Shown here piece by piece: positions 1-33,880 of a DNA stretch of 33,880 nucleotides. Source of the stretch: Rhodospirillaceae bacterium UBA6608 (GTDB lineage: Bacteria; Pseudomonadota; Alphaproteobacteria; Rhodospirillales_A; Casp-alpha2); NCBI GenBank assembly GCA_002433335.1, contig DJHY01000170.1, forward strand, positions 1,533-35,412, in the 5' to 3' direction. Under the pieces are notes generated by a model. It saw only the letters and a list, made by a program, of their open reading frames with translations, searched no databases and was not told where the DNA came from. Every line of letters begins with the position of its first letter. Within the stretch, counting starts at the first letter, position 1. The position numbers and the translations under genes are program-made.

Positions 1-7
1 CGCCGCG

Positions 8-751
8 TCAGCTGGCGCGGCGCATGTCCGTCGGATTAACGCCGAACTGGCGATGAAAGGCGCGGGCCAAGGCCTCGGAACTAGCGTAACCGTAGCGCCG
101 GGCCACGGTTTGAACCCGCGCCCCACGGTCCATGTCCTGGCGGGCCAAGGTCATGCGCCAACGCCGCAGATAGCCCTGCGGCGTCTCGCCCAGAACGGCG
201 CGAAAGGCATCGGCGAAGCGGGACAACGACATGCCTGCGGCAATGGCCAGATCGGCATTGGACCAGTTCCGGCCTGGATCTTCATGAATGGCGACGACGG
301 CACGAGACAACCGTGGGTCGGCCAAGCCGGCCAAAACGCCAGGCTCGGCGGCGCCGATTTCGATCTGTTGGCGCATCAGGCGGATGACCAGGATTTCGGC
401 CAGGCGTTCCAACACCTTGTCGGAACCGCAGCGCCGGGCCTCGGCTTCGACCAGGAACACGTCCAGCAACGCCCGCGTTTCGGCATTATGCACCGGCAGC
501 GAGACGACCGCCGGCAAAGCCGCCATCAGCGGATTGGCCCCGCCGCCCCAATCGATCGCGCAGGCGACAAGCGGTCTTTCGCCCGGCCCCGCCGTGGGAA
601 TGCCGCCCCGCATCCGCATTTCCACACGGATCGGCGCATTACTGTCGGCGCAGGCGAACACCGCCATATTGCCTTCACCTAAGGGAACGCGGACGACCCT
701 AAGGTCGAACCGGCTGATCAACGCGGATAAACGGTCGTAACGCTCTGCCAT
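8..751 (-). CDS. AraC-family transcriptional regulator
   Basis: A 247-residue regulator with a C-terminal AraC/XylS DNA-binding domain of two helix-turn-helix motifs at about residues 150-245. The first follows WSNADLAIAAGMSLSRFADAF. The second is VQTVARRYGYASSEALARAF, followed by the family-typical FGVNPTDMRR. The N-terminal 140 residues look like a shortened cupin-type effector domain of the kind found in cupin_6 AraC regulators, but the family is often near 300 residues, so the front of the cupin is reduced. The gene is divergent from a peroxiredoxin-like gene 115 bp away, so it probably controls that gene and itself. The inducer cannot be read from the sequence. The family call is firm; the target is inferred from position. 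Confidence 0.88.
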   Translation of the reverse strand: MAERYDRLSALISRFDLRVVRVPLGEGNMAVFACADSNAPIRVEMRMRGGIPTAGPGERPLVACAIDWGGGANPLMAALPAVVSLPVHNAETRALLDVFLVEAEARRCGSDKVLERLAEILVIRLMRQQIEIGAAEPGVLAGLADPRLSRAVVAIHEDPGRNWSNADLAIAAGMSLSRFADAFRAVLGETPQGYLRRWRMTLARQDMDRGARVQTVARRYGYASSEALARAFHRQFGVNPTDMRRAS

Positions 752-866
752 GGGATCACCGGGTGTTTTAATCTGATAATTTGGATTTTGGCGATTATAA
801 CTACTGTTACCGTGAAGGCCATCACCAATTTGAACCTCAGATCGTTTTCATCGGGAGTGACTTCAC

Positions 867-1403
867 ATGCTCATGCCACGCCAAAAAACGCCGGACCTCG
901 TGCTCGAGACCGCCGGCGGCCAAACCTTCGACCTGTCCGCCGAAACATCGGAACGCGGCACAGTCATCTGTTTCTATCGGGGTCTGCATTGCCCGATTTG
1001 CGCCAATTACCTGACTGAACTGGAAAAGCTGACGCCCGAGTTCGCCAAGCGCGGCGTCGGCACAATCGGTGTCTCGACCGATGACCAGGAACGGGGCAAA
1101 GGGATGGCGGAAAAGATCAACGCCAAGGAACTGCGCATCGGCTACGGCATGAGCCTGGCCAAAGCCAAGGAATGGGGATTGTTCATTTCGACCTCGCGGG
1201 GCAAGACCTCGATCGGGATCGAAGAACCGGCCCTGTTCGCCGAACCGGGCCTGTTCATGGTCACCCCGGAACAGACCCTGTACTACGGCTCGGTCCAGAC
1301 GATGCCGTTCGTCCGCCCGCATTTCTCGGAACTGGTCGCCGCCTTGGATTTCGCGATCGAGAAGAACTATCCGGCCCGGGGCGAATACACCGGTCCGATC
1401 TAA
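867..1403 (+). CDS. peroxiredoxin-like (AhpC/TSA fold) protein
   Basis: A 178-residue thioredoxin-fold protein of the peroxiredoxin-like AhpC/TSA group. The motif FYRGLHCPICANYLTEL at about residues 32-48 holds a C-P-I-C pair at the place of the peroxidatic cysteine. The preceding EL/KL strands and the later VSTDDQERG segment fit the fold. It probably reduces peroxides or acts as a thiol oxidoreductase in the cytoplasm, since there is no signal peptide. A GGGAGTGA ribosome-binding site lies just before the ATG; an in-frame ATG six bases later is an alternative start. The divergent AraC regulator is the likely controller. It ends six bases before the convergent TPR gene, with no clear terminator between them. 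Confidence 0.82.
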   Translation: MLMPRQKTPDLVLETAGGQTFDLSAETSERGTVICFYRGLHCPICANYLTELEKLTPEFAKRGVGTIGVSTDDQERGKGMAEKINAKELRIGYGMSLAKAKEWGLFISTSRGKTSIGIEEPALFAEPGLFMVTPEQTLYYGSVQTMPFVRPHFSELVAALDFAIEKNYPARGEYTGPI

Positions 1404-1409
1404 AAGAGC

Positions 1410-4400
1410 TTAATTGATCGCACTCAGCGGGTTTTTCTCCAACCGCTCGCGATAGGCGGTCAGGAAGCTTTTGAAGTTCTGCGCCACGGCGACCCGGGCA
1501 TCGACGCTTTCGGGCGAAATCAACCCGGCCGCCGGGCGCGCCGCGATCAAATCGAACGCCTTCGCGAATTCGGTCTGGTCCATGGCGGCGCCGAAGTTTG
1601 CCCGAACGCGGGCAAGGCCCCGTTCGTTGCCGCTGAGCGTCATGGCGGTCGCCAGATTGAGCATATAGCGCGCCTGTTTCGGATCCAGCGACTGCCCCCG
1701 TTGGATGCCGCTGTCCACGACCAAACGCTGCAACGCCTGCGCGGCTTCGTTCCAATCGCCCATCGTCCAATAGACTTCCGAGCGCAGCAACTCACCATCC
1801 AGGCTTTCGTCTTTCTCAATCACGGCCAAGGCGTCGGCGTAGCGCTGCTGATTCATCAAAGCCTGCACCAGCAGGTGATTTCGCTGCTGCGTCAGCTCCG
1901 GCGACAGTCCCGGCCCCGCCGTCGTGCGGATCGCCTGTTCGGCGTCCTTGTACTTCTGCTCCAACAGGTGAATCAGGGCCAGCCGCGCACCGACCCGCGC
2001 CTTCTCCGACCCTTGTAGGCGATATTTGATCTGTCCGTCGAGCAACGCCGCGGCCTGGTCCAACAGGTCCACCCCAACCAAGCGATCGGCCAAATTCTGG
2101 ATCATCTTGTCGCCAAGTGCCCCAGCCGGGGTCAGTTCCTTGAACTCTTCATAGATTGCAATCGCCATCACCGGCGGCAAAACGTCTGCCTTGTTGTTCA
2201 GATACAGGTCGTTGAACGTATCCGACATCAACTTGGTGACCGCCTTGGCATCCGGATGATCGCGGAAATGCGTCGCCGCCTGACGCAGGGTCTGAAGCGC
2301 TTCGCGATACTTGTCCTGCTCCAGATACAAAGCACCGAGCCGCCGCAGCAAATCGAATTCGCGATTGTCGCCGCGCCAGGCAAAACGCTGGCGTTCCAGG
2401 TCCTCGGTCGCCTCCCGTTTGGTGATCCGATCCAAGCGCAGCAGTAATTCGGCCCGCGTGCGCGCCGCCCGGAACCGGGCCAGCCGATCGGGGCTGTCCA
2501 TGACGTCTTCCCATAGGGTGATGGCCCCGTCGAAATCACCTTCCAACTCGGCCAAACGGCCCTGAACGAATTTGACCTGCGCTTCCTGCGCGGCATCCAA
2601 GTTGTCCGCCAATAGGGTCGAGATCATCGTCTCCGCCGTCCGCACGTCTCCGATTTCGACCACCGCCTCGGCGACAACGGTCAGCAGTTTGAACCGCAAG
2701 GCGCGCGGGTACGGCCGGGCAATCGGCCCGGAGCGGCGCAATTCAATGGAGGCGCCGTTCAAATCGCCATTGCCCGCCTGAACGATGGCGCGCCAGAATT
2801 CGCCTTCGTCGCTGCCGTTCAGGACCGGCTGATAAAGATCCTTGTCCGCAAGCTTCATCCGTCCCATCAGGTATTCGGCCCCACCGTGAAGCAGCAGCCA
2901 TTCCCGATCCTGCGCCATGGCCGGATCGACGGCGACGACCCGGGCCAAAACCCCAAGCGCCTCGGCCGCGAAGGCATTCGCGAAATAGAACCGGGCCAGG
3001 TTCATGCGGGCTTCCTGCTGGCCGTTCTTAGGCGCGACGGCAATTGCCTGTTCCAACAGGGCACGGGTATGCAGGATCGCCGCCTCGTTCGGCGTGTCCC
3101 ATTTCTCCAGGTCCAGAATACGCGCCAGCGGCCGCATCGCCGCCATTCGGGCACTTGCCGCCATTTCCTTGGATACCGGCGAAAACCGCAGCGGCGACGT
3201 CGGCGCGGCACTCGCGATTTCCACACCCTGGCGGAGTGCGCGAACCCGCACATCATCGATGCGCGGCGAAACGACGACGCCCTGGATCGAAGGAAGAACT
3301 TCGACCTGGGGATAGGCATAGGTCCCGGCCACGCCATGGCCCAGGGGGATACCCGGCACGATGATCAAGTTGTCGCCGACGATCGGGTCGGTCAGCGGAA
3401 TGACCTTTCCAGGCTCGGGCAACGGCAGGAAGATGCGCGCGCCGATCGGCGAGTCCGGCTGGGCCTGGACCTCCAACGGGATTTTCGGCGTTCCTTCCTG
3501 GGCCCGGAAATCGACCAACCAAGCCAGGCCATCCCGCCGCATCGACGGATTGATATCCTTCGGCGTGGTCATCCGAAGCACGGTGGCCTGGGGGATATAG
3601 ACCTGCTGTAGACTGGAAATCACCTCACCGCCCGCTTCCTGCAGCGCCGGGATATTGACGTTGGTCCGTTTGTCGAAAATCAGCCACAGAAAACCGTTGC
3701 GCCGGAAAGCCGCGGCGGCAACCGGCTCGCTCCAATCGAACCGCAGGCTGACCGTGCCGCCATCGCTTTTGGCGACGGACAGTTGCGCGTTCGGGGCCGG
3801 TCCGGCCGGGGCTTGTTGCGCGGCGGCAGCGGTGGGCGCCTGTCCCGACGCCTGGGCCGTCGCCGTCTGTTGGCCAGCAGGCTGACGCGACGCCGGAGCC
3901 TGTTGCTGCGTCGTATCGGTCTTGGCCGGCGGCGTCAGGCTGACCGGCCGATTGGGTGTGGCCTGCCCTTGCGGCAATTGACGCGCGGCGCGGGTGGCGC
4001 CCTCGGCGCCGCTGGCGGGTTGCGTCGGCTTGGCCGGGGCCGCAAGCGGGGCCGAAGCAACGGCGGGTTTTGCCGGGGCGGTGGCGACCGGCGGAACATC
4101 GCCGGCAGCCTTGGCCGCCGGGGCCGGCTTCTCGGCCTGAACCGGTTGAGATGCCCCCGGGACGGTGACCGTGGCCGGAACCTTGACCGGCTCCTGCCAA
4201 GGTGACGGCTCGCTCACGTCGATGGCGATTTTCGTCCCGGCATAGAAGTCACGCACGGTGGACCGCGGCGGCACCGAGATCACCGCGACCGTACGGCCAC
4301 CCGCAGACGCGGACCGCAATCCGCCGACGAACAACGGCGGACGGCTATTGATATCGGCGTCGTCGATTTTGGCCGGGGCTTCGAATGTGATCGTCACCAA

Positions 4401-4592
4401 GCCGCCATCCTTGGCGATCTTGTACGGCACGCGCCGAGGCCAATCGAATACGACGCGGGTAAAGGTCGCATGCGCACCGGCACGCACGTTGATCGAGGGC
4501 GCGTCCTGGGCCTGGACGGCAACAGCACCGGCGACGCCCAACAGGGCGACCAGGGAAAGGGCGATGGTGAGGCGGCGGATAAAGCGGATCAT
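1410..4592 (-). CDS. exported AMIN-like / tetratricopeptide-repeat protein of the flagellar locus
   Basis: A 1060-residue exported protein. Residues 1-28 form a signal peptide (hydrophobic IALSLVALLGVAGAVAV, then QAQ). Residues about 30-130 and 270-365 look like two AMIN-type beta domains; both contain an RxxFDW-like strand (TRVVFDWPRRVPYKI and SLRFDWSEPV). A Pro/Ala/Gln-rich linker of about 140 residues separates them. From about residue 490 to 1040 the protein is helical with degenerate TPR-like units (for example FYFANAFAAEALGVLARVVAVDP and YREALQTLRQAATHF). Its ATG overlaps the stop of the MotB-like gene (ATGA), so the two are translationally coupled and probably act together in the periplasm. 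AMIN domains elsewhere bind peptidoglycan or target envelope machines. A scaffold for the stator or basal body is my inference. Confidence 0.8.
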   Translation of the reverse strand: MIRFIRRLTIALSLVALLGVAGAVAVQAQDAPSINVRAGAHATFTRVVFDWPRRVPYKIAKDGGLVTITFEAPAKIDDADINSRPPLFVGGLRSASAGGRTVAVISVPPRSTVRDFYAGTKIAIDVSEPSPWQEPVKVPATVTVPGASQPVQAEKPAPAAKAAGDVPPVATAPAKPAVASAPLAAPAKPTQPASGAEGATRAARQLPQGQATPNRPVSLTPPAKTDTTQQQAPASRQPAGQQTATAQASGQAPTAAAAQQAPAGPAPNAQLSVAKSDGGTVSLRFDWSEPVAAAAFRRNGFLWLIFDKRTNVNIPALQEAGGEVISSLQQVYIPQATVLRMTTPKDINPSMRRDGLAWLVDFRAQEGTPKIPLEVQAQPDSPIGARIFLPLPEPGKVIPLTDPIVGDNLIIVPGIPLGHGVAGTYAYPQVEVLPSIQGVVVSPRIDDVRVRALRQGVEIASAAPTSPLRFSPVSKEMAASARMAAMRPLARILDLEKWDTPNEAAILHTRALLEQAIAVAPKNGQQEARMNLARFYFANAFAAEALGVLARVVAVDPAMAQDREWLLLHGGAEYLMGRMKLADKDLYQPVLNGSDEGEFWRAIVQAGNGDLNGASIELRRSGPIARPYPRALRFKLLTVVAEAVVEIGDVRTAETMISTLLADNLDAAQEAQVKFVQGRLAELEGDFDGAITLWEDVMDSPDRLARFRAARTRAELLLRLDRITKREATEDLERQRFAWRGDNREFDLLRRLGALYLEQDKYREALQTLRQAATHFRDHPDAKAVTKLMSDTFNDLYLNNKADVLPPVMAIAIYEEFKELTPAGALGDKMIQNLADRLVGVDLLDQAAALLDGQIKYRLQGSEKARVGARLALIHLLEQKYKDAEQAIRTTAGPGLSPELTQQRNHLLVQALMNQQRYADALAVIEKDESLDGELLRSEVYWTMGDWNEAAQALQRLVVDSGIQRGQSLDPKQARYMLNLATAMTLSGNERGLARVRANFGAAMDQTEFAKAFDLIAARPAAGLISPESVDARVAVAQNFKSFLTAYRERLEKNPLSAIN

Positions 4593-5311
4593 TGCAGCCC
4601 CCCGGAGGTCGGGAAGACCACGATATCGACACGTCGCCCCATCAGGCGGCGTTTATCGTCGGGCATCGGCGGCAGCTGGGCATATCGGCTATCGGAATAC
4701 CCGAAAGCGACGATCGGTTCCTGATACCCCGCAGCCCGCAGCTGGTTGGCCACGGCGGCGGCGCGGGCGGTCGACAATTCCCAATTCGATGCATAGTCGC
4801 CGCCGGATACGGGCGACGGATCCGAATGGCCGTTCACACCCAATTGGTTGGCGATGGTGCTGAGGATCCCGCCCAATCGGAACAAGGCATCGCGCGCGCG
4901 ATCCGTCATGACCGCGCGTCCCGCTTCGAACAACAAATCCCCAGGCAGTGCCAGGACCAATCTGTCCTCCAACCGCATGAATTGCGTTTGCTTAAGCAAT
5001 TCATCGTTATCCATCTTTTCCCGCAGCACGGAAGATAGATAATCCAGGTTAATGGCGCGTTTACGGAACACCGTCGCGATGTTGTGCGTCGCGGTCGAGG
5101 AAATGGGCGTTTTCACCTGTTCCGGGGCCAAACTTTGCGACAGGGAATCGATCACGTTTTCCCACCGGTCGAGCTTGACGTTCGACATGGAAAACAACAT
5201 CACGAAAAACGTCAGCATCAGCGAAACCAGATCGGTAAAGGTCATCAGCCACATCTGCGACGCCTTGTGATCGCGTTCCATCTCGCTTTCCGAGCGGCGG
5301 GGCATCAGCAT
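4589..5311 (-). CDS. MotB/OmpA-like stator protein with intact ion-binding Asp
   Basis: A 240-residue MotB-type protein. The single membrane helix MWLMTFTDLVSLMLTFFVML (residues about 20-39) carries the acidic residue Asp27 at the position of the proton-binding Asp of MotB. The C-terminal OmpA domain shows the peptidoglycan-binding signature: GHSDPSP, NWELSTARA and GRRVDIVV. It is shorter than E. coli MotB (about 308 residues). It starts 14 bp after the stop of a second MotB-like gene and its stop overlaps the start of the TPR protein. No MotA is encoded in the window, so its partner must lie elsewhere. It may be the true stator B subunit or an accessory MotB paralogue. Confidence 0.87.
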   Translation of the reverse strand: MLMPRRSESEMERDHKASQMWLMTFTDLVSLMLTFFVMLFSMSNVKLDRWENVIDSLSQSLAPEQVKTPISSTATHNIATVFRKRAINLDYLSSVLREKMDNDELLKQTQFMRLEDRLVLALPGDLLFEAGRAVMTDRARDALFRLGGILSTIANQLGVNGHSDPSPVSGGDYASNWELSTARAAAVANQLRAAGYQEPIVAFGYSDSRYAQLPPMPDDKRRLMGRRVDIVVFPTSGGLQ

Positions 5312-5325
5312 CTCAACCGCCCCCC

Positions 5326-6030
5326 CTATTCCTGACCGCTGCGGTCTTCATCCGCCTGGAAACGCAGGCGGGTTTCGGATTCACGGCGGATATGGAACCA
5401 CATCGTCACGTCGTTGGGGTCACCCGGCTCGATGCCGATGGCGATGCTGTCAGGCGGCAGGCCGCGCTGCGACATTTCACGGGCAAACGCCCCGGCGCGG
5501 GCCAATTCCAGGGTTTGCGACTGTGGCAGGCCGCCGTCGTCGCGCACCCGCGTCCCGATCACGAATTCCAGATCGAACCGCAATCCGGGCGGGCGTCCGC
5601 TGGCGGCGGCGACGATCCTGTCCAGCAATTCGAACTGATTGGCCTGAATCCGCGCCTCGCCCTCGACAAACAAGGTATTCGCCGGAATTTGCACCTGCAT
5701 CAGGCGTCCCGGATGCACGACCTTGACCTTGGCGACCTGCAAAGCGGCCGCGAAAATGTCAGTGACCGTTTCCTGGTACTGCTGACCGGCGACAAGATCG
5801 CCTTCCTTGGATTTGAAGCGGGTCGGGTCGGTCGACGGCGGAACGATCGACGTGAAGGTCGACGTCAGGCTGTCCATCACCGACTTGGTCTTGACCTCTT
5901 CCAACGTGGAAATGGTGACCAACAGGATGAAAAACGCCAAGACAAGCAGGAACAGCGACAGGAACAACGCGGGCGTGTTGGGTCCGCGTGCGCTATCCGA
6001 TATGGGCGTTAGGAATGTGCGTTCAGCCAT
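5326..6030 (-). CDS. MotB/OmpA-like protein lacking the membrane acidic residue
   Basis: A 234-residue protein with an N-in single membrane helix ALFLSLFLLVLAFFILLVTI (about residues 21-40) and a periplasmic OmpA-like region (LMQVQIPANTLFVEGEARI onward). The helix contains no Asp or Glu, unlike MotB, PomB, TolR and ExbD. The OmpA region is degenerate: the GH[TS]D motif is replaced by FVIGTR, though QTLELARAGAFA resembles the helix after NWELS. It lies directly upstream of the Asp-bearing MotB-like gene, so the two may pair. Ion conduction by this subunit alone is unlikely; a structural or regulatory role in the motor is inferred. Confidence 0.78.
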   Translation of the reverse strand: MAERTFLTPISDSARGPNTPALFLSLFLLVLAFFILLVTISTLEEVKTKSVMDSLTSTFTSIVPPSTDPTRFKSKEGDLVAGQQYQETVTDIFAAALQVAKVKVVHPGRLMQVQIPANTLFVEGEARIQANQFELLDRIVAAASGRPPGLRFDLEFVIGTRVRDDGGLPQSQTLELARAGAFAREMSQRGLPPDSIAIGIEPGDPNDVTMWFHIRRESETRLRFQADEDRSGQE

Positions 6031-6052
6031 GACCGGGAGTCTAACAGAATCC

Positions 6053-6072
6053 TGGTAAACGGGGCCTTACCA
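6053..6072. repeat. inverted repeat between cheZ and the MotB-like operon
   Basis: The arms TGGTAA and TTACCA are perfect, separated by eight bases, in the short gap between the cheZ stop and the MotB-like start. No T-run follows on the minus strand, so it is not a typical terminator. It could be an operator or a weak RNA hairpin. Confidence 0.4.
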
Positions 6073-6097
6073 AAACAGGGGAAATTAAGGCGCCGGT

Positions 6098-6760
6098 TCA
6101 GTCGAAACTGTTCAACAAAGCGTCGATATCGTCCTGCGACATGGCCTGCTCTTTCATCTGCGGGCCATGCAGAAGGTCTTCGTCCGACGGCTTTTGCTCT
6201 TCCGGCTCGGGCTCGGCTTTCGGGTTTGCCGCCTTGTACTTGGCGATTTCATCGCCGAACGCGGTCAACAGGGCGTCGACCTTTTCCTCGATATGGTGCA
6301 AGGCACCGACTACCTTGGTAATGCGCTGGCCCGTGATGTCCTGAAAGCCGCAGGCTTCATAGATTTTGGTCGTGGCATCCATCAGCTGATCGGCGTTTTT
6401 GCCTTTCAGCTTCGACATCACGTCCTCGATCTCACTGACGGCGTCCATGATCGAATTGGTGGCGTCGGCGGTGGCCTCGACGATGGCGTCCAACTCGTCC
6501 GCCGCCTTGGGCAGGAACTCGTCTTTCACTTCGTCGGGGCGCAGGGCCGCAATGTCCGATTTAGCTTCGGAAATAAAGCGGGACAGGCTTTCAAGCTCTT
6601 CATAGAGCCGGACGTCCACAGCCGACAGATCGCCCTGCATGGTGGAAAGGATCGCTTCCACCACGTCGGCGATTTCCGTCACATTGACCGTGTCGCCAGG
6701 GGCCCGCCCCAGCTCCTGGAGACGAGCGGCCAACTCGGGATCGACCGAGTCTTGCGCCAT
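6098..6760 (-). CDS. cheZ: protein phosphatase CheZ
   Basis: A 220-residue helical protein that dephosphorylates CheY-P. The hallmark CGFQDITGQRI (residues 137-147) includes the family's active-site Asp and Gln, here Asp141 and Gln145 (Asp143 and Gln147 in E. coli). A long four-helix-bundle region precedes it. The acidic tail ends MSQDDIDALLNSFD, the CheY-docking helix, after a Pro/Glu-rich linker at about 178-200. The gene lies 10 bp downstream of cheY in the same direction, so enzyme and substrate are co-expressed. Confidence 0.93.
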   Translation of the reverse strand: MAQDSVDPELAARLQELGRAPGDTVNVTEIADVVEAILSTMQGDLSAVDVRLYEELESLSRFISEAKSDIAALRPDEVKDEFLPKAADELDAIVEATADATNSIMDAVSEIEDVMSKLKGKNADQLMDATTKIYEACGFQDITGQRITKVVGALHHIEEKVDALLTAFGDEIAKYKAANPKAEPEPEEQKPSDEDLLHGPQMKEQAMSQDDIDALLNSFD

Positions 6761-6770
6761 AACAGTCTCC

Positions 6771-7157
6771 TCAGAACTCGCCGAGGACGCTGACCAGCTT
6801 GCCCTTGAGCGTTTCGGCGTTAAACGGCTTCACGATATAGTTCGAAACGCCCGCCTCTTTGGCCGCGATCACGTTCTCGGACTTACTTTCCGCGGTGATC
6901 ATGATGAACGGGATGTGCTTCAGCTTTTCGTCGGCGCGGACTTCGCGCAGCAACTGAATGCCCGTCATCGGCTCCATGTTCCAGTCGGAGATGACCAGGC
7001 CGAAAGACTTCGACCGCAGCTTTTTCAGCGCTTCCGAGCCGTCAGAAGCTTCATCAATGTTCTTGAAATTCAACTGACGCAAAAGGTTGCGCAGAATCCT
7101 GAGCATGGTTTGGTAGTCATCCACGATCAGGACGTTCATATTCAGGTCGACAGCCAT
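6771..7157 (-). CDS. cheY: single-domain chemotaxis response regulator CheY
   Basis: A 128-residue stand-alone receiver domain. All key residues are present: the acid pair Asp13-Asp14 (LIVDDYQTM), the phospho-acceptor Asp58 (VISDWNMEPMTG), Thr88 (IMITAES) and Lys110 (YIVKPFNAETL). The DWNMEPMTG segment is the classic flagellar CheY form, so phosphorylated protein should bind the FliM N-terminus encoded 2.8 kb upstream in the same direction. It is followed at once by cheZ. A 126-bp gap separates it from the MotE-like gene and may hold its own promoter. Confidence 0.95.
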   Translation of the reverse strand: MAVDLNMNVLIVDDYQTMLRILRNLLRQLNFKNIDEASDGSEALKKLRSKSFGLVISDWNMEPMTGIQLLREVRADEKLKHIPFIMITAESKSENVIAAKEAGVSNYIVKPFNAETLKGKLVSVLGEF

Positions 7158-7258
7158 CGTTTACTCCGTGCTTTGCGCAGGGGATTATGATTATAACCTC
7201 AGCAAAATGCAGTTTATTCAAGGCATTCCGCAGGGCAAGCGTTTTTAGCCCTACTAGG

Positions 7259-7274
7259 CCCAAGGTCATAGCCA
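7259..7274 (-). promoter_or_regulatory. weak sigma-54-like element upstream of cheY
   Basis: Read on the minus strand it is TGGCTATGACCTTGGG, with the -24 GG and -12 region correctly spaced but GG instead of GC at -12. It sits about 100 bp upstream of the cheY start. The imperfect -12 makes this a weak candidate. Confidence 0.25.
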
Positions 7275-7283
7275 AAAATTGGA

Positions 7284-8036
7284 CTAATTACCTTTATCCA
7301 GGCCATCACGCGGCAAGGAACGCAGATCGCGCAACTGCACCGTGACTTCGCGGGCCTTTTCCGGGTTCATCTTGGCCATGACAGGAGCCAGTTTGCGTTC
7401 TTTCATGCGCTGGGCCACTTCCAGCAGGGTATCCATCTCGAGATCTTCGAAAATCCGGGCCGCATCCTTCGGCTTCATGTTTTCATAGATCTTGACCAAG
7501 CTTTCCATCTTGGTTTCCTGCTGCTTGTCGAACACCTTGATTCGGCTATCGATTTCGCCTTGCAGGTCCTTCAATTCGGCAATCTTGCGATCGATCCGGG
7601 CCTCGGCGGCGGCCAGCATTCCCTGACGAACCCGCATTTCCTGTTCCCGCGCGTCGATCTCGCGGCGGCGGTCGGCCAAGCGCTGCAACAGGTCGATTTC
7701 CTGAGGCGTCAGCAAGGTCGGGTCTTCGGTCAGCAACTTGGATTGGGCCGGGTCGCCAACGGGGGCGGCAGCGCCAGCCGCCGCACCGGCGGGCGCAGAG
7801 GCCTGTTCCCCAGCCGGGGGCAATGCCGCAGCAGGCGCCGCACCGGGGGCAGCTCCACCGGCGGCCTGCGGCGTGGTCGGGGGCGTTTCGGTCTGCGCCT
7901 CGGCGCCAGCAACCTGAATGGCGTTATTGGTCAGGCCGTCCACGCTGGTCCAGATGTCGCCGATTTTGACGGTCAGCAACATCGACGCCACGAAGATCGT
8001 CACCGGCAGAAAGCGGAATTTGCTAAAGGGGTTCAT
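7284..8036 (-). CDS. MotE-family protein (membrane anchor, coiled coil, MgtE_N-like tail)
   Basis: A 250-residue protein. A membrane or signal-anchor helix lies at about residues 9-26 (FLPVTIFVASMLLTVKIG). It is followed by a Pro/Ala/Gly-rich periplasmic linker (about 45-95) and a coiled coil (DRRREIDAREQEMRVRQGML onward). The C-terminal segment LVKIYENMKPKDAARIFEDL resembles the MgtE N-terminal helical domain. This layout is the MotE family; in Sinorhizobium MotE is a periplasmic chaperone for the motor protein MotC. Its place downstream of fliL, fliM and the DUF6468 gene supports a motor role. Its exact client here is unknown. Confidence 0.8.
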   Translation of the reverse strand: MNPFSKFRFLPVTIFVASMLLTVKIGDIWTSVDGLTNNAIQVAGAEAQTETPPTTPQAAGGAAPGAAPAAALPPAGEQASAPAGAAAGAAAPVGDPAQSKLLTEDPTLLTPQEIDLLQRLADRRREIDAREQEMRVRQGMLAAAEARIDRKIAELKDLQGEIDSRIKVFDKQQETKMESLVKIYENMKPKDAARIFEDLEMDTLLEVAQRMKERKLAPVMAKMNPEKAREVTVQLRDLRSLPRDGLDKGN

Positions 8037-8061
8037 TCAAGCGTCCGTCGGTTCCATGTCC

Positions 8062-8079
8062 GCCCCGCTCATCCGGGGC
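8062..8079. repeat. GC-rich inverted repeat upstream of the MotE-like gene
   Basis: The arms GCCCCG and CGGGGC are perfect with a six-base loop, in the 85-bp gap between the DUF6468 gene and the MotE-like gene. There is no T-run, so it is more likely an mRNA hairpin or processing site than a terminator. Confidence 0.35.
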
Positions 8080-8121
8080 CCAATGCCATCCCAAGGGCCA
8101 TTCCAGGGTGATGCCCAGGCC

Positions 8122-8631
8122 TTAATTGGCCGAGCGAATGGCTTTCAGCAAGGCGCGTTCGGCTTCGGAACGTGGGGTCGAAGCCGGTTTTTCGTCTTCA
8201 TCGGCGACCGCAGCGCGCGGGCTCGCGACCTTCGGGGCCGTCCGCGGGCGGGCCGGTTCCACCGCTTCCAGCGGATCGGCCGTTTCGACACCGCCGGCGG
8301 CGGCGCCATGTTCGTCCCGCGCCATACGCACGTTTTCTTCCAACCGGTCGGCGGCAATGGTGCCGCGATCGACCAGGAAGACCAAGTCGTCACGCAGGCT
8401 TTCAGCTTTGGCAAGTTGATCCTGCAACGCATCCGAGGCGATCCGCAGGTCGCCGATGCTTGCCGTGGCGCGGGTGGTCGCGTCGTTGAACGTCGCGGCC
8501 AGTTTCTCCATCTGCTCGCGGTTTCCGCGGAAACGGGTCAAGCGCCGGTTAAGGATCACCGAATACCAGATCATGACGACCAACAGCAGGGCCAGCACGA
8601 TTTCAAGCGTCAGGGAAAAGGTAAAAGCCAC
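8122..8631 (-). CDS. DUF6468 membrane-anchored protein of the flagellar operon
   Basis: A 169-residue protein with one N-terminal membrane helix (LEIVLALLLVVMIWYSVIL, about residues 9-27) and a basic step (NRRLTRFRGNR). A long charged coiled coil containing DDLVFLVDRGTIAADRLEEN follows, then a disordered tail rich in Ala, Pro, Asp and Glu. This matches the DUF6468 family, found beside fliL and fliM in alphaproteobacteria. No enzyme motif is seen. Position between fliM and the MotE-like gene suggests a motor accessory or assembly factor; the mechanism is unknown. Confidence 0.72.
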   Translation of the reverse strand: MAFTFSLTLEIVLALLLVVMIWYSVILNRRLTRFRGNREQMEKLAATFNDATTRATASIGDLRIASDALQDQLAKAESLRDDLVFLVDRGTIAADRLEENVRMARDEHGAAAGGVETADPLEAVEPARPRTAPKVASPRAAVADEDEKPASTPRSEAERALLKAIRSAN

Positions 8632-8720
8632 GTCTTGTCTCTCCGTCCCCTGGTCTTATTCCGCCCATCCGCGTCGACTAGATGGCGAAATCGGGGTTGA
8701 TCACTGTGCTCAGTTTACCC

Positions 8721-8749
8721 CCCGGTTTCTGAACGAATTGCTAACCGGG
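8721..8749. repeat. inverted repeat between fliM and the DUF6468 gene
   Basis: The arms CCCGGTT and AACCGGG are perfect with a 15-base loop, inside the 142-bp gap within the minus-strand operon. There is no T-run on either side. It may shape mRNA stability or bind a protein; it resembles the CCGGTT/AACCGG repeat at 10740-10753. Confidence 0.4.
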
Positions 8750-8773
8750 AAGTGAAATCGCAGGCTCGCCGGA

Positions 8774-9940
8774 TCAGGACGTCTTGGGCGCGCGGTCGAT
8801 GCGGTCTTCGATCCGAACCGCGATACGGCCGCCCTTGCGCCCCATCCGGCCGATATACAAAGGCACGTTGCCGCAAGACAACATCACCGGGCTGTCCGGC
8901 GTGGCATTGAGCATCATTTGCGAGCCTTCCTGAAGCTCGAACACCTTTTGCAGGCTGACGACCTGCTGGTCGATAACGGCTTCCAGGTCGACCTCGGTCA
9001 TCCACAGTTCTTCAGCCAGGTGGGTTTCCCAAATCGAGTCACGACCGAACTTTTCACCCATGAACATCTGCAGCAGCAGTTCACGGACAGGTTCCAGGGT
9101 CGCGTAAGGCAGCAACAGTTCCAGACGCCCGCCACGGTCTTCCATGTCGATGCGCAGGCGCGTCACGATGGCCGCGTTCGACGGGCGCGAAATGGTCGCG
9201 AACCGGGGGTTGGTCTCCAGTCGATCAAACCGGAACGTCACCGGGCTGAGCGGTTCGAACGCCGCCGACAGGTCGGTCAGCATGACGTGAATCATTCGTT
9301 CGACCAGCGAGCGTTCAATGGTCGTATACGGGCGCCCTTCGATACGCATCGCCGCCGTACCGCGACGACCGCCCAACAACACGTCGACGATCGAATAGAT
9401 CAGCGACGAGTCGACCGTGATCAGGCCGAAGTTGTCCCATTCCTCGGCCTTGAACACGCTGAGCATGGCCGGCAGGGGGATCGAGTTCAGATAATCGCCG
9501 AAGCGAATGGACGCGATGTTGTCGAGCGAGACTTCGACGTTGTCCGAGGTAAAGTTACGCAGGCTGGTCGACATCAGACGGACGAGGCGGTCGAACACGA
9601 CCTCAAGCATCGGCAGACGTTCGTAGGAAACCAGCGCCGACGACAGGATCGCCTGGATGCCCGATTTCTCGGCGCCTTCCTCGTGGCTGTCGTCAAAACC
9701 CAGCAGGCTGTCGATTTCGTCCTGGTTCAGGACGCGGGTCGCTTCGGGGGCCGACATACCGACATCGGTCGAGGCGCCGCCGTCACCGCCGCCGCCGCCC
9801 ATCATGGCTTCCCATTCGGCGGCCAGTTCGTCCTGCTCGTCGCCGCCACCGCCGCCGCCGTCACCGCCGCCGTCACCGGCCAGGGCGGCTTCCCATTCGG
9901 CAGCCATCGCGTCTTGATCTTCGTCAGCCGGACAAGTCAT
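8774..9940 (-). CDS. fliM: flagellar switch protein FliM with a repeated N-terminal extension
   Basis: A 388-residue C-ring protein that binds CheY-P and sets rotation direction. The CheY-binding motif NQDEIDSLLGF lies at residues 72-82 instead of at the extreme N-terminus. The CheC-like middle domain (YERLPMLEVVFDRLVRLMSTSL onward) and the C-terminal SpoA domain (VSLQKVFELQEGSQMMLNATPDSPVML) are complete. The first 60 residues are an acidic Gly/Asp-rich stretch holding two copies of a QDxxAAEWEA unit (residues 9-20 and 36-47). The gene follows fliL by 27 bp. Confidence 0.96.
   Translation of the reverse strand: MTCPADEDQDAMAAEWEAALAGDGGGDGGGGGGDEQDELAAEWEAMMGGGGGDGGASTDVGMSAPEATRVLNQDEIDSLLGFDDSHEEGAEKSGIQAILSSALVSYERLPMLEVVFDRLVRLMSTSLRNFTSDNVEVSLDNIASIRFGDYLNSIPLPAMLSVFKAEEWDNFGLITVDSSLIYSIVDVLLGGRRGTAAMRIEGRPYTTIERSLVERMIHVMLTDLSAAFEPLSPVTFRFDRLETNPRFATISRPSNAAIVTRLRIDMEDRGGRLELLLPYATLEPVRELLLQMFMGEKFGRDSIWETHLAEELWMTEVDLEAVIDQQVVSLQKVFELQEGSQMMLNATPDSPVMLSCGNVPLYIGRMGRKGGRIAVRIEDRIDRAPKTS
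9800..9916 (-). repeat. duplicated AAEWEA unit encoded in the fliM 5' end
   Basis: Two coding repeats, at 9881-9916 (QDAMAAEWEAAL) and 9800-9835 (QDELAAEWEAMM), are joined by a Gly/Asp linker encoded by GGN/GAC-rich DNA. They look like an internal duplication of an amphipathic short motif. Confidence 0.75.
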
Positions 9941-9967
9941 CCGTCACATCCCCTGCGTGCCATAAAC

Positions 9968-10519
9968 CTACTGAACCAGCATTTCCTTGAACAGGACGTC
10001 CTTGACGTGGGCCGGCGCCGTCGCCGCCCGCACCCGCCGCAGCAATTCCTCGCGCAGGCGGTACATCCCGGCGGAGCCCTGCAAATCCTCGATCCGCAGT
10101 TCCCGCAGATAGACCTGGAAGTTATCCATCACCCGGTCCTTGACCGCATCGATGATCAGTTTGTCCTGCTCGTTGGTCACTTCGAGCGAGACCTTCATCT
10201 TCAGAAACTGCGATTTACGGCCCGAGGTATTCAGGTTGACCAACACTTCCGGCAGGTCGTGGAATAGGCCGACGCCCTCGGCCATTTCGCCGGACTCGGC
10301 ATGGGACCCGCCGTCCTTGCCCGTGATCATGGACAGGACCGGCTCCAACAGCCCGGTGAAGAACGCGGCAGCCGCGCCGCCTACGACCAGCAGCAGAACG
10401 GCAACGATGATAATGAGCTTCTTCTTTTTGCCTTTTGAGGCACCGTCGGAAGCACCACCTTCTTCGCCGTCGTCGTCCGCACCGCCGACTTCTTCATTTT
10501 CGAGATCGTCGTCAGCCAT
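9968..10519 (-). CDS. fliL: flagellar basal body-associated protein FliL
   Basis: A 183-residue inner-membrane protein that surrounds the stator and tunes torque. An acidic disordered N-terminus (about residues 1-28) leads to a KGKKKK stop-transfer step. The single helix LIIIVAVLLLVVGGAAAAFF (about 35-54) follows. The periplasmic FliL domain includes LVNLNTSGRKSQFLKMKVSLEV and the conserved tail RRVRAATAPAHVKDVLFKEM. It is the first gene of the minus-strand cluster and is divergent from flgF across a 396-bp control region. Confidence 0.94.
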   Translation of the reverse strand: MADDDLENEEVGGADDDGEEGGASDGASKGKKKKLIIIVAVLLLVVGGAAAAFFTGLLEPVLSMITGKDGGSHAESGEMAEGVGLFHDLPEVLVNLNTSGRKSQFLKMKVSLEVTNEQDKLIIDAVKDRVMDNFQVYLRELRIEDLQGSAGMYRLREELLRRVRAATAPAHVKDVLFKEMLVQ

Positions 10520-10582
10520 GTTTTGGGCAACCGTTTCCTAACGTCCTGAAATCTTACGTCCGGAAACATTAGATTCAGGTCG

Positions 10583-10597
10583 TTAACAAGTCGTTGA
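10583..10597. promoter_or_regulatory. possible CtrA-like half-site pair upstream of fliL
   Basis: TTAA-N7-TTGA differs by one base from the CtrA consensus TTAA-N7-TTAA and lies 64-78 bp upstream of the fliL start. A single near-match in an AT-richer gap is weak evidence. Confidence 0.22.
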
Positions 10598-10676
10598 GGC
10601 GGAAATAAAGACAACCTGCCGATACAGCCATCGGCCGGTCGCTTTCGCACCATCATATCAAACCGCCCCAGTTTGC

Positions 10677-10692
10677 CGCAATCGGCCCGCCT
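10677..10692 (-). promoter_or_regulatory. weak sigma-54-like element facing fliL
   Basis: On the minus strand it reads AGGCGGGCCGATTGCG, with correct GG and TTGC spacing but a poor -24 box. It lies about 160 bp upstream of fliL and next to the GGCA palindrome at 10696. It could be a fortuitous match. Confidence 0.28.
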
Positions 10693-10695
10693 CTA

Positions 10696-10708
10696 GGCAG
10701 AAACTGCC
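10696..10708. promoter_or_regulatory. GGCA-N5-TGCC palindrome, candidate sigma-54 enhancer site for flgF
   Basis: GGCAGAAACTGCC is a perfect inverted repeat (GGCAG-AAA-CTGCC) centred 98 bp upstream of the flgF -24 element. The same pattern occurs upstream of flgE and flgI, so it is a candidate binding site for the flagellar NtrC-type activator (FlbD-like). Confidence 0.6.
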
Positions 10709-10739
10709 CGGCAATCCCTGCATGAAAACCCTGTTTTTC

Positions 10740-10753
10740 CCGGTTCAAACCGG
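10740..10753. repeat. inverted repeat in the fliL-flgF control region
   Basis: CCGGTT-CA-AACCGG has two perfect six-base arms and sits 45 bp upstream of the flgF sigma-54 promoter. It may be a second protein-binding site. Confidence 0.4.
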
Positions 10754-10778
10754 CCCGATAATTTAAATAATCGTTGTT

Positions 10779-10791
10779 TTTCAATGATTTG
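10779..10791 (+). promoter_or_regulatory. IHF-like site upstream of flgF
   Basis: TTTCAATGATTTG matches the IHF consensus WATCAANNNNTTR at all fixed positions but one. It lies between the candidate enhancer palindrome and the -24 box, where a DNA bend would help activator contact with sigma-54 polymerase. Confidence 0.45.
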
Positions 10792-10797
10792 AAAAAC

Positions 10798-10813
10798 TGG
10801 CACGGTCGCTGCA
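10798..10813 (+). promoter_or_regulatory. sigma-54 (-24/-12) promoter of the flgFGAH operon
   Basis: TGGCACGGTCGCTGCA matches TGGCACG-N4-TTGCA with one mismatch and exact GG-to-GC spacing. Transcription would start near 10824, giving a leader of about 92 nt before flgF. Confidence 0.8.
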
Positions 10814-10915
10814 ACAGTTGGCGCAGAAGTATCTGAACTGCCTTTCGGATGAAGGCCCCGATAAAAAACATAAGGGGCCACGCCGGAAGAGAACGAATAG
10901 AACGGGAAAAATCAG

Positions 10916-11653
10916 ATGGAAACCTCAGCGGTTATTGCCGCTTCGCGCCAAGGTGCGCTCAAACGGCAGCTAGAGATTGTCGCGAACAATCTCGCGAACA
11001 TGAGCACCAATGGCTACAAGTCGAGCCAGATGATGTTCGTCGAGCACGTCGTTAAGAGCAAAGGCGGCGAACGGCTTATCAGCCCCAACCTGACTTATAC
11101 GCGTGACATCGCGACCCGGATCGACGTCTCTGACGGCGCCATTGAAACCACGGGCAACCCGCTCGACCTGGCGATCCGCAACGACGGCTTCTTCGTCGTC
11201 CGCGACGCCCAAGGGCAGGAATATTACACCCGAAACGGTCAGTTCCGGTTGGATACCACCGGCCAGATCGTCAACCAGCAGGGCCATGCCCTGATGGCCT
11301 CGGGCGGTCAGCCGATCATCCTCAGCCCCAACGACTCCCAGATCAACGTCGCCCGCGATGGCACGTTGTCCACGGAAAACGGGCAACTAGGGAAAATCCG
11401 GGTCGTCCGGTTCGACAACCCGCAGGACATGCAGCGCACCTCGGGCGCCATGTTCACCTCGCAAAATCCGCCGACCGACATCGCCGCCCCGGACATTATC
11501 CAGGGCTCGCTGGAAGGTTCGAACGTCGAGCCGATCATGGAGATGTCGCGGATGATCGAATTGCACCGCAGCTACGACAGCGCCAAGTCGTTCATCGAGA
11601 AAGAAGACGAACGCCAAAAGTCGATGATCCAGGGCCTGACGCGCGACGCGTAA
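10916..11653 (+). CDS. flgF: flagellar basal-body rod protein FlgF
   Basis: A 245-residue proximal rod protein. It shows the axial-family N-terminal signature NNLANMSTNGYKSSQ (about residues 25-39), the central beta region with YTRNGQFRLD and the C-terminal helix GSNVEPIMEMSRMIELHRSY. No signal peptide is present, as expected for export by the flagellar type III system, and it has no cysteine. It is the first gene of the plus-strand operon, with a GAACGGGAA ribosome-binding region and a strong sigma-54 promoter upstream. The flgG gene follows after 87 bp. Confidence 0.95.
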   Translation: METSAVIAASRQGALKRQLEIVANNLANMSTNGYKSSQMMFVEHVVKSKGGERLISPNLTYTRDIATRIDVSDGAIETTGNPLDLAIRNDGFFVVRDAQGQEYYTRNGQFRLDTTGQIVNQQGHALMASGGQPIILSPNDSQINVARDGTLSTENGQLGKIRVVRFDNPQDMQRTSGAMFTSQNPPTDIAAPDIIQGSLEGSNVEPIMEMSRMIELHRSYDSAKSFIEKEDERQKSMIQGLTRDA

Positions 11654-11674
11654 AGGCCAGACACGAAACGTCAT

Positions 11675-11689
11675 CCGGCAAAACGCCGG
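11675..11689. repeat. inverted repeat in the flgF-flgG gap
   Basis: CCGGC-AAAAC-GCCGG is a perfect inverted repeat with a five-base centre, overlapping in form the GGCA palindromes near the sigma-54 promoters. No clear promoter follows it, so it may instead be an mRNA hairpin separating flgF from flgG. Confidence 0.4.
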
Positions 11690-11740
11690 GCATGAAAACG
11701 CAGCACCGATAACAAAACGGGCAAGCGAAAGGACGGGAAA

Positions 11741-12526
11741 ATGAGATCGCTTGATATTGGCTCGACGGGCATGATTGCCCAGCAGCGAAATGTCGAGGTT
11801 ATTTCCAACAACCTCGCGAACATGAACACCACCGCCTACAAACGGCGCCGGACCGAATTTCAGGATCTGATCTATCAGGATATCCGGCGCGTCGGTTCGA
11901 CCTCGTCCGACAACGGCGACGTGGTGCCCACGGGCGTGCAGCTCGGTCTGGGCGTGAAAATGGCGGCCGTGTACCGCATTCACGAACAGGGCAACCTGTC
12001 GGCCACGGACAACACCTTCGACATCGCCATCCAGGGCAAGGGCTTCTTCCAAGTCACCCTGCCGACCGGCGAAACGGCCTACACCCGTGACGGCACGTTC
12101 CAGCTGAACGAAAACGGCCAGGTCGTGACCCATGACGGTTACTTGCTGGACCCGGCCATCACGGTTCCTTCAGACGCCATCGACGTGACCATCAACGCCT
12201 CGGGCGAAGTTCTGGTGAAGATCGAAGGCCAGGTGCAGTTCTCGAACGTCGGCCAGATCCAGACCGTGAATTTCCAGAACGAACCCGGTTTGGAATCGAT
12301 CGGAAACAACCTCTACAAGGAAACCCCCGCCTCGGGCACCGCGACCACGGGCAACCCGGGCACGGAAGGCTTCGGCACGATCCTGCAGGGGTTCCTGGAA
12401 ACGTCGAACGTCAACGCGGTGGAAGAGATCTCCAACCTGATCTCGGCACAGCGCGCCTATGAAATGAATTCCAAGGTCATCCAGACCTCGGACGAAATGC
12501 TGGGGACCCTGACCTCGCTTCGGTAA
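11741..12526 (+). CDS. flgG: flagellar distal rod protein FlgG
   Basis: A 261-residue distal rod subunit, the usual FlgG length. The N-terminal NNLANMNTTAYKRRRTEFQDL, the FDIAIQGKGFFQVTLPTGETAYTRDG-like core and the C-terminal ETSNVNAVEEISNLISAQRAYEMNSKVIQTSDEM segment are all conserved family elements. An AAAGGACGGG ribosome-binding site lies immediately before the ATG. Like the other axial proteins it lacks a signal peptide and cysteine. It forms the rod that passes through the P and L rings whose genes lie downstream. Confidence 0.97.
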   Translation: MRSLDIGSTGMIAQQRNVEVISNNLANMNTTAYKRRRTEFQDLIYQDIRRVGSTSSDNGDVVPTGVQLGLGVKMAAVYRIHEQGNLSATDNTFDIAIQGKGFFQVTLPTGETAYTRDGTFQLNENGQVVTHDGYLLDPAITVPSDAIDVTINASGEVLVKIEGQVQFSNVGQIQTVNFQNEPGLESIGNNLYKETPASGTATTGNPGTEGFGTILQGFLETSNVNAVEEISNLISAQRAYEMNSKVIQTSDEMLGTLTSLR

Positions 12527-12569
12527 TCCGTGACAACGGTTGACCGACAGGCTCGGAAAGGAATGTGAC

Positions 12570-13604
12570 ATGACTGCTCGCAAAATGATCATCGCCGCCG
12601 CAATGGCTGTCGCCCTGGTTCCCATGGCGTCGCTATCCGCGATCGGCGCGACCAAGACCACCGCCTCGGCGGAAGCCCATGCCAAAACCGACGCGGCGAA
12701 ACCCGAAATGTCGGTGCCGCTGTTGCGCGATGCAGTCACCGTCGATGACAAGGTCATCTACCTGGGTGACCTGTTCATCAATGCCGGCCCCTACGCGGAC
12801 TCCGTCGTCGCTTATGCGCCGGCGCCGGGCGAACGGGCGATCTTCGATGCCCGCTGGCTGTATCGTGTGGCCCGCGCCTATCGCATGAACTGGCGTCCGT
12901 TGACGGCCCGTCAGCAGATCATCGTCGAACGGGTCAGCCAGATCATCGAACGGTCCGAAATCGTCGATACCCTGATGGCGGCCCTATACGAAAAAGGCGC
13001 CGATCCGGAATCCGAACTGGAACTGTCGACGCAGCTGACCCGCGTGCATATCGCGGGCACGGCCCAGCCGACGATCGGCGTCGACGACATCACCTACGAT
13101 CCGCGCTCGCAGCGGTTCGCGGCCGTCGTCTCGATCCCGAAGAACGACCCGGCGGGCGAACGCCTGCGTCTGACCGGGCGTCTGTTCCCGGTGGTCAAGG
13201 TTCCGGTGCCGTCGCGCATTCTCGCCCGCAACGACGTGATCGGCGAACGCGACATCCGCTGGATCCGCCTGCGGACCGACCGGATCATGCCGGACACGGT
13301 GACCAAGGTCGAAGACATGATCGGCATGGCGCCCAAGCGCAGCCTGCGGCCCGACGAAATCATCCGTCGCTCGGACATTGAGCGCCCGATCCTGGTCGAA
13401 CGCGGCTCCCTCGTCACGGTCACCCTGACCCATGGCCCCATGGCCCTGACGGCTCAGGGAAAGGCGCTGGAACACGGTGCGCTGGGCGATACGGTCCGGA
13501 TCATCAACCGACGCTCCAAGACCGTGTTCGAAGGCGAAGTCGTCGGCCCCGGTCGGGCCAAGGTCCAGATCGCCGCGATCCGAGAATTGGCTCAGAACCG
13601 GTAA
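12570..13604 (+). CDS. flgA: flagellar P-ring assembly chaperone FlgA
   Basis: A 344-residue periplasmic chaperone for P-ring assembly. The signal peptide is MTARKMIIAAAMAVALVPMA and onward. The C-terminal SAF-type region begins near VPVPSRILARNDVIGERDIR and ends GDTVRIINRRSKTVFEGEVV, both typical of FlgA. It is longer than enterobacterial FlgA (about 219 residues), as in other alphaproteobacteria. I chose the ATG at 12570 because AAGGA stands eight bases before it; the upstream TTG at 12540 has no such site and would spoil the signal peptide. Confidence 0.93.
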   Translation: MTARKMIIAAAMAVALVPMASLSAIGATKTTASAEAHAKTDAAKPEMSVPLLRDAVTVDDKVIYLGDLFINAGPYADSVVAYAPAPGERAIFDARWLYRVARAYRMNWRPLTARQQIIVERVSQIIERSEIVDTLMAALYEKGADPESELELSTQLTRVHIAGTAQPTIGVDDITYDPRSQRFAAVVSIPKNDPAGERLRLTGRLFPVVKVPVPSRILARNDVIGERDIRWIRLRTDRIMPDTVTKVEDMIGMAPKRSLRPDEIIRRSDIERPILVERGSLVTVTLTHGPMALTAQGKALEHGALGDTVRIINRRSKTVFEGEVVGPGRAKVQIAAIRELAQNR

Positions 13605-13682
13605 CGAACAGCAACTAGAACGCGCACGAAAGGCAGACGGTCCCCTTCCCTCACTCTAACGGGACCAGCAAGGAGAATTCCG

Positions 13683-14456
13683 ATGAACGGCTCGATCACT
13701 TCTCAAACCCGCCGCCTCATTCGCACCACCGCCGTGGTTGCGGTCCTGGCGGGCGCGCTGACCGGCTGCAACACCCTGACCCGCCTGTCGCAGGTCGGCG
13801 AGGGCCCGGCGATCACGCCGGTCCAGAACCCGACGGCGCGGCCGGATTACAAGCCCGTCTCGATGCCGATGCCGGCGCCGAAGATGGCCGAAGTCAACCC
13901 CAACTCCCTGTGGCGAGCCGGTGCGCGGGCGTTCTTCAAGGATCTGCGCGCCAAACAGGTCGGCGATATCGTGACCGTGCAGATGACCTTGGATGACAGC
14001 GCCAAGCTGGACAACAAGACCGAGCGCGATCGCACCGACGCGGAAAAAGCCAACCTGACGAACATTCTGGGCTTCGAAGGCGAATTGACCCGCTACCTAC
14101 CCGATGGCGTCAGCGCCGCCAACATCGCCAACTTCGGCAACACCCATGCGACCTCGGGCGACGGCACGATCGAACGGTCGGAAAGCATCAGCCTGACCTT
14201 CGCCGCCGTGGTGACCCAGGTCCTACCCAACGGCAACCTGGTGATCATGGGCCGCCAGGAGCTGCGGGTGAACGCCGAATTGCGCGAACTGATGGTAACC
14301 GGCGTGGTCCGCCCGTCCGACATCGACTCCGACAACAAGATTTCCCACGAGAAAATCGCCGAAATGCGCGTCGCCTACGGTGGCCGCGGCACCCTCAGCG
14401 ATCTGCAGCAACCCCGCTGGGGCATGCAGCTTTGGGACATTCTCTTCCCGTTCTAA
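13683..14456 (+). CDS. flgH: flagellar L-ring lipoprotein FlgH
   Basis: A 257-residue outer-membrane L-ring subunit. The lipoprotein signal ends in LTGC with Cys29 as the lipid site. The conserved FlgH core includes SLWRAGARAFFKDLRAKQVGDIVTVQ, the LVIMGRQELRVNAELRELMVTGVVRP strand set and the C-terminal YGGRGTLSDLQQPRWG. An AAGGAG ribosome-binding site precedes the start. It is the last gene of the flgFGAH unit and is followed by a strong terminator 75 bp on. Confidence 0.97.
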   Translation: MNGSITSQTRRLIRTTAVVAVLAGALTGCNTLTRLSQVGEGPAITPVQNPTARPDYKPVSMPMPAPKMAEVNPNSLWRAGARAFFKDLRAKQVGDIVTVQMTLDDSAKLDNKTERDRTDAEKANLTNILGFEGELTRYLPDGVSAANIANFGNTHATSGDGTIERSESISLTFAAVVTQVLPNGNLVIMGRQELRVNAELRELMVTGVVRPSDIDSDNKISHEKIAEMRVAYGGRGTLSDLQQPRWGMQLWDILFPF

Positions 14457-14530
14457 GAGCACGACACTCCTCTGAACGAACACCAGTTTCCCGTTCTAGG
14501 TTCGCTAGAAAGAACCTGGAAACAACTCAG

Positions 14531-14561
14531 GGCCGGCGCTTTGCGCCGGCCTCTTTTTTTT
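14531..14561 (+). terminator. rho-independent terminator after flgH
   Basis: A nine-base perfect stem, GGCCGGCGC / GCGCCGGCC with a TTT loop, is followed by CTC and eight T residues. It ends the flgFGAH transcript. Confidence 0.93.
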
Positions 14562-14562
14562 A

Positions 14563-14584
14563 GGAACTTGCTAGCGCAAGTTCC
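14563..14584. repeat. perfect 9-bp-arm inverted repeat after the flgH terminator
   Basis: GGAACTTGC-TAGC-GCAAGTTCC is a perfect inverted repeat beginning two bases after the T-run of the terminator. It has no T-run of its own. Confidence 0.7.
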
Positions 14585-14611
14585 CACTATATCGGGCGCT
14601 TGGGGTTGGCC

Positions 14612-14630
14612 GGGGCGGCCAAGCCGCCCC
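14612..14630. repeat. GC-rich perfect inverted repeat
   Basis: GGGGCGGC-CAA-GCCGCCCC has eight-base perfect arms and a three-base loop. It is the third strong hairpin within 100 bp. Confidence 0.7.
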
Positions 14631-14925
14631 TGCTCCCGCTCATCCCACACCTGCCCGTCTTGACTTCGCCAACCGTCCCGCCTACCTCATCCCCATGGTT
14701 ACGCACGCTCAATCCCGGTTTTCTTTGCGCAAGCTGCATCCCATCGCGGGAGGCTAGCCCCCGGCTTGGCGACGTCGCGTCCCCAGCCGTGGGGACCGGG
14801 CTGTCAGCTCCGACCATCTGAGCGCAACGCCCCCTGACGCGACACCCGTACCACTTTCATTCAATCCCCCATCGACCGCGCCGCCATTGGGTTTGGCGCG
14901 TGCCGATCAGTTAGGAGTCTCAGCA

Positions 14926-15315
14926 ATGGCGCTGCAGAAACCCGCTATTACGATTTCACAATCCGATCACGAGCGCCTATGGCGGCTCGGCACCCAGTTG
15001 CTTCAAAAGAACCAGGATCTCGCAGAAGAGCTTTTGGACGAGTTGGACCGCGCCGCGATTGTCGAGGATGCCTGCGTCCCCAACGACGTCGTCACCATGG
15101 GGGCCCGTCTGAGGTTCACCACCGACACCGGCGATGATCGCTCGATCACCCTGGTTTTTCCGGATGAAGCCGATATTTCGGCCGGGTGCATTTCGGTACT
15201 GACGCCGATTGGGGCGGCGCTTATCGGCCTGTCCGCCGGTCAGTCCATCGACTGGCAATCGCTGGATGGGCGTCAGCACTGCCTGACCGTTCAATCGGTC
15301 GAACGGCAGCAATAA
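14926..15315 (+). CDS. GreA/GreB C-terminal domain protein, Rnk-like nucleoside diphosphate kinase regulator
   Basis: A 129-residue protein resembling Rnk: a short helical N-terminus (ISQSDHERLWRLGTQLL) and a Gre-factor C-terminal FKBP-like domain. The domain contains VTMGARLRFTT, the ITLVFPDEADISAGCISVLTPIGAALIGLSAGQ-type run and a final beta hairpin. Rnk-type proteins bind the RNA polymerase secondary channel region but lack the Gre coiled-coil finger, and this protein is too short to have one. ATG at 14926 is preferred because TTAGGAGT stands nine bases before it; an upstream frame extension has no such site. It converges on dksA, another secondary-channel factor. Confidence 0.8.
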   Translation: MALQKPAITISQSDHERLWRLGTQLLQKNQDLAEELLDELDRAAIVEDACVPNDVVTMGARLRFTTDTGDDRSITLVFPDEADISAGCISVLTPIGAALIGLSAGQSIDWQSLDGRQHCLTVQSVERQQ

Positions 15316-15319
15316 TAGG

Positions 15320-15369
15320 CCCAAAAACAAGAACGCGCGGCGTTGGTTGACCCAAATCGCCGCGCGTTC
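15320..15369 (-). terminator. rho-independent terminator after dksA
   Basis: A twelve-base perfect stem, GAACGCGCGGCG at 15331-15342 and CGCCGCGCGTTC at 15358-15369, has a 15-base loop that can itself pair TTGG with CCAA. On the minus strand it is followed by TTGTTTTTGG, which suits dksA. It may also slow plus-strand transcripts from the Rnk-like gene. Confidence 0.85.
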
Positions 15370-15390
15370 CCGGAATTCTTCGATACGAAC

Positions 15391-15807
15391 CTAGTCGTCG
15401 CGGTGTGTCCGCTCCATACGTTCGTGGCGTTCCTGAGCCTCGATCGACAGCGTCGCGATCGGGCGGGCTTCAAGGCGTTGGACGCTGATCGGCTCGTCCG
15501 TTTCCTCGCAATAGCCGTAGGAACCGTCTTCGACCCGCTTCAGCGCTTCATCGATCTTGGAGATCAGCTTGCGCGCGCGGTCGCGGGTGCGCAGTTCAAG
15601 GGCGCGCTCCGTTTCGATCGAAGCGCGGTCGGCGATATCAGGCTCGATAATGCCGCCTTCCTGCAGGGATTGAAGGGTCTCGTTGGATTCCTCAAGCAAT
15701 TCGGCACGCCACTTCAGGAGTTTCCTGCGGAAATACTCCAGCATGACCGGATTCATGAAATCCTTGTCTTTTTTCGGATTGTAGTCTGGCGGAACGGTGA
15801 TGGTCAT
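15391..15807 (-). CDS. dksA: RNA polymerase-binding transcription factor DksA (cysteine-poor)
   Basis: A 138-residue DksA-family protein acting with ppGpp at the RNA polymerase secondary channel. The coiled-coil region (FRRKLLKWRAELLEESNETLQ to ELRTRDRARKLISKIDEALKR) is complete. In the zinc-finger region GYCEETDEPISVQRLEARPIATLSIEAQ only the first of the four canonical cysteines remains; the others are Thr, Ser and Ala. Cysteine-poor DksA is common in alphaproteobacteria and usually does not need zinc. Start at 15807 is chosen for its GGAGAG site; the longer frame to 15897 begins with sequence unlike the family. fliX lies 160 bp upstream in the same direction. Confidence 0.93.
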   Translation of the reverse strand: MTITVPPDYNPKKDKDFMNPVMLEYFRRKLLKWRAELLEESNETLQSLQEGGIIEPDIADRASIETERALELRTRDRARKLISKIDEALKRVEDGSYGYCEETDEPISVQRLEARPIATLSIEAQERHERMERTHRDD

Positions 15808-15967
15808 ATTCGGTCGTCTCTCCGGATGACTGCCAGGGTGCCGTTGGTCGACGGGCGCGGAATATAAGGTTCGAGCGGCCAGAGGGCAAGCCACCATTTA
15901 TCCCGCCCTGGGGATCACCAACCCATTGATTTCAGAGAAATTGCCGAATGCCCCGGGTAGGCTTGGC

Positions 15968-16396
15968 CTAGCGGCTCAACTTCGCCAGTTCGACCTCGGC
16001 CCGAAGCTCGATCTCATCAAGCAGCGAGTCCAGCTCCGGATCGTCGGACTGAGGCCGTTGTTCGCGCAGAGTCTGCGCCAATTCGACCACCTTGTCCTTG
16101 GAAATGCTCCCGGTCAGCAAGGCCATCTGAAGGTCTTCCAGTCGGTCGAGAATCCGATCGCCACGCGCCATCAACAAGCCGCGCGAACGACCTTGCGTTG
16201 CGTCATCCGCAGCCTGAAGCGCCAAAACGGCCTCGATCCCGGCGACACCGCCACCGGAAACCACACCCGCCGCCGGCTCTGCCCCGTCGGAGGTCGCCGC
16301 CCGCAGGTCATCGGCGAAACCGTCGGACGACGAAACGCCCGATTTGCGTTTCGACTTGTCCACGCCCTTGGCTGAACCGACGTTGGAAACCTTCAT
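15968..16396 (-). CDS. fliX: flagellar assembly regulator FliX
   Basis: A 142-residue FliX-family protein. A flexible Gly/Ser/Ala-rich N-terminal half is followed by the conserved helical part RSRGLLMARGDRILDRLEDL and QMALLTGSISKDKVVELAQTL. In Caulobacter FliX couples class II flagellar assembly to the activity of FlbD, the NtrC-type activator of sigma-54 flagellar promoters. Three such promoters occur in this window, which fits. FlbD itself is not encoded here. Confidence 0.9.
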   Translation of the reverse strand: MKVSNVGSAKGVDKSKRKSGVSSSDGFADDLRAATSDGAEPAAGVVSGGGVAGIEAVLALQAADDATQGRSRGLLMARGDRILDRLEDLQMALLTGSISKDKVVELAQTLREQRPQSDDPELDSLLDEIELRAEVELAKLSR

Positions 16397-16609
16397 GACT
16401 TCACCCCTGTTGCGGCGCCCTATTCAGGCAGGATCATTGTGCCATGGGGTTTCTTGCCGCGTGGTTAACGCCGCCGCCCCCAATGCCTGGCGCCGATGGC
16501 CATCAGTCTGGCGCATGAGTGATGAAAACGCCAGGAGGATGAAGTTCACACTTGGCTCTGCACCGCTTTCACACGCATAGCCGGGCATGCTTCGGCAAAT
16601 GAGATTGAC

Positions 16610-16638
16610 TTGCAATCGCCCCTCGCGATCAGTATAAC
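16610..16638 (+). promoter_or_regulatory. sigma-70 type promoter of the iron importer
   Basis: TTGCAA and TATAAC are separated by exactly 17 bp, with a predicted start near 16645. The -10 box matches five of six consensus bases and the -35 four of six. It lies about 125 bp upstream of the fbpA GTG start. Confidence 0.5.
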
Positions 16639-16652
16639 TTCGCTACGAAGTT
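16636..16652. promoter_or_regulatory. 17-bp palindrome over the iron-importer start site, candidate operator
   Basis: AACTTCG-CTA-CGAAGTT is a perfect inverted repeat with seven-base arms. It overlaps the -10 box and the predicted transcription start, a typical repressor position. Confidence 0.5.
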
Positions 16653-16671
16653 GATAATAATTCGCAATTTC
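16653..16671 (+). promoter_or_regulatory. Fur-box-like sequence
   Basis: GATAATAATTCGCAATTTC agrees with the 19-base Fur consensus GATAATGATAATCATTATC at 13 positions. It abuts the palindrome just downstream of the predicted start of the iron importer. Many alphaproteobacteria use Irr or RirA instead, so the regulator is uncertain. Confidence 0.42.
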
Positions 16672-16768
16672 AGGCGAGCTCGAACAAAAACCCGGAACGG
16701 GAGGGGGCCAGTTTTCAACGAGCCACGGACCTGGGATTCACAAACGAACCGAAGAAGGATTTCGAAAC

Positions 16769-17830
16769 GTGAGAACCGATCTGCCTCGCACCAAGCGTCT
16801 GTTCGCGGCCCTGGCCGTGACGGCGTTGACCGTCGTCGCCGGCGCAAAAGCCCAGGCGGCCGACATTGAATTGAACCTCTATTCCTATCGCCAGCCCTTT
16901 CTGATCAAGCCGCTGACCGACGCCTTCACCAAGGAGACGGGCATCAAGGTGAACACCGTGTTCGCCAAAAAAGGCATGCTCGAAAAGATCAAGGCCGCCG
17001 GCGACAACAGCCCCGCCGACGCGGTCGTGACCGTCGACATCGGTCGCTTGTACGCGCTGAAGGAAGCGGGCGTTCTGCAGTCCATCAAGTCCGATGTCCT
17101 GGAAAAGAACATCCCGGCCCATTTCCGTGACCCGGAAGGCATGTGGTATGGCCTGACCTCGCGTGCTCGTGTCGTGCTGGTGTCCAAGGAACGGGTCAAG
17201 CCGGGCGAAATCAAAACCCTGGAAGACCTCGCCGATCCGAAGTTCAAGGGCAAGATCTGCACCCGCTCGGGCAAGCATGCCTATAACGTCGCCCTGATCG
17301 CGTCGATGATCGCCCACCACGGCGAGGAAGCGGCCGAAAAATGGCTTGATGGCGTGAAGGCTAACCTGGCCCGCAAGCCGCAAGGCAACGACCGCGCCCA
17401 AGCCAAAGCCGTGTACGAAGGCGTCTGCGACATCGCCCTGTCCAACAGCTATTACATGGGCAAGATGATGACCAACGACAAAAAGCCCGAGCAAAAGGAA
17501 TGGGCCAATGCCGTTCGCCTGACCTATCTGAACCAGGACGGTCGCGGCAACCACATGAACATCTCGGGCGCCGCCGTGACCAAAAGCGCCAAGCACAAGG
17601 AAGCCGCGGTCAAGCTGCTGGAGTTCCTGTCGTCCGACGAAGCACAGCGCATCTACGCCGAGGATAACCAGGAATACCCCGTGAAGCCGGGCATTCCGTT
17701 TTCCAAGGTCGTGAAATCCTGGGGCGACTTCAAAGTCGACACCCTGTCGCTGGAAAAAATCGCCAAGCTGCGGCCCGCCGCCTCCCGACTGGTGGACAAG
17801 GTAGGGTTCGACGACGGCCCCGGCAGCTGA
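16769..17830 (+). CDS. ferric iron ABC transporter, periplasmic binding protein (FbpA/FutA type)
   Basis: A 353-residue periplasmic Fe(3+)-binding protein. A signal peptide (LFAALAVTALTVVAGAKAQA) precedes the mature start ADIELNLYSYRQPF, with the YSYR tyrosine characteristic of FutA/FbpA. The iron-ligand tyrosine pair is in VCDIALSNSYYMGKMM. The segment YGLTSRARVVLVSKERVKPGE is also typical. Start is GTG at 16769 with AAGAAGGAT upstream; a later start would cut the signal peptide. The permease and ATPase genes follow, but a terminator-like hairpin separates them, so this subunit is probably made in excess. Confidence 0.93.
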   Translation: MRTDLPRTKRLFAALAVTALTVVAGAKAQAADIELNLYSYRQPFLIKPLTDAFTKETGIKVNTVFAKKGMLEKIKAAGDNSPADAVVTVDIGRLYALKEAGVLQSIKSDVLEKNIPAHFRDPEGMWYGLTSRARVVLVSKERVKPGEIKTLEDLADPKFKGKICTRSGKHAYNVALIASMIAHHGEEAAEKWLDGVKANLARKPQGNDRAQAKAVYEGVCDIALSNSYYMGKMMTNDKKPEQKEWANAVRLTYLNQDGRGNHMNISGAAVTKSAKHKEAAVKLLEFLSSDEAQRIYAEDNQEYPVKPGIPFSKVVKSWGDFKVDTLSLEKIAKLRPAASRLVDKVGFDDGPGS

Positions 17831-17859
17831 TTCGTCCCACAGCGAACCAGCAGGCAGAG

Positions 17860-17899
17860 ACGCTGCGGGGTTTCCCCCCGCGGCGTTTTCTGCTTTTTT
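17860..17899 (+). terminator. intra-operon terminator/attenuator between the binding protein and permease genes
   Basis: An eleven-pair stem (17860-17870 with 17876-17886, one G-U pair, five-base loop) is followed by TTTTCTGC and six T residues. Partial read-through would lower permease and ATPase expression relative to the binding protein. Confidence 0.82.
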
Positions 17900-17928
17900 G
17901 ACGCCCGCAACCTGGGAGCCTTCTAGAC

Positions 17929-19638
17929 TTGTCGCACCCCACCGCCGTCGCTGACCGGCCCGCCACCCGCGCGCTAAGCCGATTCCTACCGTCCGACCGA
18001 TGGGGCATCGCGACCCTGGTCGTGGCGCTGTTCGTAGCGACGCCGTTGATCGCCGTGGCGATCATTGCCCTGACCCCGGCCCCCGATATCTGGAAGCACC
18101 TCTACAACACCGTCCTGTTCGGCTATGTCCGGCGGACCGTCACCCTGATGTTCGGGATCGGCCTGGGGACCTTCATCCTGGGCACCGGCACGGCTTGGCT
18201 GGTCACCATGTGCCGCTTTCCCGGGCGTGGCTTCTTCAACTGGGCCCTGATCCTGCCGTTGGCGGTGCCGACCTATATCCTGGCCTTCGTCTTCACCGAT
18301 CAATTGGAATACGCCGGGGCGGTTCAGGTCGCCCTGCGCGACATGTTCGGCTGGCGCAATCGTCAGGACTATTGGTTCCCAGAGATCCGCTCCATGGGCG
18401 GGGCGATCACGGTCATGACCCTGGTCCTCTATCCCTATGTCTACTTGCTGGCCCGGGCCGCGTTTCTGGAACAATCCGTCTGCGTGATCGAAGTCAGCCG
18501 GACCCTCGGCAAAAACGCCTGGCAGAGCTTCTGGCATGTCGCCCTGCCCTTGGCCCGCCCAGCCATCGTGGTCGGCATGACCTTGGCGATGATGGAGGCC
18601 TTGAACGACTTCGGGACCGTCGATTTCTTCGGCGTGCGAACCTTCACCGCCGGGATCTATGACGTCTGGCTGAACATGGACAGCATTTCGGGCGCGGCTC
18701 AATTGGCCGCCGTGTTGATGATCTTCGTGATCGCCTTGATCATGCTGGAACGCAGCGCCCGGCGCGGCCAAAAATATCATCACACCTCGACCAAGATGCA
18801 GGCCCTGCCCGGGTATAAACTGCGTGGCGCCCGCGCCGGTCTGGCCATCGCGTTCTGCGCCCTGCCCATCGTGCTCGGCTTCATCCTGCCGGCCATGGTC
18901 CTGTTGTCCTACTCGGTGGTGTTCTTCGACGTGGCCTTGAAGGCCAATTTCCTGACCATCACCTTGAACAGCCTGACCCTGTCCTTCGGCGCGGCGGTGG
19001 CCGCCGTCGGCATCGGATTGGTGCTGGCTTACGGCCTGCGGATGGGGTCCGGCCCCCTGCCCCGTGCCGCCGTGCGCTTCGCTTCGGTCGGCTATGCCGT
19101 TCCCGGCGCGGTCCTGGCGATCGGCGTGATCATCCCATTGGCGAAATTCGACAACGCGATCGATGCACTTTCCAGCCAGTTGTTCGGCGTCTCGCCCGGA
19201 TTGCTGTTCAGCGGCACCGTCGTCGCCATCCTGTACGGCTACCTCGCGCGTTTCCTGGCCTTGTCTTTCGGTACGGTCGAGGCCGGCCTGGGTAAGGTTT
19301 CACGCAACATGGACGGCGCCGCCCGGACCCTGGGGGCCACGCCGTTCCAGACCATGGCCCGCGTCCATTTTCCCCTGGTTCGGACCAGCCTGATGACCGC
19401 GGGGCTGCTGGTGTTCGTCGACTGCATGAAGGAATTGCCGATCACGATCATCCTGCGGCCGTTCGGCTACGACACTTTGGCAACCTTCGTGTTTCAATAC
19501 GCCTCGGACGAATTGTTCGAAGAATCCGCCCTGGGGGCCTTGACCATTGTCGCCGCAGGCTTGATACCCGTGGCTATCCTAGCCCTGACCACCCTGCGCA
19601 GCCGACCCGGCCACGCCACAGGAAGCTGTTCGGCATGA
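17929..19638 (+). CDS. ferric iron ABC transporter, permease (FbpB type)
   Basis: A 569-residue inner-membrane permease made of two fused halves of about six helices each, the FbpB/ThiP arrangement. Each half has an EAA coupling loop: EVSRTLGKNAWQSFWHVALP (about 186-205) and GAARTLGATPFQTMARVHFP (about 464-483), which contact the ATPase. The start is TTG at 17929 with GGGAG upstream; no nearby in-frame ATG precedes the first membrane helix. Its stop overlaps the ATPase start (ATGA). Confidence 0.92.
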   Translation: MSHPTAVADRPATRALSRFLPSDRWGIATLVVALFVATPLIAVAIIALTPAPDIWKHLYNTVLFGYVRRTVTLMFGIGLGTFILGTGTAWLVTMCRFPGRGFFNWALILPLAVPTYILAFVFTDQLEYAGAVQVALRDMFGWRNRQDYWFPEIRSMGGAITVMTLVLYPYVYLLARAAFLEQSVCVIEVSRTLGKNAWQSFWHVALPLARPAIVVGMTLAMMEALNDFGTVDFFGVRTFTAGIYDVWLNMDSISGAAQLAAVLMIFVIALIMLERSARRGQKYHHTSTKMQALPGYKLRGARAGLAIAFCALPIVLGFILPAMVLLSYSVVFFDVALKANFLTITLNSLTLSFGAAVAAVGIGLVLAYGLRMGSGPLPRAAVRFASVGYAVPGAVLAIGVIIPLAKFDNAIDALSSQLFGVSPGLLFSGTVVAILYGYLARFLALSFGTVEAGLGKVSRNMDGAARTLGATPFQTMARVHFPLVRTSLMTAGLLVFVDCMKELPITIILRPFGYDTLATFVFQYASDELFEESALGALTIVAAGLIPVAILALTTLRSRPGHATGSCSA

Positions 19639-20735
19639 TCCCGCCGCTAACGACGCAACAGACGATGAACAATACGACCGCGCCCGGCCTGCATATGCAG
19701 AACGTATCCCACGCCTTCGGAAGCCACGAAGTCGTCATTGACGTCTCGGTTTCCGTCGAAGCCGGCGAACTTGTGTGCCTGCTGGGTCCGTCCGGCTGCG
19801 GCAAGACCACGCTGTTGCGTTTGGCCGCCGGACTGGAAGACCTTCAACGTGGGCAAATTCGCTTTGGCGACGAGGTCATCGCCGATTCGTCGCAGGGCCG
19901 CCAGGTCCCGCCCGAAGGCCGCAACGTCGGCCTGATGTTCCAGGATTTCGCCCTGTTTCCCCATCTGACGGTGATGGAAAACATCGCCTTCGGTCTGCCG
20001 CAGAAGAACGCCGGGCGGGTCGGCTGGGTGCGGGACACTCTGGCCTCGATGGGATTGGCCCAATACGCCGATGCCTATCCGCATGTTCTGTCCGGCGGAC
20101 AGCAGCAGCGCGTCGCCTTGCTGCGCGCCCTGGCGCCGACGCCGCGTGTCCTGTTGTTGGACGAGCCCTTTTCCGGCTTGGACGTGAACCGCCGGGCGCA
20201 AATCCGCCAGGACACCTTCCAAATCCTGTCCCAGGCCGGGATCGCGACCTTGATGGTGACCCACGACCCGGAAGAAGCCATGTTCATGGCGGACCGCATC
20301 CTGGTCATGCGTGGGGGCCGCATCGTCCAGGCGGGACGACCGATGGATATCTATTTCAAGCCGGAAGATGCTTTCGTGGCCGAGTTATTCGGCCCGATCA
20401 ACGCCCTTCCCGGCCAGGTCTCCGGCAGCCAACTGCAGACGCCGCTGGGTGCTTTTCCCGCGGGCAGTCAGCAAGACGGCGCGACGGTCCGGGTGCTGAT
20501 CCGGCCCGAGGCCCTGGTCCTATCCCTCCCGGCAGAAAGCGCGCAAGGGCCCGCCTTGACGGTGATGTCGGCGCGTTCGCTCGGGCGCAGCACGCACCTG
20601 ACCTTGTTGCTGGAAGACGGCGCGGAAGGGACGGTTCTCAGCGCCCGCATGCCGGGGGTATTCCTGCCCGATGTCGGGTCCCGCGTTCATGCGCAGGTCG
20701 CCGCCGAAAGCCTGTTGGTTTTCCCGGCGGAATAA
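19635..20735 (+). CDS. ferric iron ABC transporter, ATP-binding protein (FbpC type)
   Basis: A 366-residue ABC ATPase powering the Fe(3+) importer. It has Walker A GPSGCGKTT, the Q-loop in MFQDFALFPHLTVMENIAFG, signature LSGGQQQRVALLRAL, Walker B VLLLDEPFSGLD and the H-loop VTHDPEEAMFMADR. A C-terminal regulatory TOBE-like domain follows from about residue 270 (IRPEALVLSLP). It overlaps the permease stop by ATGA, giving translational coupling; an internal ATG 11 codons in is an alternative start. Its end lies in front of the flgE control region with no terminator between them. Confidence 0.94.
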   Translation: MIPPLTTQQTMNNTTAPGLHMQNVSHAFGSHEVVIDVSVSVEAGELVCLLGPSGCGKTTLLRLAAGLEDLQRGQIRFGDEVIADSSQGRQVPPEGRNVGLMFQDFALFPHLTVMENIAFGLPQKNAGRVGWVRDTLASMGLAQYADAYPHVLSGGQQQRVALLRALAPTPRVLLLDEPFSGLDVNRRAQIRQDTFQILSQAGIATLMVTHDPEEAMFMADRILVMRGGRIVQAGRPMDIYFKPEDAFVAELFGPINALPGQVSGSQLQTPLGAFPAGSQQDGATVRVLIRPEALVLSLPAESAQGPALTVMSARSLGRSTHLTLLLEDGAEGTVLSARMPGVFLPDVGSRVHAQVAAESLLVFPAE

Positions 20736-20736
20736 G

Positions 20737-20748
20737 GCCGAACACGGC
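20737..20748. repeat. GCCG-N4-CGGC inverted repeat upstream of flgE
   Basis: GCCGAACACGGC has perfect four-base arms and is nearly the same as a second copy 39 bp downstream. The pair flanks the distal part of the flgE sigma-54 control region, so it may be a tandem operator. Confidence 0.42.
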
Positions 20749-20775
20749 AACATTTTCCGGGCACCCGCCGCACAG

Positions 20776-20788
20776 GCCGAAACACGGC
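20776..20788. repeat. GCCG-N5-CGGC inverted repeat upstream of flgE
   Basis: GCCGAAACACGGC differs from the upstream copy by one inserted A and overlaps the GGCA palindrome that begins at 20786. Confidence 0.42.
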
Positions 20789-20798
20789 ATTCTTTGCC
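20786..20798. promoter_or_regulatory. GGCA-N5-TGCC palindrome, candidate enhancer site for flgE
   Basis: GGCATTCTTTGCC keeps both four-base outer arms of the motif also found upstream of flgF and flgI. It is centred 63 bp upstream of the flgE -24 box. Confidence 0.55.
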
Positions 20799-20817
20799 CA
20801 TCCCCCATTAAAATAAT

Positions 20818-20835
20818 TGCATTAAATTCAATGCA
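20818..20835. repeat. AT-rich inverted repeat upstream of flgE
   Basis: TGCATT-AAATTC-AATGCA has perfect six-base arms. TGCATTAA also occurs twice directly, at 20818 and 20832. The segment overlaps the IHF-like site. Confidence 0.45.
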
Positions 20836-20838
20836 TTA
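20826..20838 (+). promoter_or_regulatory. IHF-like site upstream of flgE
   Basis: ATTCAATGCATTA fits WATCAANNNNTTR with one mismatch, 17 bp upstream of the -24 box and between it and the candidate enhancer. Confidence 0.45.
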
Positions 20839-20852
20839 ACCTGAATTCTCTT

Positions 20853-20868
20853 TGGCATTGTCCTTGCT
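20853..20868 (+). promoter_or_regulatory. sigma-54 (-24/-12) promoter of flgE
   Basis: TGGCATTGTCCTTGCT has TGGCA and TTGC at exact -24/-12 spacing. Transcription would start near 20879, which excludes the in-frame TTG at 20875 as the flgE start. Confidence 0.78.
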
Positions 20869-20925
20869 ACTGATTTGTTGGGAAAAAACCAAAGAGGGCG
20901 GCCCGGACGCGGGGCGCGACGTAAA

Positions 20926-22548
20926 ATGGGTTTGAGCGTTTTTCAGCAAGCGACCATGGCGATGATGAGCCAGGCGCACAAACTGAGCACCATCTCGCAA
21001 AACGTGGCCAACCTGAACACGGATGGCTACAAGCGCACCGACACCGAGTTCCAGACCCTGATGAACAAGGGTTTCACCTCGATCGGCGCGACCACCGACG
21101 ATGGCGCTTCCGGGACCACCCACAATGATTTGGGCGGCGTCAACGCGATCGACCTTCAGCGCATCACCCAGCAAGGCCAGGTACGCACCACGGACCGCAA
21201 CCTCGACGTCGCTATTATCGGCGACGGGTTTTTCATGGTTTCGCCGGACCTGAACGTGAACGGCAACATTCAGTACACGCGGCGCGGATCGTTCGATATC
21301 AGCGTCACCGACCTGACCGACACCGTGACGATGGACGACGGCAACACGATCACCGTTAACCAAGGCTACCTCGCCGATCAATTCGGCAACTACCTGCTTG
21401 GATACGAAGTGAACGCGGACGGCACCTTCACCCTGGGCACGCCGGCCCCGATGCGCGTCGACCAATTCGCATTCGAAGAAATCGGCGAAGAAACGACCAC
21501 TGCCTCGTTGGAGGTCAACCTGCCCGCCGACGATGCCGACGGCACGGTCCGGACCGGATCGATCAAAGTGGTCGATTCCGGCTACAACTCGCAAAACCTG
21601 CGGCTCGATTTCACCAAGGCATTCGGCACGGAAAACCTGTGGGATTTCCGCGTCCTAGGCGACAATATCACCAGCATCACGGCCTCGCCGGGCGCGACTT
21701 ATACGCCCGTCACCACGACGTTGAACGACAACGTCGTCAGGTTCTCGACCGTGGCGGGCGGCGGCGGCGTGATCACCGTCTTCAACAACACCAATCCGAG
21801 TGGCGCACCGCAAGCGGGCGCGCAACTGGCCGGCACGTTCGCTGGATTGAAAGCGGGCGACACCATTACGATCGCCGGTAGCGCCGGTAACGACAATACC
21901 TATACGATCAAAAGCGTGTCCGATAACGGTGCGGAAATTACCCTCGATTCCGCCGTCGCGCTGGCAGCCGACGAAACGACGTCATCGGCGATCACGTTTT
22001 CGTCCACGGCAAATATCCCGCAACAGTTGGAATTCGCCAGCGACGGCTCTTTGTCCTCGGACTCGCTCTACACCTTCGACGTCACGTTCGATAACGGCGA
22101 AACCGCCTCGTTCGAATTCGATGTCGGCACCTTTACGCAATATTCCGGCGACTACGATTTCGGCTATTACCAGCAGAACGGCGCCGAAGCCGCCGCCCTA
22201 TCCAACCTGTCGTTCGGATCCGGCGGCGAAATCTATGGCGAGTTCACCGACAACACCCGCCGCGCCTTGTTCAAAGTCCCCTTGGCGATCTTCCCGAACG
22301 CCGACGGCCTGCAGATGACGTCGGGGCAGAACTTCCTTGAGACGGAAGCGTCCGGTGAGCCCAACCAGGTCTTCGCGGACGAGTCCGGCTTCGCCGAATT
22401 CCTCGGCAATGCGCTGGAAGGCTCGAACGTCGATCTGGGCACCGAAATGAGCCGCCTGATCGCGGCGCAAGCGGCCTACAACATCGCCTCGACAACCTTC
22501 AAAACCGCCGACGAGATGCTTCAGGAAGCCGGAAACCTGAAACGATAA
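20926..22548 (+). CDS. flgE: flagellar hook protein FlgE with an inserted beta domain
   Basis: A 540-residue hook subunit. The N-terminal axial signature is SQNVANLNTDGYKRTDTEFQ; the core strand VAIIGDGFFMVSPD and the C-terminal FlgE region (GSNVDLGTEMSRLIAAQAAY and onward) are conserved. Residues about 270-365 form an extra beta-rich domain with AGDTITIAGSAGNDNTYTIK and SVSDNGAEITLD, matching units repeated in FlgL. No cysteine or signal peptide is present. ATG at 20926 is chosen because it lies downstream of the predicted transcript start and begins the axial helix. It has its own sigma-54 promoter and a strong terminator. Confidence 0.93.
   Translation: MGLSVFQQATMAMMSQAHKLSTISQNVANLNTDGYKRTDTEFQTLMNKGFTSIGATTDDGASGTTHNDLGGVNAIDLQRITQQGQVRTTDRNLDVAIIGDGFFMVSPDLNVNGNIQYTRRGSFDISVTDLTDTVTMDDGNTITVNQGYLADQFGNYLLGYEVNADGTFTLGTPAPMRVDQFAFEEIGEETTTASLEVNLPADDADGTVRTGSIKVVDSGYNSQNLRLDFTKAFGTENLWDFRVLGDNITSITASPGATYTPVTTTLNDNVVRFSTVAGGGGVITVFNNTNPSGAPQAGAQLAGTFAGLKAGDTITIAGSAGNDNTYTIKSVSDNGAEITLDSAVALAADETTSSAITFSSTANIPQQLEFASDGSLSSDSLYTFDVTFDNGETASFEFDVGTFTQYSGDYDFGYYQQNGAEAAALSNLSFGSGGEIYGEFTDNTRRALFKVPLAIFPNADGLQMTSGQNFLETEASGEPNQVFADESGFAEFLGNALEGSNVDLGTEMSRLIAAQAAYNIASTTFKTADEMLQEAGNLKR
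21733..22020 (+). repeat. single copy of the FlgL-type beta repeat inside flgE
   Basis: This encodes about residues 270-365 of FlgE. The core AGDTITIAGSAGNDNTYTIK, then SVSDNGAEITL, follows the same pattern as the FlgL units, G-x-x-I-T-I-x-G-T-x-x-N-D-x-T-Y-T-V-x-S-V, with a hydrophobic lead-in strand (VVRFST). Confidence 0.7.
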
Positions 22549-22579
22549 TCTCCGTCGCGCAGCTATCGAAAATGCCTGG

Positions 22580-22614
22580 AAAGGGCGGCTGATCAGCCGC
22601 CCTTTCTTGTTTTT
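22580..22614 (+). terminator. rho-independent terminator after flgE
   Basis: A 26-bp perfect palindrome, AAAGGGCGGCTGA followed by its complement, forms a stable stem, followed by CTTGTTTTT. It separates flgE from the flgI promoter. Confidence 0.94.
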
Positions 22615-22622
22615 CGGGCCTC

Positions 22623-22635
22623 GGCAATTGTTGCC
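22623..22635. promoter_or_regulatory. GGCA-N5-TGCC palindrome, candidate enhancer site for flgI
   Basis: GGCAATTGTTGCC is a perfect inverted repeat (GGCAA-TTG-TTGCC), centred 106 bp upstream of the flgI -24 box. This is nearly the same distance as in flgF. Confidence 0.6.
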
Positions 22636-22704
22636 CATGACGTGGCTCCTCTTGCCCAGACCGCCCCCTTTCGACCCATCGCCTTCGAAATTTTTTCCTT
22701 ATTT

Positions 22705-22717
22705 TTCAATTGATTAC
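22705..22717 (+). promoter_or_regulatory. IHF-like site upstream of flgI
   Basis: TTTCAATTGATTA fits WATCAANNNNTTR with one mismatch, 18 bp upstream of the -24 box, in an AT-rich stretch. Confidence 0.45.
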
Positions 22718-22732
22718 CACATCACTCTGAGT

Positions 22733-22748
22733 GGCACGCTTTTCGCTT
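22733..22748 (+). promoter_or_regulatory. sigma-54 (-24/-12) promoter of the flgI operon
   Basis: TGGCACGCTTTTCGCT has a perfect -24 box and GC at -12 with exact spacing; one base of TTGC differs. Start of transcription is expected near 22759. Confidence 0.75.
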
Positions 22749-22832
22749 AGATAAAGGCGGTAACAACCATGGCCCGCAAAGGGCAGGCATTCATCGATCG
22801 AGAAAACGAAGATGATGACGAGAACGGGAAAA

Positions 22833-23993
22833 ATGAACGGCACTTTCGACAAGGTCCCCGCCATGATGGGCGGCGTCCTGCGCTTGGTTTCCGCCGCCGC
22901 GGCACTTTTCGTGCTGTTGAGCGTGGCCCTTCCGGCCACCGCGGGCGCGGCCTCGCGCATCAAGGACATCGTGGATTTCGAAGGCATCCGCGAAAACCAA
23001 TTGGTTGGCTACGGCCTGGTCGTCGGCCTCGATAAAACGGGCGACAAGCTCCTAAACAACCATTTCACTATGGAAAGTCTTCGGTCCATGCTCAACCGTC
23101 TGGGCGTGCAGACCAACGATGCCATCCTTAAGTCCACAAATGTCGCCGCCGTCATGGTGACCGCCAACATGCCCGCGTTCGCCCGCCAGGGTTCGCGCAT
23201 CGACGTGACGGTGAGCTCCCTCGGCGATGCCGACAACCTGCTGGGCGGCACCTTGCTGGTGACCCCGATGTTGGGCGCCGACGGCGAAGTTTACGCCGTG
23301 GCCCAGGGCCAATTGGCCGTCGGCGGCTTCACCGCCCAGGGCGCCGCCGAAACGGTGACCAAAGGTGTTCCGACCTCTGGCCGTATCGCCAACGGGGCCA
23401 TCGTCGAACGCGAAGTCGCCTTTGAAATCGGCGACATGAATGTGGTCAAGCTGTCGTTGAAGAACCCTGACTTCACCACGGCCCGCCGCATCGCCCAGGC
23501 GATCAACGCCTTCCTGGGCACCACCGCGGCCCGCCCGTCCGATCCCAAAACCGTGCAGGTTCACGTTCCCGACAACTACCGGAACAATGTGGTCAACCTG
23601 CTGACCGACGTCGAACAGCTGCGCGTCGAGCCAGACCAAATGGCCCGCGTGTTGATCGACGAACAGTCGGGCACCATCGTGATGGGCGAGAACGTTCGGA
23701 TTTCCACCGTCGCGATCGCCCAGGGCAGCCTGACGATCCGCATCACGGAAACCCAGCAGGTCTCGCAGCCGGGTCCGTTCGCCGAAGTCGGCACCACCAC
23801 CACCGTCAATCGCACCGACGTTCAGGTCGATCAGGGACAGGACAAGCGCCTGACCGTGTTCAACGACGGCGTCACCCTTCAGGATCTGGTCAACGGCCTG
23901 AATGCCCTGGGCATCGGTCCGCGTGATATGATCACCATCCTGCAAGCGATCAAAGCCGCCGGCGCGCTGCAGGCTGAAATTCAGGTGATGTGA
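22833..23993 (+). CDS. flgI: flagellar P-ring protein FlgI
   Basis: A 386-residue periplasmic P-ring subunit. A signal peptide (VLRLVSAAAALFVLLSVALP) leads into ASRIKDIVDFEGIRENQLVG and YGLVVGLDKTGD, the FlgI signature. The rest matches the family through TVQVHVPDNYRNNVVNLLTD to the C-terminal LQDLVNGLNALGIGPRDMIT. I prefer ATG at 22833 because AACGGGAAAA stands just before it; ATG at 22812, seven codons upstream, is also possible. It is the first gene after a sigma-54 promoter and shares the A of its stop with the start of the next gene. Confidence 0.96.
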   Translation: MNGTFDKVPAMMGGVLRLVSAAAALFVLLSVALPATAGAASRIKDIVDFEGIRENQLVGYGLVVGLDKTGDKLLNNHFTMESLRSMLNRLGVQTNDAILKSTNVAAVMVTANMPAFARQGSRIDVTVSSLGDADNLLGGTLLVTPMLGADGEVYAVAQGQLAVGGFTAQGAAETVTKGVPTSGRIANGAIVEREVAFEIGDMNVVKLSLKNPDFTTARRIAQAINAFLGTTAARPSDPKTVQVHVPDNYRNNVVNLLTDVEQLRVEPDQMARVLIDEQSGTIVMGENVRISTVAIAQGSLTIRITETQQVSQPGPFAEVGTTTTVNRTDVQVDQGQDKRLTVFNDGVTLQDLVNGLNALGIGPRDMITILQAIKAAGALQAEIQVM

Positions 23994-24322
23994 TGAGCGG
24001 TATCGTAGACAGCTCGATGACCGGCCTGCAGGCGGCGTCCGCCGCCAAGACCGGCGCCATGGCCAACACGGCGCAGCACCACATGTCGACGCAGCGCATG
24101 CGCGCCGTGGCCGAAGACTTCGAAGCCGTGTTCATTTCCGAAATGATCCGCCCGATGTTCGAAAACATCCAGACCGAAGAACCCTTCGGCGGCGGCCCGG
24201 CCGAGGACATCTGGCGCAACATGCAGGTCGACGAATACGGCAAGGCCATGGCCAAGACCGGCGGGATCGGCATCGCCGACGCCGTGATGGACCAGCTTAT
24301 CCGCATGCAGGAAGCCCGCTGA
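23993..24322 (+). CDS. CheL / short FlgJ-type rod-binding protein
   Basis: A 109-residue protein equal to the N-terminal rod-scaffold half of FlgJ, without the muramidase domain. The conserved part is AEDFEAVFISEMIRPMFENI followed by FGGGPAEDIWRNMQVDEYGK and GIGIADAVMDQLIRMQ. Alphaproteobacteria usually have this short form, named CheL in Caulobacter, where it also lies behind flgI. The start overlaps the flgI stop (TGATG); a GTG one codon earlier is less likely. A separate rod-digesting enzyme must be encoded elsewhere. Confidence 0.9.
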   Translation: MSGIVDSSMTGLQAASAAKTGAMANTAQHHMSTQRMRAVAEDFEAVFISEMIRPMFENIQTEEPFGGGPAEDIWRNMQVDEYGKAMAKTGGIGIADAVMDQLIRMQEAR

Positions 24323-24347
24323 GCGGCATCCGACAGGAGAGACACCA

Positions 24348-24791
24348 ATGGAACCGATGGAACGTCTTGAGAAAATGATCGATTTGACCGACAGCCTGAG
24401 CGAGTTGGTCGAAGAAGAAAACCTGGCCCTGCTGGAGCGTCGCTACGACGACGTGGAAGCCCGCCTGGAAGACAAGGCAACGCTGGCCCGACTGTACGAA
24501 AACTGCATGAGCGACCTGGACGAGGCCCAACTGGACTGGAAAACCATCAAAGAGGACCTGCGCGAGCGCCTGGCGAAATCCGGCACGCGTCTGGCCGACG
24601 CGGTGGCCGAAAACACGCTACGCCTGGAAACCGGTATGGCCGCGAACAAGGAAGTCATCAACCACTTCGCCAAGGCGGTCGAAAAGTCGACACCGCATGC
24701 CGGCACTTATGCCCGCAACGGTCGGACCGGCCGCGAAGGCACCAAAGCTTCGGTGAACTCTCTCGCCGTCGCTTTGGACGAAAACCTCTAA
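24348..24791 (+). CDS. FlgN-like export chaperone for hook-associated proteins
   Basis: A 147-residue, almost fully helical protein (MERLEKMIDLTDSLSELVEE, ENLALLERRYDDVEARLEDK, ATLARLYENCMSDLDEAQLD) with a basic disordered tail, typical in size and shape of FlgN. FlgN binds FlgK and FlgL before export, and the flgK and flgL genes are the next two in the operon. An AGGAGA ribosome-binding site stands before the ATG. Sequence conservation in FlgN is low, so the call rests on helical pattern, size and position. Confidence 0.78.
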   Translation: MEPMERLEKMIDLTDSLSELVEEENLALLERRYDDVEARLEDKATLARLYENCMSDLDEAQLDWKTIKEDLRERLAKSGTRLADAVAENTLRLETGMAANKEVINHFAKAVEKSTPHAGTYARNGRTGREGTKASVNSLAVALDENL

Positions 24792-24825
24792 TCACCGAAC
24801 GGCAGAACGCGTAAAGGCGAAATAG

Positions 24826-27108
24826 ATGGGCGATATTACACAGGCATTGCGAGCGGCGCAGAGCGGCCTTCTGGCGAACCAGACGGCGCTTAATATCGTT
24901 TCTCAGAACGTCGCCAACGTGAATACCGTCGGGTATTCGCGCAAGATCATTCAGCAACAGTCCGTCGTGCTGTCCGGCACGGGCGCCGGCGTCGACATTG
25001 CCGAATTCACGCGCTCGGTCGACCAGGGCCTGCTCAAGTCGATCCGTCAGGAATTGGCGCAGCTGAACAAGAACTCGGTCCAGGTCAGCTACTATGACCG
25101 GATCCAGGAAACCTTCGGCACGCCGGACGACAATACCTCAATCGCGCATATCCTCGCCGAATTGCAGCAGGCGGCCGAACTGCTGGCCGTTTCGCCCGAC
25201 CGGATCCTCGAACAGGGCGAAGTCGTCCGTCAGGCCCAGCTGGCGACGGAAAAGCTCGCCACCATGAGCGACACCATCCAGGAACTGCGCCTGCAGGCGG
25301 ACCAGCAAATTACGTCGATCGTCACCGAAATCAACGAACTGACCGCCGATATCGATCAGCTGAACGACGATATCATTCGGTTCGGTTCGACCGGCAACGA
25401 CACGACCGACCTGCAGGACCAGCGCGACAACAAGATCGATCGCCTGGCCGAACTGATCGACATTCAGTATTTCCAGCGCGGCGACGGCGACGTCGTGGTG
25501 TTCACGACCTCGGGCCTGACCCTGGTCGATACCATTCCGCCGGAAATCACCCATACCTCCGCCGCGGCAATGAGCTCGACCTCGACCGTCGCCGGCGGGC
25601 AGATCGACGGGATTTACGTCGGCGAACGCCTTGCCATCAACGACCTGACGACGCTGGCCCGCGGCGGCCAGTTGGCCGGATTGCTGGAGATGCGCGACGA
25701 CGTCCTGCCCAACCTGCAATCCCAGTTGGACGAACTGGCGGCGCAGTTGCGCGACCAGGTCAACCTGGTCCACAACCGCGGCACACCCTACCCCGGCCAT
25801 CAGGAACTGACCGGCGAGCGGATTTTCGCCCTGCCGCAAGAACAGACCATTTCGTTGGGCACCGGCGACGACACGGTCATCGTCCTGACGGATTCAACGG
25901 GAAACGAGACTCTGTCCGTGCGCTTGTCGCAAATCCTGAGCGGCTCCGCCTATGGCCAGACCTATGGCGACGGCACGGACGACAGCGGCGCCATCACCAT
26001 CACCGAACTGGCCGCGCGTATGGAAGATTTCTTCCAACTGAACGGCGCGCCGTCGGCTTCCGTGACGCTGAACTCGCAAAGCCAGTTGTCGATCAATCTG
26101 AACAACACATCCATGGGTTTCGGGTTCCGTGATGAGAGCGGCTCCACCAAGGGCGGCGACGTCGCCGATGCGGACATCAAGTTCGACAAGGACGGCGACG
26201 GCACGGTCGACGAAACGATCAAGGGATTTTCCAACTTCTTCGGCTTGAACAACCTGTTCGTCGATGGCTTGGCGGAAAACATTTTCGAAACCAATGTTCT
26301 GAGCTCCAGCTTCGTCAGCACGGCGGCCGTCTTGAACATTCGCGATTCAAACACGCCGGATACGGGCTCCGGACCGGAATACTTGGGACAGATCGTCATT
26401 CCTGCCGGCAGCACGCTTCAGGAAATCGCCGACCTGATCAATAACGGCGGGATCGACACCAACGGCACGTTCTATTCGGCCGGGGCCAGTTTCGGCGGCG
26501 TCGACAACGTTACCGCCACCGTCGTTTCCGACGGGTCCGGCTACCGCCTGCGCATCTCGCACGACGACGGCCTGTCGATGACCGTGACGCTGGATACCTC
26601 GAGCGGCAGCACACTTCTGTCCGAACTCGGCATGCACGAAGCGGACGTCCGCGTCTCCTCGGCCCTGTCGGTTCGATCCGACATCGTTTCCTCCCCCGGC
26701 CTGGTATCCACGGGCCGCCTGGAGTTCGATTCCGAGAAAGGCGCCAACGGTGAGTACCTGACCGCGCCGGGCACCAACGGCGTTGCCGAGGAACTGGCGG
26801 CGCTGTTGTCCAGTTCAAATTCGTTCTCCGTTTCCGGCGGCTTGCCGTCTTTGAACGTCAGCTTCGCCGAGTACGGATCGTCGATCATCGCTCGCAATTC
26901 CTCGTTGGCGGACATGAACGACCGTCAGGTCACAAGCCAAACATCCTTGACGGAGAGCCTGAAATTCAAGTCCGATAGCATCCGAGGCGTGAACCTTGAC
27001 GAAGAACTGTCGAATTTGATTGTGTTCGAACAAGCCTATTCCGCCGCCGCGCGCGTCATTTCCGTGATTCAGGAAATGATTCAACGCCTGGAAGAAGCCG
27101 TTGCCTAG
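24826..27108 (+). CDS. flgK: hook-filament junction protein FlgK
   Basis: A 760-residue hook-associated protein, longer than enterobacterial FlgK (about 550). The N-terminal axial helix (ALRAAQSGLLANQTALNIVS then QNVANVNTVGYSRK) and the FlgK D1 helices (LQDQRDNKIDRLAELIDIQY) are clear. The C-terminal helix is VNLDEELSNLIVFEQAYSAA. The extra length is in the central variable region, which contains an Asp-rich loop DKDGDGTVDE (residues 454-463) resembling a calcium-binding loop. No cysteine is seen. It is 34 bp after flgN and 11 bp before flgL. Confidence 0.95.
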   Translation: MGDITQALRAAQSGLLANQTALNIVSQNVANVNTVGYSRKIIQQQSVVLSGTGAGVDIAEFTRSVDQGLLKSIRQELAQLNKNSVQVSYYDRIQETFGTPDDNTSIAHILAELQQAAELLAVSPDRILEQGEVVRQAQLATEKLATMSDTIQELRLQADQQITSIVTEINELTADIDQLNDDIIRFGSTGNDTTDLQDQRDNKIDRLAELIDIQYFQRGDGDVVVFTTSGLTLVDTIPPEITHTSAAAMSSTSTVAGGQIDGIYVGERLAINDLTTLARGGQLAGLLEMRDDVLPNLQSQLDELAAQLRDQVNLVHNRGTPYPGHQELTGERIFALPQEQTISLGTGDDTVIVLTDSTGNETLSVRLSQILSGSAYGQTYGDGTDDSGAITITELAARMEDFFQLNGAPSASVTLNSQSQLSINLNNTSMGFGFRDESGSTKGGDVADADIKFDKDGDGTVDETIKGFSNFFGLNNLFVDGLAENIFETNVLSSSFVSTAAVLNIRDSNTPDTGSGPEYLGQIVIPAGSTLQEIADLINNGGIDTNGTFYSAGASFGGVDNVTATVVSDGSGYRLRISHDDGLSMTVTLDTSSGSTLLSELGMHEADVRVSSALSVRSDIVSSPGLVSTGRLEFDSEKGANGEYLTAPGTNGVAEELAALLSSSNSFSVSGGLPSLNVSFAEYGSSIIARNSSLADMNDRQVTSQTSLTESLKFKSDSIRGVNLDEELSNLIVFEQAYSAAARVISVIQEMIQRLEEAVA

Positions 27109-27119
27109 GGATTTAACAG

Positions 27120-29516
27120 ATGACCAGAATCTCCAGCGCCGCCGCTAACAGCATCCTGATCGGGCGTTTCCTGCAAACGCAAAGCGATCTGCATAAGCTT
27201 GAGACCCAGGTTGCGACCGAAAAGGTCAGCCAGACCTACAGCGGCCTTTCCCTGTCGTCGCAACGGCTGATCAACATCGAGAACACCAAGAGCACGCTTG
27301 AGCGCTTCAACTCCAACAACCTTCAGGCGCAGTTGCGCGTCGATCTGCAGACCACCGCGGTCGACGGCATCAGCGACGCAATTTCCGACTTCCGCGATCT
27401 GTTGTTGGATTTTTCGAACGGCGACATCAGCGATCCGGAGCGGGTCGAACAGATTCAATCCGATGCGTTCCGCGCCCTGACCAACATCCAGAACCTGCTG
27501 AACACCGAAGCGGACGGCCGATACATCTTCGGCGGAGGCACCATCCGCACGGAACCGGTCAACTTCGGCATCACTTCGGTTTCCGCTTTTCAGGAACTGT
27601 ACGACGGCGCCCGGGTGACCTTCCCGACGACGCGCGACGCGCACCTGGAAGATTTCTCGATCTCGCGTGATTCCACCACGCTGAACCCGGCCTACCTGAC
27701 ATTCGAGCAGACCGACGCCGGCACGGGCAAAAGCCGGATCAATTCGTCTTCGGCGCAGTTCGCGAACATTACCGCCGGCTCGACAATCACCATTTCCGGC
27801 ACGGTCGATGGCGTCAACGACGGCACCTATACGGTCGATTCCGTCGACCCCAATGGACTGTGGATCGATGTTAAGACCGAACAGCTGACCGACGAGACGA
27901 CGCCGGTGTTTGCCACCTTCAGCTATCCCAGCGAAGACGACCCCCGGATCACAGTCGAATCATCCGCCGAAGTCGTGTTCGACCGCCGCACCAATACGAT
28001 CACCGCATCGGTTGCCGGCGCGCTCGACGACATTCCGGACGGCAGCGTGTTCACCGTTTCCGGCACGACCGACAACGATGGCACCTATACGGTGTCCAGC
28101 AACGACGGCACGGACCTGGTCATCGAATCCCAACGCCTGACCACGACCGGCGGCAGCGGTGCGACCATCCATACCCCCGGCGGCGTGAATACCCTGACCT
28201 TCTCCGCCGGCACGGGCGCCGATGGCGAAGACCAGTTGGTCGCCGTTACGGCCGGGACCTATAGCGCGCTGGAAAGCGGGCAAAAGATCAAAATCAACAA
28301 CACCAATACGGAAAACGACGGGAAGGTGTTTACGGTCAAATCCGTCTCCGCCGACGGCACGACGATCACCTTGGACGCCGACGACAGCGTCGACACCTCC
28401 GTCGCGACGGTGACCACCGGCGTCGTGTCCAGCCGCCCCGAATTGTTCTCGTTCAATGCGGCTGAACGGAATTTCTATTTCGACGCCGGTGCGGGCGGCG
28501 GCAACACGCTGACCTTTACCGACAACGGCGCCAACGCCGACACCATCACTCTGGCCGGCGGCAGCTTCACCGACGCCCAAGGCAACCCCATCGCGGCGGG
28601 GACGCGGATTACCGTGACCGGCACGGGTTCGAACAACGCGACCTACACGGTCGCCTCGGTTTCGGCAGACGGCCTGACGGCGACGCTGCTCGCCACGGAC
28701 GCGGTCACCAACGAAGGCCCGGTCGTGGCCGGTGTTCTGGCGGGCACGGGTTCGATTACCTTTGCCGACAACGACCCGAGCGCGGATTCGATCACCCTCG
28801 GCGGCGGTTTCTTCCGCGATGCCGACGGCAATAACCTTCCGGCGGGCACGCAATTCACCCTGGCCGGCACCGGCACGGCGAACGACGGCACGACCTTCAC
28901 CATCGGTTCGGTTTCGTCCGATGGGCGCACGGCGACCTTGATCCAGACCGATACGATCGATGACACCACGCCGACCGTCACCGCCGGTACGATGAGCGCG
29001 CCCAACACCATCGGCACGATTTCGTCGAGCAGCTATTACAGCGGCGACACGGTGTCGCATACTCATCGTGTCAGCTCGACCCAATCTTTCGAATTCAACA
29101 TCACGGGCGTCGATCCCGCCTTCGAGAAAGCCATTCGCGGCATGTTCCTGATCATGCAGGGGCAGTACGGCACCGAGGGCGGTCTGGACCAGAACGAAAA
29201 CCGGGTCGGCGAAGCCCTTTACCTGATGGACGACGCCCTGGACCGGACCAATACCAGTCCGCCGCCGTTCGGCGAGGAGCTCGATAGCAATATCGAGGAA
29301 ATGCAGATCATCCTGGGTTATCGCGCCGTCATGTTGAACGACGTGCAGACGACCAACGACCAGCTGATCGCCTATCTGGAAGGCGACATCGCGGAAACCG
29401 AAAACGTCGATCCGCTGGAGGCGATTACCCGGTTGCTGGACAAGCAACGCGTGCTGGAAGCGTCCTATCAGACCTTCGCGCGTGTCCGCCAATTGAGCCT
29501 GACCAGCTACATCTAA
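27120..29516 (+). CDS. flgL: hook-filament junction protein FlgL, enlarged by five beta repeats
   Basis: A 798-residue FlgL, more than twice the usual size of about 300-320. The N-terminus (FLQTQSDLHKLETQVATEKV) and the flagellin-like D1 segment with RALTNIQNLLNTEADGRYIF and GGG are typical. The C-terminal end is LGYRAVMLNDVQTTNDQLIA to ASYQTFARVRQLSLTSYI. Between about residues 190 and 640 lie five beta-rich units. Their cores begin near residues 219, 307, 386, 493 and 575, each of the form G-x-x-I-T-I-x-G-T-x-x-N-D-G-T-Y-T-V-x-S-V. The repeats should project outward from the junction; their function is unknown. No cysteine is present. Confidence 0.93.
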   Translation: MTRISSAAANSILIGRFLQTQSDLHKLETQVATEKVSQTYSGLSLSSQRLINIENTKSTLERFNSNNLQAQLRVDLQTTAVDGISDAISDFRDLLLDFSNGDISDPERVEQIQSDAFRALTNIQNLLNTEADGRYIFGGGTIRTEPVNFGITSVSAFQELYDGARVTFPTTRDAHLEDFSISRDSTTLNPAYLTFEQTDAGTGKSRINSSSAQFANITAGSTITISGTVDGVNDGTYTVDSVDPNGLWIDVKTEQLTDETTPVFATFSYPSEDDPRITVESSAEVVFDRRTNTITASVAGALDDIPDGSVFTVSGTTDNDGTYTVSSNDGTDLVIESQRLTTTGGSGATIHTPGGVNTLTFSAGTGADGEDQLVAVTAGTYSALESGQKIKINNTNTENDGKVFTVKSVSADGTTITLDADDSVDTSVATVTTGVVSSRPELFSFNAAERNFYFDAGAGGGNTLTFTDNGANADTITLAGGSFTDAQGNPIAAGTRITVTGTGSNNATYTVASVSADGLTATLLATDAVTNEGPVVAGVLAGTGSITFADNDPSADSITLGGGFFRDADGNNLPAGTQFTLAGTGTANDGTTFTIGSVSSDGRTATLIQTDTIDDTTPTVTAGTMSAPNTIGTISSSSYYSGDTVSHTHRVSSTQSFEFNITGVDPAFEKAIRGMFLIMQGQYGTEGGLDQNENRVGEALYLMDDALDRTNTSPPPFGEELDSNIEEMQIILGYRAVMLNDVQTTNDQLIAYLEGDIAETENVDPLEAITRLLDKQRVLEASYQTFARVRQLSLTSYI
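27690..28990 (+). repeat. five tandem beta-domain repeats within flgL
   Basis: Cores: AGSTITISGTVDGVNDGTYT (219 on), DGSVFTVSGTTDNDGTYTVS (307 on), SGQKIKINNTNTENDGKVFT (386 on), AGTRITVTGTGSNNATYTVA (493 on) and AGTQFTLAGTGTANDGTTFT (575 on). Each is followed by an SV-x-x-D/N-G-type turn and a T-x-T-L strand. Spacing is 79-107 residues. Units 3-5 also share a lead-in with a LTF or ITF strand. Divergence between copies is high, so this is an old amplification. Confidence 0.82.
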
Positions 29517-29543
29517 TAGACGGATCGCGTAACCCACGGAAAA

Positions 29544-29583
29544 GACGGTCTAAAAACATAGAAATTTGATGACCGTCCTTTTT
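29544..29583 (+). terminator. probable terminator after flgL
   Basis: The arms GACGGTC and GACCGTC are perfect with a 20-base AT-rich loop and are followed by C and five T residues. The long loop makes it less certain than the others. Confidence 0.55.
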
Positions 29584-29665
29584 CGTCATTAACCTTATGA
29601 CAACTTAATTTCTCGATGATCGCATGCTAAGTTGCGGTATCTGACAGTTGGGAACGCATCGGGAA

Positions 29666-30145
29666 ATGCCTCCGTACGAGAATCAGGTTAAGAAATACGA
29701 ACGTCGCCCCGTCGCCGGTAATCCGGCGCAAACGGAAGCCTGGGCGCTGCTCGAAGCAGCCAAGCGCATGGCGATGTCGATCGTCGACAGTGAAGGTGAT
29801 CCGAAGCAGATCAAGAACACCCGCAAAGCCGCTTTGCGGTTGAACTGGCGTTTGTGGACGATCTTTCAGGCAGAACTGACGACCGAGCGCGCGGAAGTGC
29901 CCGAGGAAATTCGGATCAACATGCTGACCCTGTGCAAGTTCGTCGACAAGCACACGGTTGGGGCACTGGTGAATCCGACCCCCGAAGCAATGACCGTTCT
30001 GATCGACATCAACCGGAATATCGCCGCCGGCTTGGCGCAAATACCGGATGATGGAGAACGGGATGCCCCCGCACCTCAGGCGCAACAGAATACCGGCGCG
30101 GACGCTCTGCCGCCGCAGCGCATCAACATCGATACCGAAATTTAA
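29666..30145 (+). CDS. flaF: flagellar biosynthesis regulator FlaF
   Basis: A 159-residue FlaF. The family pattern is ENQVKKYERRPVAGNPAQTE AWALLEAA at the N-terminus, then the core LRLNWRLWTIFQAEL, CKFVDKHTVGALV and the ending LIDINRNIAAGLAQ. A Pro/Gln-rich tail of about 35 residues is longer than usual. FlaF promotes flagellin production and, in Caulobacter, works opposite FlbT, which represses flagellin mRNA translation. Neither flbT nor a flagellin gene is in this window. I use ATG at 29666 with ATCGGGAA upstream, not the TTG at 29648. Confidence 0.88.
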   Translation: MPPYENQVKKYERRPVAGNPAQTEAWALLEAAKRMAMSIVDSEGDPKQIKNTRKAALRLNWRLWTIFQAELTTERAEVPEEIRINMLTLCKFVDKHTVGALVNPTPEAMTVLIDINRNIAAGLAQIPDDGERDAPAPQAQQNTGADALPPQRINIDTEI

Positions 30146-30257
30146 CGGCGTTGCGAGGTTGCTTCAGGTCGAGGGACAGCCGCCCATGCGAAATCCCCCG
30201 GAACCGAAGCGACCTGAGCGACCCCTTCCCCGTCAATTCTGATTTCCGGTCGCCATC

Positions 30258-32201
30258 ATGACTCAAGAAGCATCCTCCGAGGACTTTTACAACAACGTCA
30301 AACTGGCGTGCGCCTTGATCCTGCAGCGCAAAACGCAGGAAGGCCTGGCCATCATCGATCAGTTGCAAAAGCAACGACCCGAATCAGCCGAGGTTCCTTA
30401 TCTGATGGGGCTTGTCGCCATTACGATGGACGAGTACGGCAAGGCGTTGGTGCTGATCGAAGAAGCCCATGAACGCGATCCGGAATGCTACGAATATTCA
30501 GAGGTTCTCGCCAATTTGCACGTCCGGGTGGGCAACCTGAACGAAGGCGTCTATTTCGCCAAACTGTCGACGACGCTCGAACCTCACCCCTATGTCTATG
30601 ACCTGATCCCGGCGGACCTATCGAACTTCTTCGTGTCCCTGGAGCAAACGGCTGCGCCCCGGCACTACATCTACGGCTACGTGAAACTCAATAAAAGCGA
30701 GTTCACCGACGCTATCCAGGAGTTCGAGCGGCAACTGTCGCTTGATCCCGACCATGCCCTGGCGCATCGCGACATCAGCGCGGCCTACCTCGCCGTCGGG
30801 CAATACGAACGGGCGATCTCGCATATCCAGAAAGCTATCGCCCTGACCCCGGAAGATCCGATGTGTCACCTGCGGGCCGGTGCAATCAGCAAACGGATCG
30901 GCGCTTTCGAGCCGGCGTTATATCACTTCGAAAAGGTCCTTTCGGCTGAAGAGGGCAATCTGGAACTCGCCTCGGCAGCCTACGCCCTGGCTGCAGCCTT
31001 GCCGCAAATCGATGATGAAACCTTGGCGAAATTAAAGGGGCTGCTGGACGGCTTCGCAGAAGATACGCCGGAGCTTCCAGAAGAAGCAGCCCCCGCATCG
31101 GTTCGCAAGGACCGGATTCACGTCTGCTACGTTCTCAACAATTCATGGCACTACGACACCGCGGCATTGCTGGAGCCGATCCTGCAAGCCCATGACCGCA
31201 GCAAGTTCGAAATCTATCTTTATCAGCAAAATCAAGGACGTAGCGCGTTCATCCAGCAGTTGAACAATGCCGCCGACCTGGAACGCAAGCTGTGGGAAGT
31301 CGACAACGAAATGGCTACGATCCTGATCGGGGGGGACGACATCGACGTTCTGGTGAACATGTGCGCCCCTGGATCGGACAACCGCGCCACGCTGTTCGCC
31401 ATGAAACCGTCAACCATTCAGGTCGGTTTCCATTGCGGAAATTTCGGCGCAAGCATGCCCGGCATTACACATGTCGCGGCTGATCCCTCGACGGAAAAGG
31501 CGGTCGCCGCCCATCTGACCGATGACCAGAAACTTCTGTCCGTTCTACCGGGCCTGTGGGCGCAGAAGCCGTCCTATCTGTTGCCCGAAGTCAGCGCATC
31601 GCCCGCGCAGACCTCCGGACAGGTCACCTTCGGCGCGCTATGCGACCCTGAAACCTTCACGGAAGCCGCCCTCGCACTTTATGTCGAAGCACTGAAGCAA
31701 ACCCCCAACAGCCGCCTTTTGTTCGGCGCGGCCGGGAACTGCGACGGCTATCCGGCGCGGCGCCTGAACGAAATGCTGGGTGATACGGGTCTGTTGGAGC
31801 GGATTTCCGTATGGCCCGACAAAGGTGTCGGCGAGAAATGGATCCCCAACCCCAACTATTGGCGCGAGGTCGATCTGTTCCTCATCCCGGGCGCTTTCCC
31901 CAATCCGTTGCGGGCCGCCGATGCCCTATGGATGGGCGTTCCCGTCATCACCTTGACCGGACCTCGCCCCTTGGAATGCATGGGCACGAGCATCTTGGCT
32001 TCCGCGAACAAGCTGCAGTGGGCCAAGGCCTCGGCAGAGGAATGGCTGGCCTGCGTTGCTGAATTGGCGGCGGATACAGAGGCGCTGAATACCCAGCGCA
32101 TGTCGCTGCGGGAAGAACTACGTGCAACGGCCTTGTTCAACCCTGCCGCGCACGTGCAGGCGCTGGAAGCCCTGTATACAGAATTGGTGGATAACCGCTA
32201 A
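30258..32201 (+). CDS. TPR protein with a GT41 (O-GlcNAc transferase-like) glycosyltransferase domain
   Basis: A 647-residue protein. Residues about 1-250 are TPR units (for example ALAHRDISAAYLAVGQYERA and AISHIQKAIALTPEDP). Residues about 290-640 resemble the catalytic part of SPINDLY/OGT-type GT41 enzymes. They contain LFAMKPSTIQVGFHCGNFGA and ITHVAADP; the donor-site region VDLFLIPGAFPNPLRAADAL and WMGVPVITLTG; and then GTSILASANKLQWAKASAEE. The usual NGGTTTCDALWMG glycine/threonine stretch is altered to PNPLRAADALWMG. Cytoplasmic; its place next to flaF suggests it glycosylates flagellin or another filament protein. That substrate is inferred. Confidence 0.78.
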   Translation: MTQEASSEDFYNNVKLACALILQRKTQEGLAIIDQLQKQRPESAEVPYLMGLVAITMDEYGKALVLIEEAHERDPECYEYSEVLANLHVRVGNLNEGVYFAKLSTTLEPHPYVYDLIPADLSNFFVSLEQTAAPRHYIYGYVKLNKSEFTDAIQEFERQLSLDPDHALAHRDISAAYLAVGQYERAISHIQKAIALTPEDPMCHLRAGAISKRIGAFEPALYHFEKVLSAEEGNLELASAAYALAAALPQIDDETLAKLKGLLDGFAEDTPELPEEAAPASVRKDRIHVCYVLNNSWHYDTAALLEPILQAHDRSKFEIYLYQQNQGRSAFIQQLNNAADLERKLWEVDNEMATILIGGDDIDVLVNMCAPGSDNRATLFAMKPSTIQVGFHCGNFGASMPGITHVAADPSTEKAVAAHLTDDQKLLSVLPGLWAQKPSYLLPEVSASPAQTSGQVTFGALCDPETFTEAALALYVEALKQTPNSRLLFGAAGNCDGYPARRLNEMLGDTGLLERISVWPDKGVGEKWIPNPNYWREVDLFLIPGAFPNPLRAADALWMGVPVITLTGPRPLECMGTSILASANKLQWAKASAEEWLACVAELAADTEALNTQRMSLREELRATALFNPAAHVQALEALYTELVDNR

Positions 32202-32206
32202 CAGCA

Positions 32207-32233
32207 GGCCAGCGGCTCAGAAAGCTGCTGGCC
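32207..32233. terminator. bidirectional hairpin terminator between convergent genes
   Basis: A ten-pair stem (32207-32216 with 32224-32233, one G-U pair) has a TCAGAAA loop, placed between the stops of the glycosyltransferase gene and the convergent coiled-coil gene. T-runs are weak on both sides. Confidence 0.65.
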
Positions 32234-32257
32234 CGAGAGTCGCTTCTTTAAAACTCG

Positions 32258-33079
32258 TCAGGAGATGATGTTGACGGCCGAACCCGCGGGCGGCGTCATC
32301 GGCTTCAGACGGCTCGTCAGGGCTTCGCTCAACCCAGCGCTAATTTCGAACGAGATCGAAATTGCCCGCAGCAGGTTGCCCAGGTTCGTCTCCGCCGTGG
32401 CGATTTCATCTTCGCGGCGCGCCTGTTCTTCCGTGGTCAGCTTGTACAGATCCGCCTCGGTATCCGCGAATTTCGCCTGAATTTGCTGCTCCAAATCCAG
32501 CGAGGTGCTCGCCGTGGACTGTGACACCGTGATCGCCACGCTGACCTCTGTCTGAAGGGCGCCCAGGCGATCGGTAACGGTCGAATTGTCGGTCAACGCA
32601 CCGGGAGTTAGCTCCAGGGCGCGAATTTCGTCGATATCGTCCTTCAGGCGCTTGATCACCTGCGCATCATTGATGTCCGGGTGGGCGAACACGTACAGCC
32701 GCTCCATCCGCTCAACGACGTAATCGCGCTGCTCTTGAAACGCAGCGACTTCGTCCGCGTCCACGGTTGCGTCGCCGTTGAAGGTCTCGAACAAGGTCGT
32801 GACTTCGTCGAAGATCGTCTCCAACGCGCCGGCGTTATTGAGGTTCCCTTGGCGGTATTCCTGCAGCGCGGGAAGGGAATCAATCAGACTCTTCTGTCGC
32901 GCGGTCAGGTCGTCGATCTTGCGCTGCAGGGTCGACGACGTGGTCGAAATTTCAGTGATCTTGTCATTATGCTGACGAATCAAGGAGTTCTGCAGCAAGT
33001 TGAACTGCAGTTCGAACGCCGAGCGCTGATTTCGAAGCGCGGTGTCAGCAAAGGTATATGCAAAAGGTACCGTGGCCAT
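32258..33079 (-). CDS. cysteine-free coiled-coil protein of unknown function in the flagellar locus
   Basis: A 273-residue protein I cannot assign to a family. It is largely helical with coiled-coil stretches (TSSTLQRKIDDLTARQKSLI and EADLYKLTTEEQARREDEIA). The C-terminal helix NLGNLLRAISISFEISAGLS EAL is followed by a short tail rich in Pro and Ser. It has no cysteine, no tryptophan, no signal peptide and no membrane helix. This is the composition of flagellar axial proteins exported by the type III route, and helices at both ends recall that group. Its upstream region holds the GGCA-N5-TGCC palindrome shared with flgE, flgF and flgI. A flagellar secreted or filament-associated role is inferred only. 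Confidence 0.7.
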   Translation of the reverse strand: MATVPFAYTFADTALRNQRSAFELQFNLLQNSLIRQHNDKITEISTTSSTLQRKIDDLTARQKSLIDSLPALQEYRQGNLNNAGALETIFDEVTTLFETFNGDATVDADEVAAFQEQRDYVVERMERLYVFAHPDINDAQVIKRLKDDIDEIRALELTPGALTDNSTVTDRLGALQTEVSVAITVSQSTASTSLDLEQQIQAKFADTEADLYKLTTEEQARREDEIATAETNLGNLLRAISISFEISAGLSEALTSRLKPMTPPAGSAVNIIS

Positions 33080-33137
33080 GGCCGTGCACTTTCCACTTTT
33101 TCCTGCCCGCCGGCGTCATACCGCGGAACCGCAGGTA

Positions 33138-33150
33138 GGCAAAAATTGCC
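33138..33150. promoter_or_regulatory. GGCA-N5-TGCC palindrome between the unknown gene and the last TPR gene
   Basis: GGCAAAAATTGCC extends to a 17-bp perfect repeat (TAGGCAA-AAA-TTGCCTA) at 33136-33152. It is the same motif as those near the three sigma-54 promoters. No convincing -24/-12 pair was found on either side here. Confidence 0.5.
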
Positions 33151-33161
33151 TAGTAAATTCC

Positions 33162-33177
33162 TACACTTAGGAGTGTA
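33162..33177. repeat. inverted repeat in the same divergent region
   Basis: TACACT-TAGG-AGTGTA has perfect six-base arms, ten bases after the TAGGCAA palindrome and 92 bases before the TPR gene start. Candidate operator. Confidence 0.4.
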
Positions 33178-33269
33178 TCACAGTTTAATCCCAGGCGCGA
33201 TAAGGATTCCGCACCGCTTGCGTTACAGGTTACTCGCGCAGCCTTGGCGAGACCTGTAGACTTTCCCCC

Positions 33270-33880
33270 ATGACACCGAACGAACTCGTCGATCGAATTC
33301 GGCGCGGCGACGCAGATGCAGCCATCACCGACTTCCTTGCAAGCGTACCGGAAGCAACGCTGGAGATGCTCGCCGTCAACGCCATGGGTTGGCAGATGCC
33401 GGACGTCGCGGAGACGATCCTGCAAAGGCTAATCGCGGAAGAGCCGGATAACCTGGGCGCCCACCTGACTTTGGCGAAGAACCTGTTCTCGCAACGACGG
33501 TTCGTCGACGCCCTACCCGAATACCAATACTGCCTTTCTCACATGCCCTCGGACCCCATCATTCACGGCGGCATATGCTGGGGACTGGGCGTCCTTCGTC
33601 GATACGATGATCTTCGCCAGGCGATTGGCGATGCAAAACGCAACATCCCCACAGGCCGGCATCTGTCCTGGCAAGCGGCCCGGCAGATCCGCGAAATGCC
33701 CGCGGATACGATCTCGGTCATTGCCGCCGACACCGCACAGCAACGCCAAGACAAATCAAAGCAGCGGCAGGAGACCTGCCACCCCCTCAAAGTTGCGACC
33801 TGGGCGCCGAGGCAGGGAAACACCTTTGATGATTTCATCCTCCAGGGCTGGTCCGTCGGCACCCAAGGAGCGCGCGGTTG
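33270..33880 (+). CDS. TPR-containing protein, 3' end outside the window
   Basis: An open frame from ATG 33270 runs to the window edge (203 codons) with no stop. It begins MTPNELVDRIRRGDADAAIT. TPR-like helices include MPDVAETILQRLIAEEPDNL and AHLTLAKNLFSQRRFVDALP, then EYQYCLSHMPSDPIIHGG. After about residue 170 (KVATWAPRQGNTFDDFILQG) the pattern changes, perhaps into a second domain. Together with the GT41-like gene upstream it suggests a filament-modification locus, but no catalytic part is visible yet. It is divergent from the coiled-coil gene across 190 bp. Confidence 0.68.
   Translation, partial: MTPNELVDRIRRGDADAAITDFLASVPEATLEMLAVNAMGWQMPDVAETILQRLIAEEPDNLGAHLTLAKNLFSQRRFVDALPEYQYCLSHMPSDPIIHGGICWGLGVLRRYDDLRQAIGDAKRNIPTGRHLSWQAARQIREMPADTISVIAADTAQQRQDKSKQRQETCHPLKVATWAPRQGNTFDDFILQGWSVGTQGARG

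Follow-up and report, generated by a model that had tools for sequence, protein, structure and literature searches.

A preliminary description of this flagellar gene cluster attributed the large size of its FlgL protein, of 798 residues, to five degenerate units of a small beta domain, and placed a sixth copy in the hook protein FlgE. This raises the questions of whether the six segments are truly related, where else the module occurs, including in phages from which it was proposed to have been recruited, and what it might do on the flagellum. The stretch of DNA analysed, hereafter called the window, comprises 33,880 nucleotides.

Six units in two axial proteins

The features of the window needed here are the following:

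10916-14456, genes of FlgF/FlgG type, flgA and flgH, part of the flagellar cluster
20926..22548, plus strand, FlgE-type (hook-like) gene, 540 residues from the ATG at 20926
21766..22005, plus strand, single unit of the FlgE-type protein, residues 281-360 counted from that ATG
between the FlgE-type gene and flgK, flgI, a FlgJ-like rod-binding gene and a weak FlgN-like match
24826..27108, plus strand, flgK (PF22638), between the FlgE-type gene and flgL
27120..29516, plus strand, flgL-type gene, 798 residues, with the five-unit insert
27729..27929, plus strand, FlgL unit 1, residues 204-270
27972..28169, plus strand, FlgL unit 2, residues 285-350
28191..28427, plus strand, FlgL unit 3, residues 358-436
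28506..28736, plus strand, FlgL unit 4, residues 463-539
28749..28997, plus strand, FlgL unit 5, residues 544-626
29648-30145, flaF, part of the flagellar cluster

The 798-residue protein has the FlgL-type helical core, and its gene is directly downstream of flgK. Because it missed the curated NCBIfam scores (86.9 bits with TIGR02550, below 127.2; 110.1 bits, for 217 required, with its best row, a flagellin-named model), we call it FlgL-type on the basis of fold and gene order. The hook-like protein scored 218.4 bits with TIGR03506 (FlgE/F/G family), above the curated 70.25, and at best 187.9 bits with the FlgE equivalog models, below 365. Its assignment thus holds at the level of the FlgE/F/G family and is less certain at that of the hook subunit itself. 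The mechanically called frame of its gene starts at 20875, and residue numbering assumes a start at the ATG at 20926. In the window this gene adjoins flgI. In the relatives G006 and G010, a different, larger FlgE with a unit of its own adjoins flgD, and in one of them fliK is adjacent too. As the flgD-linked hook gene is distinct from the flgI-linked gene in these genomes, the name FlgE is provisional for the window gene, whose product may be a second hook-type protein.

The FlgL units are degenerate stretches of approximately 70 residues, all five located within residues 204-626. A profile built solely from them recovered the copy in the FlgE-type protein at 34.4 bits (E 1e-9); among 1,000 shuffled versions of that protein, the highest score was 8.1 bits. 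In leave-one-out searches, FlgL units 1 to 5 scored 31.3, 21.8, 33.2, 58.3 and 49.4 bits and the FlgE unit 41.0 bits, for shuffle maxima of 9.2-12.3 bits; none of 1,000 shuffles was as good for any of the six. A second profile, devoid of window units but containing units from close relatives, recovered all six, with i-E values of 6.3e-14 to 1.7e-19 in FlgL and 1.3e-15 in the FlgE-type protein. Of the 210 window frames scanned, the others gave no match with an i-E under 2. The window FlgK has no unit, scoring -1.2 bits with the unit profile. Chance Thr/Gly-rich repeats were ruled out as the origin of the six units by the shuffle and leave-one-out tests. The five FlgL units and the sixth copy, which falls inside the claimed interval 21733-22020, are therefore as initially described. 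The proposed G-x-x-I-T-I-x-G-T... motif is an approximation, only four columns (G, T, S and G) being invariant across all six. From these sequence comparisons, the six units very probably descend from a single small, portable beta domain.

AlphaFold2 models were obtained for the FlgL-type and FlgE-type proteins, with mean pLDDT values of 80.8 and 81.2. The strand order is identical in all six predicted units, as compared by strand pattern rather than by superposition, which excludes differing strand orders among them and at this level upholds the single fold anticipated earlier. Together with the recovery of the FlgE copy by the FlgL-only profile, this means that neither of the refuting outcomes named in the preliminary description was observed at the level tested. 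In FlgL the units are inserted between the two halves of an otherwise normal helical core, and in the FlgE-type protein the unit lies within D2. The models weakly suggest the E1-FCCH/endosialidase beta-barrel as the nearest fold. No match to PF16190 (E1_FCCH) exceeded the curated cut-off in the 24 unit-bearing genomes described below; the single match, with an E value of 0.016, is in an 18,810-residue frame that is not among the unit-bearing ones. Searches of the units against PDB sequence profiles had their best matches, at E 0.017 and 0.013, in a protein that looks unrelated, and none of the Ig-like Pfam families matched them at 0.01. The Phage_attach family (PF05354) reached 27.8 bits on FlgL (gathering threshold 26), yet no single stretch passes; it gave 14.9 bits on the FlgE-type protein and matched 2 of 48 units at 0.01. 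A 927-residue FlgE homologue (P0207) has a precomputed PF16190 assignment, so FlgE of another lineage may have acquired a domain of similar appearance.

Distribution and history of the array

We collected FlgL homologues (120 matches listed of 325) and FlgE homologues (120 listed of 177). Among the 120 FlgL homologues listed, most harbour four units (75 proteins), five (22) or three (18), the others having two (1), six (2), seven (1) or eight (1). The 50 complete FlgL frames of loci L001-L063 have one to eight copies in 11, 9, 10, 9, 8, 1, 1 and 1 frames, respectively; since the loci were retrieved with a unit-bearing FlgL query, FlgL proteins without units are under-sampled. All 74 loci were scanned for units, with none listed for L064-L074, and the frame counts and the best-hit analysis covered L001-L063, leaving out L064-L074; the best-hit analysis also took in 13 fetched regions, the window and 120 viral loci. 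The module is present or absent in whole-unit steps. Most carrier records bear the title Rhodospirillales or Rhodospirillaceae, and Magnetospirillum, with two FlgL units in L050 and L056, Magnetovibrio and Magnetospira are also represented. Two other records with a FlgL of the unit-bearing kind, L047 and L048, are labelled Acidobacteria bacterium and Asaia bogorensis; misbinning seems possible for them.

Of the FlgE homologues listed, the 32 closest (P0121-P0152) include 30 with a detected unit; the remaining 88 have none detected. One of the close homologues, P0135, aligns over the full unit with a score below threshold. We considered whether the unit might be a regular part of FlgE D2, which is only partly answered: of ten aligned distant homologues without a detected unit, six (P0155, P0169, P0171, P0172, P0182 and P0187) show mostly gaps around positions 250-360, and the other four (P0158, P0167, P0189 and P0198) have other sequence at this site.

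The unit profile matched all of 24 whole genomes, which had been picked for their known FlgL loci. The 129 matches listed, sorted by frame length and place, comprise 96 in FlgL, 13 in the FlgE-type gene (11 genomes), 13 in a second FlgE (11 genomes), 1 in FlgK and 6 in giant frames (5 genomes); 10 of the 11 second-FlgE frames and 2 of the 5 giant frames were read, and the ten former begin like hook FlgE. FlgE-type proteins have up to three units. Among 289 genomes drawn from the class, 15 matched the profile, 12 of them in FlgL as assigned by profile and one (G020) in both FlgL and FlgK; of the last two, one has its match in a tail-tube protein (L260, see below) and one (L262) has no assignment. 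The idea of one module common to two axial proteins is thus borne out, and the sharing is wider, extending to FlgK and to giant proteins. Single units are present in FlgK of a Magnetospirillum (L050 7026-9986) and of a Rhodospirillaceae metagenome-assembled genome (L055 396-3410), and these two are mutual best matches. The giant frames (in L109, L110, G002, G003 and G006), of 4404-10153 residues, harbour one or two units each; one of them, that of L109, was scanned for domains and contains many of the LamG, Ig and cadherin types.

The best match of each of the five window FlgL units is the same-numbered unit in another species, which excludes recent homogenisation of the array in the window lineage. 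Over 22 close homologues, mean identities are 0.79, 0.66, 0.74, 0.63 and 0.77 for FlgL units 1 to 5; the N- and C-terminal parts of the core have 0.73 and 0.71, units 2 and 4 being less conserved than the core. In the FlgE-type protein, the identity of the unit (0.71) is close to that of the rest of D2 (0.68 and 0.66), with higher values for the terminal parts (0.81 and 0.88). Given the same-numbered best matches and the core-like identities, the array is old and held by selection in the window lineage.

These data bear on the hypothesis that the units are tolerated passengers, i.e. inserts spreading at a permissive site and accepted by outer loops without any specific task. The copy number is labile between lineages, and cassettes can be copied: in locus L014, two of the three units of the FlgE-type protein, units 2 and 3, most closely resemble the FlgL units of the same number from that genome (57% and 65% identity, for 42-45% with the next matches). 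This suggests, from sequence likeness, that a two-unit cassette was copied between these FlgL and FlgE-type genes (L014 2601-4832 and 9289-11193). However, unit identity is near that of the core in the window lineage, and nearly all of the closest homologues listed retain the FlgE unit. We therefore consider it quite improbable that the units are mere passengers.

Relatives in phage tail proteins

The preliminary description pointed to similar strands in phage tail and capsid decoration proteins. A profile built from phage proteins, phrog_1236, matched both FlgL (2.6e-10) and the FlgE-type protein (4.4e-5), 26 of 48 units at E <= 0.01, and 22 of the 24 unit-bearing genomes for none of 14 control genomes. 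The match covers about 40-70 of the 177 positions of the profile, i.e. one domain. The likeness to phage structural proteins stands, but the carriers identified are tail-tube, tail-sheath, baseplate and fibre-like proteins, and a head role is indicated by nothing other than the name of phrog_1236.

We also scanned viral contigs with a DNA pattern coding for NDGTYTV, which yielded at least 120 loci. Their carriers include a tail-tube protein (PF18906) with two tandem units (L142), a tail sheath (L149), a baseplate wedge scoring 9.8 bits once the heptad was masked (L229), and proteins with an Lcl_C domain (L176, L198 and L200). Among the viral carriers of one scan, phrog_1236 matched four of ten, and several scanned carriers had no family match. 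Locus L260, from a genome of the class, encodes a tail-tube protein (1168-2343; PF18906 at 9.9e-43) with one unit, at residues about 100-195; it aligns with the tail-tube protein of L142 (11938-13128), the one unit and the two lying in the same part. These related tail tubes thus differ by one tandem unit in place, a small-scale parallel to FlgL.

As the viral set was chosen by a short motif, the likeness might reflect convergence of Thr/Gly-rich beta sequences around this motif rather than homology. With the heptad masked, in a test run on 80 and then on all of the 120 viral loci, 78 of the 118 viral stretches among the matches listed scored below 5 bits, indicating that many motif matches have no further likeness to the units. 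Searched by tblastn, 50,697 named phage records gave no hit to the window units at E <= 0.01, and the relation between flagellar and phage units is therefore distant. Viral Foldseek matches of the whole FlgL model had very low TM-scores (0.06-0.16), which have little bearing on a single unit. Against convergence, 40 of the same 118 masked stretches reached 5 bits or more versus 12 of 1,180 shuffles, and 21 reached 10 bits or more versus none of 1,180. In addition, 51 of 186 bacterial units share a [LM][TAS][DN]E box with 7 of 21 strong phage stretches, whereas the 45 weak phage stretches all lack it, and the phrog_1236 profile separates unit-bearing from control genomes. Convergence is hence very unlikely, and at the sequence level these comparisons support homology between the units and domains inside phage tail proteins. 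The resemblance behind the proposed recruitment from phages is real, but transfer may have run in either direction, the best matches being mostly within each group (46 of 54 phage units to phage units, 180 of 182 FlgL units to FlgL units).

A possible bracing collar at the hook and junction

The beta domain occupies positions typical of accessory outer domains, between the core halves of FlgL and in D2 of the FlgE-type protein. FlgL and FlgK layers are 11-mers in the species studied (PMC12221982, available text). A FlgL ring of 11 subunits with five units each would thus place about 55 domains around the junction, to which units on the hook-type protein would add. The available text of PMC6155364 proposes that the outer D2 of Xanthomonas FlgL reinforces the junction and that FlgK D2 contacts FlgE outer domains. 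By analogy, the units might face outward and pack together as a fixed collar, which would reinforce the hook and junction against torque and shear. Taken as a whole, the proposal of homologous portable units forming an outward collar that braces hook and junction has, in our estimation, slightly less than an even chance of being correct.

An alternative is that each unit binds carbohydrates weakly, in which case the many copies around the junction and hook would together mediate multivalent attachment to glycans of particles, surfaces or cells. The endosialidase barrel has a sialic-acid site (PMC12632334, a preprint, available text), and other unit carriers are fibre-like or LamG proteins. An old, selected array fits fixed contacts, hence bracing, better than a fast-changing shield or interchangeable beads. 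The module is also common to neighbouring axial proteins of FlgL and FlgE types, and rarely FlgK. We thus tentatively favour the fixed bracing collar over glycan adhesion, a strong competitor that we nevertheless regard as less likely than not. Several observations count against the collar. The window FlgK, located between hook and FlgL, has no unit, making direct unit contacts from hook to junction uncertain. The range of one to eight copies among relatives indicates that no fixed number is needed. The pTM values of the two models are 0.60 and 0.52, and units 2 and 4 fall below core conservation. On a broader view, the module might be a general decorator of hollow helical tubes that moved between the tail tubes and sheaths of tailed phages and flagellar hooks and junctions, was multiplied in tandem in both and does the same mechanical or adhesive job on these two unrelated kinds of tube, a scenario that we find rather doubtful.

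Parts of this picture have precedents. A large FlgL is already known, as a 750-residue chain in the Campylobacter junction. As in the outer D2 of Xanthomonas FlgL and Burkholderia FlgK, a presumably outward-facing beta domain is set within the helical D1 core (PMC6155364, available text); unlike that D2, a single beta-sandwich, the module described here is present in one to eight copies and has phage relatives. Ig-like domains of phage tails are well known, with proposals of horizontal exchange, tube stabilisation and weak carbohydrate binding (PMC8718954 and PMC9230969, available text). Like the units, these are additional beta domains borne by hollow protein tubes, namely tail tubes and sheaths, whereas here one sequence family is found on both flagellar axial proteins and phage tail-tube and sheath proteins. 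Giant flagellins are also flagellar proteins enlarged by tandem duplication (PMC6248924, available text), but in the filament protein rather than in junction and hook-type proteins. In the literature searched, with thin coverage of subscription journals, we found no report of a single module occurring in phage tail proteins as well as in FlgL and FlgE. Hook and junction proteins are usually viewed as having unrelated add-ons for outer domains. Here, a single sequence family spans both of these types and, rarely, FlgK, and its homologues inside phage tail tubes make it a concrete example of a surface domain that flagella have in common with phage tails. Its whole-unit steps from one to eight copies offer a natural copy-number series for testing bracing versus adhesion.

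Three other features of the window deserve mention. ABC transporter genes (16769-20735), coding for a solute-binding protein, a permease and an ATPase, interrupt the flagellar cluster between flgH and the FlgE-type gene. Antisense to flgL is a 525-residue open frame (27960-29537, minus strand), probably a by-product of G+C-rich codon use. Finally, the 647-residue product of the gene at 30258-32201, after flaF, matches Glyco_transf_41 and contains TPR repeats; it is possibly a flagellin glycosyltransferase.
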